A stretch of DNA of 64,000 nucleotides from [Bacillus] enclensis (GTDB lineage Bacteria > Bacillota > Bacilli > Bacillales > Bacillaceae_B): positions 1 to 64,000 of the forward strand of contig NZ_KQ758484.1 in NCBI RefSeq assembly GCF_001456935.1, given 5' to 3'. Below, one piece after another: positions 1-64,000 of the stretch. Numbering within the stretch: position 1 is the first letter of the stretch; each line of letters opens with the position of its first letter. The notes under the pieces are model-generated. The model did not search any database and had not been told where the DNA came from. It saw only the letters and a list, made by a program, of their open reading frames with translations. A program made the translations under genes and the position numbers.

Positions 1-300
1 TCCCCAATGCTCCCTCATGAAGCGATAGCCAATTTCGCCAAGATAACCTTCTGCTATTTCTGGAATCATGACATCACCGATGAATTCATCCGTATCTTTT
101 AAGGCGACCGTCCATTTTGTTTCAGTACGATTCCTAACCATTTCTACCATTGAGTGTTCATCACGAGGGGGATTAATTCCAAGAAATTCTCTTACTTCAT
201 CACTGTTAAACATTTTAAGCATATTGGGAATGTCTTTTTCCGCTCTCGGACGTAAAATCAATCGTTCTGTTTCAATTCTCGGTGCTTCTTTTTTCACCAT
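1..300 (-). CDS. GNAT family N-acetyltransferase, 3' part outside window
   Basis: The first 100 codons are present and the gene runs off the left edge. The product begins MVKKEAPRIETERLILRP, and ETERLILRP is the usual first strand of RimJ/RimL-type acetyltransferases that transfer acetyl from acetyl-CoA to amines. Further on, GEIGYRFMREHWG matches the beta-strand and helix before the acetyl-CoA loop, which itself is beyond the edge. ATG at 300 is preceded by a purine-rich stretch (GAAAGGCTGG). The leader between this gene and the next one upstream holds a GCCCTTT/AAAGGGC hairpin (about 357-375). Family is clear; the substrate is not. Confidence 0.8.
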   Translation of the reverse strand, partial: MVKKEAPRIETERLILRPRAEKDIPNMLKMFNSDEVREFLGINPPRDEHSMVEMVRNRTETKWTVALKDTDEFIGDVMIPEIAEGYLGEIGYRFMREHWG

Positions 301-408
301 GATTCATTCCAGCCTTTCGTACATCGATTATTTGGCTTCCTTCTTCAAGTAACCTGCCCTTTTCTTGAACAAAGGGCTGCTGCTTGTTCAGCAAACGCCC
401 CCGTTAGT

Positions 409-714
409 TTAAAATTTTTTTATGTTAGTCCTTTTTAATACAAACCAAGTAAATGCAAGATAAATAGGATACAAAATAATAGCAATGGCTTGATTAAATA
501 ACCAAGGTAAAGTACCTATAAATAATTCTGCTGATGCAGTTTTGAACCATTGGATAAGAAAAACAAGTATTATAAGACTAAGAATAAACGTAGTATAAAA
601 ACCGATTTTATGGCTGTTAAATTTTTTCTTCAATCCAAAACCTATAAAAAAACAAATTACAGCACCGACCAATAATAGTATAAAATATGTGTTTACAACA
701 GTCTGAATATCCAT
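409..714 (-). CDS. small membrane protein, unknown function
   Basis: A protein of about 101 residues with three hydrophobic segments (roughly 8-27, 38-58 and 70-94) and a basic C-terminus (KRTNIKKF). No family is recognised. TTG at 717 and ATG at 714 are both possible starts; ATG is preferred because the GGGGGAG ribosome site lies six bases before it and only three before TTG. It is followed on the same strand by the GNAT gene at 300, about 108 bases on, so the two could share a transcript. Confidence 0.55.
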   Translation of the reverse strand: MDIQTVVNTYFILLLVGAVICFFIGFGLKKKFNSHKIGFYTTFILSLIILVFLIQWFKTASAELFIGTLPWLFNQAIAIILYPIYLAFTWFVLKRTNIKKF

Positions 715-952
715 CAAACTCTCCCCCTTTATTTAAACCTCTTATTCTGCTAATCTGTCCTTTAATTGAAGAACTCATTAATAAGGGGCTGAAGATACTC
801 TTGGAGTCGCTTTTAAATTCCTGCACTTACATTCAATATCCATTATTTTTCAATTGTATCACACAAATCCTTCCATCATTCATGAAGGATTATCGGCAGG
901 GCTTGGAGTAATGTAAGAAGAGTGATCAAATGGTCAGGAGGAACTATATTAG

Positions 953-1105
953 AGAAAAAGGATCTACGGGCTGCTGCTCATCCCATTTGCCATAATCGGA
1001 CTTGTTTTAGCCTTTGCACTGCCGCCCCGCGGAAAACCGTTCGTCATTTTACTGCCCCTGCTGTTTTGGATTCTCTATTTCTATATATCTCGTAAAAATA
1101 AATGA
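953..1105 (+). pseudogene. Short membrane ORF with ribosome site but no start codon
   Basis: This frame reads RKRIYGLLLIPFAIIGLV and continues through a proline-glycine turn and a second hydrophobic stretch to a basic end (ISRKNK), like a two-helix membrane protein of about 50 residues. A perfect AGGAGG lies at 936-941. The codon at the ideal distance, 950-952, is TAG, and no ATG, GTG or TTG exists in frame. Its TGA overlaps an in-frame ATG of the next gene (1102). Either the start was destroyed recently, or initiation is unconventional. Function unknown. Confidence 0.4.
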
Positions 1106-1131
1106 GCTCTTGTCAAAAAAGGATGATGATA

Positions 1132-1980
1132 ATGGGCAAGCACATGACCCTCAACGGAAAATCAATCTACGTCAAATCGTTTGGAAATGGCGACCCGATC
1201 GTCTTCCTTCATGGCGGCCCCGGCGGAAGCCACGAGTTCTTCCTTCCTTTTGCAGAGAGTCTGGCAGCGGATCATACGGTAATTTTATATGACCAGGCCG
1301 GCTGCGGGATGTCCGGTGCCGTTGAAGGAGACCGGTACTCCATCCAGGATGAAGTCGGGAACCTGGAAGCTCTTAGACAGGAAATGGGTTTGGAGCGCAT
1401 GCATCTTTTCGGCGAGTCATGGGGCAGCATGCTCGCCCTGTCGTATGCCGCTAAACACCCATCCCATGTAGAAAAAATCATGCTGACGGCGGCAATCGGA
1501 TTAACGAACGAAGCATACGCTGCTTTTAAGACGGAACTTTTACAAAAGCTCGGCACATTTAAAAAGATGAGATTCATGGTGAATGGCATGCTCCACGCCA
1601 TCGGCATCAACCGTACTAAACAGATTCTCAACCTTCTGGATCCTTACTACGTCTACTCCCAAGAAACATTAAAGAAGAAAAAACACATCCCATACAATGA
1701 TGTCGTCCAAAGCAAGATCAGCAAGGACATAGAGGAATCATACAATCTATTGCCGCACGTAAAAACCTTGAGCAGCATTCCGATCCTGATTGCGCAAGGT
1801 TCACATGATATCCTCACTCCTTTTCATATGGAACGTTTTTTCAAGGAGCATCTTCCGCATGTTGAGATTGTTGAGATCGGGGAAAGCGGGCATTGGACGG
1901 TTTTGGAGCAGCCTGGGGAAATGGCTTCGGTGGCTTCGTTTTTCTTTATGAATTCGGGTGAATCGTTTACTATCAAGTAA
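1132..1980 (+). CDS. alpha/beta hydrolase, S33 proline iminopeptidase-like
   Basis: An alpha/beta-hydrolase of about 282 residues. HGGPGG near the N-terminus is the oxyanion-hole motif typical of peptidase family S33, and GESWGS holds the nucleophile serine; a late Asp (SHDILTP) and His (SGHWT) complete a plausible triad. S33 enzymes remove N-terminal proline or cleave related small esters and amides; substrate here is not predictable. There is no signal peptide, so it is cytosolic. ATG 1132 is preferred because AAAAGG lies nine bases before it; ATG 1102, overlapping the stop of the preceding broken ORF, would add ten residues. Confidence 0.8.
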   Translation: MGKHMTLNGKSIYVKSFGNGDPIVFLHGGPGGSHEFFLPFAESLAADHTVILYDQAGCGMSGAVEGDRYSIQDEVGNLEALRQEMGLERMHLFGESWGSMLALSYAAKHPSHVEKIMLTAAIGLTNEAYAAFKTELLQKLGTFKKMRFMVNGMLHAIGINRTKQILNLLDPYYVYSQETLKKKKHIPYNDVVQSKISKDIEESYNLLPHVKTLSSIPILIAQGSHDILTPFHMERFFKEHLPHVEIVEIGESGHWTVLEQPGEMASVASFFFMNSGESFTIK

Positions 1981-2016
1981 TACAGCTAAAACACTCGAAT
2001 TAGGTGGTGAAACGTT

Positions 2017-2262
2017 ATGAGAAACGTTCAAGCGATCATTGCCATCCCCTCTGTGATTTTATTATTCATTTCCTTATTTTTTCACCTCCCCTATTTATTT
2101 TATCTAGCAATACCGGGAATAGTCGCCGCTCTCATAATCAAGCAAATCAGACTGCGGGACAGCGCCATGATTCTGGGGAATCCGGATAGGAATAAATATC
2201 AAAACGGAGATTTTGAGGACGATTCCATGGAAATGAATGTGGACGGGAGTGATCACGACTGA
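2017..2262 (+). CDS. small membrane protein, unknown function
   Basis: An 81-residue protein with two closely spaced hydrophobic segments (about 5-22 and 24-42), then a hydrophilic, acidic tail ending in DGSDHD. AGGTGG lies about eight bases before the ATG. It sits between the S33 hydrolase and a helical protein gene, all on the same strand with short gaps. No family is recognised. The topology suggests a hairpin anchor with a cytosolic acidic tail; this is inference only. Confidence 0.6.
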   Translation: MRNVQAIIAIPSVILLFISLFFHLPYLFYLAIPGIVAALIIKQIRLRDSAMILGNPDRNKYQNGDFEDDSMEMNVDGSDHD

Positions 2263-2317
2263 AGCTCCCTTCCTCACTATGAAAACTGAGACTCACTGCA
2301 AGAGAGGATGAGATAAA

Positions 2318-2683
2318 ATGCAAATTGTTTCAAACGAAATCAAAACAGAATCCATCAAAGCCTTTCAATCCGCCATCCGCAAATCAGAAAATGCCCTGGA
2401 GAATATGGCTCAAAAGGGTTCTAATACTACTTTGATCAAGAAGCGACTTCATGCTCTTCAAGTCGGACTAGCTGTGTTGGAGAGTAATTGGGATCAAAGA
2501 CCATGCAATTACAATCGGGAAGAATTAGCAGAAGCCCGAAATGTGTTGATTGGATTGCTTCCCTCCCTTCAAAACATGTTGGAAAAGGCGAAAGCCGGAA
2601 GCCCTCAGAAGACGTTAATTGAAAGAAGGATAAAAGCATTTGAAATGGCGGTTGCGGCAATTGAAGAAACGCTGAATCAGTAA
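2318..2683 (+). CDS. helical protein with internal duplication
   Basis: A 121-residue, fully helical-looking soluble protein. Two halves resemble each other: TLIKKRLHALQVGLAVLES (about 39-57) aligns with TLIERRIKAFEMAVAAIEE (about 99-117), and both follow a run of about 25 residues rich in Leu, Glu, Ala and Asn. A four-helix bundle made from two hairpins is a reasonable guess. AGAGAGGATGAG precedes the ATG. No known family is recognised and no function is proposed. Confidence 0.65.
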   Translation: MQIVSNEIKTESIKAFQSAIRKSENALENMAQKGSNTTLIKKRLHALQVGLAVLESNWDQRPCNYNREELAEARNVLIGLLPSLQNMLEKAKAGSPQKTLIERRIKAFEMAVAAIEETLNQ

Positions 2684-2791
2684 TAGACTGGGTGTCCCCG
2701 ATCTATGCGCAAGGAATGCACCTCGCAAACAAAAAAGAGGGAGTTTTTCTACCAGCCCTTTATAGCAGTAAAATCCTCCCCCCCTCTCTAC

Positions 2792-3847
2792 TTAACTCCC
2801 CTTCACACAAAGATCCATCCGGTTATACCCCTCCAAATCCGGCACAAACTCCTCCGGATCCACCGGAACATTCAAATCCAGCCTTATCGGATGAAGATAA
2901 TCCTGCACCTCTCCCTCACTGTCATACATTTCATATTTCACCAAGATGCCGGTATCCTTATCCACCCACAACCTGAAGGTATCGTTTTTCGTCATTTCTT
3001 TATCCTTATCATCAAATTCACCATGAATAACAATCGTATTATGACCAGCCACTTCTTCATTCTGCTTTTCAATTTTCCATAGCTGTTCATTCCTTAAATT
3101 CCTTGCGGTCATTTCATAAGGAAAAAGTGAAAGTGCCGACCGGCTGCCGAGTAATGGCCGTTCCCTTAATTTTGTGTCTGGCTTGAAGAGGCGGTTTTCG
3201 TCAACACTGAAAGCTTCCTCGGGAGTGGTGAACGTTTCCTGGCTTGTTACGGGTTGATAGTCACAAGCACTATAGGTTTTCCCGGCGCTTTCTTTTCTCC
3301 AGATTTTTTTATCATTATAGATGGTTTCATTTACACTTTCCCCGCCGTCCTGAAGCTTTTCAGTCGTTTTATCGTATCCGCCGAAATCACGCTTGTTGCT
3401 CAATTTGAATTCTGTGGTGGTCACAGATGTACTTCCGTCCCGATAGGTTGTAAATAATTCAAACTCTCCCGAAGCCGTCTTAAAATAATCCACCGTGTTC
3501 AATAGTTTCTCCAGCACTTCTTTCCTTGTCATGTCCTCATTGGATTCTTCTATTAATGGAGGTTGTACGGCATCCGATCCTTTCTCGGGCGGATCCACGC
3601 TTGCGATGTTTTCTTCCCCGCGCGAAAGATCCAATTTTTCTGAGACATAATAACCCATTCCCAAAAAGAACATACAGGCAGTCCCGATACTTACCGTATA
3701 TCTTAATGAAGGTTTTAGAAACCGTTTTTTGTTTCTTTTTCGGGAGATTGCCTGCAGTACATGATTTTTATTTTCCTCATTGAAATGAATATCCTTCATC
3801 ACCGTGTCATTCATGTTTTCTTTTGTATGGCGCAGAAATTCATCCAT
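2792..3847 (-). CDS. membrane-anchored anti-sigma factor
   Basis: A protein of about 351 residues translated right after an ECF sigma factor: its ATG at 3847 lies one base past the sigma TGA, and the ribosome site GAAGGGAG sits inside the sigma gene. Residues about 1-45 are a cytosolic, charged helical part, about 47-67 a single membrane helix (TVSIGTACMFFLGMGYYV), and the rest an extracytoplasmic domain with WVDKDTGILVKYEMYD, like LolA/RseB-type folds of sigma regulators. It most likely holds the sigma factor at the membrane until an envelope signal arrives. The signal is unknown. Confidence 0.75.
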   Translation of the reverse strand: MDEFLRHTKENMNDTVMKDIHFNEENKNHVLQAISRKRNKKRFLKPSLRYTVSIGTACMFFLGMGYYVSEKLDLSRGEENIASVDPPEKGSDAVQPPLIEESNEDMTRKEVLEKLLNTVDYFKTASGEFELFTTYRDGSTSVTTTEFKLSNKRDFGGYDKTTEKLQDGGESVNETIYNDKKIWRKESAGKTYSACDYQPVTSQETFTTPEEAFSVDENRLFKPDTKLRERPLLGSRSALSLFPYEMTARNLRNEQLWKIEKQNEEVAGHNTIVIHGEFDDKDKEMTKNDTFRLWVDKDTGILVKYEMYDSEGEVQDYLHPIRLDLNVPVDPEEFVPDLEGYNRMDLCVKGS

Positions 3848-3848
3848 C

Positions 3849-4352
3849 TCACACACTCCCTTCAAGTTCCTTTTTTAACAAAATGCGGGCTCTATGGAGT
3901 CGGGACTTCACCGTTTGCAGCCGTATATGTAATAGGTCCGCTATGTGCTTATAGGACATTTCTTCGTAATAGTACAAGATGATGACCTCCCGATATTTCA
4001 CGGGCAGGGTAAGGATCGCTTCAGATATGACCCGCTTATTCTCTTTGCCCGCCAATTCAAGCTCGGGGGAATTGCCGGCGCTCTTTGTCTTCCCGAAAAA
4101 TTCTGTCACCACGATATTCCTGAACGGCCAGCTCCTCAGCTTGTCCTTGCATAAATTGATCGCAATCCGGTACAGCCAGGTTTTGTATGTGGATTCTTTC
4201 CGGAATTGATCCAGGTTCTCATAACATTTGATAAACACCTCTTGCGCTATATCCTCCGAAAGCTGCTTCTGCTTCGTATACGAAAAGGCCAGGCGGGCAA
4301 TATCGTCCCCGTACTCATCCATCAGCCATACGAGACGGTCTTCTTTATTCAT
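3849..4352 (-). CDS. ECF-family RNA polymerase sigma factor
   Basis: A protein of about 167 residues with sigma region 2 (LSEDIAQEVFIKCYENL and TYKTWLYRIAINLCKDKL) and region 4 (LPVKYREVIILYYYEEMSY and LQTVKSRLHRAR), the pattern of ECF sigma factors. ATG 4352 gives the usual family length; the frame stays open upstream, with another ATG at 4385 lacking a spaced ribosome site. It is co-transcribed with the following anti-sigma gene. The divergent lipoprotein gene at 4566 shares the 213-base intergenic region and may be a target; that is inference. Confidence 0.9.
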   Translation of the reverse strand: MNKEDRLVWLMDEYGDDIARLAFSYTKQKQLSEDIAQEVFIKCYENLDQFRKESTYKTWLYRIAINLCKDKLRSWPFRNIVVTEFFGKTKSAGNSPELELAGKENKRVISEAILTLPVKYREVIILYYYEEMSYKHIADLLHIRLQTVKSRLHRARILLKKELEGSV

Positions 4353-4522
4353 AAACTCTCTCTGTTCACGCTTTTTCTCAAGCATCCTCCACACCCTTTC
4401 AAAGATATTAGACGGAGAAGGGACGGAATGGTTGGAAAGAAATGTTTTCCCACCGTCCACTTTTCCGAAAAATGCCAAAATATAGAATTAATCCAATCAG
4501 GTAGTTATTTAGAAATATGTTT

Positions 4523-4538
4523 GTTACACTATTGTAAC
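4523..4538. promoter_or_regulatory. GTTAC-N6-GTAAC palindrome between sigma factor and lipoprotein genes
   Basis: A perfect five-base inverted repeat in the intergenic region between the ECF sigma gene and the divergent lipoprotein gene, about 28 bases before the lipoprotein ATG. It could be an operator or part of a promoter read by the neighbouring sigma factor. Only the symmetry is seen. Confidence 0.3.
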
Positions 4539-4565
4539 GTAATTGAAAGAAAGGAAGTTTTATAG

Positions 4566-5174
4566 ATGAAGAAATTATTTACCGTATTAGCGGCACTCAT
4601 TCTTCTGACTGCCTGCTCTTCGGAAGAAGCCGGCAAAAAAGACAACAAGGAAGAGTCTGCGAAGAAAGATGAAAGTGTAGAAGTTGATAAAAAATTATTC
4701 AATGTCGAGGTCACGCTGCCTGCTTCCATGTTCGAGAATGAGAGCCTGGAAACGATCAAGGCCGATGCGAAAGAAAATGGCATCAAGGATGTAACCGAGA
4801 ATGAAGATGGATCCATTACATATAAAATGTCAAAATCCACTCATAAAAAGATGCTGAAGGACATTGCAGCCAGCATCGACGAAACCATCGAGGAAACGAA
4901 GACGAGCGAAGACTTTGTTTCCATCAAAGACATCAAACATAATGATTCATACTCTGAGTTTACGATGATCGTAGAGAAAGAGAAATATGAAAACAGCATG
5001 GACGCGTTCGCCACCATGAGTCTCGGCATGTCGGGCATGATGTATCAAATGTATGACGGGGTAAGCACAGATGACTACTCTGTCACGGTCAAAGTCGAGG
5101 ACGAAGCTTCGGGCGAAACACTTGAAGAAGTGGTCTACCCGGATGATCTTGAAGAAGCAGAAGAAGAAAATTAA
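4566..5174 (+). CDS. lipoprotein, unknown function
   Basis: A 202-residue protein with a type II signal peptide (lipobox LTAC, Cys about 17), then a Lys/Glu/Asp-rich linker to about residue 40, and an acidic globular domain ending in an Asp/Glu-rich tail. Residues about 45-85 alternate charged strands and helices; about 135-155 is Met/Gly-rich (SLGMSGMMYQMYDG). Ribosome site GAAAGGAAG precedes the ATG. It is divergent from the ECF sigma operon. Exported and anchored to the outer face of the membrane; role unknown. Confidence 0.75.
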   Translation: MKKLFTVLAALILLTACSSEEAGKKDNKEESAKKDESVEVDKKLFNVEVTLPASMFENESLETIKADAKENGIKDVTENEDGSITYKMSKSTHKKMLKDIAASIDETIEETKTSEDFVSIKDIKHNDSYSEFTMIVEKEKYENSMDAFATMSLGMSGMMYQMYDGVSTDDYSVTVKVEDEASGETLEEVVYPDDLEEAEEEN

Positions 5175-5196
5175 GAAAGCTTTGCTCTTGCATAGG

Positions 5197-5241
5197 GCAG
5201 GTCCCCAGGCTCAAATGCCGGGAGGCCTGTTCTATTTATTT
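5197..5241 (+). terminator. probable intrinsic terminator after lipoprotein gene
   Basis: An imperfect GC-rich hairpin (GGCAGG...CCTGTT outer pairs with an AGGC/GCC(G)G inner part) followed by TCTATTTATTTT, 23 bases after the stop codon at 5174. Confidence 0.55.
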
Positions 5242-5284
5242 TAAGCTTTGTTAAAGAAGAATGTTGATTTTTAGTTTGAATCCA

Positions 5285-5510
5285 GCTGTTGATTGGAGTG
5301 CAAGACGAAGACTCCTATCAGAAAAGCGGAAGGGCTTTGAAGAGAGGTGTGGCATAAGGCGAATCGGCCACGAAGGCGTTCTTTGCCTTCTTGGACGAGT
5401 TGACTTATGACATGTGCCTCTAAGCCCTGCAGCTGGACAGTAATTCCTCCTTTAAGAGGAGGCTCACGGCTCACCCGCGGAAAGCGAAGTCTTGCACGGA
5501 AATCAACAGC
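5285..5510. repeat. 226-bp dispersed element with terminal inverted repeats
   Basis: Left end GCTGTTGATT..GTGCAAGAC and right end GTCTTGCAC..AATCAACAGC are inverted copies of each other. The body contains AAAAGCGGAAGG, CGAATCGGCCACGAAGGCG and CCGCGGAAAGCG, all found again (inverted) in the copy at 20488-20737. Smaller relatives are at 22530-22660 and 56232-56281. The peptide readable across it (starting near 5522, minus strand) is not a gene. It resembles a non-autonomous MITE-like or structured intergenic repeat of the kind common in Bacillaceae. Confidence 0.85.
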
Positions 5511-5644
5511 GGCGTTTAACACAACCTTATTTTAAAATAGAACCTCTCACCTTATCAAAAAACCAAACAGGTGAGCAGATAAACTGGAATTACAAGGAAA
5601 TGATTCACATTTCCAAATGAACACCCTAAAGGAGGAAATTTTTT

Positions 5645-6250
5645 ATGAAAAAGATTGTTTATCTATTGTTAGCAGGTGCCATGATCCTGATACTCGCAGC
5701 ATGCGGCAGTGATTCAGCTGTAGAGGAACTTGATAAAAACGACACCGAAAAAGCCGAGGCAAAAACGAATGGTGATGCCGGCAAGGAAGAAAAGACAGAG
5801 GAAGAAGCGCAGGAAGAAGATATCTGGACGTACTATAATGATGCGAAGTGGTCCGATGACTACAATGGCTTGAAAATGGAGATCCAGAAAGCCGTCGTGA
5901 CGGATAAAGCCCCTACCATGGAAGACGAAAACGCCAAAGCATCCGCAGTCGGCGTCAAGTTCAAGATGGAAAACACAACCGACGGAAAGTTCACCTTCTA
6001 CCCCGACCAGGCCGTACTCGTGACCAGCACCGGTGAACAAATCGACATGCCTGACATGTGGGTCTCCGACAGCATCGGCGGCGAGATCGACAAAGGCGTC
6101 ATCAAAGAAGGCAACATCATCTGGTACCTTGAAAGAGGCCATGCCGAAGACATCGAGTGGATCAAACTCGAGTTCCACGGCCACCAGGGACCAGAGGATG
6201 ACTTTGAATCCGAGATAAAGGAATATGAGATTGAGCTGCAGTTGAAGTAA
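5645..6250 (+). CDS. lipoprotein with DUF4352-like domain
   Basis: A 201-residue exported lipoprotein (lipobox LAAC, Cys about 21), an acidic/lysine linker to about residue 58, then a domain in which strands such as VGVKFKMENTTDGKFTFYPDQAVL and GNIIWYLERG fit the DUF4352/telokin-like beta-sandwich often found in Bacillus lipoproteins. A very strong AAAGGAGG precedes the ATG, so expression may be high. The 226-bp repeat ends 134 bases upstream. Function unknown; the family match is by pattern only. Confidence 0.75.
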   Translation: MKKIVYLLLAGAMILILAACGSDSAVEELDKNDTEKAEAKTNGDAGKEEKTEEEAQEEDIWTYYNDAKWSDDYNGLKMEIQKAVVTDKAPTMEDENAKASAVGVKFKMENTTDGKFTFYPDQAVLVTSTGEQIDMPDMWVSDSIGGEIDKGVIKEGNIIWYLERGHAEDIEWIKLEFHGHQGPEDDFESEIKEYEIELQLK

Positions 6251-6256
6251 GTTTGC

Positions 6257-6301
6257 GGGTCCGATTCCCGGCTGATTGCCCGGGGGTCGGACCTTTCTAT
6301 T
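6257..6301 (+). terminator. intrinsic terminator
   Basis: GGTCCGA/TCGGACC stem continued by a CCCGG/CCGGG pair, followed by TTTCTATTTT, directly after the lipoprotein stop. Confidence 0.9.
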
Positions 6302-6690
6302 TTGACCGTTTGGAACAGATGTCCAATCGCAACTATTATCTTATGTGTAATTTATGTTTACTTATCCCTTCTTTCCAATTATAGTTGTAATAAGGAATAG
6401 GATGAAAGATTCAGATACATTCCGCATTAACGAGTTTAGTATTATTTTTCAGCTGCAAATGTCCTGATAAATGGAATGTAAGCATCAAGTAACAATGAAA
6501 CCTCACGAAAAAATCCGTACAACACCCTAAGAGTCCCTCCACTGCAAATTTATTATTCTTACATGAATAGTTTTTCCCTATTTTAAGAGATATCCGGGCT
6601 TTTCGTCGAAGCAATACGCTGAAAACAGTATTTGAACAACATCAGCCCCTGATTCATTTATGGTAGTATATACCCAAAACTATTCTCAGG
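6302..6690. other. AT-rich intergenic region
   Basis: About 390 bases between the lipoprotein terminator and the next small gene. An open frame on the minus strand (6411-6614) lacks a convincing ribosome site and recognisable content. Nothing else stands out apart from a probable promoter region just before 6690. Confidence 0.5.
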
Positions 6691-6700
6691 GAGGGTATGC

Positions 6701-6853
6701 ATGCAATTCCATTCTGGTGATAAAGTAGTATATAACAACGAAGAATACGTAGTTCAATGGGTTTACGATACTGGTTACCTTGAAATCTCCAAAGACAGAA
6801 TAAGTAATTGTGTATTGGTGCATATAACTGAAATTGTCTTAAAAAAAGAGTAA
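6701..6853 (+). CDS. 50-residue protein of unknown function
   Basis: Begins MQFHSGDKVVYNNEEYVVQW and ends VLKKE. The pattern 'GDKVVYNNEEYVVQWVYDTGYLEI' in two halves looks like a small SH3/KOW-type beta barrel. GGGAGGG lies five to seven bases before ATG 6701. The Sda-like gene follows after 21 bases, so the two are probably co-transcribed and end at the same terminator (7031-7064). No function is assigned. Confidence 0.6.
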   Translation: MQFHSGDKVVYNNEEYVVQWVYDTGYLEISKDRISNCVLVHITEIVLKKE

Positions 6854-6874
6854 ATTTGGGAAGGGGTGATTCTT

Positions 6875-7006
6875 TTGAATGGGCTGAATACTTTACCAGA
6901 AGAAAAGCTAAAGAAAATTCTAGTGGATTCCAAGAGAGTTGGGACCTCGAAGGAATTCATCAAATTGATCGAAGCTGCCATTCTTCATAGAACATCTCTC
7001 AAATAA
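6875..7006 (+). CDS. sda: Sda-like sporulation histidine kinase inhibitor
   Basis: A 43-residue protein starting at TTG with AAGGGGTG six bases upstream. Its C-terminal half, EFIKLIEAAILHRTSL, aligns with DFIELIENEIKRRSL of B. subtilis Sda, and LPEEKLKKILVDSKRV matches the first helix. Sda is a helical hairpin that binds the DHp domain of the sporulation kinase KinA and blocks phosphorelay when replication is disturbed. The ATG four bases downstream is in another frame and soon stops, which supports TTG. The assignment rests on this recalled alignment; other short Sda-family paralogues also occur in Bacillaceae, so the symbol is tentative. Confidence 0.7.
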   Translation: MNGLNTLPEEKLKKILVDSKRVGTSKEFIKLIEAAILHRTSLK

Positions 7007-7030
7007 ACACTTCGAACAGCTGTTTTTACA

Positions 7031-7064
7031 GGAGAGACGCTTTCGCCGGTGTCTCTTCTTTTTT
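7031..7064 (+). terminator. intrinsic terminator after Sda-like gene
   Basis: AGAGAC/GTCTCT stem with a 12-base loop followed by TCTTTTTT. Confidence 0.8.
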
Positions 7065-7094
7065 ATTCACAGTTGTTGATATGAGGGCAGGCGG

Positions 7095-7286
7095 TCATTT
7101 TGAATGCTTTGAGTTTCCATGCACCATAATCCCCAAAGTGAAAAAGAAACCTAACCCAACCACTAAGAAAAAGAAATTGGACCATTCCCCAGGATATGTA
7201 TGCAAACCTAGTAATAAGACAATCAACCGATACAGTATATGTGACTTTGATTTTTCTTCATGAACAGTCCTCCTTTTCTCCACCAT
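7095..7286 (-). CDS. possible small two-helix membrane protein
   Basis: A 63-residue frame with two hydrophobic stretches (LIVLLLGLH and FFFLVVGLGFFFTLGIMV). ATG 7286 has no good ribosome site. A perfect GGAGG followed at the right distance by another ATG (7262) sits inside it in a different frame; that frame gives MKKNQSHIYC.. and stops after twelve codons. If a small indel is assumed, MKKNQSHIY joins smoothly to the hydrophobic part, so this may be a frameshifted gene. Low confidence. Confidence 0.3.
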   Translation of the reverse strand: MVEKRRTVHEEKSKSHILYRLIVLLLGLHTYPGEWSNFFFLVVGLGFFFTLGIMVHGNSKHSK

Positions 7287-7417
7287 ATCGAGTTGGTGTA
7301 CCCTGTTTTTACATAAATATGGTAAAAATCAAGCGTATCTGCGATAATTTCTTATAAGGTGACAGCATCCAAGAGTTTACTAGTATGTGCAAATACGAAT
7401 TAAAGGAGAGATACATA

Positions 7418-7792
7418 ATGAGTCATTCGTATATTGATCAAGTTCATTATTTTCGAATCCCTGTAAGAGATCTGGAGGCGTCTGCCCATTGGTACAGAGA
7501 CGTGTTGGGACTGCAGCTGTTGTCCATCACCGAAGATCCGTATGCCATCATAAAAGTAAATGATGGGCCATTTTTGCTTATATTAGTCCCAACTGCTGAT
7601 GAAACTTATGCCCATTTCACAATTGATAACGAGTCAGCCTTTTCAATCGGCTTTACCAGTCCTGAATTAACGAAGTTCCACAAACATTTAGCAGATCACG
7701 GCGTCAAGGTGGAGGAAATACAAGAAGATAATGGCCATGCCTATTTTCACTTCTATGACCCGAATGGGAATAAGCTTCAAGTGCACTGGTAA
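7418..7792 (+). CDS. VOC family (glyoxalase-like) protein
   Basis: A 124-residue single-module vicinal oxygen chelate protein. IPVRDLEASAHWYRDVLGL is the classic first beta-alpha-beta unit and YFHFYDPNGNKLQVHW the last strand; a metal-binding His/Glu set is only partly obvious (H near the start of the first strand, H in the last). AAAGGAGAG precedes ATG 7418. Such proteins include resistance proteins, dioxygenases and isomerases; substrate unknown. It stands alone. Confidence 0.8.
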   Translation: MSHSYIDQVHYFRIPVRDLEASAHWYRDVLGLQLLSITEDPYAIIKVNDGPFLLILVPTADETYAHFTIDNESAFSIGFTSPELTKFHKHLADHGVKVEEIQEDNGHAYFHFYDPNGNKLQVHW

Positions 7793-7800
7793 TCGGCATG

Positions 7801-7846
7801 ATTTGGCCTTGGCCCCGACACGTTTCATCGTGGCCGGGGTCAGGCT
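7801..7846. repeat. REP-like GC-rich hairpin
   Basis: GGCCCCGACACG and CGTGGCCGGGGTC pair around TTTCAT just after the VOC stop codon. It belongs to a loose set of intergenic GACCCC/GGGGTC hairpins seen again near 12764, 13798, 16047, 36962, 41346, 42188 and 59955. It lacks a T-run, so termination is uncertain. Confidence 0.5.
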
Positions 7847-8020
7847 CACTGACAGAGTGTATCGCCTGGAAACAGACCATTTCCTTCATAAAACACCACA
7901 AATCAGTCGATTTTTTTATAAATCAAGCCCTCCCTTCTGTCAGCCGGTCACATACTTACAAAATCACTCCGTTTTCTGACCAAACCACACAAAATCAACT
8001 CCCCCTTCCTCCTTGCCATT

Positions 8021-8190
8021 CTTTTATTATCGAATTCTTCAATTTTATTATCGAAATCCAAAAATTTATTATCGAAAAAGAAGATTCTATTATCGAATTC
8101 AGGGCGGCTGCTTCCCGCAATAATCGATTGACCTGGTAATTAATCGAATCACGCTCGTTATTATCGAATTCGTCCAGATAAAAGCGGGGC
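8021..8190 (+). repeat. Phased repeat array, class A copy 1
   Basis: ATTATC cores begin at 8026, 8047, 8068 and 8089 (exact 21-bp steps), then after 31 bp at 8120 (ATAATC), 8140 (TTAATC) and 8160 (ATTATC), with a weak core at 8180, in 20-bp steps. Cores are mostly followed by GAA. The same layout and much of the between-core sequence recur at 14036-14205 and 26520-26690. Non-coding; function unknown. Confidence 0.85.
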
Positions 8191-8220
8191 TGTCCCACCT
8201 TATTATTGGGGATCAGCCCC
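8184..8220. repeat. GGGGCTG/CAGCCCC hairpin
   Basis: A perfect seven-base stem enclosing an AT-rich loop (ACCTTATTATTGGGG) directly after the class A array. Confidence 0.5.
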
Positions 8221-8463
8221 ACCAATCACACATCCTCAAGTCCCCCTGTCACCCGCCGAATTATTGCCCGAATCGACCGTGCTGCCTCATCCCCGAAAAA
8301 CAACCTCCCCCTTCCATTTATTATGTAGTTTTCATTTTATCTATGTAAAAAAAACTGAGGCCGAACACCCACTAAAAACTGGTGTACTCTACTGAATCCG
8401 TCCCAGTTAATCAAATATTCAAACAACAAACGATCTTTTTGCCCAGGAATGATGACCCTCCTG

Positions 8464-8517
8464 TTCTATCCTCTATTTACATTCATTTACAACAACTTAA
8501 AAATGGTCCCCTATACT
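8464..8517 (+). promoter_or_regulatory. Pho-box-like repeats and -10 region before phoD
   Basis: TTTACA at 8476 and 8486, TTAAAA at 8497 and a weaker TTCTAT at 8464 form hexamers at 10-12-bp steps, the arrangement of PhoP sites in Bacillus (TT(A/C/T)ACA repeats). TATACT at 8512-8517 is a good -10 element downstream, placed as in PhoP-activated promoters. Phosphate-starvation control of the phoD-tat operon is therefore likely; this is inference from sequence. Confidence 0.6.
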
Positions 8518-8560
8518 GTGAGTTGTTACATTCAATCGATTCATGAAAGGGGACATTCGC

Positions 8561-10315
8561 ATGACAAGTGAGAGACCGATGGACAATTGGATGCAAAAGT
8601 TTAATGAGGAGACCTTACATAAAGGGGTCGACCGCCGCAGCTTCCTTCAGGGGGCGGGAAAAGTCGCTGGCATTTCTTTAGGGATGGTGATTGCACAGTC
8701 GATGGGCGGTTTTTCCGTCTCAGCAGAAGAAGGCGGATTTCAGGATTATCCGTTTCTGCTTGGGGTAGCTTCAGGTGATCCGCTCCCGGACGGTGTCGTG
8801 TTATGGACGCGTTTGGCGATCGACCCGCTTAACGGCGGCGGCATGCCTGACCGGAATATACCAGTAAAGTGGGAAATCGCGAAGGATGAACATTTCCGGC
8901 ATATCATCCAGCGCGGTACGGAAACGGCAAGTCCCGCCCTCGCTCATTCTGTTCATGCCGAGGTAGGGAATCTCGAAGCTGGTACGGTGTACTACTACCG
9001 GTTCAAAGTCGGGAAGGATTACAGCCCGATCGGAAGAACGAAAACCCTTCCTGCCCTGAACGCAGATGTCGCAAGCCTCTCTTTCGCCTTCGCTTCCTGT
9101 CAGCAGTATGAGCACGGCTATTATACTGCCTACAAGCATATGGCAAAAGAAGACCTCGACCTCGTTTTCCATCTTGGAGACTACATTTATGAGTATGGTC
9201 CGGATGAGTATGTAGCTAAATCAGGTAACGTCCGCCAGCATAAAGGACCGGAAATCCGTTCTCTGGATGACTACCGGAACCGACATGCCCAGTATCGTTC
9301 AGACGGTGACTTGCAGGCTGCCCATGCGGCATTCCCGTGGGTGGTCACATGGGATGACCATGAAGTGGAGAACAATTATGCTGACATGATCCCTGAAAAA
9401 GGCCAGTCCGTAGAGGAGTTCGTGAAACGCCGCGTCGCTGCATATCAGGCCTATTATGAACACATGCCGCTGAGACAATCTTCCATGCCGCACGGATCTG
9501 ACATGCAGCTTTACCGCCAATTCTCATACGGGAACCTCGCGAATTTCATGGTCCTCGATTCCCGCCAGTATCGCTCCGACCAGGCGAATGGAGATAAAAG
9601 CTCTCCGCAGACGGCTGAATCCCTGGATCCTTCACGGACACTGCTGGGCGGCGAACAGGAACAATGGGTCCTTGATCATCTCGGTAAATCCTCTGCATCC
9701 TGGAATGTACTGGCCCAGCAGATCTTTTTTGCAAAAAGAAACTATGGCCGGAGCCCGGAGCAGCCTCTTTACAGCATGGACGGATGGGACGGCTACACTC
9801 CTGCTAGGGAGCGCATCACAGACTTTGCCCGTCAGAAAAACATGGATAACTTGATCGTCCTGACCGGTGATGTCCATGCGAACTGGGCTTCCAATATCCT
9901 GGCAGACTTTGATGATCCGTCTTCCAAGATGCTTGGCGCAGAGTTTGTCGGTACCTCGATCACATCAGGCGGGAACGGGGCGGACAAGCGTGCAGACACG
10001 GACCGCATCCTCGCACAGAACGAACATATCAAGTTCTTTAACGATTACCGAGGCTATGTCCGCTGTCACGTCACACCGACACAATGGAAGGCCGATTATC
10101 GTGTCGTCCCATTCGTCTCGAAGCCCGGCGCGGATATTTCCACAAGAGCTTCATTTGTTTACGAAAAAGACCCAGAAGGGCTGAAGGAAATATCAGCAGC
10201 AACCGTTCCCCAAGGGATACAGAAATCTTCCGAGGTGGAAGATGACCGCCACGAAGCGCATGCACGAGCCCATAAAAAACAAGCTCAAAAAGGAAAACAT
10301 ATGCAAATGAACTAG
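8561..10315 (+). CDS. phoD: alkaline phosphatase D, Tat-exported phosphodiesterase/phosphatase
   Basis: A secreted enzyme of about 584 residues that releases phosphate from wall teichoic acid and other phosphodiesters under phosphate limitation. DRRSFLQGAG near the N-terminus is a twin-arginine motif followed by a hydrophobic stretch and an Ala-rich cleavage region. Metal and catalytic motifs of the PhoD family are visible: GDYIYEYG, TWDDHEVENNY, VLDSRQYRSDQ and TGDVHANWASN. ATG 8561 (MTSERPMDN) has GAAAGGGG seven bases before it; an in-frame ATG at 8543 overlaps that site and is unlikely. The gene is followed by tatC and tatA, which probably form its dedicated translocase. A Pho-box-like promoter precedes it. 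Confidence 0.95.
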   Translation: MTSERPMDNWMQKFNEETLHKGVDRRSFLQGAGKVAGISLGMVIAQSMGGFSVSAEEGGFQDYPFLLGVASGDPLPDGVVLWTRLAIDPLNGGGMPDRNIPVKWEIAKDEHFRHIIQRGTETASPALAHSVHAEVGNLEAGTVYYYRFKVGKDYSPIGRTKTLPALNADVASLSFAFASCQQYEHGYYTAYKHMAKEDLDLVFHLGDYIYEYGPDEYVAKSGNVRQHKGPEIRSLDDYRNRHAQYRSDGDLQAAHAAFPWVVTWDDHEVENNYADMIPEKGQSVEEFVKRRVAAYQAYYEHMPLRQSSMPHGSDMQLYRQFSYGNLANFMVLDSRQYRSDQANGDKSSPQTAESLDPSRTLLGGEQEQWVLDHLGKSSASWNVLAQQIFFAKRNYGRSPEQPLYSMDGWDGYTPARERITDFARQKNMDNLIVLTGDVHANWASNILADFDDPSSKMLGAEFVGTSITSGGNGADKRADTDRILAQNEHIKFFNDYRGYVRCHVTPTQWKADYRVVPFVSKPGADISTRASFVYEKDPEGLKEISAATVPQGIQKSSEVEDDRHEAHARAHKKQAQKGKHMQMN

Positions 10316-10334
10316 TATAGAGGAGGCAGAGGAC

Positions 10335-11081
10335 ATGAATGAGAGCAGCCAGCAGCTGATTGGACATTTGGAAGAGCTCAGGAGCCGCCTGATGAAAACC
10401 GTGTTCGCCTTTATCGGGTTCCTGATTGCCGGGATGGTTTTTGTGAAACCGATCTACAGGTGGCTGATCAGGGATTTAGACATGAAGCTTGCGGTCCTCG
10501 GACCAAGCGAGATTTTATGGGTGTACTTGATGATTGCAGCCGTCTGCTCGCTGGCTGCAACCATCCCTGTCGCCGCCTACCAAATTTGGCGGTTTGTCTC
10601 ACCGGGACTGAGTCCTAGAGAAAGAAGCGTGACAGTACGCTTCATACCAGCCTTATTCTTTTTATTCATTTTCGGCATCGGGTTCGGGTATTTTCTCCTT
10701 TTCCCGATTGTCCTGAATTTTTTGACCACACTGTCAGCCGGCCAATTTGAAACCATGTTCACAGCTGAAAAATACTTCCGGTTCATGCTGAACCTTACGT
10801 TACCATTTGGACTGTTATTTGAAATGCCGCTCGTAATCGTCTTCCTGACGGTACTCGGCATAATTGATCCGGCCAATTTGAAGAAATCAAGGAGAGTCGC
10901 CTATTTTTTCCTGATTGTCATTTCCGTGCTCATCACGCCGCCGGATTTTCTATCGGATGTACTCGTCATCCTGCCGCTTCTCCTTTTATATGAAATCAGC
11001 ATCACCTGTTCAACGATTGCCTATAAAAAAAGAGCTTCCCGTCAGGCAGAACCATCCATGGCTCAAGAGAGTGCCGTTTAG
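10335..11081 (+). CDS. tatC: Sec-independent protein translocase subunit TatC
   Basis: A 248-residue, six-helix membrane protein that recognises the twin-arginine signal. The N-terminal HLEELRSRL signature, the FVSPGLSPRER loop and the central Glu region (LPFGLLFEMP) are all present. GAGGAGG precedes the ATG, 19 bases after phoD. Translocates folded proteins, most likely PhoD, together with the TatA encoded 86 bases downstream. In B. subtilis the order is phoD-tatAd-tatCd; here tatC comes before tatA. Confidence 0.95.
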   Translation: MNESSQQLIGHLEELRSRLMKTVFAFIGFLIAGMVFVKPIYRWLIRDLDMKLAVLGPSEILWVYLMIAAVCSLAATIPVAAYQIWRFVSPGLSPRERSVTVRFIPALFFLFIFGIGFGYFLLFPIVLNFLTTLSAGQFETMFTAEKYFRFMLNLTLPFGLLFEMPLVIVFLTVLGIIDPANLKKSRRVAYFFLIVISVLITPPDFLSDVLVILPLLLLYEISITCSTIAYKKRASRQAEPSMAQESAV

Positions 11082-11167
11082 GAGTGAATGACTACTTCCA
11101 ACTTCAAAGGGAAACAGCTGCATGACTGTGGCAAAGCCCCATTCTATGAAACTAGGAGGCGAACATT

Positions 11168-11401
11168 ATGCTATCGAATATCGGAATCCCTGGATTAATC
11201 CTTGTACTAGTGATCGCGTTGATCATCTTCGGACCTTCCAAACTCCCGGAGATCGGACGTGCATTCGGAAACACATTAAAAGAATTCAAAAGCGCTACAA
11301 GTGATCTAGTCAATGGACACGATCACAAGAATAGTACTTCTGCAGACGAAGGTCAAAGGCTGAAAGCCGTGGAAAAAGAGAATCAGCATACAGGCAGCTG
11401 A
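11168..11401 (+). CDS. tatA: Sec-independent protein translocase subunit TatA
   Basis: A 77-residue protein: one N-terminal membrane helix ([17 protein letters not shown]), the [14 protein letters not shown] hinge typical of TatA, an amphipathic helix ([11 protein letters not shown]) and a charged tail. TatA oligomers form the export passage. AGGAGG precedes the ATG. Last gene of the phoD-tatC-tatA operon and followed by a strong terminator. Confidence 0.95.
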
Positions 11402-11413
11402 CAATGAGCGTAA

Positions 11414-11449
11414 AAAAACGTCCAGGGGATCTTACTCTGGACGTTTCTC
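11414..11449. terminator. bidirectional terminator overlapping a coding end
   Basis: AAACGTCCAG/CTGGACGTTT, a perfect ten-base stem flanked by A-run and T-run. It ends the tat operon on the plus strand. Part of the stem codes for the last residues (EKRPE) of the convergent membrane protein gene, whose stop lies in the loop. Confidence 0.9.
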
Positions 11450-11692
11450 ATGCTGAGACCTTTGATCGTCATTCTCTTTCTCTCTTAAATAGTTCTCATA
11501 TGCCTCTCCCGCCTTATCCAGCTTCGGCATTTGCATAGAAACTCTTCTATGTATATCATTCAACAAATATAGCCCCCTGAATAAACTCCCCGCAATGATA
11601 CCGAACGCAAGAACGCCGCCATAAAAAGGGCCCGTCACAAATAATATTATACCTAGTAAACTCGCTAAAAAAATCGATAGGATCAAGTACAA
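11432..11692 (-). CDS. small membrane protein, unknown function
   Basis: An 86-residue protein with two membrane helices (about 2-20 and 23-42), then a charged cytosolic tail (MPKLDKAGEAYENYLREKEN). TTG start, supported by GAAAGGGGAT eight bases upstream. Convergent with tatA and sharing its terminator. No family is recognised. Confidence 0.65.
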   Translation of the reverse strand: MYLILSIFLASLLGIILFVTGPFYGGVLAFGIIAGSLFRGLYLLNDIHRRVSMQMPKLDKAGEAYENYLREKENDDQRSQHEKRPE

Positions 11693-11869
11693 ACGAATAC
11701 ATCCCCTTTCCCTGTTGTTTTTTCAACTTTATAAAATAAATGCAGATACCTCCCTTATTATGCCAAAAGCCTTACACCCCATCAAACTTTCCTACGAAGA
11801 AAAATCACACAGCTCCCCGTATACTATATAAAAAGAGGTCAACAGGGCCAACCAAGGAGGAGTAAACCT

Positions 11870-12520
11870 ATGAACCTATTTCATTACCACCACTGGACAC
11901 CAAAAGTTAAAGAAATGGAATCCTATTATCAGCAGCTCGGATTCCGGACCATTTCCAGGGTCGGCAGGCTGGATGGTGAGATGCAGCCGTTCAATCCCCC
12001 ATTGTCCTGGGATGATTTTAAAGGAAAAGACATTGCCTTCAGGATTATCGAGATGGTCAAGGGGCAGACAAATGTGACATTCGGGCAGGGGAAACGCGAT
12101 ATGTTCGACCATATCGGTGTGCTGCTGAACGAAGAAGAATACAGCGCGATTGCCGGCAGGGCTGCCGAATTAGGTTGGGCCGTCAACGAAGGCGAACGAC
12201 GGACATTCATTTCGACTCCGTGGACATTCCGGATCGAGCTTCAACGAAGAAGCGACGTAGTGAGTGAGGAACAGCATACTGTGATTCAGAAGATGGAAAT
12301 TGGGGTTCCTTTCACCGAACACCCAAGATCCGTTGCCCGTTTGTTGAATTTGGATGTACTTCATGAAGATGAGTCGCGTGTGACGGTTGGGTATGATCGG
12401 TGGAGTCTCATCTTTACTAAGGCAGATGATCGTCGATTTAATGCTGTTCATTTTTCAGGCGGTGGGTTTGAAGGTGTGGATCCTGCGGGGGTTAGGGTGG
12501 AAGCGACAGATAAGAACTGA
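11870..12520 (+). CDS. VOC family protein
   Basis: A 216-residue protein starting MNLFHYHHWTPKVKEMESYY, where the first beta-alpha-beta unit (FHYHHWTPKVKEMESYYQQLGF) is typical of glyoxalase/bleomycin-resistance folds; a second half (about 120-216) likely supplies another module. AAGGAGGAG precedes the ATG and TATACTATATAAAA upstream is a likely -10 region. Enzymatic role unknown. Confidence 0.7.
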   Translation: MNLFHYHHWTPKVKEMESYYQQLGFRTISRVGRLDGEMQPFNPPLSWDDFKGKDIAFRIIEMVKGQTNVTFGQGKRDMFDHIGVLLNEEEYSAIAGRAAELGWAVNEGERRTFISTPWTFRIELQRRSDVVSEEQHTVIQKMEIGVPFTEHPRSVARLLNLDVLHEDESRVTVGYDRWSLIFTKADDRRFNAVHFSGGGFEGVDPAGVRVEATDKN

Positions 12521-12691
12521 TCAGAGAAGCACCCGATGCGTTATGGTGCTCCTATTAAAATGGTTGCTTTTTATTAAAAAAAGCTTTTAAAACCATCCTA
12601 AAATGCCCATTTTGAATGGTTTCAGTCCATTAAGCAGGAAAGATCCCTGAATCCAGGCCGTCAGCATCCCGATTCGATGTGCCTCCACCCG

Positions 12692-12748
12692 TTTATTATC
12701 AAAACCGGGCAGGATATTATCAAAAATCCAATTATATTATCAAATTGC
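12692..12748 (+). repeat. Phased repeat array, class B, truncated to three units
   Basis: ATTATC cores at 12695, 12716 and 12736 (steps 21 and 20). Spacers match units 1-2 of the complete class B arrays (AAAACCGGGCAGG, then AAAAATCCAATTA); units 4-5 are missing. Lies between the VOC gene and the YitT gene. Confidence 0.8.
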
Positions 12749-12763
12749 AAAACTCCCCCAAAA

Positions 12764-12816
12764 AGGGCCTGACCCTCAGTCCAGTAACGCTTTAGTGCGC
12801 CGGGGATCAGGTCCCC
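12764..12816. repeat. REP-like hairpin GGCCTGACCC/GGGGATCAGGTCC
   Basis: GC-rich imperfect stem around CAGTAACGCTTTAGTGCGC. Similar wording (CGCTTTAGTGCGC, AGCGTTTTAGTGCAC, GCTAATGCTTTAACGTGC) occurs in hairpins at 16047 and 36962, which marks one family. Confidence 0.6.
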
Positions 12817-12953
12817 GCATCCCCGCATGAGGCCCACATCTAAGGCTGCACCTTCATATCCAACCAGGTCACACCCTTCCTCATATTCGTTAAAGACATC
12901 AATCATCGCCTGTGCTATAGTATCCTAGTATTCCATTTGAACGGAGTGATGAT

Positions 12954-13790
12954 ATGAATAAAACAACTGTGAAAGAAATCACCTTGATCATCGTCGGGTC
13001 CGTGTTCTTTGCACTTGGGGTGAACCTGTTTGCGATCCCGAACGAACTTGGGGAAGGCGGCGTGACGGGGATCTCCATGACCCTTTATTATCTTCTTGGC
13101 TGGTCGCCGGGTATCACGAACTTCGTCATGAACGGCGCGCTGCTCGCCGTCGGGTACAAGGTGCTCAATAAACGGGTGACCTGGTACACGATGCTTGCCA
13201 TCTTCTTTACGTCCCTCTTCATCAAATTGACTGAAGGCATGGGAGAATCGGTCGACATCATGCTCGGGACTGTCTTTGCCGGTGTGTTCATCGGGCTCGG
13301 ACTCGGTCTTGTCCTTCGCTCGGGAGGAACGACGGGCGGCTCGACCATCATTGCCCGCATGCTCAACCAGCATTTCGGATGGGCGGTCAGCACTACGATG
13401 TTCGTCTTCGATATCGTGGTGGTATTAGGTTCTTCTTTTGTAATCGGAATCGAGAATACGATGTACACCGGAATCTCCATCTATATCAGCACGAAAATTT
13501 TGGACTACCTGATTGATGGTTTTGATACGAGAAAGGCTGTCACGATCATTTCCGCCCATACGGACGACATCGCTGAAAAAGTGAGTGCCGAAATGGACCG
13601 CGGTGTGACCGTCATAAACGCTCGAGGTCATTATTCGAAAGAGTCCAAGGATATCCTGTACGTGGTGATCAATAAGCAGGAGCTGTTCCTCTTGAAAAAG
13701 AAGATTCAGAAGATAGATGAGAAAGCTTTTGTGGTCGTCCATGATGTGCGCGATGTGTTCGGGGAAGGGTTTACGTTTCCGAAGACATAA
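12954..13790 (+). CDS. YitT family membrane protein (DUF2179 C-terminus)
   Basis: A 278-residue protein with five to six membrane helices over residues 1-170 (start KEITLIIVGSVFFALGVNLF, motif GEGGVTGIS and SGGTTGGSTIIA) and a soluble DUF2179 domain (about 195-275, DRGVTVINARGHYSKESKD). This architecture is the YitT family, whose physiological role is not established. Ribosome site GGAGTGATG near the ATG. Stands alone with a terminator-like hairpin after it. Confidence 0.85.
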   Translation: MNKTTVKEITLIIVGSVFFALGVNLFAIPNELGEGGVTGISMTLYYLLGWSPGITNFVMNGALLAVGYKVLNKRVTWYTMLAIFFTSLFIKLTEGMGESVDIMLGTVFAGVFIGLGLGLVLRSGGTTGGSTIIARMLNQHFGWAVSTTMFVFDIVVVLGSSFVIGIENTMYTGISIYISTKILDYLIDGFDTRKAVTIISAHTDDIAEKVSAEMDRGVTVINARGHYSKESKDILYVVINKQELFLLKKKIQKIDEKAFVVVHDVRDVFGEGFTFPKT

Positions 13791-13797
13791 AATATAA

Positions 13798-13855
13798 AAA
13801 GGGACTTGTCCCCCGGCGGGCTGTTGATTTCCTTGGCCGGGGGACACATCCCAAT
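13798..13855. terminator. GC-rich hairpin after the YitT gene
   Basis: GGGACTTGTCCCCCGGC pairs with GCCGGGGGACACATCCC. Its loop contains CTGTTGATTTCC, the same word as the ends of the TIR element family. It probably terminates YitT transcription although no long T-run follows. Confidence 0.5.
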
Positions 13856-14035
13856 CTTCCACCACATCTTCGGATTGACTCCAATTTCACTGAAAAACGG
13901 CCATTTCCCTTTTGAAATTTGACTAATTTTAAAAAATTCACGCCCTTGTCTCTATCTGAACCATTACCTGACAGCCAAATTGCCCAATCTTCAATCAATC
14001 CAGCCATTTTAGCTGCCCGCCGAAACCAGCTGACA

Positions 14036-14205
14036 TGTTTATTATCGATTTCTTTCATTTTATTATCGACATTGAAAGATTTATTATCGAAAATGAGGAT
14101 TTTATTATCGAATTGTTATAATCGACTTTGTTCTATTATCGATTTTTCGGTTCTATTAGCGCATTAACCTCCTCAAGATCGAATCGGGGCAGTTATGATC
14201 GAACC
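14036..14205 (+). repeat. Phased repeat array, class A copy 2
   Basis: ATTATC cores at 14041, 14062, 14083 and 14104 (21-bp steps), a 31-bp step to 14135, then 14155 (ATTAGC), 14175 (AAGATC) and 14195 (ATGATC) in 20-bp steps, nearly all followed by GA. Same four-plus-four layout as 8021-8190 and 26520-26690. Located between two convergent genes. Confidence 0.85.
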
Positions 14206-14235
14206 GCCGCATCATTGGTGTCTCACTTGTGGATG

Positions 14236-14282
14236 GATAAAAAAACGCGCCGGGGGGCTGGCCCCCGCTGAAATCCCGCTCC
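14236..14282. repeat. GC-rich hairpin
   Basis: GCGCCGGGGGGCTGG and the following CCCCGCTG..CCGCTCC can fold on themselves. It lies between the class A array and the terminator of the minus-strand lipoprotein. Confidence 0.3.
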
Positions 14283-14295
14283 AAAAACCGCACAC

Positions 14296-14347
14296 CATAA
14301 ACGGGGATGGAATGATGCAATTGCCCTTTCGCATCATCCATCCCCGT
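14296..14347 (-). terminator. terminator of the beta-propeller-like lipoprotein gene
   Basis: On the minus strand CGGGGATGGATGATGC pairs with GCATCATTCCATCCCCG (one bulge), followed by TTTAT. Confidence 0.75.
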
Positions 14348-14350
14348 CCT

Positions 14351-15490
14351 TTACTTTGATACTATCTTCATCTCGTATTGCTTTTCCCCATCTTCCGGCG
14401 TCGTCGTCATGCCATATGCAATCGTGCTTCCGTCCGAACTCACCGTCACATTATCAAGTTTCTGATTCTCATCGACTTTGATGGTATGAAGGTCACTCAG
14501 TTCCTCATTTTCAAAATCAAATTTCATCAGTTTGTTATCATCAATAATGACCGCATTGCCGTCTTTCAGAGTATATAAGTTGGTGCCGGACCCGAGCTTC
14601 ATGGTTTCCTTTGTCTCGAGGTTCAAAGCATGAAATTCCGTTTTCATCAATTCCGCTTCCTCATCCTGTACCCCGTAGATGAGATAGTCTTCATTTGCCG
14701 TGAGGTTTTCATTATTACCGGTGCCCGGATAGATTTTATCTGAAAGCATCAGGGTCTCTGTCTCCCCGGACTTCAGATCATAGGAAAAAATCCCGGCGTA
14801 CATGATGATGGCATATACCTTGGTCGCATCGTCATTCAGATCATAATGTGGATTGTATTTGATTTCCCCTGCTTCCTTTATCATCTTTTCAAGAAAGTCC
14901 AACTGGGTGATTTCCTGAGTTTCTACATTCCAAAGATACGTTTGATCCGTCTGTTCATCATTCGGCTCAGTATCCGTGTGGATATAGGTTTTAGGTTCCA
15001 GCAGATAGGCACCTGGGGAAGGAAGCAGAATGTCATCGCGATCCCCTGCAGGGATGAACTTCTCCGAATCTCCGCTCTCCGGGTCCAGCTCGACAATCCA
15101 ATGCTGCTCCCCTTCAGGAGCATCCCAATCCGTCACCCCGTTCACAATGGTCCCGGAATCCGTCAGGAATGAGAATTGATTGACCACCTTTGGATCCAGT
15201 GATTTCTCCTCTTCCCCCACTCTTACGTGCCGCCTGTCTTCCTCACTGAAATCACTATTCTGTTCTCCCCAAAATAACGTGTCCCCTTCTTCATCAAGTT
15301 GAAAATTCATACTGCTCACGTGACCCTCCAACTCGAATGAATCCTTTTCCTCAAAACCGGCAGTTTCCCCCGTGGATTTCTTCTTCTCTGTGCTCTTTTC
15401 CGGGGAATCCGCTGCTTCCTCAGCCCCGCAGCCTGCCAGTACCAACCCGGACACCGACACTGCACACAATAGTTTCCGTATCTTCCTCAT
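14351..15490 (-). CDS. lipoprotein, possible beta-propeller
   Basis: A 379-residue lipoprotein (LAGC lipobox, Cys about 21) with a Lys/Glu/Ser linker to about residue 48. The rest contains repeated strand blocks such as QTYLWNVETQEITQL, GIFSYDLKSGETETL, EFHALNLETKETMKL and KLMKFDFENEELSDL, each about 40-50 residues apart, which looks like blades of a WD/TolB-type propeller. A ribosome site (AAGGAGAGAG) precedes the ATG. Exported and membrane-anchored; ligand unknown. Confidence 0.7.
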   Translation of the reverse strand: MRKIRKLLCAVSVSGLVLAGCGAEEAADSPEKSTEKKKSTGETAGFEEKDSFELEGHVSSMNFQLDEEGDTLFWGEQNSDFSEEDRRHVRVGEEEKSLDPKVVNQFSFLTDSGTIVNGVTDWDAPEGEQHWIVELDPESGDSEKFIPAGDRDDILLPSPGAYLLEPKTYIHTDTEPNDEQTDQTYLWNVETQEITQLDFLEKMIKEAGEIKYNPHYDLNDDATKVYAIIMYAGIFSYDLKSGETETLMLSDKIYPGTGNNENLTANEDYLIYGVQDEEAELMKTEFHALNLETKETMKLGSGTNLYTLKDGNAVIIDDNKLMKFDFENEELSDLHTIKVDENQKLDNVTVSSDGSTIAYGMTTTPEDGEKQYEMKIVSK

Positions 15491-15699
15491 AGACTCTCTC
15501 CTTCCAACTTGTTCGTCCTAAATCCCGTCCAAACGTAACATAAATTGGAATTTCATACAAATAATATCCATTTTTTAATAGATAGCAGATGGTAATAAGT
15601 GAGCCACTCTTTTTTATAAAACTGTCTGGTCAAAACCCCACGGTTCAACCATCCTAAACATGGGTACATATAGTTATCATCCCGTGGGAGGAATGCCAC

Positions 15700-16020
15700 C
15701 TGAAACTGCTCTTCATCTACTTCACCATCCTATCTTCCGCCATTTGCCTGCTCCTGCTGCCTTCCTTTCCACTCATGGAATGGATCTATTTCACGGTGCT
15801 CTTCTTCTGTCTCGTGTACTCCATCGGTTTTCTCTCTTTCTATATAAGGAACTTTTGGGTTTCCTTTCCCCTCTCGTTTTTAGCAGCAATCATGTTTACT
15901 TATGTGACCAACCAGGTAACCTCCGCAGAAATTCCATACAGCATCATTGTCGGGATGGGAGTGGTCTATGCGGGAATGGGTTATTTCATAACCAGACGGC
16001 GGGACAAAGGAGAATTATAA
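15700..16020 (+). CDS. small membrane protein with probable CTG start
   Basis: The first ATG in frame (15775) has no ribosome site. The frame stays open upstream through a clear hydrophobic segment, KLLFIYFTILSSAICLLLL, to a CTG at 15700 with GGGAGG eight bases before it. Starting there gives about 106 residues and four hydrophobic segments; starting at 15775 gives 81 residues and three. The end is basic (TRRRDKGEL). No family recognised. Confidence 0.55.
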   Translation: MKLLFIYFTILSSAICLLLLPSFPLMEWIYFTVLFFCLVYSIGFLSFYIRNFWVSFPLSFLAAIMFTYVTNQVTSAEIPYSIIVGMGVVYAGMGYFITRRRDKGEL

Positions 16021-16046
16021 AATAATCCTTGCCATCCCCCCCCTCA

Positions 16047-16130
16047 AGTAAAAAAGGCCTGCCCCCCCGGTTCAATAGCGTTTTAGTGCACAGGGTAAGG
16101 GGTTCCGTTTTGAGGTGCTTTTCGAATAAA
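16047..16130 (+). repeat. Left inverted repeat of a 1.26-kb segment
   Basis: Contains AAAAAAGGCCTG, then GGGGTTCCGTTTTGAGGTGC. The same words in the same order are found inverted at 17253-17308. The copy here carries an extra CGGTTCAATAGCGTTTTAG. Together they bound the segment containing the lipoprotein gene 16476-17012. Confidence 0.65.
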
Positions 16131-16475
16131 TGACATTGAAACTTACTTATGAATTGGCATAGGTCAGTTTCTTTTAATATCAAGCTTCATTTGGTTTTTA
16201 ATGATAAAATGGCAAGTCAAATGGCAACACTTTTATTCTAGACAACAGCTATTGTCCTCGTAAGAAAAAGTGACAAAATGAGCGTCAATTACCTGGCCAT
16301 TTTATCCGTCAAAGATAACATCATAAACTTTTAAATGGGTAGCCTAACCTATGGTAAAATAAGGATAGAAAAAGATAACGTACATTCCATTAAAGGGCAG
16401 GTTAATGGAATAACCATCGGTGGCATTTTAAAAGGAATCTCCTGTTTTATCGAAGGTTCCTTTAATAAATTCATT
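16131..16475. other. AT-rich non-coding stretch inside the inverted repeats
   Basis: About 345 bases, visibly richer in A and T than the flanking conserved genes. A frame starting at 16335 (MGSLTYGKIRIEKDN) reads GITIGGILKGISCFIEGSF but has no ribosome site and runs into the convergent gene; it may be a decayed fragment. No confident feature. Confidence 0.4.
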
Positions 16476-17012
16476 TTAACTGTTTTTGTTTGCCTGCATA
16501 GGAGTTTGAAACAACTCTTTTATCTCTGCCATTGATAAAAAGGTCAAGTTTGCTCCTATTCCATCTGGGTCTTCAATTTTCATTAAATTGATATACTTTG
16601 CATGTGAAATTTTATTGTTGTCTTCGGTAGCCTTTTCGTTTTTTACTGATATTTCAATTCTGTATCTTTTTGAAGGGTCTGGTCTTTCGATTACGACTGG
16701 TTCTACCTTTCCTTTTTCATCCACGATGACTGTTGTATTAGTGACTTTTTCGTTTTGAGGCTCAACTTTATATGTTTGTATTTTGCCTAAAAGTTGATTT
16801 TCAGAATATGGTTGAATAGAGATTGCTAACTCGGTATTGGGAGGAAGATTGGTCTTATTTCGTATTATTATGTTTGCACGCTTGATATAAACTTTAGCAT
16901 CCAATTTATATTTTGTATTAGGGTTTTCAACTGATTCTTCAAAAAGGATGACTCTACAACCTCCTAATAACAAACAGAAAACACTCAACAAAATAAGAGA
17001 TAAATATTTCAT
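16476..17012 (-). CDS. lipoprotein, unknown function
   Basis: A 178-residue lipoprotein (lipobox LGGC, Cys about 19). Residues about 35-125 form a beta-rich region (AKVYIKRANIIIRNKTNL, LAISIQPYSENQLLGKI, YRIEISVKNEKA), perhaps an immunoglobulin-like domain. AAGAAGGGC precedes the ATG. The gene lies alone between inverted repeats in an AT-rich section, which suggests acquisition. No family recognised. Confidence 0.65.
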   Translation of the reverse strand: MKYLSLILLSVFCLLLGGCRVILFEESVENPNTKYKLDAKVYIKRANIIIRNKTNLPPNTELAISIQPYSENQLLGKIQTYKVEPQNEKVTNTTVIVDEKGKVEPVVIERPDPSKRYRIEISVKNEKATEDNNKISHAKYINLMKIEDPDGIGANLTFLSMAEIKELFQTPMQANKNS

Positions 17013-17162
17013 ATGCCCTTCTTGAAAATTTTTAATTTTCAGTTATATATTAACACACAATCGCTCTGGTGTTTCCTTTTAATTACATTTATCTAGAAGC
17101 ATATTCAATTAACGGGGGCTTTAATAGAAGATCGCACAGCCGGTATCAATTTATAGTACAAG

Positions 17163-17200
17163 ACAAAAGACTCGTCAATCGACGAGTCTTTTTACCTTTT
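17163..17200 (+). terminator. intrinsic terminator with no visible gene before it
   Basis: AAAAGACTCGTC/GACGAGTCTTTTT is a perfect terminator on the plus strand, but the preceding 150 bases hold no gene. It may be left over from a lost gene or end a small RNA. Confidence 0.7.
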
Positions 17201-17252
17201 TTCGTTGCCAGTTTTTATGCCAATATGAGTGGCGTTAATGCTCGTTTTTTGG

Positions 17253-17308
17253 GTTTGAGCACCTCAAAACGGAACCCTTTATGCACAGGGGGTCAGGCCT
17301 TTTTTTGA
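17253..17308 (-). repeat. Right inverted repeat of the 1.26-kb segment
   Basis: GAGCACCTCAAAACGGAACCC followed by GCACAGGGGGTCAGGCC and a T-run; the inverse of 16047-16130. Confidence 0.65.
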
Positions 17309-17383
17309 ATAAGACGGTAGTTATGGAGGGTAAAAAATTGCCGGCGTTTTCCCTAAGTTTGCCGGGAGAATTACTCTTCTCCT

Positions 17384-17424
17384 AAAAACAACCTGGTCAT
17401 CTATATTGATGAACAGGTTGTTAT
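17384..17424 (-). terminator. terminator of the DUF4062-like operon
   Basis: On the minus strand AACAACCTG pairs with CAGGTTGTT and runs into TTTTTA, 17 bases after the stop of the 54-residue gene. Confidence 0.8.
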
Positions 17425-17440
17425 ACGTTCCTTGTTTTCA

Positions 17441-17605
17441 TTATATTTTCCGGTTTTTATTTTTCCCAAAAGCTTCTCTCAGCCTTTTATTCGTTTCGTC
17501 AAATCTCTTACCTTTTGCCTCAATATATTTTTCACCAGCTTTTTCCTTACCGGAGGCAACATGTATGATTTTCTCATCTTCATTTCGAATCGCATGTGTA
17601 CTCAT
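17441..17605 (-). CDS. 54-residue basic protein coupled to the DUF4062-like gene
   Basis: Reads MSTHAIRNEDEKIIHVASGK, then EKAGEKYIEAKGKRFDETNK and a C-terminus rich in Arg, Lys and Asn. Its ATG overlaps the TAA of the gene upstream (TAATG), and the ribosome site GGAGGG lies within that gene's last codons, so translation is coupled. Charged and probably helical; no cysteines. No known family. A partner, inhibitor or antitoxin of the larger protein is possible, but that is inference from arrangement only. Confidence 0.65.
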   Translation of the reverse strand: MSTHAIRNEDEKIIHVASGKEKAGEKYIEAKGKRFDETNKRLREAFGKNKNRKI

Positions 17606-18771
17606 TATTTTATCCCTCCAAGTAATTTGATGACAAAATTACGAAATAACGCAGGTTCTGTTTCAATTATATCACGCATGATGTCCTCTTTAAAGCGTTG
17701 TACGTTCTCTTCCGTCCAAAATGTATCGACAGGATAATGAAAACAAATAACATAATATCCAGATTTAATCCCAAGATAAAATTGTCTTTTCTTTTCATTA
17801 TAGAATAATTCAGGATTATTGCTATTATAGGCTTTTACTACATAAGAAGTCGGATCGTTCAAGCTGTAAATCGTATTATCGTCGCTGGCCATACCAGATG
17901 CAGCAACTAATTGAAGTTGTCCACTTGTCTTTTTATATAGTGTACTTCCAGAACAAGATTCATATTCACCTAATTCTTCTTCAAAAACGGTTCCCGGTCT
18001 TGTATAGATGGTGCCCTTTTTTAAAAACCGCTGTAGATACTCAAGAAACATTCGAGGGTTTAGGATTTCACCATCCTTAAGGTATTCAATAATTTTAGAC
18101 GTAAATTCTGCATGTTTCCGATAAGTGGGGCCCTCTGAAATTTGCTCATCAATTTCATCTTTCAGTGCGAGATACCTGCTTCCTTTTCGAAATAAATCAC
18201 TGAAGTACCTTTTAATAATTTTCATCGGGTCAACACCGATGGCAATTTGCTCAAGATAATGCCCTTTTTTGTAGATATCAAATAAAAATCCCCATACATA
18301 GGAATCAATACTATCTGTCTTCTCAGGATGTTTATTCCAAGCTGCTTCGGCAATATTTTTATAGGTATCAGGTTCCGTACCTTGATGATTTTTTTTATAC
18401 TCTTCAACCATTTCAGCCATCATAATCCTCAGGTCATACCAAAACAAACGGTAGATATCATCTTGGACAAACACGATGATGTGCTTACTATTTTGGTGAG
18501 CCGCTTGAAATTCGCAATGGGTAACTGTTGCTTTATACGACTCCATATAGTTTCCAGCTCTATGCGCCACAAATAACAAAAAAACATCGCTTTTGCCTAC
18601 ATATTCCAAACAATTTTCAACCAATTCTTGTGTAGGCCATGGTCCGAAGTCTTTCTCATACATTAGCGGATAATGTTCCATCATTTTTAGTTCCGTATGT
18701 ACTTGCTCTCTTAGTTGCTTTAAGCCAGGTTCAGCTGCAGAGCTTATAAACACTTTCGCTGGTTCAGCCAT
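17605..18771 (-). CDS. DUF4062-like protein with GAF-like C-terminus, candidate signalling or defence protein
   Basis: A protein of about 388 residues. It opens AEPAKVFISSAAEPGLKQLREQ; 'VFISSxxxxLxxxR', the later MYEKDFGPWPTQELVENCLEYVG, SDVFLLFVAHRAGNY, CEFQAA and KHIIVFVQ follow the DUF4062/TIR-like nucleotide-binding fold in order (about 5-120). The middle (about 120-270) is helical. The last 110 residues (LQLVAASGMASDDNTIY... GYYVICFHYP.. FWTEENVQRF) look like a GAF domain. DUF4062 proteins are often paired with effector or sensor modules and some occur in defence loci. No transmembrane segment. ATG 18771 is favoured over 18774 by spacing from GAGGTG. AT-rich codon use suggests transfer. 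Confidence 0.65.
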   Translation of the reverse strand: MAEPAKVFISSAAEPGLKQLREQVHTELKMMEHYPLMYEKDFGPWPTQELVENCLEYVGKSDVFLLFVAHRAGNYMESYKATVTHCEFQAAHQNSKHIIVFVQDDIYRLFWYDLRIMMAEMVEEYKKNHQGTEPDTYKNIAEAAWNKHPEKTDSIDSYVWGFLFDIYKKGHYLEQIAIGVDPMKIIKRYFSDLFRKGSRYLALKDEIDEQISEGPTYRKHAEFTSKIIEYLKDGEILNPRMFLEYLQRFLKKGTIYTRPGTVFEEELGEYESCSGSTLYKKTSGQLQLVAASGMASDDNTIYSLNDPTSYVVKAYNSNNPELFYNEKKRQFYLGIKSGYYVICFHYPVDTFWTEENVQRFKEDIMRDIIETEPALFRNFVIKLLGGIK

Positions 18772-18934
18772 CATAACACCTCGTTAAAAGTTAAGTACAC
18801 TTACTAGTTCGACACAAATCCCTAAATTCCTTTAAATTCCATATTATAGAGTCAGGGGGCATAAATATATATATAAAAAACACTTGCCATCACAAAATTT
18901 CTCAAGTAAACTAATGAAAATAATTCCAATAACA

Positions 18935-19165
18935 ACAAGTGATGATAGGATTCAGTAGTCAATTATCTCCCTGTCGAAGAGATCTGATGGCCGGTGCGAG
19001 TCAGAACACAGATAATGGCGAATTACCCCCTTGAACTTTTCCTGCGAAGATCAGTAGCAGGAAACGGCCGGACCGTTATCCGATTGAGTGGAAGAGAAAT
19101 TCTTCAAGCAAGGGTGGTACCGCGTTAACCACGTCCCTTTATGAGGGGCGTGGTTTTATTTTTGA
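18935..19165 (+). promoter_or_regulatory. T-box leader of tyrS
   Basis: The T-box consensus AGGGTGGTACCGCG is at 19111-19124, directly before a terminator (ACCACGTCCC..GGGGCGTGGT then TTTTATTTTT, about 19129-19162). Upstream lies the long stem I region; a TAC triplet at about 19024-19026 in AATTACCCC is a candidate tyrosine specifier. Uncharged tRNA-Tyr binding would favour the antiterminator and expression of tyrS. Confidence 0.9.
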
Positions 19166-19181
19166 TAAGGAGGAAAAATAG

Positions 19182-20414
19182 ATGAAGGAACTGACGAAAG
19201 AACAGCAGGCAGAATTGGAGAGGCAGATCAGCCTTTATCAGAACGGGGTTGTGGAGACGATTCCCGAGAATGAATTAAGGGATAAAGTGGAGCGTTCCAT
19301 CCAGACCGGGATGCCGCTTAAAATAAAACTCGGCCTCGACCCGACTGCACCGGACGTCCATCTGGGGCATACCGTGGTCCTGAATAAACTGAAGCAATTC
19401 CAGGAAAACGGCCATATCATCCAGCTGATCATCGGAGATTTCACCGGGAAGATCGGCGACCCGACCGGAAAATCGACCGTGCGGAAACAGCTGACCGATG
19501 AAGATGTAAAGGTGAATGCCCAGACATACTTTGAACAGTTCGGCCGTGTGCTCGATATGGAGAAAGTGGAGCTTTTCTATAACTCCGAGTGGCTGACACC
19601 GCTGAACCTCGAAGACGTCATTCGCTTGTCTTCGAGCATCACGGTCGCACGCCTGATCGAGCGGAACGATTTCTCAAACCGAATTGCAACAGGGAAACCG
19701 ATTTCCCTGCATGAATTCTTCTACCCGCTGATGCAGGGCTACGATTCCGTCGCCCTCGAAAGCGACATCGAACTCGGAGGCACCGACCAGCACTTCAACG
19801 TCCTGATGGGCCGGCATCTGCAGGAGCACTACGGAAAAGAAAAACAGGTCGTCATGCTGCTTCCGCTGCTAGAAGGACTGGACGGCGTCGACAAAATGTC
19901 CAAATCCAAACACAACTACATCGGAATCGACGAACCGCCAAACGAGATCTTCGGAAAAACGATGTCGATCCCTGATGAGCTCATCGTCAAATACTTCAAC
20001 CTGGTCACAGACCTGCCGCTGGAAGAAAAACAAAAAATCTCGGCCGGCTTGGCAGACGAGACCCTCCATCCAAGGGACGCCAAAGTCCGCCTGGCCCGCA
20101 CCATCGTCTCCATGTTCCACGGAGAAGAAGCAGCCGCTGCTGCGGTCGAACACTTCCAAACCGTCTTCCAAAAAGGAGCCCTGCCAGAGGATATTCCTTC
20201 AGTCGAATGGAAAGGCGCCTCGGAAGTCGCGATCATCGAACTGCTAGTCGGACTTGGCATGCAAAGCTCAAAGAGTGAAGCCAGAAGAATGATCAAAAAC
20301 GGCGGCATTAGGATCGACGGCGAGAAAGTGCTGGATACCGAAATGCTGGTTTCGGTGACGGACGGGATAATCGTGCAGGTTGGGAAGAGGAAGTTTGTGA
20401 GGGTGAAGGTTTGA
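19182..20414 (+). CDS. tyrS: tyrosyl-tRNA synthetase (TyrZ-like)
   Basis: A 410-residue class I synthetase that charges tRNA-Tyr. PDVHLGH is the HIGH motif and KMSKSKHN the KMSKS loop; the C-terminal S4 RNA-binding domain ([22 protein letters not shown]) is complete. [20 protein letters not shown] and [16 protein letters not shown] match the TyrZ branch rather than the B. subtilis TyrS branch, whose motif is CGVDPTADSLHIGH. AAGGAGG precedes the ATG. Controlled by the tyrosine T-box just upstream. TyrZ enzymes in Bacillus discriminate better against D-tyrosine; whether a second TyrS exists elsewhere in this genome cannot be seen. Confidence 0.95.
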
Positions 20415-20487
20415 TTGAAAAAAAACACAAAGAGGCTGGGGCAAACCCACGTTTAAAGACGAAATTATAGAGTAGACTCTAAACAAC

Positions 20488-20737
20488 GCTAATGATTTCC
20501 GTGCAAGACTTCGCTTTCCGCGGGTAGCCCGTGAGCCTCCTCGGCAAGCCTGCGGGGTCTCACTTGTCCAGCTGCAGGGCTTAGAGGCACATGTCATAAG
20601 CCAAACCAACCAAGAAGGCAAAGAACGCCTTCGTGGCCGATTCGTCTTATGCCACACGCCTCTGAGCAAAGCCCTTCCGCTTTTCTTATAAGCTACTCTT
20701 CCCGCAGGAGTCTTCGTCTTGCACTCCAATCAACCGC
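20488..20737. repeat. 250-bp dispersed element with terminal inverted repeats
   Basis: Largest copy of the family at 5285-5510, in opposite orientation. Ends read ATGATTTCCGTGCAAGACTT and GTCTTGCACTCCAATCAACC. Internal words CTTTCCGCGGG, GAGCCTCCTCGGC, GGCCGATTCGTCTTATGCC and GCCCTTCCGCTTTTC are shared. It lies inside the tyrS terminator region. Confidence 0.85.
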
Positions 20738-20771
20738 TGAATGAGCTAAACCCTAAATGAACAATGAAGAA

Positions 20772-20828
20772 ATTAAAAACCCAAACTAATTTGCCTTATC
20801 TCATGCAAATTAGTTCGAGTTTTTCTTA
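20772..20828. terminator. CTAATTTGC/GCAAATTAG hairpin
   Basis: AAACCCAAACTAATTTGC pairs with GCAAATTAGTTCGAGTTTTT, giving a stem of 11 or more bases with T-rich 3' side. It probably terminates tyrS transcripts in practice. Confidence 0.7.
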
Positions 20829-20992
20829 GACTAAATCACTTTTGTCCCAGCCTTTTTTTATAAACATGGGTTCTCTTATGCGTTTAATCGCCGCTTAAAG
20901 TAACCACATAACTTCGCAAAAAATATCCCTAGCATCACGATTAGAGCGAATAATACTGAACCAGTTCAGACTAAGTTACATACACATTCGAA

Positions 20993-21346
20993 TCATTCCC
21001 TGGCAGCATAGATTTTATTTTGCACCAAAATATAGTCTTCAACCGGCAGACCCTTCAAGGAGTAGATCTTACTTCCTTCACCAGCGAAAGTGGCTTCTCC
21101 GTTTTTCAATTGGTATCTCGGATTACTTTCTTCCTTGCTGCCTACCACACTGAATGAAATTACACCTATTTCCTTATCTATCTCTCTAATTTCTTCTTTT
21201 ATATCTTTTTCTTCATTATAAGAATACGTTTTGTCATTCCAGACGACTACATCTGACCATTCTACCGAACTATGGGTTTCGGGAGAAGAAAAAGCACATC
21301 CAGACAAAAGCAGTAGAATGATCGTTAGGTCTATTAATTTCTTCAT
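20993..21346 (-). CDS. small lipoprotein, unknown function
   Basis: A 117-residue lipoprotein (lipobox LSGC, Cys about 17). The exported part has the segment DVVVWNDKTYSYNEEKDI and EVEDYILVQNKIYAARE-like strands at the end, reminiscent of small Bacillus lipoproteins of undefined role. GGGGAGGAT precedes the ATG. Separated from the GNAT gene by a short gap; both on the minus strand. Confidence 0.65.
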   Translation of the reverse strand: MKKLIDLTIILLLLSGCAFSSPETHSSVEWSDVVVWNDKTYSYNEEKDIKEEIREIDKEIGVISFSVVGSKEESNPRYQLKNGEATFAGEGSKIYSLKGLPVEDYILVQNKIYAARE

Positions 21347-21441
21347 ATATCCTCCCCTCTAACTCCTCCATAGATTTGCTTTATAATTCTGAGTTGAAAG
21401 GGAGCCTTATCATCATTCACGAGGCCGTCCATCGTTACCAC

Positions 21442-22356
21442 TCAACCCAAATACATATCCACCACAGCCTTATTCCGAATGAAACCCAAATCCTCATAAA
21501 GCTTAATCGCGGGATTATCTTTCAGCACAGCCAATCGCGTAGCCGGGTACTCCTTACTCGATATGTTAATAGAATGGGTTAACAGAAATCGTCCAATCCC
21601 CTTCTTCTGATGGTCAGGGTCCACGGCTAAGCTCATGATGAGAGGATAGTTTTCAAACTCCATGTGCAGGCATACGCCAACAATGGAGTCCGTGCCCGTA
21701 TCTACAATCACCCTTGAACACTCATCCATGATGGTTTGGTTTTGATATTTTTCCAGGAATTCATCTACATGATTCACATAATCCTCTTTCGCTCCGATTC
21801 GTTTATAAGCTGGATTTGCTTTATACGATTTCATAAGCAGACAGGCGATTTCATTCGTATCTTCACTTGAAACCGCTCTGGATCTATATCCTTCAGGAAG
21901 TATCGCCTTCATAGATTGTGTCGGACGGATCATCCAATAGTTCGCTTCTCGAATCCGGCAGCCATGTTGTTCATAAGAGGGAACATGTTCTTCCACAATG
22001 TCCCTGAAATAAATTTCACCTTCCGTCTTCGATACCTTTTTTAAGTAGTTTAGAAGCTTGCAGAGCACCCCTTCATAATCATCATATGGCGGCACAACAA
22101 ATAAATCCGCCATGAAATTAGGTTTCAGGAATACACCGCCAACAATCGTTTCATCTTTCTTAATGAAATAACCACAGTCAAAAATCGCTGCGATTTCAAT
22201 CATTGCCCCCGTTGACCTCCTGAAAAAATAATCTGCATATTTCTGTCCATAATAGATGGAATAATAACGGGTGAACTCTTTGGGCTCCTGGTAAACCATT
22301 TTGAACCCATCTTCTAAATCAATATGTTTTTTTATAGTTTGAGCTTGCTCAATCAT
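21442..22356 (-). CDS. GNAT acetyltransferase with N-terminal GNAT-like extension
   Basis: A 304-residue protein. The C-terminal half (about 155-300) is a complete GNAT domain: YRSRAVSSEDTNEIACLL, MSLAVDPDHQKKGIGRFLL with the acetyl-CoA binding Q-x-x-G-I-G loop, and RLAVLKDNPAIKLYEDLGF. The first half looks like a degenerate GNAT domain (IVGGVFLKPNFMADLFVVPP), giving a two-domain enzyme. GGGGGAG before the ATG. Substrate unknown. Confidence 0.8.
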   Translation of the reverse strand: MIEQAQTIKKHIDLEDGFKMVYQEPKEFTRYYSIYYGQKYADYFFRRSTGAMIEIAAIFDCGYFIKKDETIVGGVFLKPNFMADLFVVPPYDDYEGVLCKLLNYLKKVSKTEGEIYFRDIVEEHVPSYEQHGCRIREANYWMIRPTQSMKAILPEGYRSRAVSSEDTNEIACLLMKSYKANPAYKRIGAKEDYVNHVDEFLEKYQNQTIMDECSRVIVDTGTDSIVGVCLHMEFENYPLIMSLAVDPDHQKKGIGRFLLTHSINISSKEYPATRLAVLKDNPAIKLYEDLGFIRNKAVVDMYLG

Positions 22357-22529
22357 TGATTTACTCCCCCTTTCTTTGACCTGAACTTCCCTGATAGTGA
22401 AAGACCTGAATCACCTCACTATTAATCTGGTTGCTTTCCCTAATCTTTAAGAGAAGTATTGGTAGTGATCCGTTGTTCCAAACAATATGTATAGAAGGGC
22501 GTGATTTATCTAAGTTTTCATCATTCTCA

Positions 22530-22660
22530 GCGGTTGATTGGAGTGCAGGACGAAGACTCCTGCGGGAGATGCGAGTTAGGTGAGACCCCGCAGGAGCAGC
22601 GCGACGAGGAGGCTCACCAACCGCCCGCGGAAAGCGTAGTCTTGCACGGAAATCAATAGC
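22530..22660. repeat. 131-bp shortened copy of the TIR element
   Basis: GCGGTTGATTGGAGTGCAGG at the left and GTCTTGCACGGAAATCAATA at the right are inverted repeats. The body keeps only the CGAAGACTCCTGCGGGA..GACCCCGCAGGAG part and CGCGGAAAGCG; the central half of the 226/250-bp forms is missing. It lies before the GNAT gene. Confidence 0.85.
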
Positions 22661-22686
22661 GGTATTCAAAGCTCATACACAAAAGA

Positions 22687-23643
22687 TCACCCATGCAGCA
22701 CAAACTTCCAATAAGCCAAACAAATAAACGTACAAACCCAGGATACAAACCCGAACACCGTCACGATCGTATTCTCAGACCACCCGTATTTCAGCCCATA
22801 GTGAAAATGGATCGGCGTCATCCTGAAGATCCGCTTCCCTGTCTTTTTAAATGAAGCCACCTGAAGGATGACCGAAAGCTGTTCTGCAAAATAGATGATG
22901 AACAGCAGTGGAATCAGAATCTCCACCTTCTCAATCACGGCAAGAAATGAAAGCGATCCGCCTATCGCCAGTGATCCCGTATCCCCCATGAATGCTTTCG
23001 CTGGGAATAGATTATAAATCAGAAAACCGAGCAGGCATCCGATCATGACCAGACTAAAAAGCTTCACTTCTGGTGTGTCTGAAATCACAAAAAAGAAAAA
23101 GTAAGTGGGAATGGCCACTACCCCTAACAGCCCGTCCAGGCCGTCTGTGAAATTAATGGCATTGGCTGAACCAACGACAAACAATGCGATCACCACGATA
23201 TAGACTGCCATCGGAAGATCAAAGGACACATTTTCAGTAATCCGGACCACGGTGTCGATACCGAGTTCTTTTACCACGTAGTAAAGCAGCGTACCCGTAA
23301 ACAGAAATTGCAGGATAAGCTTGGTCCTGCTCGATACCCCTAAAGGATCCTGGCGTGAAGCCTTCCAAAAATCATCCAAAAACCCGATAAAACCGAATAA
23401 TATGTACGTTACTGCCAGGAAATACATGAATGGCGTGGGCGAAAAGAGGATGGATACGATAAGTCCTGTTAAAAGGATGATCCCAAACATCAATGGCGTC
23501 CCTTTTTTTAACTGATGATTGGCCGGGAGCTCCTTCCTGATCGGCTGCACGAGCCTTAATTTTCTTAATAGAGCAATGAAGAACGGGGACAACACAGCAA
23601 CAATTACAAAAGCAATGATGGCCGGTATGATTTGATCACTCAC
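22687..23643 (-). CDS. mraY: MraY-like phospho-N-acetylmuramoyl-pentapeptide transferase
   Basis: A 318-residue protein with about ten membrane helices. FIGFLDDFWKAS holds the Asp-Asp metal motif, NAINFTDGLDGLLG the central catalytic Asp motif, FMGDTGSLAIGG the second loop, and MTPIHFHYGLKYG the C-terminal HxH-type motif, so the active site is intact. MraY moves phospho-MurNAc-pentapeptide to undecaprenyl phosphate to make lipid I. It is not in the usual dcw gene cluster: its neighbours are GNAT and aldolase genes, so it is probably a second copy or a related polyprenyl-phosphate sugar transferase. Confidence 0.85.
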   Translation of the reverse strand: MSDQIIPAIIAFVIVAVLSPFFIALLRKLRLVQPIRKELPANHQLKKGTPLMFGIILLTGLIVSILFSPTPFMYFLAVTYILFGFIGFLDDFWKASRQDPLGVSSRTKLILQFLFTGTLLYYVVKELGIDTVVRITENVSFDLPMAVYIVVIALFVVGSANAINFTDGLDGLLGVVAIPTYFFFFVISDTPEVKLFSLVMIGCLLGFLIYNLFPAKAFMGDTGSLAIGGSLSFLAVIEKVEILIPLLFIIYFAEQLSVILQVASFKKTGKRIFRMTPIHFHYGLKYGWSENTIVTVFGFVSWVCTFICLAYWKFVLHG

Positions 23644-23720
23644 ATCTGGTATTCTCCTTTTCTATTTATTTCCTATATATAAGTTCTAGTCAGACGGGTG
23701 ATATCCTTTAATCTATACAA

Positions 23721-23757
23721 AAAAAGACCCCCGCTCCCAAAGGAAGCAGAAGGCCGA
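23721..23757 (-). terminator. terminator after the aldolase gene
   Basis: On the minus strand GCTTCC/GGGAGC stem extended by GGCC and GGGGGTC, followed by TTTTTTTG. Confidence 0.65.
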
Positions 23758-23763
23758 AACGCT

Positions 23764-24654
23764 CTATTTTTTATTCACAGAAGCATCATAAATCGATTCA
23801 ATCGCACTCTTCATCGCTTTATCGAACTCTTCACCCGTTTGATTGACCCTTAATTCCTCAGCCAGTGCACGGGAGAAGCTCGCGATCATTCCATCGTTTT
23901 CTTTCAGCTTCTCGTTCGCTTCATCACGGGAGTAGCCGCCGGAGAGCGCAACCACCCGGACGACGCGGGGATGCTCGACCAATTCCTTGTACGCGTTGGC
24001 CTTTGTCGGAATCGTGAGCTTCAGCATCACGTTTTCATCATCCGAGAGATCATTCAGGTGATTGAGGATCTCTTTCTTCAAAATTTCTTCGCATTCTTCC
24101 TTCTTTTCGCTGTGAATATTCACTTCCGGCTCGATGATCGGAACGAGATCGGCCGCTATGATTTTCTTGCCGACTTCGAATTGCTGGTCCACCACAGCCT
24201 TGATGCCCTCTTCATTCGGCTCATGGATGACCGAACGCATCTTTGTGCCGAAAATATTCCGTTCATTCGCACGGCGAAGCGTCTCATCCAAGTCCGGATT
24301 CGGCTTCATCAGCTGGACGCCGTTTTCTTGTTCAGCAAGGCCTTTATCCACTTTCAAGAACGGGACGATATGATGGTCAGCCAGATAATCCGCCGTATAC
24401 TTCCCCTCCACCTTACTGTCCATCGTCTGCTCGAACAAAATTACCCCGAGGATGTGCTCCGAACTGAATGCTGGAGACGTCATGATCCTCGTCCGCATCT
24501 CATGCACCTGCTCAAACATTTCATCCTCATTCGAATAAGAGTCCTCCATCACGCCATAAGCTGCCAGCGCTTTCGGCGTACTGCCGCCGCTCTGGTCCAG
24601 CGCCGCAATAAACCCTTTCCCATTCTTCATTCGATCCAATTGACTTTGATTCAT
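23764..24654 (-). CDS. fda: fructose-bisphosphate aldolase class I
   Basis: A protein of about 296 residues, typical of the bacterial class I aldolases of Gram-positives. [66 protein letters not shown] and [15 protein letters not shown] are all conserved class I signatures, including the lysine used for the Schiff base. It splits fructose 1,6-bisphosphate into two triose phosphates without a metal. ATG 24654 is preferred to GTG 24663 because AAGGAG lies eight bases before it. Monocistronic. Confidence 0.92.
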
Positions 24655-24873
24655 GTGTTCCACTCCTTTTTCGTTCTTGTCGGAAACCTTCCTTTATACT
24701 AGTTCCCCATTTTTGGGGGAGTTAACACAGATCAAGCAGGAAATTAGCTAAGAGGACGGGAATCGACAATTTATAAGAGTGAAAAGAAGGAGAAAATACT
24801 AAATTGGGTTATTATGGTATAATTGTAAAAAGTGCTAACATCGAATTTGATGTAAAAGAACTGAGGTGGAAAA

Positions 24874-25194
24874 TTGAATAGAAACAAGCTTTTAATCTCA
24901 GGAATGCTATTGCTCGTATTGATCATAACCCTGCCGCCATTGTTTGCACCGCTCGTACACAACCATGATTCATCCAGGTCAGCACTGCGTGAAGCCATAT
25001 ACAAAGACGGCCACCCCTATCAAAGCTTTACTGCTTTTATAAAAAAAGGAGATTACAAGGACGAAGCTTACGGCCAGCTTTATAATGTATACTGGTATGA
25101 TTACAATAGCCCCACGGGAGAGACAGCAACGATGTGCTACACAAACAAGATCGAAAACGATAAGTATGTAGTGGCGTGCGGGACAGGTCCATAA
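24874..25194 (+). CDS. secreted or membrane-anchored small protein
   Basis: A 106-residue protein with TTG start and GAGGTGGA ahead of it. Residues about 6-29 are a hydrophobic signal or anchor (LLISGMLLLVLIITLPPLF). The rest is exported and contains two cysteines (TMCYT and VACGTGP) that could form a disulfide, with a Tyr-rich middle (YNVYWYDYN). No family recognised. Confidence 0.6.
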   Translation: MNRNKLLISGMLLLVLIITLPPLFAPLVHNHDSSRSALREAIYKDGHPYQSFTAFIKKGDYKDEAYGQLYNVYWYDYNSPTGETATMCYTNKIENDKYVVACGTGP

Positions 25195-25227
25195 TATGGC
25201 GAAGCTGAATTCAAACTTAAACTATTA

Positions 25228-25256
25228 AAAACCAGACGGGTGCTGGTTTTTTTACT
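25228..25256. terminator. bidirectional terminator
   Basis: AAAACCAG/CTGGTTTT with seven-base loop and T/A-runs on both sides, between two convergent genes. Confidence 0.85.
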
Positions 25257-25885
25257 TATATTTCTTTGCGGCACGTAATCACCATAAACGGAAACGGCGG
25301 CTTCCCCTCCTCATTCTTATGCGGCTCCATCATCTCCGTCACTTCCACAAGCCCATAATCCCCGAAGTCCCGCTTGATTGATTCACGATCATAAAAGAAC
25401 ATCTTCACGCCTTCCATGATCTCGTAATAATTCTCCCCGAGCTGTGTGCCTTTCCGGTACATTGGGGCTTCTTTTGAAATCGTCGTAAACACCATATGAC
25501 CGCCTGGCTTCAGTTGACCGTAGCAGTCGCGGATGAACTTCACCCGCGACTCTTCACTCAACAGGTGGAGAAGCGCATAGCTGAAAATCCCGTCATACTG
25601 CCTGTCGTCAAACGGCATATCGGACACCGGCCCATGAAAAATCGGAATCTCAAGCCCGCTTTCCCTCGCCAGCTCAATCGCCGTCTTTGAAATCTCAATG
25701 CCCGTTACATCCATTCCATTCTCCATAAAAACCTTCGCATTCCGGCCGTACCCGATACCCGGAATCAGCACATCCTTTACATTCTTTTCCTTGAATAACT
25801 CCTTCGTTAGGATGGCCGAATCGGCAGGTTCGAACCCCCACATCGTTTGGTTTTTGATGAAACTTGTCTCCCAGAATTCAGTCAT
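25256..25885 (-). CDS. class I SAM-dependent methyltransferase
   Basis: A 209-residue Rossmann methyltransferase. VLIPGIGYGRNAKVF is the SAM-binding motif I, VTGIEISKTAIELAR holds the acidic residue that binds the ribose, and FSYALLHLL and LKPGGHMVFTT are motifs IV-V. The opening FWETSFIKNQTMWGFEP resembles TehB/thiopurine-type enzymes. Soluble. Substrate unknown. Confidence 0.85.
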   Translation of the reverse strand: MTEFWETSFIKNQTMWGFEPADSAILTKELFKEKNVKDVLIPGIGYGRNAKVFMENGMDVTGIEISKTAIELARESGLEIPIFHGPVSDMPFDDRQYDGIFSYALLHLLSEESRVKFIRDCYGQLKPGGHMVFTTISKEAPMYRKGTQLGENYYEIMEGVKMFFYDRESIKRDFGDYGLVEVTEMMEPHKNEEGKPPFPFMVITCRKEI

Positions 25886-26047
25886 GTTCTTTGCCCCTTT
25901 ATGGATTGATTTGAAAAGTACTTTTTTTAGTTAAAAAAACGTACTTTCATACTATAAATTCGTCTATTCCTTCATGATCCAGCCTCTTCCCCGGAGGTGA
26001 CCCCCGAAATAAGCCATAACACTAGTCCGATTCCACCCGCCGGACCC

Positions 26048-26142
26048 GTATATTATCAAAACCGGGCATGATATTATCAAAAATCCAATTATATTATCAA
26101 AAACAGCCCATTTATTATCAAAAATCAAAATATATTATCAAA
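26048..26142 (+). repeat. Phased repeat array, class B, five units
   Basis: ATTATC cores at 26052, 26073, 26093, 26114 and 26134 (steps 21, 20, 21, 20), each followed by AAA. Spacer order ACCGGGCATGA, AATCCAATTA, ACAGCCCATT, ATCAAAATA matches the other class B copies unit by unit. Confidence 0.85.
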
Positions 26143-26183
26143 TCGATGCAACCGGGCGAAAGTACTGTCACTCTCTCCTTTTT

Positions 26184-26204
26184 AAATCGTAACCGTTACG
26201 ATTT
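26184..26204. promoter_or_regulatory. Zur-box-like perfect palindrome without a gene
   Basis: AAATCGTAAC-C-GTTACGATTT is a perfect 21-base palindrome of the Zur-box type and is close to the site before rpsN2 (31282-31302). Both are followed on the plus strand by TTAAT and then TATTAAACCA within about 30 bases. No gene with a start codon and ribosome site is found on either side close by. Confidence 0.5.
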
Positions 26205-26519
26205 AATTACTATACTCATATTAAACCACAACGCTGACCAGCAGGCAAATGGATTACTAGACGGAACCCGTTTAAATACGGGTGCGATTAATTCATTAGA
26301 GGATAGCAGACACATCCCTTAGAGGATATCTCTGCGTTCTTTACTCAGCTGGCAAAATCATCTTTATTAAGCAGTTTTCATGAAAAAAACAGCTCGTTTT
26401 TTATGAAAAACCCCTAGTGGCAGCCAAGGTAACGCCGCTGCCGACCCTCGAAACGCCAGTTAAGCTTCATTTCTAACCAAATATGATAAAATTCACTGCC
26501 GGCGGCCGACCGCCGATAC
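26205..26519. other. non-coding region between orphan palindrome and class A array
   Basis: Contains small hairpins (ACCCGTTTAAATACGGGT at 26267-26284; TTTTCATGAAAAAAACAG and its partner around 26376-26408). A frame ending ANGLLDGTRLNTGAINSLED (stop near 26322) has no start of its own and could be a gene remnant. No confident gene. Confidence 0.35.
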
Positions 26520-26690
26520 AGTTATTAGCGATTTCTTCAATTTTATTATCGAAAATCAAAGATTTATTATCGTAAATGAAGATTTTATTATCAAATTAAT
26601 AAAAGCACTTGGAATCTATTATCAATTACCCGAAGCTATTATCGCGGTTCTCCTCTTATTATCGAATTCCCCCACCTATCATCGAACCGG
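26520..26690 (+). repeat. Phased repeat array, class A copy 3
   Basis: Cores at 26524 (ATTAGC), 26545, 26566 and 26587 in 21-bp steps, 31 bp to 26618, then 26638, 26658 and 26678 (ATCATC) in 20-bp steps. Spacers such as GATTTCTTCAATTTT and AAAATCAAAGATTT also appear at the same positions of the 14036 copy. It ends 12 bases from the stop of the TetR gene. Confidence 0.85.
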
Positions 26691-26701
26691 CAAGATCTAA
26701 C

Positions 26702-27301
26702 TCACTCCCCATCCTCAAACCCCCGCTTATGAATCAAATAAAACTGCCGCGCCAGATACGCCGGTGTATACGGCATATCATTCCGCAGCCACGCTTCGAC
26801 CGTCCCCATCACGGCTGCCGCATCATACCACAGGAAGATTTCCTTCTCTATCCCAGCCTGCCGGACGAAGGAGTCGCTGCCGCGGCTGTCGATTCGCTGC
26901 ACAAGCCATTCCGTGAAAAACGACAACAAACGTTCCTTAAAATGCGGGAGCCCCCGCGATACCAGAATCGTTTTATAAAACTTAGCATTCTCGGCTATAT
27001 GCTCAAGGAACCTCTCAAGCATCTTTATGTTCTCCTCATCCCCCGATGACTTGTCCGCCTCTGGCTCGCCGAGTACGTTCGACATATCCTCGATGACCTC
27101 GTCGGCCATTTTATCGAGCATATCTGAAATGTCCTTATAGTGAAGATAAAAGGTCACCCGGTTGATGGTCGCCCGTTCAGCCAGACGGTTCACAGACAGC
27201 TTCTCGATATCCATTTCCTGCAGCAGATCCACGAACGCTTCCTTCAAAAGCTGCCGCGTCCGGAGCACCCTCGGATCGGTTTGTTTCGATTGTTTATCCA
27301 T
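26702..27301 (-). CDS. TetR family transcriptional regulator
   Basis: A protein of about 199 residues. The HTH lies at about 10-58 (RVLRTRQLLKEAFVDLLQEM.. KLSVNRLAERATINRVTFYLHY), where the recognition helix reads TINRVTFYLHYKD; the remainder is the ligand-binding and dimer domain. ATG 27301 has an AAAGGGTGA-type site upstream; GTG 27313 lacks spacing. It is divergent from an MFS drug exporter and most likely represses it and itself, releasing in the presence of an unknown ligand. Confidence 0.88.
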   Translation of the reverse strand: MDKQSKQTDPRVLRTRQLLKEAFVDLLQEMDIEKLSVNRLAERATINRVTFYLHYKDISDMLDKMADEVIEDMSNVLGEPEADKSSGDEENIKMLERFLEHIAENAKFYKTILVSRGLPHFKERLLSFFTEWLVQRIDSRGSDSFVRQAGIEKEIFLWYDAAAVMGTVEAWLRNDMPYTPAYLARQFYLIHKRGFEDGE

Positions 27302-27324
27302 CGCATTCTTCACCCTTTTTCCAG

Positions 27325-27408
27325 ATTAATAGACGATTCCACCTAATCTGTCTAATTTTTTTAAAATAAACGACACAACCACGATATTTGTAAACTAATA
27401 GACAGATA
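27325..27408. promoter_or_regulatory. putative TetR operators
   Basis: ATTAATAGACGATT and TAATCTGTCTAATT (27325-27356) form an imperfect inverted repeat, and CTAATAGACAGAT recurs at 27395-27407. All share (A)ATAGAC(A/G)GATT. They lie between the divergent TetR and MFS genes, as expected for the repressor's sites. Confidence 0.55.
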
Positions 27409-27525
27409 TCCGTTTACTGTATGTTGTACCTCTCCATCCTTGCTCCTATAATGATACGTATGCTTTTGCATTTATACTACACATTGTAAATTAAGTTTGC
27501 AACAGGATGGAAAGGATGAAGAAGA

Positions 27526-28989
27526 TTGAGTCACAGCAGCACAGCAGCTGAAAGCAGTTCTCTCAGAAAGGGCCCGATCATGGCCATCATGATCCTGGGT
27601 GCCTTTTTCACGATTTTCAACCAGACGACGATGACCGTCGCCCTTCCGAAATTAATGGAGGCATTCAACATCGACGCGTCCACCGGGCAGTGGCTGACGA
27701 CGGGCTACATGCTCGTCAACGGGGTGCTGATCCCGGTCACCGGTTTCCTGATGAAGCGGTTCTCGACCCGGCAGCTATTCCAGACATCGATGGTGATTTT
27801 CCTGATCGGGACCATCGTCTCGGCGATTGCCCCAAGCTTTTCCGTGCTTTTGACGGGAAGGCTGATACAGGCGGCCTCGACCGGCATCACGATGCCGCTT
27901 TTAATGAATGTCGTACTGTCGCTTTACCCTCCTGAAAAGAGGGGAACCGCGATGGGGACCGTCGGCCTTGCGATCATCTTTGCCCCCGCGATCGGCCCGA
28001 CTCTTGCAGGATACGTCCTCGACGTCTATCCGTGGCAGACGCTGTTTTACGGGATGATCCCATTCATCCTGCTCATCATCTTGTGCGGGTTTATTTTCCT
28101 GAAAAATGTATCCGATACGAGTATGAGCAGGATCGACGTCATCAGCCTGATCCTTTCAACGGTCGGGTTCGGGGCCCTGTTGTACGGGTTCAGCGAAGCC
28201 GGAAGTGCAGGCTGGTCGGATTCCATCGTCATCATGATGCTGACCGTCGGCTTGATTGCGGTGGGTCTGTTTACATGGAGGCAGCTGACCGCGGACGAAC
28301 CGTTCCTTGACCTGCGGGCATTCAAATTCAATATGTTCACGCTCACGACGATCATCAACTGCGTCATCACGATGGTCATGTACGCAGACATGATCCTGCT
28401 GCCGCTATATCTGCAGACCGCGCGTGGATTTACGGCACTCGAAGCGGGGGTCCTCATGCTTCCGGGTGCCCTCCTGATGGGATTGATGAGCCCCGCAGTC
28501 GGGAAACTGTTCGACCGCTTCGGGGCAAAATGGCTCTCCATCATCGGCATCACGATCATTTTGGCAACGACGTACACCTTTACCAATCTGACGGACTCGA
28601 CCACCTATATGCATCTGATCTTGATGTATGCGGGACGCCGGATCGGGATGGCCTTATTCCTGATGCCGATCCAGACAGCCGGCTTGAACCAGCTGCCGGC
28701 AAGCCTCCACGCCCACGGTACCGCGATTTCCAACACGGCCAGACAGGTTGCGGGGGCAATCGGAACCTCCCTGCTCATCACGATCATGACAAACCGGACG
28801 AAGGACCACTTCCAGGACATGATAACCAGCGGACACACGGGAGAATCGCAGGCCCATATGTTGATGGAAGCCTCCATCCAGGGGATCGGCGACACCTATT
28901 TTGCCATCATGATCATCGGGATTGTCAGCCTTGTGCTTTCCTTCTTTATTAAGAAGGTGGAGCAGGCGCCTGAGGAAGCGGCCGGATGA
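27526..28989 (+). CDS. DHA2-type MFS drug exporter
   Basis: A 487-residue protein with about 14 membrane helices, typical of EmrB/QacA (DHA2) proton-coupled exporters. Motif A-like GFLMKRFSTRQLF follows helix 2 and the motif C region reads GLAIIFAPAIGPTLAGYVLD. TTG start with AAAGGATGAAG upstream. Resembles LmrB-type exporters whose genes are paired with TetR repressors. Substrates cannot be told from sequence. Confidence 0.88.
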   Translation: MSHSSTAAESSSLRKGPIMAIMILGAFFTIFNQTTMTVALPKLMEAFNIDASTGQWLTTGYMLVNGVLIPVTGFLMKRFSTRQLFQTSMVIFLIGTIVSAIAPSFSVLLTGRLIQAASTGITMPLLMNVVLSLYPPEKRGTAMGTVGLAIIFAPAIGPTLAGYVLDVYPWQTLFYGMIPFILLIILCGFIFLKNVSDTSMSRIDVISLILSTVGFGALLYGFSEAGSAGWSDSIVIMMLTVGLIAVGLFTWRQLTADEPFLDLRAFKFNMFTLTTIINCVITMVMYADMILLPLYLQTARGFTALEAGVLMLPGALLMGLMSPAVGKLFDRFGAKWLSIIGITIILATTYTFTNLTDSTTYMHLILMYAGRRIGMALFLMPIQTAGLNQLPASLHAHGTAISNTARQVAGAIGTSLLITIMTNRTKDHFQDMITSGHTGESQAHMLMEASIQGIGDTYFAIMIIGIVSLVLSFFIKKVEQAPEEAAG

Positions 28990-29002
28990 TCGATTAAAAA
29001 AA

Positions 29003-29037
29003 GGGAGAAACCTGCGTTCAGCACGTTTCTACCTTTT
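29003..29037 (+). terminator. terminator after MFS gene
   Basis: AGAAACCTGC/GCACGTTTCT stem around GTTCA followed by ACCTTTTTGC. Confidence 0.7.
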
Positions 29038-29076
29038 TGCTTATAAAATCCTGCGCGGTGGGCCGGTCTTTTCATT

Positions 29077-29796
29077 TTACGGCCGTGCCCACGTCACAAA
29101 GGCGTCAACAATTTGATCCTGCTGTTCCTTCGCGGGCAGCTCCGCCTTGTTGTCCCCTTTTTGCGGGCCGTACATCCCGAACTGCGCATGATTGCCGCCA
29201 TCAATTTCATAAAAGATGGCATCATCCGGCAGCAGGGCCTTGGATTCTTCGATGTTTTCAGAAGACGTGAGGCCGTCGTTCTCGGCAAAGATCGAAAGGA
29301 CTGGCAGGTCTTTTTCAGAAAAATCATCCCCGCCGCCAGGATAAGATCCGAGGAAAAATAAACCGTCGACCTCATCCAGGTTATCATGGGCGAACGAAGC
29401 GGCTGCCACCCCGCCGAGGGAATGCCCGCCTACATACCACTTCTCAACAGATGGATAGCGCTTCATCATTTCCTCCGCTTTCCCGACACCCGTGAACGCC
29501 AGATTCAACGGCACATGGGGAATGCCGACAATATACCCCGCTTCGGACCACTGCTGTGCAAGATACGCGTAGGCTTCCGGTTCCACCTTGGCCCCCGGAT
29601 ACAACACAATGCCCGCCTTACTGGTTCCTTCAGGCTCATAGACGACCCAACCGTCGTCGGCCTTCACTTCATCCACCAGCTCCACAAGCTTTGCGGAAGG
29701 TTCATACGTCTGCTGCGTCCACACATAAAAGCCCGCTAGTACGGCAAGCAGAAGGACCCCTATCGTCATCAGGGTATATTTCAGATATTTTTTCAT
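29077..29796 (-). CDS. membrane-anchored alpha/beta hydrolase
   Basis: A protein of about 239 residues with an N-terminal membrane anchor (about 5-26) and an extracytoplasmic hydrolase domain. GGHSLGG holds the nucleophile serine; FAENDGL and GGNHAQFG provide the Asp and His. LYPGAKVEPEAYAYLAQ is typical of the 'alpha/beta hydrolase family' related to dienelactone hydrolase. ATG 29796 is favoured by spacing from GAGGT. Substrate unknown. Confidence 0.8.
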   Translation of the reverse strand: MKKYLKYTLMTIGVLLLAVLAGFYVWTQQTYEPSAKLVELVDEVKADDGWVVYEPEGTSKAGIVLYPGAKVEPEAYAYLAQQWSEAGYIVGIPHVPLNLAFTGVGKAEEMMKRYPSVEKWYVGGHSLGGVAAASFAHDNLDEVDGLFFLGSYPGGGDDFSEKDLPVLSIFAENDGLTSSENIEESKALLPDDAIFYEIDGGNHAQFGMYGPQKGDNKAELPAKEQQDQIVDAFVTWARP

Positions 29797-30022
29797 CACC
29801 ATTACCTCTGTTTTTTTATTAATCGTACCTCGAGGCGATGATTGTGTCCATTACTGATATGTCCCGGTCCACTGCTGCATGAGGACAGTTCTGTCTGCAA
29901 ATTGGTCCTTTTTCGTTTAAAAAAGATCAAAATTTGACTATTTTTAAAAGTTCCCAGTTTATTATTCAGAGTGAGCACCTGACTCGTGGTGGCTCCCCCC
30001 CTGCCAGTCGCGCGCGTCCCGC

Positions 30023-30120
30023 ACTTATTATCAAAAACGACCAATTTATTATCAAAAATCCAAATATATTATCAAAAACGGATGATATATTATCAAAAAT
30101 CCGATTTTATTATCAAAACC
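30023..30120 (+). repeat. Phased repeat array, class B, five units
   Basis: Cores at 30027, 30048, 30068, 30089 and 30109 (21, 20, 21, 20), each followed by AAAA. After it, up to 30287, come two copies of CTATCAACCAACCGG (about 30202 and 30239), with no gene. Confidence 0.85.
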
Positions 30121-30287
30121 GCATTTCACCGAATCGCGGACCATCAATCAGCCTCATCATCGGACCGCCCAATCAACCATTCGGCGCGAATGCCCCCCGT
30201 TCTATCAACCAACCGGAGTGAAGGAACCCGCGCCGTCCTATCAACCAACCGGCCCGATCCGGCTGCCCCCACACTGCAGACCAAGAC

Positions 30288-30662
30288 CTACCGTGGCACC
30301 GACCCCAATCCAACCGAAAAATAAAAATACTTCGTTTCATACAGGCCGGGCTCCGCGCCCTGCATCACATCCGAACAATCCACCCACTTCACCTGCTTCA
30401 GCTTCCGGTTCAATTGGCGCTCGATCTCCTTTTCAATCTCCCTCATCTCCGCCATGAACTCGCCAAATGTGAGGTGGAAATAATCGGCCGCCTGCCGGTG
30501 GGGTGCGTGCTTGATGAGCAGGCTCATGAATTCGTCCGAGGTGGAAGCCTGCCGTGCAAGTTCATCTTCCTGCCGCACGACATACTGATACATCTCTCTC
30601 TTCAGCGGGGGAAGTGCCTGCACGATCTCCCTTGCCAGTATTTCCATCAGATATCCGTTCAT
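30288..30662 (-). CDS. unknown protein downstream of rpsN2-rpmE2
   Basis: A 124-residue soluble protein starting MNGYLMEILAREIVQALPPL; AAAGGTG precedes the ATG. It is helical and charged (FGEFMAEMREIEKEIERQLN), ending in aromatic strands (YETKYFYFSVG). It lies on the same strand 56 bases after rpmE2, beyond a hairpin, so it may be read when zinc is scarce. No zinc-binding motif is visible (one Cys). Function unknown. Confidence 0.6.
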   Translation of the reverse strand: MNGYLMEILAREIVQALPPLKREMYQYVVRQEDELARQASTSDEFMSLLIKHAPHRQAADYFHLTFGEFMAEMREIEKEIERQLNRKLKQVKWVDCSDVMQGAEPGLYETKYFYFSVGLGSVPR

Positions 30663-30687
30663 GCTTAACACCTTTCTTACAGCAGAA

Positions 30688-30714
30688 ACGGGCTGCACCT
30701 GCATGCAGCCCCTC
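30688..30714 (-). terminator. hairpin after rpmE2
   Basis: On the minus strand GGGGCTGC pairs with GCAGCCC, then CGTTTCTG; probably a partial terminator, since another gene follows. Confidence 0.5.
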
Positions 30715-30717
30715 CGG

Positions 30718-30966
30718 TTATTTTTTCATATTGTATTTCTTCATGAAGCGCTCCGCACGGCCGCCGCGATCGGAGAATTTCTGTCTTCCCGTATAGAACG
30801 GATGGGTGTCCGAGCTGACTTCCACTTTGAGGAGCGGATAGACCTTTCCGTCTTCCCACTCGATTGTTTCGTTTGATGTCATCGTGGAACCGGTCATGAA
30901 TTTGAATCCGCTGTTCGTGTCCATAAATACGACATCATGATATTCAGGATGAATTGATTTTTTCAT
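30718..30966 (-). CDS. rpmE2: 50S ribosomal protein L31 type B (zinc-free)
   Basis: An 82-residue L31 paralogue ([20 protein letters not shown]...). The four cysteines of the zinc-binding L31 are absent, marking the type B form made under zinc limitation to replace the zinc form and release its metal. Directly follows rpsN2 in the same operon, 20 bases apart, under a Zur-type operator. Confidence 0.95.
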
Positions 30967-30986
30967 CTGACATGCTCCTTTCTTTT

Positions 30987-31256
30987 TTACCAGCTTGCTT
31001 TCTTCACACCGGGGATCTGACCCTTGTGCGCCAATTCCCGGAATGCGATACGTGACATCTTGAACTTCCTCAGGTATCCGCGCGGGCGTCCTGTCACTTC
31101 ACATCGATTCTTCAAACGTGTCGGGGAAGAATCCCTCGGAAGCTTCTTAAGCGCCTCATAGTCCCCCTTCTCCTTCAGTTCTCTCCGCATCTCTGCATAT
31201 TTCAAAACCGTCTCCTGACGTTTCTTTTCTTTTACGACTTTCGATTTCTTCGCCAA
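30987..31256 (-). CDS. rpsN2: 30S ribosomal protein S14, zinc-independent form
   Basis: An 89-residue S14 starting at TTG ([13 protein letters not shown]), with GGAGG eight bases upstream. It has the longer sequence of the cysteine-poor type ([20 protein letters not shown]) without the CxxC pairs of the short zinc form. In Bacillus this paralogue allows ribosome assembly in zinc starvation. First gene of the operon with rpmE2; Zur box at 31282-31302. Confidence 0.95.
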
Positions 31257-31281
31257 GTGATTTTCCTCCAATCTTTTCTCA

Positions 31282-31302
31282 AATCGTAATGATTACGTTT
31301 TA
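31282..31302 (-). promoter_or_regulatory. Zur box
   Basis: AAATCGTAAT-G-ATTACGTTTT, a near-perfect inverted repeat matching the Bacillus Zur consensus (TCGTAATnATTACGA), 26 bases before the rpsN2 start. Zinc-bound Zur would repress the operon. Confidence 0.85.
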
Positions 31303-31399
31303 ATGAGTATAGTTGTATTAAACCATATCAAACTTCCATTTGCAAATGCATTGTTTCTATAAAAAAATCCCTCACCCCTTATCCGGGTGACGGACCTGT

Positions 31400-31564
31400 T
31401 TACAATTTAAATCCCGATATCTTCAATATAAAAAAAGATGAGATAAAAACAACGGGCAGGGAAATCAATACATACATGAACCCTCTCGGCACTAGCATAT
31501 TAAAAAAGTAGAAAAACATCGTTACCCAAACGAATGTAATGATTAAACCAAGCAGTTTTTTCAC
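31400..31564 (-). CDS. 54-residue membrane protein
   Basis: GTG start with a perfect GGAGG seven bases upstream. The product (KKLLGLIITFVWVTMFFYFF, then a short loop and a second hydrophobic stretch) is a two-helix membrane protein. Follows another small membrane gene after 18 bases on the same strand. No function known. Confidence 0.65.
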   Translation of the reverse strand: MKKLLGLIITFVWVTMFFYFFNMLVPRGFMYVLISLPVVFISSFFILKISGFKL

Positions 31565-31582
31565 TATGATCCTCCGTAACTA

Positions 31583-31843
31583 TTAAAAGCCTACTCCCTG
31601 CAAAGCAAATATAAACGTCAATACAACCGTCAAAAAGGCAAGCGGAAGCGCAATCAAGATGGTTGCGGATGCCTTTCTCCAAAACCCGCCCGAACTGAAC
31701 CACGAAGCAAGGACGGCACCAAAATAGCCAATCAACATAATCCACACCCACAAATGGCCGATTTGTTTTCCCACGAGAGACTGCAAGACGATAAATGTAA
31801 AAATCAGGATCCCGATTGAAACGAGCCCCAGATACTTTTTCAA
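31583..31843 (-). CDS. small membrane protein
   Basis: An 86-residue protein with three hydrophobic segments (about 5-22, 32-50 and 60-82). TTG start with a GGAGGGGG-rich ribosome site. Forms a two-gene unit with the 54-residue membrane protein. No family recognised. Confidence 0.6.
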   Translation of the reverse strand: MKKYLGLVSIGILIFTFIVLQSLVGKQIGHLWVWIMLIGYFGAVLASWFSSGGFWRKASATILIALPLAFLTVVLTFIFALQGVGF

Positions 31844-31943
31844 CGTGAGATCCCCCTCCCCAGTTTAAAATATAAATATTCCCATTAATAATAAATATTG
31901 GTACGATAATTATATCATGATAACCAAATGGAGGGGCGTCACT

Positions 31944-32708
31944 ATGAACTTCGTCTTCGACCTCGACGGGACTATCTGCTTTAAAGGAGTCCCCGTATCC
32001 ACCCGAATCAATGAAACACTCAAAGAACTGGAGGAAGCCGGCCACACCGTGATCTTCGCATCGGCCCGGCCGATCCGGGACCTGCTTCCGGTGTTGGATG
32101 AGTATTTTCATCAGCATACCTTAATCGGCGGAAACGGCGCGTTGATCTCGGAAAAAAGGAAAATCACCTATGCCCGAAACTTCTCGCTGGACCAAATCGA
32201 ATACATAAAAATATTAATCACCGAACACAAGGCGACCTACCTCATCGACGGGGAGTGGGATTACTCCTATACAGGCTCTGCTGACCACCCGATTCTTCAA
32301 AATCTCGACCCGCAGAAACGGGCAGCCAACATCAGCCTGACTGATCATCCTTCCATTGTGAAAGTACTGATTCTCAGCGCGGAAGACAAAGACGGATTGC
32401 TGCAAAAACTCTCCGATCTCGATGTTGTCATCCACATGCACGGCGGGGAGGATGTCATCGATATCAGCCCGACAGGCATCCATAAACTTGCCGCCATGCA
32501 GCGTCTTACCGGCGACTACGTCGCATTCGGAAACGACGCCAACGACATCCAGCTCTTCAAGGGAGCATGCCGCTCCATCATGATCGGCTACCACGCCGAA
32601 CTGTCCGAATATGCAGATGAATCCATTTCACTCGAAGGGGATTACGAGGAAAAAATCGTCCAGAAGCTTCGTGGGCTGAGTGAAGAATACAGGGTTATAG
32701 AAGTGTGA
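31944..32708 (+). CDS. HAD superfamily (Cof-type, IIB) hydrolase
   Basis: A 254-residue phosphatase. FVFDLDGTICF is HAD motif I with the nucleophile Asp, ASARPIRDL motif II, and FGNDANDIQLF motif IV; the inserted cap between them is of the IIB type (Cof-like sugar phosphatases). GGAGGGG precedes ATG 31944, which begins directly at the motif strand. Substrate probably a small phosphorylated metabolite. Confidence 0.88.
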   Translation: MNFVFDLDGTICFKGVPVSTRINETLKELEEAGHTVIFASARPIRDLLPVLDEYFHQHTLIGGNGALISEKRKITYARNFSLDQIEYIKILITEHKATYLIDGEWDYSYTGSADHPILQNLDPQKRAANISLTDHPSIVKVLILSAEDKDGLLQKLSDLDVVIHMHGGEDVIDISPTGIHKLAAMQRLTGDYVAFGNDANDIQLFKGACRSIMIGYHAELSEYADESISLEGDYEEKIVQKLRGLSEEYRVIEV

Positions 32709-32715
32709 CACAGCA

Positions 32716-32758
32716 AAAAAGAGTCAGACCCCCGCTTCAACGTGAGTCTGACTCTTTT
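32716..32758. terminator. bidirectional terminator
   Basis: AAAAAGAGTCAGAC/GTCTGACTCTTTTT, a 14-base perfect stem between convergent HAD and GNAT genes. Confidence 0.95.
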
Positions 32759-32763
32759 TCAAT

Positions 32764-33204
32764 TTAAATATACTTAACCACAGCCATCTCCCTGCCAAAC
32801 CGGGCACCCTCATCAACAAACCCGAGGCTTGCATACAATTGATGAGCCCCCTTGTTATCAGGATGATAGCCGACCACGATCTTATCCGCATGGGGCAGCT
32901 TGGCCATTTCCCCGATCATCAGTCTCGTGGCTTCTTTTCCTATTCCTTTGCCCTGGCTGCTCTGGTCCACCATAATCCGGTACACCCAGTACCCGCCAAG
33001 CTCTTCCTTGACCGTGTTGAACATAAGGAACCCGGCCACTTTCTCCTCGCAGTAAATCGCAAATGCCTTCAGAGTCGGTTCGAATTTCGTCTGCGCGATC
33101 GAAACCGCATTTGATTCCATGTATTCGGCTTGTTCTTCTGATAACTCCAACCCGCAGCATTCATACCAATTCTCCGAGTTGATTTCTGCTAATCTTACAT
33201 TCAT
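32764..33204 (-). CDS. GNAT family N-acetyltransferase
   Basis: A 146-residue single-domain GNAT. VYRIMVDQSSQGKGIGKEAT is the acetyl-CoA binding motif A (Q-G-K-G-I-G), and VGYHPDNKGAHQLYASLGF the C-terminal motif; LRLAEINSENWYECC-type start resembles spermine/spermidine acetyltransferases of Bacillus. ATG 33204 has GAGGGGAAA upstream. A short upstream ORF and hairpin in the leader may regulate it (33240-33340). Confidence 0.85.
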   Translation of the reverse strand: MNVRLAEINSENWYECCGLELSEEQAEYMESNAVSIAQTKFEPTLKAFAIYCEEKVAGFLMFNTVKEELGGYWVYRIMVDQSSQGKGIGKEATRLMIGEMAKLPHADKIVVGYHPDNKGAHQLYASLGFVDEGARFGREMAVVKYI

Positions 33205-33239
33205 ACTAATTTCCCCTCTCAATATGGGGATCACCTTTG

Positions 33240-33296
33240 TTAATGAGGCGTACTCCCCTTGTGTGATGCCTTAACCCATGCTGTGCTATTTTTCAT
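33240..33296 (-). CDS. 18-codon leader ORF before the GNAT gene
   Basis: MKNSTAWVKASHKGSTPH with AAGGGAGGCG ahead of its ATG; it ends 36 bases before the GNAT start. Just upstream on the minus strand is a GCCTGA/TCAGGC hairpin followed by CATTTTTG. The arrangement looks like a leader peptide controlling the acetyltransferase, but no attenuation alternative structure has been worked out. Confidence 0.4.
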   Translation of the reverse strand: MKNSTAWVKASHKGSTPH

Positions 33297-33314
33297 AATG
33301 AACGCCTCCCTTAA

Positions 33315-33340
33315 CAAAAATGGCCTGAATCGCTCAGGCT
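33315..33340 (-). terminator. hairpin with T-run upstream of the leader ORF
   Basis: GCCTGA-N-TCAGGC (minus strand) followed by CATTTTTGTT. It could be an intrinsic terminator inside the leader or end something read from the left-hand gene region. Confidence 0.5.
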
Positions 33341-33587
33341 ATGTTAGTATACCATAATTTTCTAGATTCGCAGAGAAAAATGATAGGAACCCCCTGGCTG
33401 AGATCCGCTGCTGGATACTGGCGATGATTGCTCCTTGGCTAGTTAATAGATAATTTGTATGTTTTTTAGTTAAAAAAGAGTCATTTTTATTCAAGATCGG
33501 GTCTTTTCCTTCTATTCTACTGCTGCATTTATGTATCCTGACCCTCTGATCGCCAGATTCACTGCTTATATTCGCCTCCGAATCTGA

Positions 33588-33685
33588 CTTATTATCAAAA
33601 ACGGACCACTTATTATCAAAAATCCAAATATATTATCGAAACGACACTTTTATTATCAAAAAATCAATTATATTATCAAATCCCC
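33588..33685 (+). repeat. Phased repeat array, class B, five units
   Basis: Cores at 33591, 33612, 33632, 33652 and 33672 (21, 20, 20, 20); unit 3 has TATCGAA instead of TATCAAA, the class A form. It ends about 28 bases from the stop of the DUF1232 gene. Confidence 0.8.
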
Positions 33686-33712
33686 AAAAGCCGCAGTCAA
33701 AAAGCCCTCGAG

Positions 33713-34108
33713 CTATACCACCCCGGCAAACCCCATTCCAAACGGAAAATTCAATATAACCCACAACAATACGGCCACCCAAATCAAAATGACGACTGTA
33801 CCCGCCACCCAATTTTTCGGCTTGTCCTTTTTCATCATTTCTTCCGCCTTTAATTCACATTCCGCTATGACTTCATCTGGTATCATCTTCAACGCAAGCA
33901 TGATTCCCAACGGAACGAGGATCACATCGTCCAGATACCCTAGAACGGGTATGAAATCAGGTATCAAATCAACCGGACTCAGCGCATATGCCACGACGCA
34001 TGCTGTAAAGATCTTGGCATACCACGGCACTCTGTCGTCTTTATATGCTAAATAAAGGACCAGGATTTGCTGTTTTAATTTTTTCGCCCATGCCTTCATT
34101 TTTTCCAA
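33713..34108 (-). CDS. DUF1232 (YkvA family) membrane protein
   Basis: About 131 residues. YALSPVDLIPDFIPVLGYLDDVILVP is the DUF1232 signature (about 43-70), a helical hairpin of unknown function; two further helices are at the C-terminus (VAGTVVILIWVAVLLWVIL). TTG 34108 with GAGGTGG eight bases before it is preferred; GTG 34120 is possible. Starts within the end region of the small membrane gene upstream, so the two form an operon. Confidence 0.8.
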   Translation of the reverse strand: MEKMKAWAKKLKQQILVLYLAYKDDRVPWYAKIFTACVVAYALSPVDLIPDFIPVLGYLDDVILVPLGIMLALKMIPDEVIAECELKAEEMMKKDKPKNWVAGTVVILIWVAVLLWVILNFPFGMGFAGVV

Positions 34109-34123
34109 TTTGATGCCCACCTC

Positions 34124-34399
34124 TTAAACCGGATTATATTTATGAAAAGATATATAAAGAAGTATGCCAACATAACACATCATCATGACCCCAAGCATCA
34201 ACCCTATAACAGGCAGCAGTTTCTTCTCGTTCTTCTTCCGAAGAGCCAGAATACTGAAAAGGATCGTTAAAAGTATACCGGCTGACTGGATGCTCATAAA
34301 GTATTTTGGAAACACATTCGTGACCAGCGGGTGTAAAATCAACCCTGCCCCTAAACCCAATGATACATAACTTAACCAGGAATATTTTTTTCTTTCCAT
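34124..34399 (-). CDS. small membrane protein, unknown function
   Basis: About 91 residues with three hydrophobic segments (about 8-26, 35-52 and 60-82). AGGAGGGG lies before tandem ATG codons; the second (34399) has the better spacing. Directly followed by the DUF1232 gene with a few bases between. No family recognised. Confidence 0.6.
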   Translation of the reverse strand: MERKKYSWLSYVSLGLGAGLILHPLVTNVFPKYFMSIQSAGILLTILFSILALRKKNEKKLLPVIGLMLGVMMMCYVGILLYISFHKYNPV

Positions 34400-34435
34400 C
34401 ATGCCCCTCCTGTTCTTTTAATTGCAGGATTAACA

Positions 34436-34474
34436 AAATCCCCATTGGTGTAATTATACACTAATGGGGATTAT
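34436..34474. terminator. terminator between hydrolase and small membrane genes
   Basis: AATCCCCATT/AATGGGGATT, perfect ten-base stem, A- and T-rich flanks; on the minus strand it ends the hydrolase transcript. Confidence 0.85.
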
Positions 34475-34496
34475 TCACACTATCTGTTTTATCTAA

Positions 34497-35375
34497 TTAA
34501 TAATGGATCTGAAGAAAATGTCCGATTTCCTCATTGATTCTCTCCAGAGCACCCTCAGATGGAAAATGCCCCATGTCGAGCGTTTTAAAAGACGTCCGCT
34601 TCGGCAAAATCTCCTCCGCTTTCGCTTTAAGTGCACCTGCTGGAAAGAATATATCCTGCTCACCTGCGATGACAAGCGTTGGGGAGGAGTACCTCTCCAA
34701 TTCACGCTTCTCCGTCAATTTCGGCATATCCTGCTCCAGTTTCACATGCTGGAATACCTCTCCGATGATGTCCCGGTCCACTTTTTTCATGAAACCTGAC
34801 GACATAGAATCTGCAATTCGGTCCAGGTATTTCCCTGAACCATTCGCTTTATATAAAAGCAATGGCAGCAGGATCTCCTTGATCATCCGCACCTTTGAAC
34901 CCAATCGGATGCCGGCCGGTGACACGAGCACCGCACAATCGATTTTTTCCGGCCTGAAAGCCGCCAGCCTTAAGATCATGCCGCCTCCGAACGACGGACC
35001 CACAAACGCACAATGTTCGATGCCCAGTTCATCCATCATGTCACTGATCCAGGCAGCATAACTGTCGTCGTCCCCCGAAACGCGGGTCTCGGCACTGAAC
35101 CCCGGGTGCCCGACTGTATCCGGCGAATACACCCGGTACTCCCGCACAAGTGGCGTGAACCACGACAACGTCATGGGATTGATGCAGTTCCCTCCTTGAA
35201 AAATAAAGACCGGTTTTCCATCAGAAGTTCCGGCCGCAAGCATATGTGTCCTGCCGAACCTCGTTTCAAGTTCCATCCTCTCCACTTGAAAATCAAGTTT
35301 CCGGACATACTCTTCATAATGCTCCTGGATCCGCCTCTTGCCCTCTTCACTCTTATAAATCGTTTCTTTTCCCAT
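34497..35375 (-). CDS. alpha/beta hydrolase
   Basis: A 292-residue hydrolase without signal peptide. GPSFGGGMILRLA holds the nucleophile Ser, VIAGEQDIFFP the Asp and LDMGHFPS the His; FIFQGGNCIN is the oxyanion-hole loop. Resembles the BioH/YcgS-like esterase or carboxylesterase group. ATG 35375 has GGGGAAGAG upstream; an earlier GTG (35405) lacks it. Substrate unknown. Confidence 0.82.
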   Translation of the reverse strand: MGKETIYKSEEGKRRIQEHYEEYVRKLDFQVERMELETRFGRTHMLAAGTSDGKPVFIFQGGNCINPMTLSWFTPLVREYRVYSPDTVGHPGFSAETRVSGDDDSYAAWISDMMDELGIEHCAFVGPSFGGGMILRLAAFRPEKIDCAVLVSPAGIRLGSKVRMIKEILLPLLLYKANGSGKYLDRIADSMSSGFMKKVDRDIIGEVFQHVKLEQDMPKLTEKRELERYSSPTLVIAGEQDIFFPAGALKAKAEEILPKRTSFKTLDMGHFPSEGALERINEEIGHFLQIHY

Positions 35376-35475
35376 GGGCTCTTCCCCTTGACCGGCCTTT
35401 TTCACGGCTCTTCATTTACCCCTATATTACTATATTAGTGGTAAATAAGCTTCACTGATTTTCACTAAGACTGCA

Positions 35476-35511
35476 GCCAAGCCCCCGGCTGTCTCCAGTC
35501 AGCCGAGGGTC
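35476..35511 (-). terminator. hairpin after the TerC gene
   Basis: CCCTCGGCTG/CAGCCGGGGG stem on the minus strand, with weak T content afterwards. Probably ends the terC transcript. Confidence 0.5.
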
Positions 35512-35520
35512 TTCATGCTG

Positions 35521-36279
35521 TCACTTGTCTTCCTTCGGCTTCGACTTCACCCATCCAACAATCCCGATCCCGGTCAAGACCGCCCAGAAAATCCCCTTCC
35601 AAACGGGACCTTTGGCAAATTCATAGGGGATGAATCCAATTGCTGGATGGGCCAGTGTATAGACGGCAAGCTTGACGCCGACCCAGCCCACGATGACAAA
35701 GGCAGCTGACTCAAGCCCTGGGCGCTTCTCAAGCAGGCCGACAAATGCAGATGCCGCAAACCTCATGATCACGAGCCCGATAATTCCGCCGAGCAGGATG
35801 ACGATGAAATGTCCGCCGTCCATTCCGCCTATCGACGGCAGATCCGTCTCCGGCAAAGTAACCGCCAGCGCAACAGCCGCCAGGATCGCATCGACCGCAA
35901 ATGCAATATCCGCTGCCTCCACCTTCACGACCGTCCACCAGAAACCGGACTTGGATCCTTCCTTGTCTTTTTGCTTTTCTATTTGTTTCTTAATAACGTG
36001 CTTTTTCACTAAATGGTAGCCGGCAATCCCGAGAAGATACAGGGCACCGATCGCCTGCACCTGCCAGATATCCACCAGATACGAAATCAGGAACAAGGAA
36101 CCGAACCGGAACAGAAACGCTCCCGCCAGACCGTAAAACAAAGCCTTCTTCCGTTTGTCCTCCGGCAAGTGCCGCACCATCGTGGCAATCACCAGCGCAT
36201 TATCCGCAGCCAGAATCCCTTCCAGTCCAATCAAAATCAGCAGCACCCATCCATACTCAAGTAACATCGACCATTCCAA
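35521..36279 (-). CDS. TerC family membrane protein, probable Mn(II) exporter
   Basis: A 252-residue TerC protein with about seven helices. GLEGILAADNALVIA and KVEAADIAFAVDAILA carry the paired acidic residues of the metal pathway. TTG start at 36279 with GAGGGAT upstream. The 5' leader is a yybP-ykoY manganese riboswitch, as before the B. subtilis TerC genes ykoY and yceF, which help load or export Mn. The role in Mn efflux is therefore likely. Confidence 0.9.
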   Translation of the reverse strand: MEWSMLLEYGWVLLILIGLEGILAADNALVIATMVRHLPEDKRKKALFYGLAGAFLFRFGSLFLISYLVDIWQVQAIGALYLLGIAGYHLVKKHVIKKQIEKQKDKEGSKSGFWWTVVKVEAADIAFAVDAILAAVALAVTLPETDLPSIGGMDGGHFIVILLGGIIGLVIMRFAASAFVGLLEKRPGLESAAFVIVGWVGVKLAVYTLAHPAIGFIPYEFAKGPVWKGIFWAVLTGIGIVGWVKSKPKEDK

Positions 36280-36365
36280 CGAACATCCCTCTTTTCATGA
36301 TATTTTCCATAATGACGAGTCCCCGACACACCACGCGATCACTAACCCCGGCACCCTTCCTTTCC

Positions 36366-36545
36366 AATAGAAAAAGACCTCTACCGATTGGTAAAGGTCT
36401 TATGTCTGCAATCTATACGCAAAGGGTCCTTTACCGTTCAGGCAAAGGTCTCGCAAGCAACATCCCTGTTGCCAAGTGGACCGGAGACGGAAAACCCGTC
36501 ACGAAATGACGACACACTTGAAAGCTACTCCCCTTTGGAGTCTTC
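36366..36545 (-). promoter_or_regulatory. yybP-ykoY manganese riboswitch with terminator
   Basis: On the minus strand CCAAAGGGGAGTAGCTTTC is the hallmark 5' part of the yybP-ykoY motif, with GTCGTCATTTCGTGACGGG and the second conserved loop ..TTGCGAGACCTTTGCC. It ends in GACCTTTACCAATCGGTAAA.. hairpin and T-run (about 36370-36402). Mn(II) binding is expected to prevent termination and raise TerC. Confidence 0.92.
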
Positions 36546-36599
36546 ATTATTTAATTTACTTCTTACCTTCACTATAGCAAGCGGCCAAACCCATCGTCA

Positions 36600-36823
36600 A
36601 TAGGTGGATGCATCATTTTTTGGGTAAGAAGGCCGGTTAGGGATCCTGGCTGCCGGCTGTTATCTGCACTATCCCATGTTGGCGGCTGAGGTGACCTTTT
36701 TTCTATAAAACCAGAACTTTTTTAATGGATCCAGGCTCAAAACGTGTGAAAGTTTGATTTTTTTATAAAAAAAGAAGGAAACTGCGCGGGTCGAGCACCC
36801 CTGAACAGAGCTGCCAGCCTGCT
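36600..36823. other. intergenic stretch before class B array
   Basis: No gene or clear hairpin seen in about 220 bases apart from the promoter expected for the riboswitch transcript just past 36545. Confidence 0.4.
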
Positions 36824-36920
36824 ATATATTATCAGAACCGGATACTTTATTATCAAAAATCCAATTATATTATCAAAAACGACCCTTTTATTATCAAAAA
36901 AAGAAATATATTATCAAAAC
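36824..36920 (+). repeat. Phased repeat array, class B, five units
   Basis: Cores at 36828, 36849, 36869, 36890 and 36910 (21, 20, 21, 20). Spacers GAACCGGATACTT, AATCCAATTA, ACGACCCTTTT, AAAGAAATA agree with the other copies. Confidence 0.85.
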
Positions 36921-36961
36921 CACATTCCAGCCCTTCCCCAAGCCGGGATGCAGCCTAGATC

Positions 36962-37011
36962 AAGGCCCGTCCCTCATTGCGCTAATGCTTTAACGTGCCG
37001 GGGGACGGGCC
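36962..37011. repeat. REP-like hairpin
   Basis: GGCCCGTCCC pairs with GGGGGACGGGCC around GCGCTAATGCTTTAACGTGC; same family as 12764-12816. Confidence 0.6.
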
Positions 37012-37163
37012 TCAGCCTCCAACCGGGGACAGACACCATCCGCACAAGGGAGACTGGACCCATCCGCAGCCCTCATCCGCCCAACCAACCTCCACCGTCC
37101 CCAACCATACAAAAAAAGCCGGCCCGGCACAACAAAACCGGGAACGGCCCCATCACCAAATCA

Positions 37164-37763
37164 TTATTCCACCGTCGACAATTCCTCCTCCGTCACCCAT
37201 TTATGATTCTTCACTTCTTCTCCGCCGTCTTTCGGCATGTAATCCACCATATAGACGGTCGTTTCCTCAGCAGACTCGATCACCGCTTCAGCACCTTTCA
37301 TGCCTTTCATATGATCGGCTTCCAGTATGACTTTATCTCCCTTTTTATAAGGCTCTTTTCCTGGATCCTTTAGTTCTTCGTGAATGACCCATTTATGATT
37401 TTTGACTTCCTTTCCACCTGTGGTCGGTGTATATGTAACGGTGTACACCACGGTGTCAAATGCTCCTGAAATCGTCGCTTCGGCATCCTTCATCCCATGC
37501 ATATGTTCCGTATTGATCATCGCTTTGCTCCCCACCGGATGCACTGGATCTGCCGCTGCTTCAAGACCTTCCGGCACTTCCCCCGAACCGGAGTGATCCA
37601 TATCCCCGTGGTCCATCTCTTCCATTTCCTCATTTTCTTCCATCTTCATTTCTTCATTGCCTGATTCTTTGTTTCCCATCTCATCTTCGTTATTATTAGA
37701 ACAGGCACCCAATATGAGAATGAGCAATGCTGCTGCCAAAAGCATAAAACGCTTCTTATTCAT
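37164..37763 (-). CDS. YdhK-like lipoprotein with two DUF1541 repeats
   Basis: A 199-residue lipoprotein (lipobox LGAC) with a Met/Glu/Asp-rich linker containing MDHGDMDHSGSG. Two DUF1541 repeats follow: HMHGMKDAEATISGAFDTV.. KEVKNHKWVIHEEL and HMKGMKGAEAVIESAEETT.. EEVKNHKWVTEEEL. Such proteins occur near copper or other metal resistance genes in Firmicutes; the His/Met-rich linker could bind metal. AAGGAGGC precedes ATG 37763. Divergent from the two-component genes at 37895, which likely control it. Confidence 0.85.
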   Translation of the reverse strand: MNKKRFMLLAAALLILILGACSNNNEDEMGNKESGNEEMKMEENEEMEEMDHGDMDHSGSGEVPEGLEAAADPVHPVGSKAMINTEHMHGMKDAEATISGAFDTVVYTVTYTPTTGGKEVKNHKWVIHEELKDPGKEPYKKGDKVILEADHMKGMKGAEAVIESAEETTVYMVDYMPKDGGEEVKNHKWVTEEELSTVE

Positions 37764-37894
37764 GATGCTGCCTCCTTTTGTGATATCACTTAAAATTCTA
37801 CCCTGTAATTTTGCAAAATATATGTAAGCGGCCTGCAAACTTTTTTCAAAAAGGTTGTTTATGATAGAAGATAGGACAGAATCGAGGGCTGAAG

Positions 37895-39271
37895 ATGAAA
37901 ATTTCTACGAAACTGACATTATATTTCACGGCTGCCGTGTTTGCACTTGTCGTCTTCATTTTATTTTTCCTGCACGAAAATATCGTGAACAGCCGGATCG
38001 AGGAAGAGATGGCGGCTATTCAGTCCAGAGGCGAAAGCCACCGCGATGTGCTGCAGGACAACTACTCCCCGCAAACGCTGCAGCATATCGCGCTCATGGA
38101 ATCGAAGACGGATACGGTTGTGGTGGTCACGGATCAAGAGATGAATCCAATCATTGCATCGGACAGGGTCACCCCTCAGATGCAAAGGATTAAAGAAAGA
38201 GCTGCGGGAGCTTCTTACCCGGGCAGCAGGCTGCTCGAGGACGATTACCGGAACAGCGATTATATCGCCTCTGTCTCTTCCTTCGATACGGACAGCCAGA
38301 CAGGGTACATCTTTATGTTCAAAGAAACCGGGCCTTTAAGGGCACTGGTCAAGAAGCTGAATTCCCACTTTCTGATTGCGGGCGGCCTCAGTCTCATCCT
38401 GATGCTCGTCCTCCACTTTATCCTTTCTAAAATACTGACCCGGCCGCTTGTCAAAATGAAGACCGCCACCGAAACGATCAGCAGGGGAAATTACAATGTC
38501 GGTCTCCCGCCTGCAGGCAATGACGAACTTGGGCAGCTATCGAATGCCATCGGGAAGCTGTCACAGGACCTGCAGACATTGAAATCGGAACGGGCCGAAT
38601 TTTTAGCGAGCATTTCCCATGAACTGAGGACGCCGCTCACGTATGTTCAGGGCTATACAACTGTCGCCCTGAGGGAAGGAATCAGTGACCGGGAAAGAGG
38701 AGAATATCTGAAGATCATCGGCGAGGAAACCGGAACCATCGTCAAGCTTGTCGAGAATCTGTTTGAGCTGGCAAAACTCGATGAGAATGCTTTTACCATT
38801 TTAAAAGAAGAAGTTGAGCTGTGCCCTTTCCTGAAGGGGCTCCATTCGAAAGTGAACCCCGCATTCCTGGCCAAAAACATGCGGCTGGAATTTGAATGCA
38901 GAGAAAACCTGACCATCACGGCCGACCCGATCCGCCTTGAGCAGATTTTCCTGAACCTCCTGGATAATGCAAGGAAATATTCTGAAGAGGATACAACCGT
39001 CACATTAACCGTCACCCGCAATGGAGACCGCGTCATCTTCACCCTGAAAGATGAAGGCATCGGCATCGACCAGGCCGAGATCCCGAACATCTTCAACAGG
39101 TTGTACCGGGTGGAAAAATCACGGTCCAGGGAGCTCGGGGGATCGGGCCTCGGATTATCCATCGTCAAAGAATTGGTGGAAGCTCACAAGGGGGACATCT
39201 CTGTCGAGAGCACACCAGGAAAAGGAACTACCGTACACATTACCATGCCGATGAAGGAGGACACCCCATGA
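37895..39271 (+). CDS. sensor histidine kinase
   Basis: A 458-residue membrane kinase. Helix 1 at about 8-28, an extracellular sensor of about 125 residues, helix 2 at about 153-178, then HAMP (LTRPLVKMKTATETISRGNY), the HisKA box SISHELRTPLTYVQGY with the phosphorylated His, and the ATPase boxes NLLDNARKYS, KDEGIGID and GGSGLGLSIV. Its stop overlaps the start of the response regulator (ATGA). The divergent YdhK-like gene and the downstream BNR lipoprotein suggest an envelope or metal signal. Confidence 0.92.
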   Translation: MKISTKLTLYFTAAVFALVVFILFFLHENIVNSRIEEEMAAIQSRGESHRDVLQDNYSPQTLQHIALMESKTDTVVVVTDQEMNPIIASDRVTPQMQRIKERAAGASYPGSRLLEDDYRNSDYIASVSSFDTDSQTGYIFMFKETGPLRALVKKLNSHFLIAGGLSLILMLVLHFILSKILTRPLVKMKTATETISRGNYNVGLPPAGNDELGQLSNAIGKLSQDLQTLKSERAEFLASISHELRTPLTYVQGYTTVALREGISDRERGEYLKIIGEETGTIVKLVENLFELAKLDENAFTILKEEVELCPFLKGLHSKVNPAFLAKNMRLEFECRENLTITADPIRLEQIFLNLLDNARKYSEEDTTVTLTVTRNGDRVIFTLKDEGIGIDQAEIPNIFNRLYRVEKSRSRELGGSGLGLSIVKELVEAHKGDISVESTPGKGTTVHITMPMKEDTP

Positions 39272-39954
39272 CCAACATACTGATCGTAGACGACGAAGCG
39301 AGGATGCTGAACCTGATCGAACTTTTTCTGAAACCGCACGGATACTCCTGCGTCAAGGTGAACAACGGCCACGAAGCGATCCAGCGCATTAAGAAGCAGG
39401 AATTCGACCTCGTGCTCCTCGACATCATGATGCCGGAGATGTCCGGTTGGGAAACCTGCGAAAAAATCAGGAGTTTCCAGACACTTCCGATCATCATGCT
39501 CACCGCCAGGGACACGAAAGCCGACCTCATCAAAGGCCTCGAACTCGGCGCGGATGACTATCTCACCAAGCCCTTCGACGAAGACGTGCTGCTCGCCAAA
39601 ATCAAAGCCGTCCTGAGAAGGCACAGAAATGAATTCCAAACGGAGGATGCACACCTCCTCACCAGAGGTAGCTTTTCCCTGGACTACGAATCCTACACCT
39701 TGCATCACGGGGAAAAACAGATCTCCCTGACCATGAAGGAATTCAAACTGCTTGAAGCCCTCATGAAAAAACCGGAACGGGTCTTCACCCGCCAGCAGCT
39801 CCTCGTGATGGTGTGGGACAGCAGCTTTGAAACCGAAATCCGCACGGTCGACTCGCACATCCGCAACCTGCGCGATAAACTGCGGTCTGCTGCATTCCCG
39901 ATCGAGGATCATCTGTCGACTGTGTGGGGGATCGGGTATCAGTGGAAAGTATAA
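39268..39954 (+). CDS. OmpR/PhoB-family response regulator
   Basis: A 228-residue regulator. Receiver domain: acidic pair in ILIVDDEARM, phosphorylated Asp in LVLLDIMMPEMSG, Thr in IIMLTARD and Lys in YLTKPFDED. The C-terminal winged helix (about 130-228) ends TVDSHIRNLRDKL..VWGIGYQW. Start overlaps the kinase stop by four bases. Kinase-before-regulator order is less common in Bacillus. Likely activates its own operon and the divergent lipoprotein. Confidence 0.92.
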   Translation: MTNILIVDDEARMLNLIELFLKPHGYSCVKVNNGHEAIQRIKKQEFDLVLLDIMMPEMSGWETCEKIRSFQTLPIIMLTARDTKADLIKGLELGADDYLTKPFDEDVLLAKIKAVLRRHRNEFQTEDAHLLTRGSFSLDYESYTLHHGEKQISLTMKEFKLLEALMKKPERVFTRQQLLVMVWDSSFETEIRTVDSHIRNLRDKLRSAAFPIEDHLSTVWGIGYQWKV

Positions 39955-39979
39955 TAAACGAATGTAAAGGAGAACCCAT

Positions 39980-40900
39980 ATGATTTTCAAAAAAACAGCA
40001 GGCATCATACTCGCAGCAGGATTCATCGTAACAGGCTGTTCATCTTCCGGGGAAGATGACTACGAATTTGTCAGTCCGGAAACAGAAAACGTCGAACACC
40101 TGCACGGAGCAGGCTATCCCGGTAGCGGAGAAGCCTTCTTCATCGCCACACATAATGGCCTTTTCAAATACGAAGACAATGAATGGACAGAATCCAACAG
40201 CAACAAACACGATTATATGGGCTTCGCTCCGTACAAGGAAGGTTTCTACTCCAGCGGACACCCTGAACACGGTTCCGACCTTAAGAACCCCCTGGGACTT
40301 GTGAAGAGCAAAGACTCCGGTAAAACCCTGGATAAGCTCGCCTTCTACGGCGAAACGGACTTTCACTACCTCACTGCAGGCTATGAATCCGGCAAGCTGT
40401 ACGTCCTGAATGAAGCGCAGAACTCAGAACTCCAAGCCGGCTTCTACTCGTCAAGTGACGAAGGCGAAACCTGGGACAAGCTGGACATGAAAGGCGTTGA
40501 ACCTGACATCCTTGTCAGCATGGCCGCCCACCCGACCGATCAGAACCTTGTCGGCGTCAGCAGCCAGGCAGGCGTCTACCTTTCCAAAGACGGAGGAGAC
40601 ACCTTCACTCCCGTCACCGAGGGAAAACCCTCCACCAGTATCGCCTTTACCGACCAAAAGGGTATCTATTCCGTCATCGACGGCGAAAGCATCAAGCTTG
40701 TGGAATTTGACCTGGACACATTGGAAGAAACCGAGTACCGGCTCCCTTCTTTGAAAGCGGACAACCCGATTATGTACATCGCCGTCAATCCTGATGACTC
40801 AGCCGAGTTGACGTTTGTGACCTATAAAAATGACATTTATCAGTCCAAGGGCGGCGGCAGTGAGTGGAAAGAAATTATGGATGCGGGGGATCCGCGATAA
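39980..40900 (+). CDS. F510_1955-like lipoprotein with BNR-type repeats
   Basis: A 306-residue lipoprotein (VTGC lipobox). The sequence shows Asp-box blades: SKDSGKTLDKL, SSDEGETWDKL and SKDGGDTFTPV, each with S-x-D-x-G-x-T, as in sialidase-like propellers, and an opening HLHGAGYPGSGEAFFIATHNGLF. Matches the F510_1955 family glycosylhydrolase-like proteins that sit near copper-related genes. No catalytic role is shown. Third gene of the two-component operon, 25 bases after the regulator; AAAGGAG precedes ATG. Confidence 0.8.
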   Translation: MIFKKTAGIILAAGFIVTGCSSSGEDDYEFVSPETENVEHLHGAGYPGSGEAFFIATHNGLFKYEDNEWTESNSNKHDYMGFAPYKEGFYSSGHPEHGSDLKNPLGLVKSKDSGKTLDKLAFYGETDFHYLTAGYESGKLYVLNEAQNSELQAGFYSSSDEGETWDKLDMKGVEPDILVSMAAHPTDQNLVGVSSQAGVYLSKDGGDTFTPVTEGKPSTSIAFTDQKGIYSVIDGESIKLVEFDLDTLEETEYRLPSLKADNPIMYIAVNPDDSAELTFVTYKNDIYQSKGGGSEWKEIMDAGDPR

Positions 40901-41038
40901 AGCGCAAGATTTCCTTTTGTGCGGGGTATGGCGTCATTCACTATGGAAAAATGGTTATCAACATCACGATCCATTCACATACTCTTTTATATGATAGAAT
41001 GAAATTGTAATTCATTTCCATACAAAGGAGAAACGTGA

Positions 41039-41341
41039 ATGTCAGATGGCCTGGGTTTGTTTTTAACCATTGTACTGGAGATTTTCGTGTTCGTACTGTT
41101 TAACTACTACGCATTCAAAATATCGGCCGGCAGTATCAATAGAAGATTGTGGGCAGGTGTCATCTTTCTGGTGCTGACCCCGCTCATCTTTTTTGGAACC
41201 TTGTTTTTCGTCCTTATATTTGACGAAGGCGGCTGGGGGGCCGGTATATTGGCTGTGATTTTCACAGCCCTCTATATCTTGAACGGAATCATCATTTTGC
41301 TCTCTTCCCTGCACATTTATCTGACTAAAAAGAGCGAATGA
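41039..41341 (+). CDS. small membrane protein
   Basis: A 100-residue protein with three hydrophobic segments (about 6-27, 38-62 and 68-92) and a short basic end (KKSE). AAAGGAG lies ten bases before the ATG. Stand-alone gene. No family recognised. Confidence 0.65.
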   Translation: MSDGLGLFLTIVLEIFVFVLFNYYAFKISAGSINRRLWAGVIFLVLTPLIFFGTLFFVLIFDEGGWGAGILAVIFTALYILNGIIILLSSLHIYLTKKSE

Positions 41342-41345
41342 CGTT

Positions 41346-41390
41346 TAAAACCGGGTCCCGGTGGTGCCTTAGCCGGGGCCGGACCCCCAT
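41346..41390. repeat. REP-like hairpin after small membrane gene
   Basis: GGGTCCCGG pairs with CCGGGGCCGGACCC around TGGTGCCTTAG. Same group of GGGTC hairpins as others in the window. Confidence 0.5.
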
Positions 41391-41408
41391 ATTCAACTCC
41401 TCAATCCC

Positions 41409-41504
41409 GTTTATTATCAAAACCGGACACTTTATTATCAAAAATCCAATTATATTATCAAAAACGGCTTTTTATTATCAAAAATAGAAATATATTATCA
41501 AATC
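41409..41504 (+). repeat. Phased repeat array, class B, five units
   Basis: Cores at 41413, 41434, 41454, 41474 and 41494 (21, 20, 20, 20). Spacers ACCGGACACTT, AATCCAATTA, ACGGCTTTTT and ATAGAAATA are nearly the same as in the 36824 copy. Confidence 0.85.
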
Positions 41505-41644
41505 CATGAAATCAGTGAACTGCCGATGCAGACCTACACGCCCCTCACCCCTCTCTTCTTTTCCACCCCCAACCCTTTTCACTGAAAACGAATATCCCCC
41601 TCTCTTTCCGCTCATAATAAAACCCTAAAAGGAGGGTGGATAAC

Positions 41645-41803
41645 ATGACACAAAATCAAAAGCCTAATCAGAAACTTGATTCAGCTATGAAACCTGACTT
41701 CGCAGGAACGAATGCGCAGGAAGTCAAAAAGCAGATTCAGAAAGATGTGAATGCCGGCCAGGGTGCGATGACATCGCGTGAAGCCGGGGCAATGCGGGAT
41801 TAG
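41645..41803 (+). CDS. gamma-type SASP-like small protein
   Basis: A 52-residue protein, MTQNQKPNQKLDSAMKPDF, then AGTNAQEVKKQIQKDVNAGQ and GAMTSREAGAMRD. TNAQEVKKQ and the Gln/Asn-rich composition resemble the repeats of gamma-type small acid-soluble spore proteins, amino-acid reserves broken down on germination. Only one repeat is present and no clear protease site, so it may be a minor SASP or a related stress protein. AAAGGAGGGTGG is a very strong ribosome site. Confidence 0.5.
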   Translation: MTQNQKPNQKLDSAMKPDFAGTNAQEVKKQIQKDVNAGQGAMTSREAGAMRD

Positions 41804-41942
41804 GGGAGTTTTTGCTTCGGTCGGGCTGGAGAGAGTGGCAATCGGAGGATGGGTGGATGCATTTTCCCTACGCTGTGGTGCACCAGAAGACGGATGCATT
41901 CTTATTACTGCCGCCGCTCCTCTCGCTCGCAGCATGACCCAA

Positions 41943-42090
41943 TTAGAATCATTCTAAGTGGCTCATAAAATGAAAAAGTGGCTCGTATTTTTGAAATCTG
42001 GCCTGTATTTTTCGAAAGTGGCTCGTAAATTTTAAATGTGGCTCGTATTTTCAAAAAAGTGTCCCGTAAATCTGAAAAGTGGCTCGAAAA
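41943..42090 (-). repeat. Phased repeat array, class C, seven units
   Basis: Units GTGGCTCGTA(A/T) start at 41958, 41978, 41998, 42018, 42038, 42059 and 42079 (20-bp steps, one of 21). Read on the minus strand they are TACGAGCCAC with A/T flanks, and the array ends in the palindrome TTAGAATGATTCTAA. Class D arrays at 49619 and 59731 have the same cap and TATGATCC/TACGATCC cores. Confidence 0.8.
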
Positions 42091-42187
42091 CCACCGCAAG
42101 CCTCAATTTCTCTATTCCACCGGCAGCGTATCCACCACACTCTTCACCTGTAAAAGATCAATTTGTCTATTTTAATTAAAATCAAAC

Positions 42188-42240
42188 ATAAAAAGGGCTG
42201 GTCCCCGGCAAAACCAATGCCGCGAGATCAGCCCTCTTCT
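42188..42240 (-). terminator. terminator of the SDR-ALDH operon
   Basis: On the minus strand GGGCTGATCTCGCGGC pairs with GCCGGGGACCAGCCC, then TTTTTATG. Confidence 0.85.
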
Positions 42241-42242
42241 AT

Positions 42243-43709
42243 TTATCTCTTCTCAATGAATGGACCATAGTCTCTGCGTTTATGCTGTACGCCGATCCAT
42301 TTGACGGTTGTGAATTCCTCAAGTGCCCATTCGCCGTTGAAGCGGCCGAGTCCGGAGTCTTTTTCCCCTCCGAACGGCATATGCGGCTCGTCATTGACGG
42401 ATTCGTCGTTGACGTGGATCATGCCGGTCTGGACGCGGTGTGCAAAGTTCGTCCCTCTTTCAATCGATGAGGAATGAACCGCTCCGCTCAGTCCATATGG
42501 ATGTTCATTGGCCAGGCGCACCGCTTCTTCATCATCGTCGAATGCTATGATGGCGGCGACCGGACCGAAGATTTCGTTTTTCGCAATCGGCATGTCGTTG
42601 GTCACGCCAGTCATCACGGTCGGGGACAGCAGATTGTCTTTAGCGTCTCCGCCTAGGATGACTTCTGCACCCTGTTCCTTACTGGCATCGATGTCCTTCA
42701 GGATGCGCTCGGCCTGATCTTCATCGATCAGCGGCCCGATGTGGGTTGCTTTTTCAGCAGGGTTTCCGGTGTTGAGTTCCTTCACCCGCGATACGAACGC
42801 ATCGACGAATTTGTCATGGATATCCTTATGGACCATGATGCGGTTGATTGACATGCAAATCTGACCCTGATGATAGAATTTGCCGAACAGGGCCGACTCC
42901 ACGGCCTGGTCGATATCGGCATCGTCAAGTACGATAAAAACGTTGTTGCCGCCGAGTTCGAGGGCCGTTTTCTTTAGATTCTTACCAGCCAGTTCGCCGA
43001 TCCTGCGGCCGACCTCGGTGGATCCGGTGAACGAAATCAGGCGCGGGATTGGGTGGGTGACGATGTCATCGCCGATTTCAGAGCCGCGTCCGACGACGAC
43101 GTTCAATAACCCTTTCGGAAGGCCAGCTTCTTCAAAAATGCTCGCGAACAACAGTCCGCCCGTTACCGGTGTATGGGTGGCCGGCTTGACCACGACGCCG
43201 TTCCCGGTGGCGAGTGCCGTCGCAATCGAGCGCACTGCGAGATGGAACGGGAAATTCCATGGGCTGATGATGCCGACGACGCCGAGCGGCTCGCGGTAGA
43301 CCCGGTTTTCTTTTCCCGGTACCTGAGAAGGCAGAATCTTACCTTCCATACGATATGGATAGGTGGCTGCTTCCTTCATGCTGAGGATCGACACCTTCAC
43401 CTCGCCGGCTGCTTTCATGTAAGTGCTGCCGGATTCCTTGATGAGCCAGTCGATGATCATCTCCTGATTTTCCTCGACGATGCGGACTGCTTTTTCCATT
43501 ACCTCGCGCTTCACCTGAGGAAGCTCATTTGCCCATTCCTCCTGTGCTTTCTGGGCAGATTGGTAGGCGTGATCCAGGTCCTTCTTGCTGGCGGCTTTGA
43601 TCGTTCCTAGATCTGCCCCGTCGTATGGATTGCGGTTGTTGATGGTACTGTCGCTGTTTCCGTCTGTCCATTCACCATTGATGAATAGTTTTGTAAAATC
43701 GGTCTTCAT
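42243..43709 (-). CDS. aldehyde dehydrogenase (YfmT-like)
   Basis: A 488-residue NAD(P)-dependent ALDH. SPWNFPFHLAVR, KPATHTPVTG, FTGSTEVGRRIG, ALELGGNN with the general-base Glu and QGQICMSINR with the catalytic Cys are all intact. It resembles the vanillin dehydrogenase type of B. subtilis (YfmT), which oxidises aromatic aldehydes, but the substrate is inferred only. GGAGGGATC before ATG. Second gene of an operon with an SDR dehydrogenase 11 bases upstream. Confidence 0.9.
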   Translation of the reverse strand: MKTDFTKLFINGEWTDGNSDSTINNRNPYDGADLGTIKAASKKDLDHAYQSAQKAQEEWANELPQVKREVMEKAVRIVEENQEMIIDWLIKESGSTYMKAAGEVKVSILSMKEAATYPYRMEGKILPSQVPGKENRVYREPLGVVGIISPWNFPFHLAVRSIATALATGNGVVVKPATHTPVTGGLLFASIFEEAGLPKGLLNVVVGRGSEIGDDIVTHPIPRLISFTGSTEVGRRIGELAGKNLKKTALELGGNNVFIVLDDADIDQAVESALFGKFYHQGQICMSINRIMVHKDIHDKFVDAFVSRVKELNTGNPAEKATHIGPLIDEDQAERILKDIDASKEQGAEVILGGDAKDNLLSPTVMTGVTNDMPIAKNEIFGPVAAIIAFDDDEEAVRLANEHPYGLSGAVHSSSIERGTNFAHRVQTGMIHVNDESVNDEPHMPFGGEKDSGLGRFNGEWALEEFTTVKWIGVQHKRRDYGPFIEKR

Positions 43710-43720
43710 GATGATCCCTC

Positions 43721-44458
43721 CTACATTCCTTGCTGTGTCGGACGCACAATGATTTCGTTCACGTCGACATGTTCTGGCTGTTCGACTGCATATGAGATGG
43801 ATTTCGCGATGTTTTCACTGTCGAGCGGCTTCATTTCCTGCTGTTTGAACCCTTCGATGACATCTTCGTCTGTGATTGTTTCTGTCAGTTCCGTCGCCAC
43901 CGCACCAGGACAGATGATTGTCGTGCGGATGTTATGGGACGTATTCATTTCCTGACGCAGTCCCTCGGTGATTGCACGGACCGCATATTTCGTCCCGCTG
44001 TACACGGAGCTGCCCGGCATGACCTTGTGGCCAGCGACGGAAGAAATATTGACGATGTGCCCCGATTTCTGCTCTTCCATATATGGAAGCACGGCCGCGA
44101 TCCCGTATAGGACACCCTTGATATTCACGTCCACCATCTGATCCCATTCCTTGATCTTCAGCTTATTCATATACGAAAGCGGCATGAGACCCGCGTTATT
44201 GACAAGGATATCGATGCTTCCGCACTCCTCTTTCGTCTTCTTCGCAAGCTGCTCCATCTCTTCGACGTTCGTCACATCCGTCACCTGATAAAAAGCCTTG
44301 CCGCCGCTGTCTTGGATTTCCTGCTGCAGTTCCTTCAGGCGCTCCTCGCGTCTAGCCGCAAGCATCACCGTAATCCCCTTCGACGCCAGCTCCTTCGCTG
44401 TCGCCTGTCCGATCCCGCTGCTCGCTCCGGTAATAATTGCTGTTTTATTTGAACTCAT
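43721..44458 (-). CDS. SDR family oxidoreductase
   Basis: A 245-residue short-chain dehydrogenase. [15 protein letters not shown] binds NAD(P), with Arg residues after strand 2 (AARREER) that favour NADP; ILVNNAG, the Ser of NISSVAG and [10 protein letters not shown] give the Ser-Tyr-Lys catalytic set. GGGAGG lies before the ATG. In operon with an aldehyde dehydrogenase, which hints at a two-step alcohol/aldehyde oxidation. Confidence 0.9.
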
Positions 44459-44573
44459 TAATGATTCCTCCCGTTTAAGTAAAATTTTTTACTGATATAG
44501 TTTTATCCACATCTCTTGTTTTCACGCAAAAAGGAGAAGTTAAACAAAAGTCAGAGAGTTTGGGTCTGGAGTG

Positions 44574-44660
44574 AGCCGGGGGGACAGCTACGGCGGCCCA
44601 TTTTGAAAGGGCGGGGAGAGCCGGAGGGACAGGTACGGTGACTCATTTTAGGGGAATAAT
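44574..44660. repeat. Two tandem GGGGGACAGGTAC-type motifs
   Basis: GAGCCGGGGGGACAGCTACG..CCCATTTTG and GAGCCGGAGGGACAGGTACG..CTCATTTTA lie 52 bases apart. Related copies are at 49798-49835, 57549-57585 and 60024-60060. Confidence 0.6.
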
Positions 44661-44702
44661 AAAAGAGGCAGTACCCGGTGTGCCGGATCCTGCCTCTTTT
44701 GT
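44661..44702. terminator. bidirectional-looking terminator
   Basis: AAAAGAGGCAG/CTGCCTCTTTT with an inner CCGG/CCGG pair. Ends transcription from the TSUP gene side (minus). Confidence 0.8.
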
Positions 44703-44792
44703 TGTATTTTTGGATTAGTTAACACTCATTCACCTGGAACCGGACGCCAAAGTATTACCCGAAAACGGGCCGGGAACCGGCACCCCGGCCAG

Positions 44793-45665
44793 CTACATCA
44801 TCTGCTCCATCTTCTCTTCACGCTTTGCCTGCTGCACGGAATGAATGAGGATTCCGAAGAAGACAATCACGGACAGGAGGATGAGGCCGAATGAGACGGC
44901 TGAGAGCGAGAGCATTTTGAAGAGTACGCTCACCGCGACGATCATGTACATATAGGACAGCATTTGCTTGACTTTGGCCACTTTGAACCGCTTCAATTGC
45001 ACGGATCCGAGCGGTGTGCCGAGCAGTGCCCCGATGATCAGGACGATGCCGTGCCTGAAATCCAGCGTCTCGCCTGTGAACATATACGATCCGATGCCTG
45101 ATATCACGATGATCGACGCGGCCGAGATGCTCGTGCCGATCGCCTTGTTCAAATCGAGCTTGATCCATTTCGTCAGTAAAGGCGTCATGACGAAACCGCC
45201 GCTGACCCCCATCAAGGAAGAAATCACGCCTGTAAAAAATCCGATCACAGGTACTGCGCCTTTTCCTTTAGCCTTCGATTCGTTCTCACGCTTACTGAAA
45301 AACTGGTACGAAAACCAGCTTAATATGGCGATATAGGCAACCGAAATGACGGTCGCGGCCCCGTTCAGGGAATCCAGCCATTTCACAAATGGTGCGGTCA
45401 CAACAGAACCGATCACACCGAAACCGCCGAGAATCATGGCCAGTTTAACATTCACATTGTTCAGCCTGAAATGAGACAAACTTCCCGTGATCGTCGAGCC
45501 CAGTGTCAGCATCAGCGACAGCATGATCGCCTGGCTCGGTTCATAGCCGAGAATCAATAATGCCGGAGTCAGCACAATGCCTCCCCCGATCCCGAAGAAA
45601 CCGGAAATCACCCCGATCGAGGCGCCCCCGAGTATAAATAATATCCATTCCATAACGTTCGTCAC
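44793..45665 (-). CDS. TSUP (TauE/SafE) family transporter
   Basis: A 290-residue membrane protein with about eight helices. GVISGFFGIGGGIVLTPALLILG at the start and GVISSLMGVSGGFVMTPLLTKW in the second half are the duplicated TSUP motif. Members export sulfite, sulfoacetate or other organosulfur anions. Divergent from a LysR regulator 92 bases away, which probably controls it. GAAGGAGTG precedes the ATG. Confidence 0.88.
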   Translation of the reverse strand: MTNVMEWILFILGGASIGVISGFFGIGGGIVLTPALLILGYEPSQAIMLSLMLTLGSTITGSLSHFRLNNVNVKLAMILGGFGVIGSVVTAPFVKWLDSLNGAATVISVAYIAILSWFSYQFFSKRENESKAKGKGAVPVIGFFTGVISSLMGVSGGFVMTPLLTKWIKLDLNKAIGTSISAASIIVISGIGSYMFTGETLDFRHGIVLIIGALLGTPLGSVQLKRFKVAKVKQMLSYMYMIVAVSVLFKMLSLSAVSFGLILLSVIVFFGILIHSVQQAKREEKMEQMM

Positions 45666-45757
45666 TCCTTCACTATTATTATATCGCGGGATTGGCTATA
45701 ATAATAATAAATAATAACAATGGGTATGATTACGTTTCGTAATGGAGGTGTTTTTTT

Positions 45758-46594
45758 ATGGAACTGACCTGGATCCGCACGTTTGTCACGCTCGCCCATT
45801 TTCAGCATTTCACGAAAACGAGCGAGTTCCTGAATATGTCACAGCCGACCGTCAGCATTCATGTGAAGAAGCTGGAAGAGTCACTCGGTGTGAAACTCAT
45901 CGACCGAAGCTCCACCCGCGTACCCTTCACCCTGACACCTGCCGGGGAGAAGGTATTCGCCGACGGCCAGAAGATGATCGAGCTCTGGAAATCAATGGAG
46001 CATGCAGGCGAAGAACGCGAAGAGGTGATGCTGAAGATCGGATCGACCCACACCGTGAGCGCGGCCCTGCTCCCTGATTTTATAAAAAAGATCAAAATGC
46101 TCCATCCGCATGTCCGGCTGAAAATAGAGATCCACAACCATGACCGCACCGTCGAACTCCTTGAAAATCAGGAACTCGACCTTGCTATCGTGGAAGGAAC
46201 AAAAGGGATCGAGCCGTTCCAGACCGAAGTCATCAGCCGCGACGAACTGCGTTTCTTCGCGAACAGGGGCATGAACCTGCACACCTCCCCCCTCATCCTC
46301 CGGGAAAAAGGATCGGGGACTCGCGACTACGCCGACCAGTTCATCAAATCCGAACAAATCACACCGGCCGAAATCATCGAAGCCGGCAGCCACCACCTCA
46401 TCAAACAGCTCGCACTGAGGGGTCTCGGCATCGCCTTCCTTTCAAGCTCCATGGTCAAAGACGAAGTAGCAGCCGGAAAGCTCATCCCCCTCGACCCCTA
46501 CGTCATCCACCGGCCATTCTTCGCAGTCTGCCCTGCAGACTCCCCGGCCGGCAGCGTCATCCGGGAACTGATCGGGGTGTTGAAGGAGGATTGA
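45758..46594 (+). CDS. LysR family transcriptional regulator
   Basis: A 278-residue regulator. The winged HTH is at about 1-60 (FVTLAHFQHFTKTSEFLNMS, QPTVSIHVKKLEESLGVKL), followed by the periplasmic-binding-like effector domain (about 88-278). GGAGGTG precedes the ATG. Divergent from the TSUP gene; typical arrangement for control of a neighbouring sulfur-anion exporter (CysB/YtlI-like), effector unknown. Confidence 0.9.
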   Translation: MELTWIRTFVTLAHFQHFTKTSEFLNMSQPTVSIHVKKLEESLGVKLIDRSSTRVPFTLTPAGEKVFADGQKMIELWKSMEHAGEEREEVMLKIGSTHTVSAALLPDFIKKIKMLHPHVRLKIEIHNHDRTVELLENQELDLAIVEGTKGIEPFQTEVISRDELRFFANRGMNLHTSPLILREKGSGTRDYADQFIKSEQITPAEIIEAGSHHLIKQLALRGLGIAFLSSSMVKDEVAAGKLIPLDPYVIHRPFFAVCPADSPAGSVIRELIGVLKED

Positions 46595-46755
46595 CTTCTT
46601 CTTGGCAGGGCGGGTGAACGGCTCCACGACCGCACCCTCTTTCAGATGGGTCTCCGGCGCGGGCCGGCGGTACACGTTCCTTGACCCGTGTTTCAATCCG
46701 CGTATAATGATACAGACTGTGTTTGAAATTTATCGATCTAATAGGAGGCGTTTCC

Positions 46756-47034
46756 ATGATTCAAATAAAAAAAGCCACCGTCCTTCCAGAGATGGACGGA
46801 TGGCTGCTTGTAAATTTTTCAAACGGATCAAAAAAGTTCGTTGATATTAAGCCGCATATGGATGGAGTTCTTGAACAGCTCAGAGATCCTGCATTCTTCA
46901 AACAAGTATCTGTCGATGAGAAATTAAAAACCGTCACATGGCCGGGAGAACTGGGATTAGACCCGGATCAGCTATATGAAGAAGGAATTGAATTAAAAGA
47001 TATTAAGAAATGGATTGAATTGAATAAAGGGTAA
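46756..47034 (+). CDS. DUF2442 family protein
   Basis: A 92-residue protein, MIQIKKATVLPEMDGWLLVN, then FSNGSKKFVDIKPHMDG and VTWPGELGLDPDQLYEEGI. This is the DUF2442 pattern (small alpha/beta protein sometimes found beside toxin-antitoxin genes). No toxin-like gene is adjacent. TAGGAGGCG precedes the ATG. Confidence 0.8.
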   Translation: MIQIKKATVLPEMDGWLLVNFSNGSKKFVDIKPHMDGVLEQLRDPAFFKQVSVDEKLKTVTWPGELGLDPDQLYEEGIELKDIKKWIELNKG

Positions 47035-47036
47035 AA

Positions 47037-47069
47037 GGTGTCAGGGAAATCATTCCCTGACTTTTTTTA
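47037..47069 (+). terminator. terminator after DUF2442 gene
   Basis: GTCAGGGAA/TTCCCTGAC with ATCA loop and a seven-base T-run. Confidence 0.95.
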
Positions 47070-47113
47070 TAAAATAACCCCGGCATGACAAGAACCCTAA
47101 CCATTGTTCAGCT

Positions 47114-48652
47114 TCACTCCATCACCCGCGGCCCCGCCACATGAATCACAAGATCTGCAGTAAAATGAGCAATCATCGCGAACTCGAGCCCCATAAACAC
47201 AAACAGCGCTCCAAATACCAGCCCGCCGATCCCGTTTATGACAAGCATGCTGAGTACAACTCCCAGCGTCATATCAAGGCTGGATGCCGCCACGCTGAAA
47301 TGCATGATCCCGAACACTAGGGATGAAAGGACAATTGCTGTCCATATCTTCGGTTTCGTGACAGTCCCTTTCGTGAATTTCAGGAACAGCCAAAGAATCA
47401 GGGTGATGAGAAACAACCTGAAAATCGACTCCTCATTCACCGCCGCTCCGAAAGATCCGAGCATACCCAGCCACCAGGACGGCTCATTCAAAGAGGAATT
47501 GTCCACGCCGAGCGGTTTTGAAACGATCAGGCTGAAGATGCTGATGGCCACCCCGACCAAGATACCGTAAAGAGCAGACTGGATACCCTTCTTTTTAAAA
47601 GAATGAAGCGGCTTGCTTTTATTGAAAAATGCATCAATGACAGGAGCTCCCAGCTTCACTTTTTTAGCAAGCCACAAGGCAATGAATAAGAGGATTCCCG
47701 CTTCCAAAAGAACCTGGACCACATAGAACAGGGTGAAGGACAGCTTGCCCAGCCCCATGACTTCATGAAGATTTTCCCGGGCCATCGCGTAAGGGGCGAT
47801 GGCAAGCGCGCCCAACAAATTAAGGAAAAGAAGTGTGAAATACACCTTCCAGTTAATCAGCGCCGGTCTTTTCCCTTCCGTAGCCGCAGCTGTCAGCCTC
47901 TCTTCTTCAGCTTCTTCATTTTCATCATAACCCGCGGCTCTTTCTTGGAAATCCTTTATGAGCGCCTCAGGTTGTTCCATATAAATCAAAGCCTTTCGCA
48001 CCTCTTTCTTCTGTCCAAAGTAACCGCGGGCATAAATCGGTTCTTTAAAAACAATTTCGTATCTAAGCTCATCAATCATACCGAAAATCCGGGTCAGCAC
48101 CCTTGGCAGTGCCGTTACATGAAAGACATTCTTTTCATGGATGATGCCGCCGTTATTCCGGTACTGCGTCCGTGCAGGCTGGATGGCAGCGACGTCGCCA
48201 ATGTGAAAGCAAAGCGACCTTCTCGCCCCGATTTTCATTAAAATATGGTTTCCTTTCATCCGGATGGGAGAGTTGCGGACGAGATTATAATCCCCCAGCA
48301 TGTAGAGAATCGTGTAGATGTGGAGTACAACGAGGATGTTTGCGCGGAGGGGGTCCACTTCTTTCAGGTAGTAATGAAAAGCGAATGCTTCGATTACCTG
48401 TTCGTGAATGAGGGCAATAAACAGCCAGAAATAGTTTGAGCCTTTATGAAATGCGTAAGTCCGGTCCTCTTTCCTATCCCTTATCTTCCACTTGAACAAA
48501 GCATGATAGAACACCACCCACTCTTTCTTCAAAATCGCCACGAACGGATTTGCTTCCATGTCCCCCCTCCTGTATTTCACAAACAGAATGACGGCTCCTG
48601 CTTCCGCCAGTGTGATGAGAATGATGATGGATATGATCATTTGGGTATCCAT
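47114..48652 (-). CDS. CPBP family intramembrane metalloprotease
   Basis: A 512-residue protein with about ten membrane helices. The C-terminal part carries the three CPBP (Abi/Rce1) motifs: NEESIFRLFL (E-E-x-x-x-R), LVFGIMHFSVA (F-x-x-x-H) and IAHFTADLVIH (H-x-x-x-D/N-like). The N-terminal about 250 residues are extra, with one or two helices and a soluble part (RKALIYMEQPEALIKDFQER). Targets unknown; relatives act in bacteriocin self-immunity or peptide processing. GGGGG-rich ribosome site before ATG. Confidence 0.8.
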   Translation of the reverse strand: MDTQMIISIIILITLAEAGAVILFVKYRRGDMEANPFVAILKKEWVVFYHALFKWKIRDRKEDRTYAFHKGSNYFWLFIALIHEQVIEAFAFHYYLKEVDPLRANILVVLHIYTILYMLGDYNLVRNSPIRMKGNHILMKIGARRSLCFHIGDVAAIQPARTQYRNNGGIIHEKNVFHVTALPRVLTRIFGMIDELRYEIVFKEPIYARGYFGQKKEVRKALIYMEQPEALIKDFQERAAGYDENEEAEEERLTAAATEGKRPALINWKVYFTLLFLNLLGALAIAPYAMARENLHEVMGLGKLSFTLFYVVQVLLEAGILLFIALWLAKKVKLGAPVIDAFFNKSKPLHSFKKKGIQSALYGILVGVAISIFSLIVSKPLGVDNSSLNEPSWWLGMLGSFGAAVNEESIFRLFLITLILWLFLKFTKGTVTKPKIWTAIVLSSLVFGIMHFSVAASSLDMTLGVVLSMLVINGIGGLVFGALFVFMGLEFAMIAHFTADLVIHVAGPRVME

Positions 48653-48751
48653 GTGATTCCCCCTTTGATATGTAAGTTCCGTGTATCTTTTTACCTATTT
48701 TAAATGTACGTTTTTAGGCATTCAAAGTATAGGAAGATTTACTTTTTTTAG

Positions 48752-48780
48752 AAATACAGACATAAGATTGTGTCTGTATT
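48752..48780. promoter_or_regulatory. AATACAGACA/TGTCTGTATT palindrome
   Basis: Perfect ten-base arms separated by nine bases between the divergent CPBP and GNAT genes. No T-run follows on the plus strand, so an operator is as likely as a hairpin. Confidence 0.4.
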
Positions 48781-48886
48781 GTTAAAATATGTAATTTGCG
48801 TTGACAGCCGGAACTTTTAAGTTGAAACAATTTCATCGTAAAAACCGTATATACTGATGAACGTAATCTATTAAGGGGGATGTTTC

Positions 48887-49417
48887 ATGGAATTCAGAAC
48901 CGATAGACTCTTCATCAGGCCGTTTAGGAGCACGGACTTACAAGATGTATTTGATATTTATAAGGATGACGATACGTGCAGATATCTCCTGCATGATCGG
49001 TGGACTTTTGAAGATAGGCAGGAGAAATTCAACAAAAAGGTGAAAAATAGTTCACTCTCAAAAGAGACGATGCTAAGTTTGGCCGTGGTCCACGAGACCA
49101 AAGTCATTGGCGATTTATCAGTTTGGTATACAGATATGAAGGATACGGTGGAGATCGGTTACAGCTTTTCAAGTGAAATCTCGGGAAGAGGCTACGCAAC
49201 AGAAGCGGTGGGTAATTTAGTCAAGAAGTTATTTGACGAATTTCATGTGCATCGGATCCAGGCCCAGCTTGATGCCAGAAACACATCCTCCCAAAAGTTG
49301 TGTGAACGTATAGGGATGAGGAAAGAAGCTCATTTCATCAAGAATTATTGGAACAAAGAAGAATGGACAGACAGCATTATTTATGGCATGCTGCTGTCTG
49401 ATTTGAAAGAGTTTTAA
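48887..49417 (+). CDS. GNAT family (RimJ/RimL-like) acetyltransferase
   Basis: A 176-residue protein beginning MEFRTDRLFIRPFRSTDLQ. EIGYSFSSEISGRGYATEAV is the acetyl-CoA motif (G-R-G-Y-A), and AQLDARNTSSQKLCERIGMR the C-terminal motif of ribosomal-protein or antibiotic acetyltransferases. Strong AAGGGGGATG site. Stand-alone; substrate unknown. Confidence 0.85.
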   Translation: MEFRTDRLFIRPFRSTDLQDVFDIYKDDDTCRYLLHDRWTFEDRQEKFNKKVKNSSLSKETMLSLAVVHETKVIGDLSVWYTDMKDTVEIGYSFSSEISGRGYATEAVGNLVKKLFDEFHVHRIQAQLDARNTSSQKLCERIGMRKEAHFIKNYWNKEEWTDSIIYGMLLSDLKEF

Positions 49418-49618
49418 TTTGCTAAAAGATAAGATGGGGCTGCCATTTGCGGGCAGCTTACTCTTTGAAAACAACTCATTTCAAGCCTGTAAAAAGCTAA
49501 ATTTGTCATTTTCAGCTAAAACATTCGGGCGACAATGAGTTCACGAGCAAATAATGGAGTTTCGGAGACGAAAAGGGGGCGTCATTCCCGCTAAAATCCG
49601 GCTGCAAGGGTGCTGAAC

Positions 49619-49753
49619 GCTTTATATGATCCAAAATAAAGATTTATGATCCATTCGACAAAAAATACGTGCCGTTTTCAGGATTTATGATCCTAATTCG
49701 AAAAATACGATCCTAAATCGAAATATATGATCTCATGATAATCATTCTAAACT
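49619..49753 (+). repeat. Phased repeat array, class D copy 1
   Basis: GATCC cores (TATGATCC or TACGATCC) at 49628, 49648, a degenerate TACGTGCC at 49668, then 49689, 49709 and 49729 (steps 20, 20, 21, 20, 20). It ends with GATAATCATTCTAA, the cap motif. The third, degenerate unit is degenerate in copy 2 as well. Confidence 0.8.
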
Positions 49754-49797
49754 GGCGCCACCCTGCCTCCACCCTTTCGCCCCCATTCTCCTTTTAA

Positions 49798-49835
49798 AAA
49801 AGAGCCGCCGTACCTGTCCCCGCGACCCAGCCACA
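49798..49835 (-). repeat. GGGGGACAGGTAC-type motif
   Basis: GCCGTACCTGTCCCCGCGACCC, the inverse of the motif at 44574 and 57549. Confidence 0.5.
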
Positions 49836-49868
49836 TCCGGCATCCCGGCCCCGGTTCACCTGCCCGCC

Positions 49869-49913
49869 ACACAAAAAAGGCAGCCCCCTGCAAAAAGGAC
49901 TGCCCCAAACCAA
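49869..49913 (-). terminator. terminator of the beta-glucoside operon
   Basis: On the minus strand GGGGCAGTCC pairs with GGGGGCTGCC, followed by TTTTTTG. Confidence 0.8.
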
Positions 49914-49921
49914 ACCAAAAA

Positions 49922-51271
49922 TCAACTCAACACAAACGTCCCGATTGAATGACCCGGAAGTTCCAATCTAACCGCTTCATCCGAGCCGCTGACCGCCATC
50001 GAAACGTCTTCCTTATCATCACCTGCATTCATCACAATGACTGCAACCCGGCCGTCCGGATTTTCAAACGCCGTGGCTGAAACCCGGTCGGAAGATACTC
50101 CGCTCCAAATCCGGCGGGCACCAGGCTCAATGAACTTACTGAAATGCCCAATATAATAGAACGAACTGTTATAATGCACCTCATCCTTCACAGTGTCCAC
50201 GATGACCGGCGCGTCGCAGTAGTTGCCGACGTGGTTCGGTCCGCCTTCTTCGTTCAGCACGAGATTCCAGTCGATCCACGCTTCGAGATGATTGTTCAGA
50301 TCGCCGATGATATTCCTCGCATACCGCTCGCCGGTGTGCCAGGCACCGACCTGGACGCCGCCTTCAATGCATCCTTCTGTGAAAATCAGATGCTTATCGG
50401 GGAACGCATCGTGAACCTTCGAAAGATTCTCGAATTCCTCCGACACGTACCAGTGATTGCCGGTCCCCCACACATACTTCGCTGCTTCCGGATCCGACAG
50501 TACCGCACTTGCACGTTCAAAAATGACGTCACGGTTATGATCCCAGATGATCACCTTTACATCGCCGTGCCCGTTCCGCTCCAACGACGGCCCGAGATGG
50601 TTCTTGATAAATTCGCGTTCTTCTTCCCCGGTGTACAGGCATGAATCCCAGACCTGCTTCGCTTCGGGTTCATTCTGGATCGTGATTCCCCAGATTGCGA
50701 CGCCTTCTTTTTCCATTGCATCGATATACTTCGAATAGTACTCCGCCCAGGCCCCTTCAAACTCCGGCAGCAGCTTGCCGCCGTTGTTCATTTCACCGTT
50801 AGATTTCATCCACGGCGGAGGGCTCCAGGGGGACGCCACGATCGACAGCTCGCTTCCCGCAGCCTTCACCGCATCATGAATCAAAGGAAGGACAAGCTTC
50901 CGTTCGCGTTCGACCGTGAAGCTCTCGAGCGACGCGTCCCCTTCTTCCACATACGTATAATTCCCCAGCGAAAAGTCACAGCTATTGATATGGGTGCGTC
51001 CGAGACGGTAGCCTAGCCCCTCAACGGGATCGAAGTAACGCTTGATCACTTCTGCCCTCTTCTCCGGGCTCACCAGTGACAAACTGTAAGCAGCCGCTTC
51101 CGTGAACGCGCCGCCGAACCCGATCATCTCCTGAAATTTCAGCCCCGGATCAAGTTCGATATGGGTACCTGCCGCATCCAGGCCAGTCGAAAAGGAAACC
51201 GGCTCCTTTTTAGAAAGCCGGTCCCCTGTTTCTTTGGCAGTAAGGATCACTTCTGCACTCTTGAATCTCAT
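49922..51271 (-). CDS. glycoside hydrolase family 30 (glucosylceramidase/beta-glucanase type)
   Basis: A 449-residue GH30 enzyme: (beta/alpha)8 barrel plus C-terminal beta domain. GFGGAFTEAAA, YRLGRTHINSCDFS, ASPWSPPPWMKS, TIQNEPEA with the acid/base Glu and FTEGC with the nucleophile Glu are the family marks. Members act on beta-1,6-glucan or beta-glucosides. There is no signal peptide, so it works inside the cell on imported sugars. Start overlaps the GH1 stop by four bases; last gene of the operon. Confidence 0.88.
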   Translation of the reverse strand: MRFKSAEVILTAKETGDRLSKKEPVSFSTGLDAAGTHIELDPGLKFQEMIGFGGAFTEAAAYSLSLVSPEKRAEVIKRYFDPVEGLGYRLGRTHINSCDFSLGNYTYVEEGDASLESFTVERERKLVLPLIHDAVKAAGSELSIVASPWSPPPWMKSNGEMNNGGKLLPEFEGAWAEYYSKYIDAMEKEGVAIWGITIQNEPEAKQVWDSCLYTGEEEREFIKNHLGPSLERNGHGDVKVIIWDHNRDVIFERASAVLSDPEAAKYVWGTGNHWYVSEEFENLSKVHDAFPDKHLIFTEGCIEGGVQVGAWHTGERYARNIIGDLNNHLEAWIDWNLVLNEEGGPNHVGNYCDAPVIVDTVKDEVHYNSSFYYIGHFSKFIEPGARRIWSGVSSDRVSATAFENPDGRVAVIVMNAGDDKEDVSMAVSGSDEAVRLELPGHSIGTFVLS

Positions 51272-52626
51272 TGCGCGACCTCCGCTTGAAGATTATGGCT
51301 CTTCTTATGATCGCGGATGATTTCCGCGTAGCGGTAGGCGCTGTCTTTCCAGATCCGCTCCTGCGTGTCGAAATCGACATAAAGGATCCCGAAGCGCTTG
51401 TCATACCCGAAGCTCCATTCGAAGTTATCCATCAATGACCACAGATAGTAGCCTGAGATGTTCATTCCTTCTCCGTTCAGGTCAGAAACTGCTTGGAGAT
51501 GCTTCTCGACATAATCAGTGCGCTCTTTATCATGTACACGTCCGTTTTCAACGACATCATCGTATGCCGCGCCGTTTTCCGTGATGATGATCGGAAGCTG
51601 CGTGTATTCCGCTCTCAGGCGGCGGATGAGGTCCTTGAATTCATTCGGCGCGATATCCCAGCCCATGCCGGTTTTTTCATAATCGGAATACGCCCCTCTG
51701 TGTAAAAAGTCAGACGCTGCACTGAACTCGACGATTCCGCGGCTGTAGTAGTTGATGCCGAAGAAGTCGCACTCGACCGAAATGGCCTCCATGTCGCCTT
51801 CCTTGATGAAATCATAGGAGTGCACGTATTTTGAAAATAGATTCATCATGTCCTTCGGATACTCGCCTTTAAATACAGGATCAAGGAACCAGCGGTTGGA
51901 GTAGCCATCCGCATTGTTCGCAGCCAATCGATCGTTGGCGGAATCGGTATTCGCATAGACAGGCGACAGATTCAGCGTGATGCCGATCTCCGTGTTCGAT
52001 CCGAATTCTTTTTTCAGCAGCTCGACGGCTTTTCCGTGTGACAGCAGCATATGGTGGACGGCTTTCACCGCTTCGTCCATATTTGTGTGCCCCGGTGCGT
52101 GCACACCCTGATGGTAGCCGAGGAACCCGGCACACCACGGTTCATTATGCGTGATCCAGGAATCGACGATACCGTCAAGCTCCGTGAAGCAGGCGCGCGC
52201 ATATTCAAGGAACCAGTCCACAGACTCGCGGTTCACCCAGCCGCCTTCTTCATGTGCCCACATTGGCAGATCCCAGTGATAAAGCGTGACTGCAGGCTTG
52301 ATGCCTTCTTCCGTGAGGCGCGAGGCCAATTTTTTATAAAAATCCATGCCTTCTCTATTAAACTTGCCTTTCTCAGGAAAAATCCGCGGCCATGCAATTG
52401 AGAATCGGTATGTATCGACACCGAGTCTCTTGATGTGCTGGATGTCTTCCTCGAACCGGTGATAATGGTCGCAGGCAACGTCGCCGTTATGTTGCTTGTG
52501 GACCCTGCCCGGGATGTCGCAGAACATATCCCAGATGGACGGTGTCCTGCCGCCTTCCGCTGCCGCCCCTTCGATTTGATAGGAGGATGTTGCCGTTCCG
52601 AACGTAAACTGTTTATCGAATTTCAT
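51268..52626 (-). CDS. glycoside hydrolase family 1 beta-glucosidase
   Basis: A 452-residue GH1 enzyme. FGTATSSYQIEGA at the start, WITHNEPWC with the acid/base Glu and PIIITENGAAYDD with the nucleophile Glu are intact. It hydrolyses non-phosphorylated beta-glucosides (the ABC importer delivers them unphosphorylated). Cytosolic. It follows the permeases after about 220 bases holding two hairpins, and overlaps the GH30 gene. No Trp-to-Ser signature of phospho-beta-glucosidases was checked. Confidence 0.9.
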   Translation of the reverse strand: MKFDKQFTFGTATSSYQIEGAAAEGGRTPSIWDMFCDIPGRVHKQHNGDVACDHYHRFEEDIQHIKRLGVDTYRFSIAWPRIFPEKGKFNREGMDFYKKLASRLTEEGIKPAVTLYHWDLPMWAHEEGGWVNRESVDWFLEYARACFTELDGIVDSWITHNEPWCAGFLGYHQGVHAPGHTNMDEAVKAVHHMLLSHGKAVELLKKEFGSNTEIGITLNLSPVYANTDSANDRLAANNADGYSNRWFLDPVFKGEYPKDMMNLFSKYVHSYDFIKEGDMEAISVECDFFGINYYSRGIVEFSAASDFLHRGAYSDYEKTGMGWDIAPNEFKDLIRRLRAEYTQLPIIITENGAAYDDVVENGRVHDKERTDYVEKHLQAVSDLNGEGMNISGYYLWSLMDNFEWSFGYDKRFGILYVDFDTQERIWKDSAYRYAEIIRDHKKSHNLQAEVAQ

Positions 52627-52663
52627 TATGTCTTCTCCCCTTTATGTTTGTGTATGGAAGCAA

Positions 52664-52768
52664 GGGGACGGTTCTGCTGCTTCCGAAGCATGAGAACCGT
52701 CTCCGCACTTCCTGTTTGTGTATGCAGGGAAAAACAGGGGCGGTGCCTAATACACATGCACCGTCCCC
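52664..52768. repeat. Two GC-rich hairpins between permease and GH1 genes
   Basis: GGGGACGGTTCT/AGAACCGTCTCC (52664-52704) and GGGGCGGTGC/GCACCGTCCCC (52737-52768). They lie within the operon, and could shield or separate the transport and hydrolase parts of the mRNA. Both end in the (A)CCGTCCCC word. Confidence 0.65.
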
Positions 52769-52848
52769 ATTTTTCCAGATTGAAGCGAGTGAGCCCGGCC
52801 GGACGCTTCCAAAAGAATCGGATATTTGACCGGCCGCAACCGTCCCCT

Positions 52849-53769
52849 TTATTCTTTGACTGATCCAGCAGAGATGCTGTTGACGATATATTTTGATAGG
52901 AACAGGAATGCGATCATGATTGGTACGACTGAAATCGCGATTCCCAGGTACATGCTTCCGAGATTCTGTGCCACCTGTGATCCTTTTAGGAAACCCATCA
53001 ATACAGGCAGTGTGTATTTCTCAGGCGAGAACAGGATGACGAGCGGCATGATGTAGTTGTTCCATGAACCGATGAAGGTGAAGATCGACATCGTCGCAAT
53101 CGCCGGCATCATGATCGGAATCGCCACTGTGTGGAAAATCTTGAACTCGCTTGCGCCGTCGATCCTTGCCGCTTCGATCAGGCTGGGATGCAGCGTCGTC
53201 TGGATATACTGTCGCAGGAAGAACACGACGAACGGACTGGCGATCGTCGGCACGATCAATGGGATGTAAGTATCCAGGATTCCCAGGTTCTTACTCAGTT
53301 CGTAGAATCCGATGAGTCCGAGCTGTCCCGGCACCATCATCATGACGAGCATGAAGACGAACAGGAAGTTCTTCCCCTTGAATGTGTAAAAGGCGAATCC
53401 GTACGCGGTCAGCGCCGAGAAGTATCCCGACAGGACCGTCACGAGCACGGAGATGATCAGGCTGTTCTTGAAACCGGCCCAGATGTTGACGTATTCCATC
53501 ATCGTCCGGTAGTTTTCCATGAGGGCGGTGCCCGGGATCAGCGTGAATCCCGACAGGATCGCCTCATTCGATCTCGTCGCGTTGACGAGCATCATCAGGA
53601 ACGGGATGAAACAGACGACCGCCATCACGGACAGCACGATGTAGATGATGCTTTTGACGGTGCGGCCCTTCTTTTTTTCCTTTGTTTCCTGAGGGAGGGT
53701 CCCCGGGTTCGGGTCCTTCACCTCTTCTTCGAACTGCACTTCGTTTTCGACTGCTGTTTTTCCTAACAT
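52849..53769 (-). CDS. carbohydrate ABC transporter permease (MalG-like)
   Basis: A 306-residue permease with six helices after a Lys/Glu-rich cytosolic N-terminus (about 1-35). EAARIDGASEFKIFHTVAIP is the EAA loop that docks on the ATPase. Starts five bases after the partner permease. The ATPase gene is not in the operon, so a shared MsmX-type ATPase is presumed. Confidence 0.92.
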   Translation of the reverse strand: MLGKTAVENEVQFEEEVKDPNPGTLPQETKEKKKGRTVKSIIYIVLSVMAVVCFIPFLMMLVNATRSNEAILSGFTLIPGTALMENYRTMMEYVNIWAGFKNSLIISVLVTVLSGYFSALTAYGFAFYTFKGKNFLFVFMLVMMMVPGQLGLIGFYELSKNLGILDTYIPLIVPTIASPFVVFFLRQYIQTTLHPSLIEAARIDGASEFKIFHTVAIPIMMPAIATMSIFTFIGSWNNYIMPLVILFSPEKYTLPVLMGFLKGSQVAQNLGSMYLGIAISVVPIMIAFLFLSKYIVNSISAGSVKE

Positions 53770-53774
53770 CTTTC

Positions 53775-54674
53775 CTACACCTGCCTTGTCTGCTTGCGTT
53801 CATTTCGGTACATCCCTTTGAACACCATCGCCGAGAAGATCAGGGTGATGACGAACAATCCGTACGCGACTGCAGAAGCATAGCCGTAATTGTTATACTT
53901 GAATGCCTGGTTGTATAAATACAGCACCATCGTATTCAGCGAGCCGTCCGGCGACCCGATTCCGTCGGTCAAAAGCATCGGCAGGTCGAACAATTGGAGA
54001 CCCCCGATCAGCGACGTGATCATGATGTACAGGAGGATCGGCTTCAAGAGCGGAAGCGTGATCTTCGTGAACGTCTGCCAGCGGTTGGCCCCGTCGATCA
54101 GTGCCGCTTCATAGTAATCTTTCGAAATGCCCGACACCCCCGCCATCACGACGATGAAGGAGTGGCCGAACCACATCCACGTCAGGATGAGCGAGACGGA
54201 CAGCTGGGCGGTGGCAGGCTCGTTAAGCCAGTTTATCGGTTCTGATATAAGACCAATTTTTAGAAGAATCATATTTAATGAGCCGTGCTGCCAATCTAGT
54301 AAAATACCGAACAGCAGGGCGACCGAGCTGATGGTGATCAAATTTGGCAGATAGAAAATCGATCTGAAGAAGGCGAGTCCCCTCAACTTCATTCTCATAT
54401 CAGAAAAGATCAATGCCAGGATGAGAGCCAGTCCGATCTGCAGGATGAAGTTGACTCCCCAGATCTTCCATGTGTTAAAAAAGGCTTCCACAAAATAAGT
54501 ATCCGTGAATAACCGCTTATAGTTGGCGAGGCCGACGACTTCCGCGACGCCGCTTCCTGTATAGTTTGTGAAGCTGTAATAGAATGTAAGTGCCACGGGA
54601 TAAATACTGAAGATCAAAAAGATGATCCAGAACGGCGCAATGAAGAAATAGCCGTATTTATTGACGTTTTTCAT
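53775..54674 (-). CDS. carbohydrate ABC transporter permease (MalF-like)
   Basis: A 299-residue, six-helix permease. EAALIDGANRWQTFTKITLP is the EAA loop. Pairs with the MalG-like permease directly downstream. Likely imports beta-gluco-oligosaccharides, judged from the GH1 and GH30 genes in the same operon. Confidence 0.92.
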   Translation of the reverse strand: MKNVNKYGYFFIAPFWIIFLIFSIYPVALTFYYSFTNYTGSGVAEVVGLANYKRLFTDTYFVEAFFNTWKIWGVNFILQIGLALILALIFSDMRMKLRGLAFFRSIFYLPNLITISSVALLFGILLDWQHGSLNMILLKIGLISEPINWLNEPATAQLSVSLILTWMWFGHSFIVVMAGVSGISKDYYEAALIDGANRWQTFTKITLPLLKPILLYIMITSLIGGLQLFDLPMLLTDGIGSPDGSLNTMVLYLYNQAFKYNNYGYASAVAYGLFVITLIFSAMVFKGMYRNERKQTRQV

Positions 54675-54705
54675 TCCCCGAGCCCCCTTCGTTATCTTGG
54701 ATTTT

Positions 54706-54733
54706 GCAGGCGGCCAAGACTTCGGCCGCCTGC
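54706..54733. promoter_or_regulatory. GCAGGCGGCC/GGCCGCCTGC hairpin between SBP and permeases
   Basis: A perfect ten-base stem with an eight-base loop. On the mRNA (minus) strand no T-run follows, so it is not a good terminator in the direction of the operon; on the plus strand T6 follows. Probably stabilises the upstream SBP message, giving more binding protein than permease. Confidence 0.7.
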
Positions 54734-54838
54734 CTTTTTTGTATGGTCATGCGCCAGGCGGAAGTGCCGGATACGGCCGCTGAATGTTCACCGGCCGGCC
54801 CCGCAGCATTTCCCCTCGACGCACTCTTTCTACTAAAT

Positions 54839-56152
54839 TTAGTTCTTCGGTACCTTCAAGTCAGGGTACGCGTTCTGTGCTTTTTGATAGAATTCTTTAA
54901 TTGCATCTTCTTTAGACTTCTTGCCGTCTACATATTGCTGAACGGCATTTCCGTAGAACGTATCAAGCTGCTGGTCATATTTCGTGACGATTCCAGGCTC
55001 GATTTCTTTCGCCTGCTCCAGGAAGAACTGGTAGTTGTTCTGTCCGCCAAGGAATTCACTGCTGAAGTCATCCTTGATTGCGTTCGTTACCGGATTGTAG
55101 GCAAGGACATCTCCTGTTTCCTTCGCCCACTCTGTCAGGAATTCATCGTCCTGTGTCATCATTTTCACAAAATCATACGCAAGTTCTTTGTTCTCTGATT
55201 TGTTGTAAACACCTAACCACGTTCCGCCCCAGAAGTACGGGCTCGGTCCGCTTGTAACGGCCCAGTCGCCGTTTGTTTCTTTAACATTTGTTTTCAATAC
55301 GCTGTGAAGTCCCCATGTCGGAAGGACATATGAGAATACTTGAGTTTCTTTTTCTTTTCCGTCCTGCTTCACTTTGATCGGCTTATCCATGCCTTCGAAC
55401 CATGATGGAGACCACTCGGCAGCAAGAGCCGTATAGCTGTTCTCGCGAAGGGTCTTCGCATGATCCATGAACTCTTTCTTTTGGTCTGTCAATTGCAATT
55501 CGCCTTTGTCGTTCACCCATGGCTGCGGATTGTCGCCTTGTGAGAACCAGCGCATCGCACCTTCATCCGGGAACATGCTGTAGCCTTTTTCCTTCATCTT
55601 TTCAGCTACTTCAAACACGCCGTCCATCGATGCCATCATATTGCCGACTTCTGTCGGATCTTCGGTTCCAAGCACTTCTTTTGCAATGCTTCTTCTATAG
55701 AAAATTCCTCCAGGCGTTGTCTGCCAAGAAAGGGCTCTTACATTTCCATCTTTGTCTTTTCCTAAATCGAATACATACGGTACATATTTATCCTTGATTT
55801 CTTCAACATTGTACGGATCCTCTGAAAGGTTTTCCCAGTATCCTGCATCCACCCATTGTTTAAGGAATGCAATCTCCCCTGTGAACACGTCAGGAGCTCC
55901 GACACCGCTTTCAAGAACCGGCTTCAATTTCGTCGGATAATCCGCGATCGGAACGATTGTCAGTTCCACTTTGACCCCATTCTTCTCTTCAAACTTCGTG
56001 ATCGGCTTCTTCAATTCATCCGTGAATGACCAGATCTTCAAATCAACATCTTTGTCTTTCTTGCCGCCTGATGACTCGGAGCTCCCGGAACAGCCGGCAA
56101 GCACCCCTGCAAGCAGGACCGCTGTCATAAATAATGCTAGAAACTTCTTCAT
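54839..56152 (-). CDS. sugar ABC transporter substrate-binding lipoprotein
   Basis: A 437-residue lipoprotein (LAGC lipobox, then a Ser/Gly linker). KDVDLKIWSFTDELKKPITKFEEKNGV is the typical start of a family 1 sugar-binding protein, and WGGTWLGVYNKSENKELAYDF and YQKAQNAYPDLKVPKN fit the rest. First gene of the beta-glucoside operon. Two LacI-type operators lie just upstream of it. Confidence 0.92.
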   Translation of the reverse strand: MKKFLALFMTAVLLAGVLAGCSGSSESSGGKKDKDVDLKIWSFTDELKKPITKFEEKNGVKVELTIVPIADYPTKLKPVLESGVGAPDVFTGEIAFLKQWVDAGYWENLSEDPYNVEEIKDKYVPYVFDLGKDKDGNVRALSWQTTPGGIFYRRSIAKEVLGTEDPTEVGNMMASMDGVFEVAEKMKEKGYSMFPDEGAMRWFSQGDNPQPWVNDKGELQLTDQKKEFMDHAKTLRENSYTALAAEWSPSWFEGMDKPIKVKQDGKEKETQVFSYVLPTWGLHSVLKTNVKETNGDWAVTSGPSPYFWGGTWLGVYNKSENKELAYDFVKMMTQDDEFLTEWAKETGDVLAYNPVTNAIKDDFSSEFLGGQNNYQFFLEQAKEIEPGIVTKYDQQLDTFYGNAVQQYVDGKKSKEDAIKEFYQKAQNAYPDLKVPKN

Positions 56153-56188
56153 GTTTATCCCCCTTTGTCCTTTATGGATATATGTGGT

Positions 56189-56202
56189 CGAAATCGGTTT
56201 CG
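56189..56202. promoter_or_regulatory. LacI-type operator O1
   Basis: CGAAATCGGTTTCG, a 14-base palindrome with one mismatch, 37 bases before the SBP start. Confidence 0.75.
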
Positions 56203-56231
56203 GTAAAACCTGTAAAAAAATCTTCGGTGCC

Positions 56232-56281
56232 GCTGTTGATTTCCCTGTAAAACGGTAAGGTCTTACACGGAAATCAACAGC
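56232..56281. repeat. 50-bp minimal copy of the TIR element
   Basis: GCTGTTGATTTCC at the left pairs with GGAAATCAACAGC at the right, leaving CTGTAAAACGGTAAGGTCTTACAC in the middle. It is the terminal inverted repeats of the 226/250-bp elements with almost nothing between them. It lies between two LacI-type operators, so within the promoter region of the sugar operon. Confidence 0.8.
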
Positions 56282-56294
56282 TGGAAACTCTTTC

Positions 56295-56308
56295 CGAAAC
56301 CGGTTTCG
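56295..56308. promoter_or_regulatory. LacI-type operator O2
   Basis: CGAAACCGGTTTCG is a perfect palindrome, 106 bases from O1. With the site before the repressor gene (57377) it gives three operators. Confidence 0.8.
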
Positions 56309-56312
56309 AAAT

Positions 56313-56348
56313 CACCTAAAAAATTTTTTCGTGCCTGGAGTCCAGGCA
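56313..56348 (-). terminator. terminator of the LacI gene
   Basis: GTGCCTGG/CCAGGCAC with a short loop, followed on the minus strand by GAAAAAATTTTTT. Confidence 0.85.
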
Positions 56349-57359
56349 CTATTTAATTGATGTACAGGACTCCCTGATGATGAGCTCCACCGGGATGATG
56401 TCCGTCGTCTTCAACTTCTTCTTCAAATCCATCTGTTTGATCAGCATTCCGCCGGCCCGTTCACCGATCTTGTCGGTGTCCTGCCTGACGGTCGTCAGTT
56501 TCGGTGTCACGTAGGATGCCATGTCAATATCATCATAGCCGATGATCGAAATGTCCTCAGGAATCCTGAGACCTTTTTCCTTGATCGCTTCCATCGCCCC
56601 GATTGCCATATGGTCACCGGATACGAATACAGCCGTCGGCAGGTCCTCGAGCGAGAGTAGCGTATTCATCGCTTTCTTTCCTTCCTCAATGGAGAAAAAT
56701 CCGCCGTTCACCACGAATTCCTTCCGTATCGGAAGGCCCGCTTCCTTCATGCCCTTCTTGAATCCTTTGATACGCTGTGCACCGGCATCGATGCCCGGAT
56801 CCCCTGAGATATGGGCGATCTTCGAATGACCCAGTGAATGAAGATAATTCACGGCAAGCCTGCCGCCCTCGATATTATCGGAGTAGACGACACTGCAATT
56901 CTGCTTCGTCATGTCGATCACCACGATCGGTACATGACTGTTGATCATCTCCTGCACCTGAGGGTCGTTCGGGTCTGAACAAATGACCACAATCCCGTCA
57001 ACGGCGCGGTATAAGAAGTGTTCCAGATAACTCGTATCCCGCTTGCGCAGATTCCGTGAGGCAAAGATCAGATCATAGCCTTCACGCTCCACGTACTTGC
57101 GGAAACTCTCAATGATCGCATTGAAGAAAGGATGCTTCATCCCCACCTCATTATCCTCGGCGAACATCACACCGATCGTCCACGACTTCTTCGTAGACAG
57201 CGACTGTGCATGCGCATTCGGGAGATAACCCATCTCCGCCGCCGCATCGAGGATCTTCTGCTTCGTCTTCGGACTCACATCCGCGTAATTATTAAGAGCC
57301 TTGGATACCGTCGTACTGGAAACCCCAGTTTTCTTCGCCAAATCATAAATCGTAACCAT
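56349..57359 (-). CDS. LacI family repressor of the beta-glucoside operon
   Basis: A 336-residue repressor. MVTIYDLAKKTGVSSTTVSKALNNY is the LacI HTH with hinge helix following (about 1-60); the remainder is the sugar-binding domain (PTAVFVSGDHMAIGAMEAIKE, DISIIGYDDIDMASY). ATG 57359 begins exactly at the HTH and has AGAGGGGAC upstream; the open frame before it is non-coding. A perfect operator lies 18 bases upstream, indicating autorepression, and two more lie before the SBP gene. The inducer is probably a beta-glucoside. Confidence 0.92.
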   Translation of the reverse strand: MVTIYDLAKKTGVSSTTVSKALNNYADVSPKTKQKILDAAAEMGYLPNAHAQSLSTKKSWTIGVMFAEDNEVGMKHPFFNAIIESFRKYVEREGYDLIFASRNLRKRDTSYLEHFLYRAVDGIVVICSDPNDPQVQEMINSHVPIVVIDMTKQNCSVVYSDNIEGGRLAVNYLHSLGHSKIAHISGDPGIDAGAQRIKGFKKGMKEAGLPIRKEFVVNGGFFSIEEGKKAMNTLLSLEDLPTAVFVSGDHMAIGAMEAIKEKGLRIPEDISIIGYDDIDMASYVTPKLTTVRQDTDKIGERAGGMLIKQMDLKKKLKTTDIIPVELIIRESCTSIK

Positions 57360-57376
57360 CGTTGTCCCCTCTTCAT

Positions 57377-57390
57377 CGAAAGCGCTTTCG
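57377..57390. promoter_or_regulatory. operator before the LacI gene
   Basis: CGAAAGCGCTTTCG, perfect 14-base palindrome; it fits LacI-family sites and also the CcpA cre consensus (TGNAANCGNNNNCA-like), so carbon control is also possible. Confidence 0.75.
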
Positions 57391-57548
57391 TTGATGTTAT
57401 TATAGCCCAGAAAAAATCGATGCGCAATAGAATTTTCAAAAAATTTTGTTTGGATTGTTTTGGGGGGATTGGGGCGTGATTGTTGCAGCGGGTTGTGTCC
57501 GGGTTGCGGGATCGGGATGGGTTGTGCGGCCGAGTTGCGGGGGCGGGT
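57391..57548. other. intergenic, G-rich
   Basis: Holds the expected promoter of the LacI gene near 57400-57420 and a run of G-rich, T-rich sequence (GGGGGGATTGGGG). No gene. Confidence 0.4.
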
Positions 57549-57585
57549 CGGGGGGGGACAGGTACCTTGACCCACTTTTCCCTTC
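57549..57585 (+). repeat. GGGGGACAGGTAC-type motif
   Basis: GGGGGGGGACAGGTACCTTG followed by ACCCACTTTTCC; inverse copy at 60024-60060. Confidence 0.6.
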
Positions 57586-57649
57586 TACCATTTTATCAAT
57601 CATTGATCATGCTCGCTGCCGGTGGCCCCCATAACGGCTAAAAACCGGT

Positions 57650-57760
57650 TTTGATAATATATTGGGATTTTCGGTTTGATAATAAAAGAGTTGTTTTTGA
57701 TAATATAATTGGATTTTTGATAATATCCTGCCCGTTTTTGATAATATATCAATCCGCAGA
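57650..57760 (-). repeat. Phased repeat array, class B, five units, inverted
   Basis: GATAAT (inverse core) at 57653, 57678, 57699, 57719 and 57740: steps 25, 21, 20, 21. Read on the minus strand the spacer order is the same as in the plus-strand copies (ACGGGCAGGA, AATCCAATTA, ACAACTCTTT..). One unit is lengthened by four to five bases. The only class B copy in inverted orientation. Confidence 0.85.
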
Positions 57761-57931
57761 CCCATCCCAACGCTTGTTTCGCCCTCAAATCCCATGTAAA
57801 CAGACATACTCTAGTAGTTTAGTTAGTTTTTTTAAAAAAACCGACCCATTCCGTGAATTTTCACCCTTCAATTAACTCATTTTCATCTTTGCCGCGTTTG
57901 CCTCCCCCCTTCCCCAATAGAACTCCAAAAA

Positions 57932-57971
57932 GAAAAGCCGCCCCCGCACCAAAGCACGAAGGCAGCTTTTC
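57932..57971 (-). terminator. terminator after MFS gene
   Basis: AAAAGCTGCC/GGGGGCGGCTTTT stem on the minus strand, followed by CTTTTTGG. Confidence 0.75.
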
Positions 57972-57992
57972 ACCAAAAAAGGGGTTAACAAA

Positions 57993-59183
57993 TCATCCCT
58001 TCCTTTTCACCCGCAGCCGGCCAGCGACCAAATACCCGACGGCCAGAACAAAAAAGATCAGCAGCAAGCCTGCAAAGCCATCGGTAAACCCGCTGCGCTC
58101 GATCGCATAGCCGAACAATGGGAAGCTGATCATGATCACGAAGCTTTCCATCAGCCCGATCAGCGACAGGAACGTCGAGCGGACGTTGCTTTCCAGGAAT
58201 CCCTGCACGAATGAGCTGAAGATCGGTTCGAACAGACTCAACAGCTGAGCGAGGAACAGGAATGACAGCAGGATCGCCCAGTCGTTCGCAAAGATGAACA
58301 GGATGAAGAACAAGAGGAACAGCACCAATCCATAATGAAGGATGTTGAAAAACTTGAACCTCGCTTCCACCTTGTACGCGATCTTCGCCATCACGACGCC
58401 GAGCAGTCCTTCGATCGTGAAGATGGCCCCGACGACGACGGACGAAAATCCGAGCTGAATGAAATATTCCTGTCCGTAAAACACGATGATGACCATCACC
58501 GCACTCGCCAGGATGAACAGCACGACCGGCCGGTGGATGACCCGGTTGTTTTTCCAGACCCTCACCCCGAGCTTGAACTGATGCACCCACTGGTTATACC
58601 AGCGCCCGCCGATATCCTCCGTCTTCTCACGTTCAGGTTCCTTCATGAAAAGAAGCGGAATCACGGCCAGCACGTGGGTGACGATTGTGGAGCCGTACAC
58701 CCATTCCCAGCTGATCTCGGCCATGAAGCCGCCGAGGAATTTTGCCAAACTCAGTGAAAGCAGTGAGATTGCCGTCATGCTCCCGATGATCCGCGTATAC
58801 TCTCCTTCCCGCTTTGCATTCTTCAATGTGTCATAGGCAAAAGACTGCTCGGCCCCCGAATGGAAAGTGACCATCAGCCCCATCGACAGGAATGCGAGCG
58901 TGAACACCGTAAACGTGCCGCTCACCAGCATCAAGAGCGCATATAGGAGGCTGAACAGATTCCCGATGATCAGGCTGATCTTCCTCCCATATAAATCGGC
59001 AATCATCCCCGTCGGCACCTCGAATAATACGATCGCCAGGTGGAGCAGTGCCTCCAGCAACCCGATTTCACCGAAGGTCATGCCCTTGTCGCCGAGATAA
59101 ATGACCCAAAGCGCCCGGTCAAAAAATAACTGTGCAAAGAATAAATAAAAATAGAGCAAATATATGTTGTTTTTCGTTTTCAT
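57993..59183 (-). CDS. MFS transporter
   Basis: A protein of about 396 residues with 12 hydrophobic segments; starts MKTKNNIYLLYFYLFFAQLF. FEVPTGMIADLYGRKISLIIG carries the motif A-like loop (P-T-G-x-I-A-D-x-x-G-R-K) and helix 4-5. ATG 59183 has GAGAGG upstream; the open frame beyond has no start of good quality. Its leader holds a large folded RNA (59208-59325). Substrate unknown, possibly a drug. Confidence 0.85.
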   Translation of the reverse strand: MKTKNNIYLLYFYLFFAQLFFDRALWVIYLGDKGMTFGEIGLLEALLHLAIVLFEVPTGMIADLYGRKISLIIGNLFSLLYALLMLVSGTFTVFTLAFLSMGLMVTFHSGAEQSFAYDTLKNAKREGEYTRIIGSMTAISLLSLSLAKFLGGFMAEISWEWVYGSTIVTHVLAVIPLLFMKEPEREKTEDIGGRWYNQWVHQFKLGVRVWKNNRVIHRPVVLFILASAVMVIIVFYGQEYFIQLGFSSVVVGAIFTIEGLLGVVMAKIAYKVEARFKFFNILHYGLVLFLLFFILFIFANDWAILLSFLFLAQLLSLFEPIFSSFVQGFLESNVRSTFLSLIGLMESFVIMISFPLFGYAIERSGFTDGFAGLLLIFFVLAVGYLVAGRLRVKRKG

Positions 59184-59207
59184 TGGTTGTCGTCCTCTCT
59201 TAAACAA

Positions 59208-59325
59208 AAATCTTGAGAAATGCGGCGGCGCCCTTTCAGCCCCCACAAAGGCGTCCGGCTTCTGAAGCCTGGACTGACCGAATCGTCATGATGATAGGGT
59301 CACTGGTGCAGCGCATTTCTCAAAT
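59208..59325 (-). ncRNA. folded leader RNA before the MFS gene, unknown type
   Basis: On the minus strand a perfect 12-base outer stem TTGAGAAATGCG/CGCATTTCTCAA encloses three inner stems: TGACC/GGTCA, GTCCAGGCTT/AAGCCGGAC and GCCTTT/AAAGGGC. The outer 3' arm is followed by GATTTTTG, which could make the outer stem part of a terminator. The MFS start is 25 bases away. This architecture suggests a regulatory leader; no known riboswitch was recognised. Confidence 0.55.
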
Positions 59326-59329
59326 CATA

Positions 59330-59362
59330 AAAAAAGCCGCAGGGCATCATCCCCTGCGGCTT
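59330..59362 (-). terminator. terminator upstream of the folded leader
   Basis: AGCCGCAGGG/CCCTGCGGCT with GATGATG loop, followed by TTTTTTT on the minus strand. It ends the transcript of the 36-residue ORF or attenuates entry into the MFS leader. Confidence 0.9.
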
Positions 59363-59401
59363 TTCGCTATTTTCAGGAAATCATACATCGTTCATGGATA
59401 T

Positions 59402-59512
59402 TCAGCTAAAAATAGACAGACCTGTCCCGTTGGCAGCTGAAAATCCAAAAATCGACATCATGAAAACAAGGTATTTCTTCCTGGCCCTGATGTCTACAGT
59501 GAACGATTGCAT
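59402..59512 (-). CDS. 36-residue peptide gene before the MFS leader
   Basis: MQSFTVDIRARKKYLVFMMS and then IFGFSAANGTGLSIFS. An excellent AGGAGGG site lies seven bases before ATG 59512, and ATAATAAAAG upstream fits a -10 box. Basic N-terminus then a hydrophobic stretch, so probably membrane-associated. The terminator at 59330-59362 follows 39 bases later. Function unknown; a leader or small stress peptide. Confidence 0.5.
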   Translation of the reverse strand: MQSFTVDIRARKKYLVFMMSIFGFSAANGTGLSIFS

Positions 59513-59730
59513 GAGTTTCCCTCCTTTTTTGTTTAAGATTCTCTTTTATCTTTTATTATAAGATGGTTGGGAATTTACAGCAAGGGGAAATTGGAGCGCG
59601 GGGCACTGGTTATAGCACCGTTTTGCCCAAATAGAGTTGAAAAGTTTGTTATTTTGACTGGATCCGGTTAAGTTGAACCAATTCTTCTGTATAAATGACT
59701 GTCTGTATAATGGAAATTTGGGTGCCGTCA

Positions 59731-59862
59731 GCATTTATGATCCATTTTCAGGATTTATGATCCATTCGACAAAAAATACGCGCCTCAATCGAAATTTATA
59801 ATCCATTTCAGAAAAATATGATCCTGATTCGAAATATATGATCCTTTGAGAATCATTCTAAT
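59731..59862 (+). repeat. Phased repeat array, class D copy 2
   Basis: Cores at 59739, 59759, degenerate TACGCGCC at 59779, then 59800, 59820 and 59840 (20, 20, 21, 20, 20), capped by GAGAATCATTCTAA. It matches copy 1 (49619-49753) unit by unit, including GATCCATTCGACAAAAAATA. Confidence 0.85.
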
Positions 59863-60190
59863 CTAGCGGCGTCTGCACCGGCCGCGTCAGACAACGCTGG
59901 CACACCAGCCCCGGCCACAAACCCCAGCCTTCAAATCCCAAAAAGACAAAACAAAAAACCCGGCCCCCGGCACACTCCAAAAAAGCGTACCAGGGACCGG
60001 GCCCCATATCATTCATTCCGTCAAAATGGGTCAGGGTACCTGTCCCCCCGACCCACTTCCGACCCGCCATCGACCAGCCGAACCGGCAGGCAGGCCCGCT
60101 GGCTGGTCCGATTTAAACCACAGAGCCGATGAGACTGAATCGGACCTGAAACGAGCAAGCCGAACCGTGCAGCCGAACCGTGCAGCCGAA
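59863..60190. other. intergenic region with two hairpins and a repeat motif
   Basis: Beyond the class D array: CCCGGCCCCCGG with partner CAGGGACCGGGCC (59955-60006), the GGGTCAGGGTACCTGTCCCC motif (60024-60060), and GC-rich repeated CGAACCGTGCAGC (two copies near 60160-60186). No gene. The efeU stop is at 60191. Confidence 0.5.
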
Positions 60191-61945
60191 TTAAGCCGCC
60201 CGGTTCTCCTGCTTCCGGTCCCCCTTCTCGATCTTCACTGCTGTAACGGCAAAGACCAATAGAAGGACGATCTGCGGGATCATCGTTTCAAGTGTAGGAT
60301 AGAATCCCGCCCAGTCCACGATTGGCAGGCTGTTCAATTGAGTCGACTGGATCTTGTCGGTCAATTGCAGCGCGTGGATGCTGACGCCGAGTATTTTGAA
60401 TGCCACGAAATAGATCAGGAATGTGGCGATCTTGAAGAACGGGCGCACCGGGATCTTCGTGCTGTATCGGATGAGTACGAATGCACAGACTGCCAAGATT
60501 CCGACGGCGATCAAGATGCCGGCAAGCATTTTCCCAGTGCTGATGGATGGTGCGATCCCCATGTAGAAGATGATTGTTTCGGCACCTTCCCTGAAGATCG
60601 ACAGGAAGCTGACTAACGCAAGCGACAGGACGCTGCCCGTCGAAAGGGCCGTTCCCATCTGTTTCTGGATGTACTGGTTCCATGCTTTCATCGTTGATTT
60701 CTGGTGAAGCCACATACCGACTCCGACCATCATCAATACGGCCGCGATTCCGGTGATGCCTTCAAAGATTTCGCGGTTGGCGCCTGCAGTGGCGGTCGAA
60801 AAGACCGTGCTCAAAATGAAGGCTGCCACAACGCTCATCCCGACACCGGCAATGACGCCGGCCCAGATCCACTTCTGCTGTGAAGCGGCATTCGCTTTTC
60901 GTAAAAAGGCAAGGAGGGCGGTCACGACAAGCAGTGCTTCCAGTCCCTCGCGAAGCATGATCAGCGCTGCATCCCAGACGCTGTAATTCGTTTTGTCCTG
61001 CAGGAGGACAATCGATTTTTGATAGTTTGTCAGATCACTCTGAATCGCGTCTACATCTGCGTTTTCAGAAGAAAGCTTTCCGGCAAGGACCGGGATATTG
61101 TTTTCAAGCTCCGTATAGAGGCTGCCATTTTTCGTCCTGACATCCCCTTCTACAGAAGGCCAGACACTCAGGAATTTCTCGAGGTGAGGCACTGCCCCCT
61201 CCGGATTCCCATCATCGATCGATTGATTCGCTTTCTCGAGCAGGCTCACAAGCGTATCCAGGGAATAGTTCTGGTTATCGGACTTAAGGTTCTTTCCTGC
61301 TGCAAAATCCTCGACTGCCGAGTTCAGCTCGCCATAGATTCCTTCGATTTTTGAAAAATCCTTTTCATCCTGTGTCAGGGCGATCCGCAGAAATCCCATC
61401 TGCGTTTCGATTTTCCCGTAGAAAGGGATGCTCTGAGAGCGGACGATCTTTTCATTCTTCGTCCAGGCAGACAGGAATGATTGGTAGCTCTCATACGCAC
61501 GGTCAGCGTCTTTCGCCTCGATTGACTGTCCCATCTCGTCAAGGACCGGAGTCAGGGCTGCCTTGACCTGGCCGCGCTGTTCCTCCTGATCGACAGGGTT
61601 CTGTTCCTTCTCGAGGGCGACCAGACTGTGGGAAACGTCTGATAACGCGTCCAGTACAGGTTCTTTTTCACGTTCCTTCACAAGGTCATCGAGGGTGGAA
61701 ATAGAGTCTCCGACCTTCTTCGATGTCTCGTTTTCGGGAACATCCGCCTTTTCCCAGTCACTGCTCAACTGTGCGACAAGCTTTTCAGCGCTGTCCCAGT
61801 CATCTGCCTTGACCTTCATGATGGCGTCGCCGACAGAAATATATAAATCACTGTAGTTTTCCTCCGCCGATGCAAACTGCAAAGGCGAAAGCATCATCAG
61901 CACGATCAGGCTGATCAGTATTGTCACTTTCTTCAATGCGCCCAT
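60191..61945 (-). CDS. efeU: FTR1 family iron permease EfeU
   Basis: A 584-residue protein: signal peptide, a helical extracytoplasmic domain (about 25-330), then seven or so membrane helices. REGLEALLVV and FREGAETIIF are the paired REGLE/REGAE motifs of iron permeases. It imports iron after reduction/oxidation by EfeB with EfeO. Extra-long N-terminal domain is typical of Gram-positive YwbL. Three bases after efeB. Iron (Fur) control is expected but the operon promoter is outside the window. Confidence 0.9.
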   Translation of the reverse strand: MGALKKVTILISLIVLMMLSPLQFASAEENYSDLYISVGDAIMKVKADDWDSAEKLVAQLSSDWEKADVPENETSKKVGDSISTLDDLVKEREKEPVLDALSDVSHSLVALEKEQNPVDQEEQRGQVKAALTPVLDEMGQSIEAKDADRAYESYQSFLSAWTKNEKIVRSQSIPFYGKIETQMGFLRIALTQDEKDFSKIEGIYGELNSAVEDFAAGKNLKSDNQNYSLDTLVSLLEKANQSIDDGNPEGAVPHLEKFLSVWPSVEGDVRTKNGSLYTELENNIPVLAGKLSSENADVDAIQSDLTNYQKSIVLLQDKTNYSVWDAALIMLREGLEALLVVTALLAFLRKANAASQQKWIWAGVIAGVGMSVVAAFILSTVFSTATAGANREIFEGITGIAAVLMMVGVGMWLHQKSTMKAWNQYIQKQMGTALSTGSVLSLALVSFLSIFREGAETIIFYMGIAPSISTGKMLAGILIAVGILAVCAFVLIRYSTKIPVRPFFKIATFLIYFVAFKILGVSIHALQLTDKIQSTQLNSLPIVDWAGFYPTLETMIPQIVLLLVFAVTAVKIEKGDRKQENRAA

Positions 61946-61948
61946 CTC

Positions 61949-63217
61949 CTAGTTAAACAACTCAGCACCAAGGAAGCTTCCTTTTTTCACGCCCGGGAAA
62001 CAAGCGAAAAGGGCACTGCCTCGGTGGGTGATGTATTCATTCAATTTATCTGCACGTCCCATGCTTTTCTGGATGTTGATGAACTGACTCGGGTTCTGCT
62101 GGAATGACATGAACAAGAGCCCGGTATCAAACGCCCCTGTATCCGGGTTGATTCCATCCGAATACGAGAAGGAGCGGCGCAGGATCCTGTCCTTCACCTT
62201 ACGCGCGAGTGCCACGTGGGAATTTTCCGGGACGACCGGTTTGCCGTTCTCCTTGAGTTCAAGATCCACTTCATCGAACTCGCCTTTCTTCCCAAGCGGG
62301 GCACCAGTGTCACGATGCCTTCCGAACGTTGCTTCCTGTCCGCTGAGTGACGTACGGTCCCACGTTTCCACATGCATCTGGATCCTTCTGACGGCAAGAT
62401 ACGTCCCGCCCGTCAGCCAGCTTTTCGACTGGCCGGGCTGCACCCATACCACCTTATCCATTTCTTTCGCATCATCCGTGTCCGGATTGCCTGTCCCGTC
62501 CTTAAAGGCAAAAAGGTTCCGCGGCGTTTCCACCTTCTTCCCTTTTTGCTTGTAGGAATTGAATCCGGTCTGCGACCATTTCAGCGTCACTTTCCCGCGG
62601 GCAGCCCTGATCAGGTTGCGGACCGCGTGGAACGCGACCTGCGGATCATCCGCACACGCCTGGACACAGATGTCCCCTCCGACATAGCGAGGATCCAGCT
62701 GATCCTTCGGGAAGTGCGGCAGATCCTTGAGTTCAGCCGGTTTCTTGTGGGCGAGGCCAAGTTCTTTTTTTTCAAAAAGGCTCGGTCCCACCCCGAACGT
62801 CAGCGTCAAATGTGCCGGGTCGAGCCCGGCCGCTTCCCCTGTATCAGGAGGCGGCAGCAGCGCATTGGCCGAATTCGGTCCGACCAGCTGCCCGTTCATC
62901 AGGCTGACGCTGTAGGTCGTCCATAATCTGAACAGTTCCTTCAATTCGGCTTTTGATCCCGCCGTGCAATTCAGCGAAGCGAAGTACACATGCTTCGGAT
63001 TCTTCGTCAGGATCCCCGACTGATGCTTTCCGTAAAAATTGACCTTGTTGTCAACGGTTTCGTCATCATCAACAAACGGATTGGCACCGAATGCCGTGAG
63101 GACACCGGTGAGCCCCGATGCTCCAAGGAGCACCCCGGCTCCGCCGACGCCTGCTATTTTTAAAATATCTCGCCTTGAAATTTGAGTCTGTAACATTGAT
63201 TTCTCTTCGCTGCTCAT
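61949..63217 (-). CDS. efeB: EfeB, Tat-exported heme-type (DyP) peroxidase/deferrochelatase
   Basis: A 422-residue DyP peroxidase. QISRRDILKIAGVGGAGVLLG is a Tat signal, and AFKDGTGNPD carries the distal Asp of DyP enzymes; the proximal His region follows later. It works on the cell surface in ferrous iron uptake and resembles YwbN, the B. subtilis TatAyCy substrate. The gene lies between efeO and efeU with five-base and three-base gaps. Confidence 0.9.
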   Translation of the reverse strand: MSSEEKSMLQTQISRRDILKIAGVGGAGVLLGASGLTGVLTAFGANPFVDDDETVDNKVNFYGKHQSGILTKNPKHVYFASLNCTAGSKAELKELFRLWTTYSVSLMNGQLVGPNSANALLPPPDTGEAAGLDPAHLTLTFGVGPSLFEKKELGLAHKKPAELKDLPHFPKDQLDPRYVGGDICVQACADDPQVAFHAVRNLIRAARGKVTLKWSQTGFNSYKQKGKKVETPRNLFAFKDGTGNPDTDDAKEMDKVVWVQPGQSKSWLTGGTYLAVRRIQMHVETWDRTSLSGQEATFGRHRDTGAPLGKKGEFDEVDLELKENGKPVVPENSHVALARKVKDRILRRSFSYSDGINPDTGAFDTGLLFMSFQQNPSQFINIQKSMGRADKLNEYITHRGSALFACFPGVKKGSFLGAELFN

Positions 63218-63222
63218 TCAGA

Positions 63223-64000
63223 TCACTCCACTACAATGGCAATTTGACTTAGAGGCTCCCCTAAATTATCAACCGCACGGGATAAGGCCTTCGTATCTTC
63301 TGAAGTCAATTTTTCATACGATACATATCCGCCGTTACCATCTTCATATTTTGCAAGAAGCTCATCAAGCGTGGCGAAATTCTTTTCCAATGTGCTGACA
63401 AGATCCTTGTCTCTCTTCTCTAGTTCATCTTTGAAAATAGCAAAAATCTTTTCTGCACCCTCTACGTTTGCTTTGAAATCATATAAGTCCGTATGAGAGT
63501 AGATTTCCTCTTCCCCTGAAATCTTCGAGGTCGATACCTCGTTCAGAAGGTCGACCGCTCCCGTGATCATCAGGTCAGGCGTCACTTCCACCGTCTCCAC
63601 TTTCGCACGAAGTTCCTTCACATCTTTCAACAGCTGGTCTGCCGTTTCTTCATACCCTTCAGTCGTGCCTTCTTCCCAAAGCGCATACTCAAGCTTGTGG
63701 TATCCGGACCACTCCTCTTCGCCTTTCCCTTCATCCTGGATATCGGCAAGACGCGCATCGATGCGCGGATCCAAATCCCCGAAGCTCTCGGCGATCGGTT
63801 CGGAACGCTCGAAATACATACGCGCCGGAGCATACAATTCCTTGGCCTTCTCAACATCCCCGGCTTTCACCGCTTCAACGAACGCCTCTGTCTCGATGAC
63901 GAACTGATCGAGCTGCTCCGTCGCGAAGTCCTTATATGCAGCCACTTCACTGTCTAGCGTAGCCGCCTGCTGCGTCTGCTCTGAAGCCTTTGTATCTTCC
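63223..64000 (-). CDS. efeO: EfeO, iron uptake lipoprotein, 5' part outside window
   Basis: The last 259 codons are present; the frame continues past 64000. GYHKLEYALW holds the H-x-x-E metal motif of the imelysin/M75 domain, and the C-terminus (SYEKLTSEDTKALSRAVDNL) fits EfeO/YwbM. EfeO binds iron on the outer face and passes it to EfeU. First gene of the efeOBU order in this operon as far as can be seen. Confidence 0.88.
   Translation of the reverse strand, partial: EDTKASEQTQQAATLDSEVAAYKDFATEQLDQFVIETEAFVEAVKAGDVEKAKELYAPARMYFERSEPIAESFGDLDPRIDARLADIQDEGKGEEEWSGYHKLEYALWEEGTTEGYEETADQLLKDVKELRAKVETVEVTPDLMITGAVDLLNEVSTSKISGEEEIYSHTDLYDFKANVEGAEKIFAIFKDELEKRDKDLVSTLEKNFATLDELLAKYEDGNGGYVSYEKLTSEDTKALSRAVDNLGEPLSQIAIVVE

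Follow-up and report, generated by a model that had tools for sequence, protein, structure and literature searches.

Helically phased arrays of short direct repeats at gene ends and behind rRNA operons in a Bacillaceae genome

Rows of short, evenly spaced boxes recur within the window, i.e. the whole stretch of 64,000 nucleotides analysed, and raise the question of what they are: sites for a protein, templates of a folded RNA, or repeats without a function for their host. The window corresponds to bases 1-64000 of contig C3 of a 4.48 Mb genome of 18 contigs, referred to as G000; G020 is its sister genome. The genus sample consisted of the 36 genomes in the collection. Gene positions for neighbour and gap counts were obtained by our own simple gene caller, not by a published one.

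Layout and helical phase of the arrays

The initial annotation had described three arrays of one class, class A, with a fixed design of four 21-bp units, a 31-bp hinge and four 20-bp units. The three arrays are present, starting at positions 8021, 14036 and 26520, each with four clear boxes followed by looser ones. All are on the forward strand and in the hinge register: 8021..8200, where four 21-bp boxes are followed by degenerate boxes of about 20 bp, 14036..14206, between convergent genes, and 26520..26692. At all three places the clear boxes read TTATTATCGA and are 21 bp apart. The window holds 35 pairs of TATTATCR at 20-21 bp, versus an average of 0.01 over 100 dinucleotide shuffles; in the whole genome, TATTATC pairs separated by 13/14 bp gave 96+44 matches (140), versus 1+0 for the reversed pattern.

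The test of the offsets on further copies, set beforehand, made use of 23 class A arrays from G000, taken among the matches listed, their total being at least 23. Boxes at offsets 0, 21, 42 and 63 are present in 23, 22, 21 and 21 of these copies, respectively, as had been claimed (one mismatch allowed; background of 0.04 copies per offset). The second half, placed by the same claim at offsets 94-154, is degenerate even within the window trio: with up to 2 mismatches, all four boxes are found at 26520, the sole window copy with all eight offsets, three at 14036 and two at 8021. The hinge is not fixed. A spacing of 30-31 bp is found in only 10 of the 23 copies (the window trio, L009, L012, L014, L015, L016, L021 and L025) and a 21-bp step in 12, while L019 ties between the registers, its mismatch sum leaning to the 21-bp step; registers were measured from the fourth box, and the assignments of 8021, L012 and L015 depend on one good box each. 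Both registers continue in steps of about 20 bp, and the offset between them is 10 bp, or one helical turn. The further copies, then, keep the first four boxes and the phase, and many of them lack the hinge; the layout of four boxes, hinge and four boxes is real, it is one of two, and the class A design is broader and less fixed than first stated.

A box with T-rich and A-rich parts, similar to TTTTnnTnAAAAnC, is found upstream of class A arrays, with a motif score of 67.4 in 20 sequences, against at most 52.6 in 10 dinucleotide shuffles. Its position wanders between about -30 and -208, as exemplified in the window by 13884-13900. By eye, the same motif seems to recur about every 50 bp in the rRNA-linked class A copies.

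Two additional classes were recognized, class B being represented in the window by seven arrays, versus three for class A. Its core is TATTATCAAAA, in up to five or six boxes, mostly spaced 21/20/21/20. The forward strand carries an array of 3 boxes at 12692..12752 and arrays of 5 boxes at 26049..26146, 30024..30122, 33588..33684, 36825..36922 and 41410..41506; the seventh, also of 5 boxes and with one 25-bp step, is on the reverse strand (57646..57748). Class C includes TATGATCC and TACGAGCC boxes of about 20 bp, spaced as in the other classes: TACGAGCC boxes at 41970..42095, on the reverse strand, and, on the forward strand, TATGATCC boxes at 49643..49740 and TATGATCC/TACGCGCC boxes at 59728..59860. 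By eye, window class C arrays end near a TTCTAA motif (at 41970..42095 and 59728..59860), and on contig C12 (L175) a further array of this type comes after an rRNA-tRNA operon.

The arrays are helically phased. Among 166 pairs of neighbouring exact cores, located at most 70 bp apart in G000 loci, 134 are spaced by 20 (46) or 21 bp (88); the others are found at 22 (2), 30-31 (4), 39-42 (18) and 60 bp (2), the 39-42 and 60 bp spacings being partly skipped boxes and not independent, and at the off-phase distances of 14, 18, 24 (2) and 25 bp (2). AA/TT steps peak at 10.25 bp in both class A and class B, with a power at this period of 0.68 for class A, versus 0.32 +/- 0.06 in shuffled sequences, and of 1.64 for class B, versus 0.28 +/- 0.05 in dinucleotide shuffles. 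The initial suggestion that proteins are bound in two groups along one helix face agrees, as far as the face is concerned, with the 20-21-bp spacing, the registers one turn apart, the 10.25-bp AA/TT period and the conservation of the boxes; the protein is a putative one.

The same steps are found with other cores, namely TATTATCGAC, TATTTTCAAA and GACGCATAAA in other species of the genus, TATTATCTA, mostly in 21-bp steps, in G148 (another family of the same order) and TATTATCGAA in Metabacillus mangrovi and a Fictibacillus. Within the genus the distribution is patchy: TATTATC pairs range between 0 and 155 per genome, at least 5 being found in 16 of the 36 genomes, and 19 of the 36 have few of either tested core. 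G136 is another genome rich in pairs. A 20-bp array with core GTACACATGTACAC was observed in G002 (L106, 5535-5606), a genome without TATTATC pairs. A contig scan found class A-like pattern matches in Rossellomorea aquimaris, R. marisflavi and 'Bacillus' haikouensis, among others, so that G000 probably belongs to Rossellomorea. Its matches in Cyanobacteria (L053, L058) and Shapirobacteria (L047) look like exact tandem repeats and were set aside; five viral-contig matches look, by eye, like simple or coding repeats.

Location at gene ends and behind rRNA operons

None of the 54 listed arrays of G000 falls within a well-scored gene, and the ORF calls which three of them overlap are weak (scores 8 to 10). 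When gaps of at least 150 bp in the fetched loci were sorted by the direction of the flanking genes, class A arrays were found in 7 of the 20 convergent gaps, in 11 of the 83 tandem ones and in 1 of the 32 divergent ones, and class B arrays in 5 convergent, 23 tandem and 1 divergent of the same gaps; since the loci were chosen for their arrays, only the contrast between gap types counts. Avoidance of divergent gaps was also found in seven other genomes, where 2 of 57 arrays with two neighbours, versus 51 of 177 array-free gaps, are divergent (p = 2e-5); of the 69 arrays of this set, 4 lie inside called genes and 8 at locus edges, and not all are independent, because some are common to sister genomes. 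Arrays stand in either orientation to the neighbouring gene. Intrinsic terminators, as detected by a strict finder, are not enriched beside them (18 of 61, versus 18 of 66 at other gene ends).

Arrays are also placed directly behind rRNA operons. All seven 5S genes of G000 were located, and five of the seven operons are followed by an array: at four of them class A starts about 270 bp past the 5S end, and at the fifth a class C array comes after the 5S gene and two tRNAs. The other two 5S genes are followed by long tRNA clusters, with no TATTATC pair in their 6-kb stretches. In G020, three rRNA ends, fetched because of their arrays, carry class B about 140 bp past the 5S gene. Compared genome by genome and not operon by operon, the two sisters thus differ in the class found at rRNA ends, A in G000 and B in G020. 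In G011 an GACGCATAAA array is found within 700 bp downstream of 5 of the 9 5S genes, against an expectation of 0.03 over all DNA, or of 0.23 if only an assumed 12% of intergenic DNA is counted; a sixth 5S gene has a TATTTTC array behind its tRNA cluster, which brings the number to at least 6 of 9. Arrays of the GACGCAATAA/GACGCATAA type are found behind several rRNA operons of G032 and G016. In M. mangrovi, three 5S genes are followed by arrays, which stand in the opposite orientation, and a further array is located near a tRNA cluster; R. aquimaris has two rRNA loci with two arrays each. At the latter loci (L048, L052), tandem repeats of about 343 bp were seen behind the 5S gene, with one array per repeat.

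Among the 5S ends viewed, three in G016, one in G011 and all those in G025 are without an array, and only one in G002 has it. Outside the genus, in other families of the order, none of 26 regions downstream of 5S genes, from 25 genomes (one locus per genome, two for G047), contains a tandem repeat of 19-22 or 39-43 bp; in ten of these regions a tRNA cluster extends to within 300 bp of the edge of the view. Orientation relative to the rRNA operon varies between species. As the rRNA-end copies of one genome are related to each other, the independent evidence is provided by the different cores found at this place in different species.

A candidate binding protein was sought among shared neighbours, and none was found. 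Six families recur near arrays in at least three lineages; besides neighbours of one common rRNA locus, they are short-chain dehydrogenases, a PAS histidine kinase and a HAD hydrolase, and four of the six were put to Pfam. The recurrent neighbours that could be named, the naming covering part of the neighbour genes, are metabolic or signalling proteins. Y1_Tnp is found in all 36 genomes, and its counts, which pool RAYT subtypes, do not correlate with those of array pairs (Spearman 0.10, p = 0.54). A single array of each class (A, B and C) was compared with 72,556 plasmids, without a match, and the class A array, the only one compared with phages (50,697), weakly matched only two records, of one E. 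coli phage, with 80% identity over about 50 bp. A phage or plasmid origin was set aside on these grounds, and no known mobile element or gene of which the arrays could be part was recognized in the searches made.

Conservation and turnover between genomes

The cores are constrained. Between matching arrays of G000 and G020, core columns differ in 25 of 786 cells (3%) and neighbouring unit columns in 204 of 1539 (13%), in segments that are 75-99% identical and with degenerate boxes included in the counts. The reverse comparison gave 23 of 815 for the core and 207 of 1570 for the neighbouring columns, and the species pair G032-G016 gave 13 of 321 and 92 of 632. The divergence profile resembles a footprint, having its minimum over the seven core bases and higher values to either side. 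Gene conversion among copies could also be a source of the low core divergence.

Boxes are lost or gained in whole units. At window position 26051, five boxes in G000 stand against just one at the corresponding site of G020, and the same five-to-one difference is seen at L042; the class B array at 12692..12752 has three boxes, versus five at the aligned place in G020, and the class C array at 49643..49740 has, near 49690, one 20-bp unit more than its G020 counterpart. Three loci compared with G020 gave one replacement, one contraction to one box and one absent segment, a further contraction being found at a fourth locus. The replacement concerns the class A array at L014, in place of which G020 carries other sequence, so that the difference is not an insertion; the array at 41410..41506 stands on a 767-bp segment absent from G020. 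No clean empty site was found at the few loci compared with G020.

Recombination between arrays is suggested by the class B array at 36825..36922, which near 36827 joins the left flank of one G020 array to the right flank of another, the two flanking a 1.3-kb segment in G020 (L085, 13281-14760). By eye, this segment contains a secreted-metalloprotease-like reading frame, a gene absent from the window; arrays may therefore mediate gene loss. In two class B arrays, at L039 (2868-2940) and L045 (2719-2810), the sequence is cut at the same ATATATTA position and continues into the same AAAGTTAGTCTAAAAA, perhaps an insertion element targeting arrays. By eye, class B arrays at L030-L033, L042 and L045 have an GGGGTATTA-like sequence upstream and, in some cases, TAATACC downstream, as an inverted pair.

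Possible roles of the arrays

Our overall reading, put forward with reserve, is that helically phased arrays are bound by a predicted DNA-binding protein and form a boundary at transcription-unit ends. Each array would be a row of sites for one putative sequence-specific protein; that the arrays are protein-bound is probable. With steps of 20-21 bp, on average about 20.5 bp, or two turns of 10.25 bp, the sites would lie on one face of the helix, and AA/TT tracts once per turn should favour bending. Several copies of the protein, presumably cooperating, would assemble into a stable, curved nucleoprotein complex past the ends of transcription units, and this complex would stop or insulate read-through polymerase, and/or hold supercoils behind very active operons. 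A boundary role is the one that we favour because arrays stand at the 3' ends of genes and immediately follow many rRNA operons and some tRNA operons; it fits the location, and is possible rather than assured. The cores TATTATC, TATGATCC, TATTTTC and GACGCATAAA, found at such places, would each presumably have their own protein variant. We regard as rather doubtful the wider proposal that array families are each read by their own fast-evolving protein, the core being replaced between species while the two-turn architecture and the place are kept, as an undescribed bacterial counterpart of rDNA terminator arrays. Points against a protein boundary are the lack of a recognized protein, the patchy distribution, the rRNA ends without arrays, the varying orientation and the absence of terminator enrichment.

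Arrays could instead be selfish or nonautonomous repeats, similar to REPs, MITEs or satellites, which have no function for the host, multiply through a transposase or through recombination and persist at gene ends because they are tolerated there. The wide range of counts within one genus, the avoidance of promoter gaps, the contractions from five units to one at two loci, the presence or absence of arrays between sister genomes, the recombinant window array standing for a G020 segment bounded by two arrays and, by eye, the inverted GGGGTATTA/TAATACC flanks of some class B copies would all be expected of such elements. Core columns, however, diverge about four times less than their neighbours, clean empty sites are missing, the sole class A absence looked at being a replacement, Y1 transposase counts are unlinked to arrays across the 36 genomes, and rRNA ends of different species carry different cores; this explanation seems unlikely to us. 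A structured RNA at transcript 3' ends, to which the folded-RNA alternative of the initial annotation would lead, agrees with the location next to gene 3' ends. That reading was rejected because, on either strand, the mean z-scores for folding of 23 class A arrays and 22 class B arrays lie between 0.0 and 0.4 and Rfam, at gathering scores, gives no match in the window arrays; considering also that arrays take either orientation to the neighbouring gene, we find it scarcely credible.

A further alternative is that a general nucleoid protein or gyrase uses the arrays as curved, phased sites, which settle supercoiling behind active operons; the arrays would then be the Gram-positive equivalent of BIME-2 or of the nucleation sites of H-NS/Rok. 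The 10.25-bp AA/TT phasing agrees with it, and so do the helically phased high-affinity H-NS sites at proV (accessible text of PMC5418058). According to the accessible text of PMC6379681, gyrase cleavage sites of E. coli gather downstream of rRNA operons and in BIME-2, which makes the place of the arrays plausible for supercoiling control; the same text reports that the attraction behind operons is not hard-wired in sequence. The core, moreover, changes between species of one genus. The near-invariant 7-bp core of the main units is more specific than would be expected for gyrase or Rok. We consider this alternative improbable. Overlapping antisense promoters might also be read in the unit pairs, where TTGATA and GATAAT are found 16-17 bp apart on the opposite strand; in a promoter scan several array units reach 9-10 of 12, which ranks with the top scores over 9.5 kb. 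By eye, arrays with the cores TATGATCC, TACGAGCC and GACGCATAAA have the same layout but no such hexamers, and divergent promoter gaps are avoided, so that little credit can be given to promoters.

The nearest known systems include eukaryotic rDNA terminator arrays (Sal box/TTF-I, Reb1), a likeness in the way of working, which are rows of short protein sites past rRNA genes. The bacterial arrays resemble these terminator or roadblock arrays in standing just past rRNA operons (among the loci viewed, none in G025 and one in G002), and differ from them in the domain of life and the polymerase, in being found also at many protein-coding gene ends, and in that the bound protein is here a predicted one. 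In iterons of plasmids and phages, direct repeats follow each other at about 20-22 bp, on a single side of the helix, and are read by one protein; the arrays share with them this spacing and the single face, whereas they are dispersed on the chromosome and, for the one array of each class that was compared, have no plasmid match. The STAR core of staphylococci is G+C-rich, and its consensus has 0 matches in the window with one mismatch allowed. STAR elements are interspersed intergenic direct repeats which expand and contract, with locations differing between species; the arrays resemble them in these respects, whereas fixed two-turn phasing and rRNA-end placement are both unmentioned for STAR in the accessible text (PMC3532100). 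REP/BIME are extragenic repeats, multi-copy, mosaic and specific to a species, for which a part in chromosome organisation and in termination has been proposed (accessible text of PMC2817692). The arrays share with them the many copies per genome, the mosaicism, the species specificity and the extragenic location, but their boxes are direct and helically phased, with neither palindromes nor, on either strand, a hairpin signal; unlike REP/BIME with RAYT, they show no correlation with Y1 transposases and have several cores in one layout. Rok is found on extended A+T-rich, horizontally acquired regions (accessible text of PMC2978689). Arrays are A+T-rich like H-NS/Rok nucleation sites, those of H-NS at proV being also helically phased, but they surpass these sites by far in regularity, have a fixed 7-bp core and are located at gene ends. 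Within the accessible text of open-access papers, which leaves most subscription papers outside the scope, no description of such arrays was found.

A protein reading the arrays, if there is one, would represent a new architectural or boundary factor of Bacillaceae, acting where transcription load peaks. The different cores in the same layout of related species represent a natural experiment on protein-site co-evolution. Whether the ends of rRNA operons require a protein barrier could then also be tested directly in bacteria. Even for selfish elements, phase locking at 10.25 bp together with conserved cores would be a constraint seldom expected of repeats.

With respect to replication, the leading strand of G011 carries GACGCATAAA in 15 of 19 arrays and TATTATC in 4 of 18, the terminus being set at one dif-like match with 2 mismatches and the start of the contig being taken as the origin; the other four genomes searched gave no dif-like match. 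This polarity was not taken to be general, since G032, G016 and G000 show mixed runs. Elsewhere in the window, a T-box leader was observed at 18933-19141, ahead of the gene at 19182.
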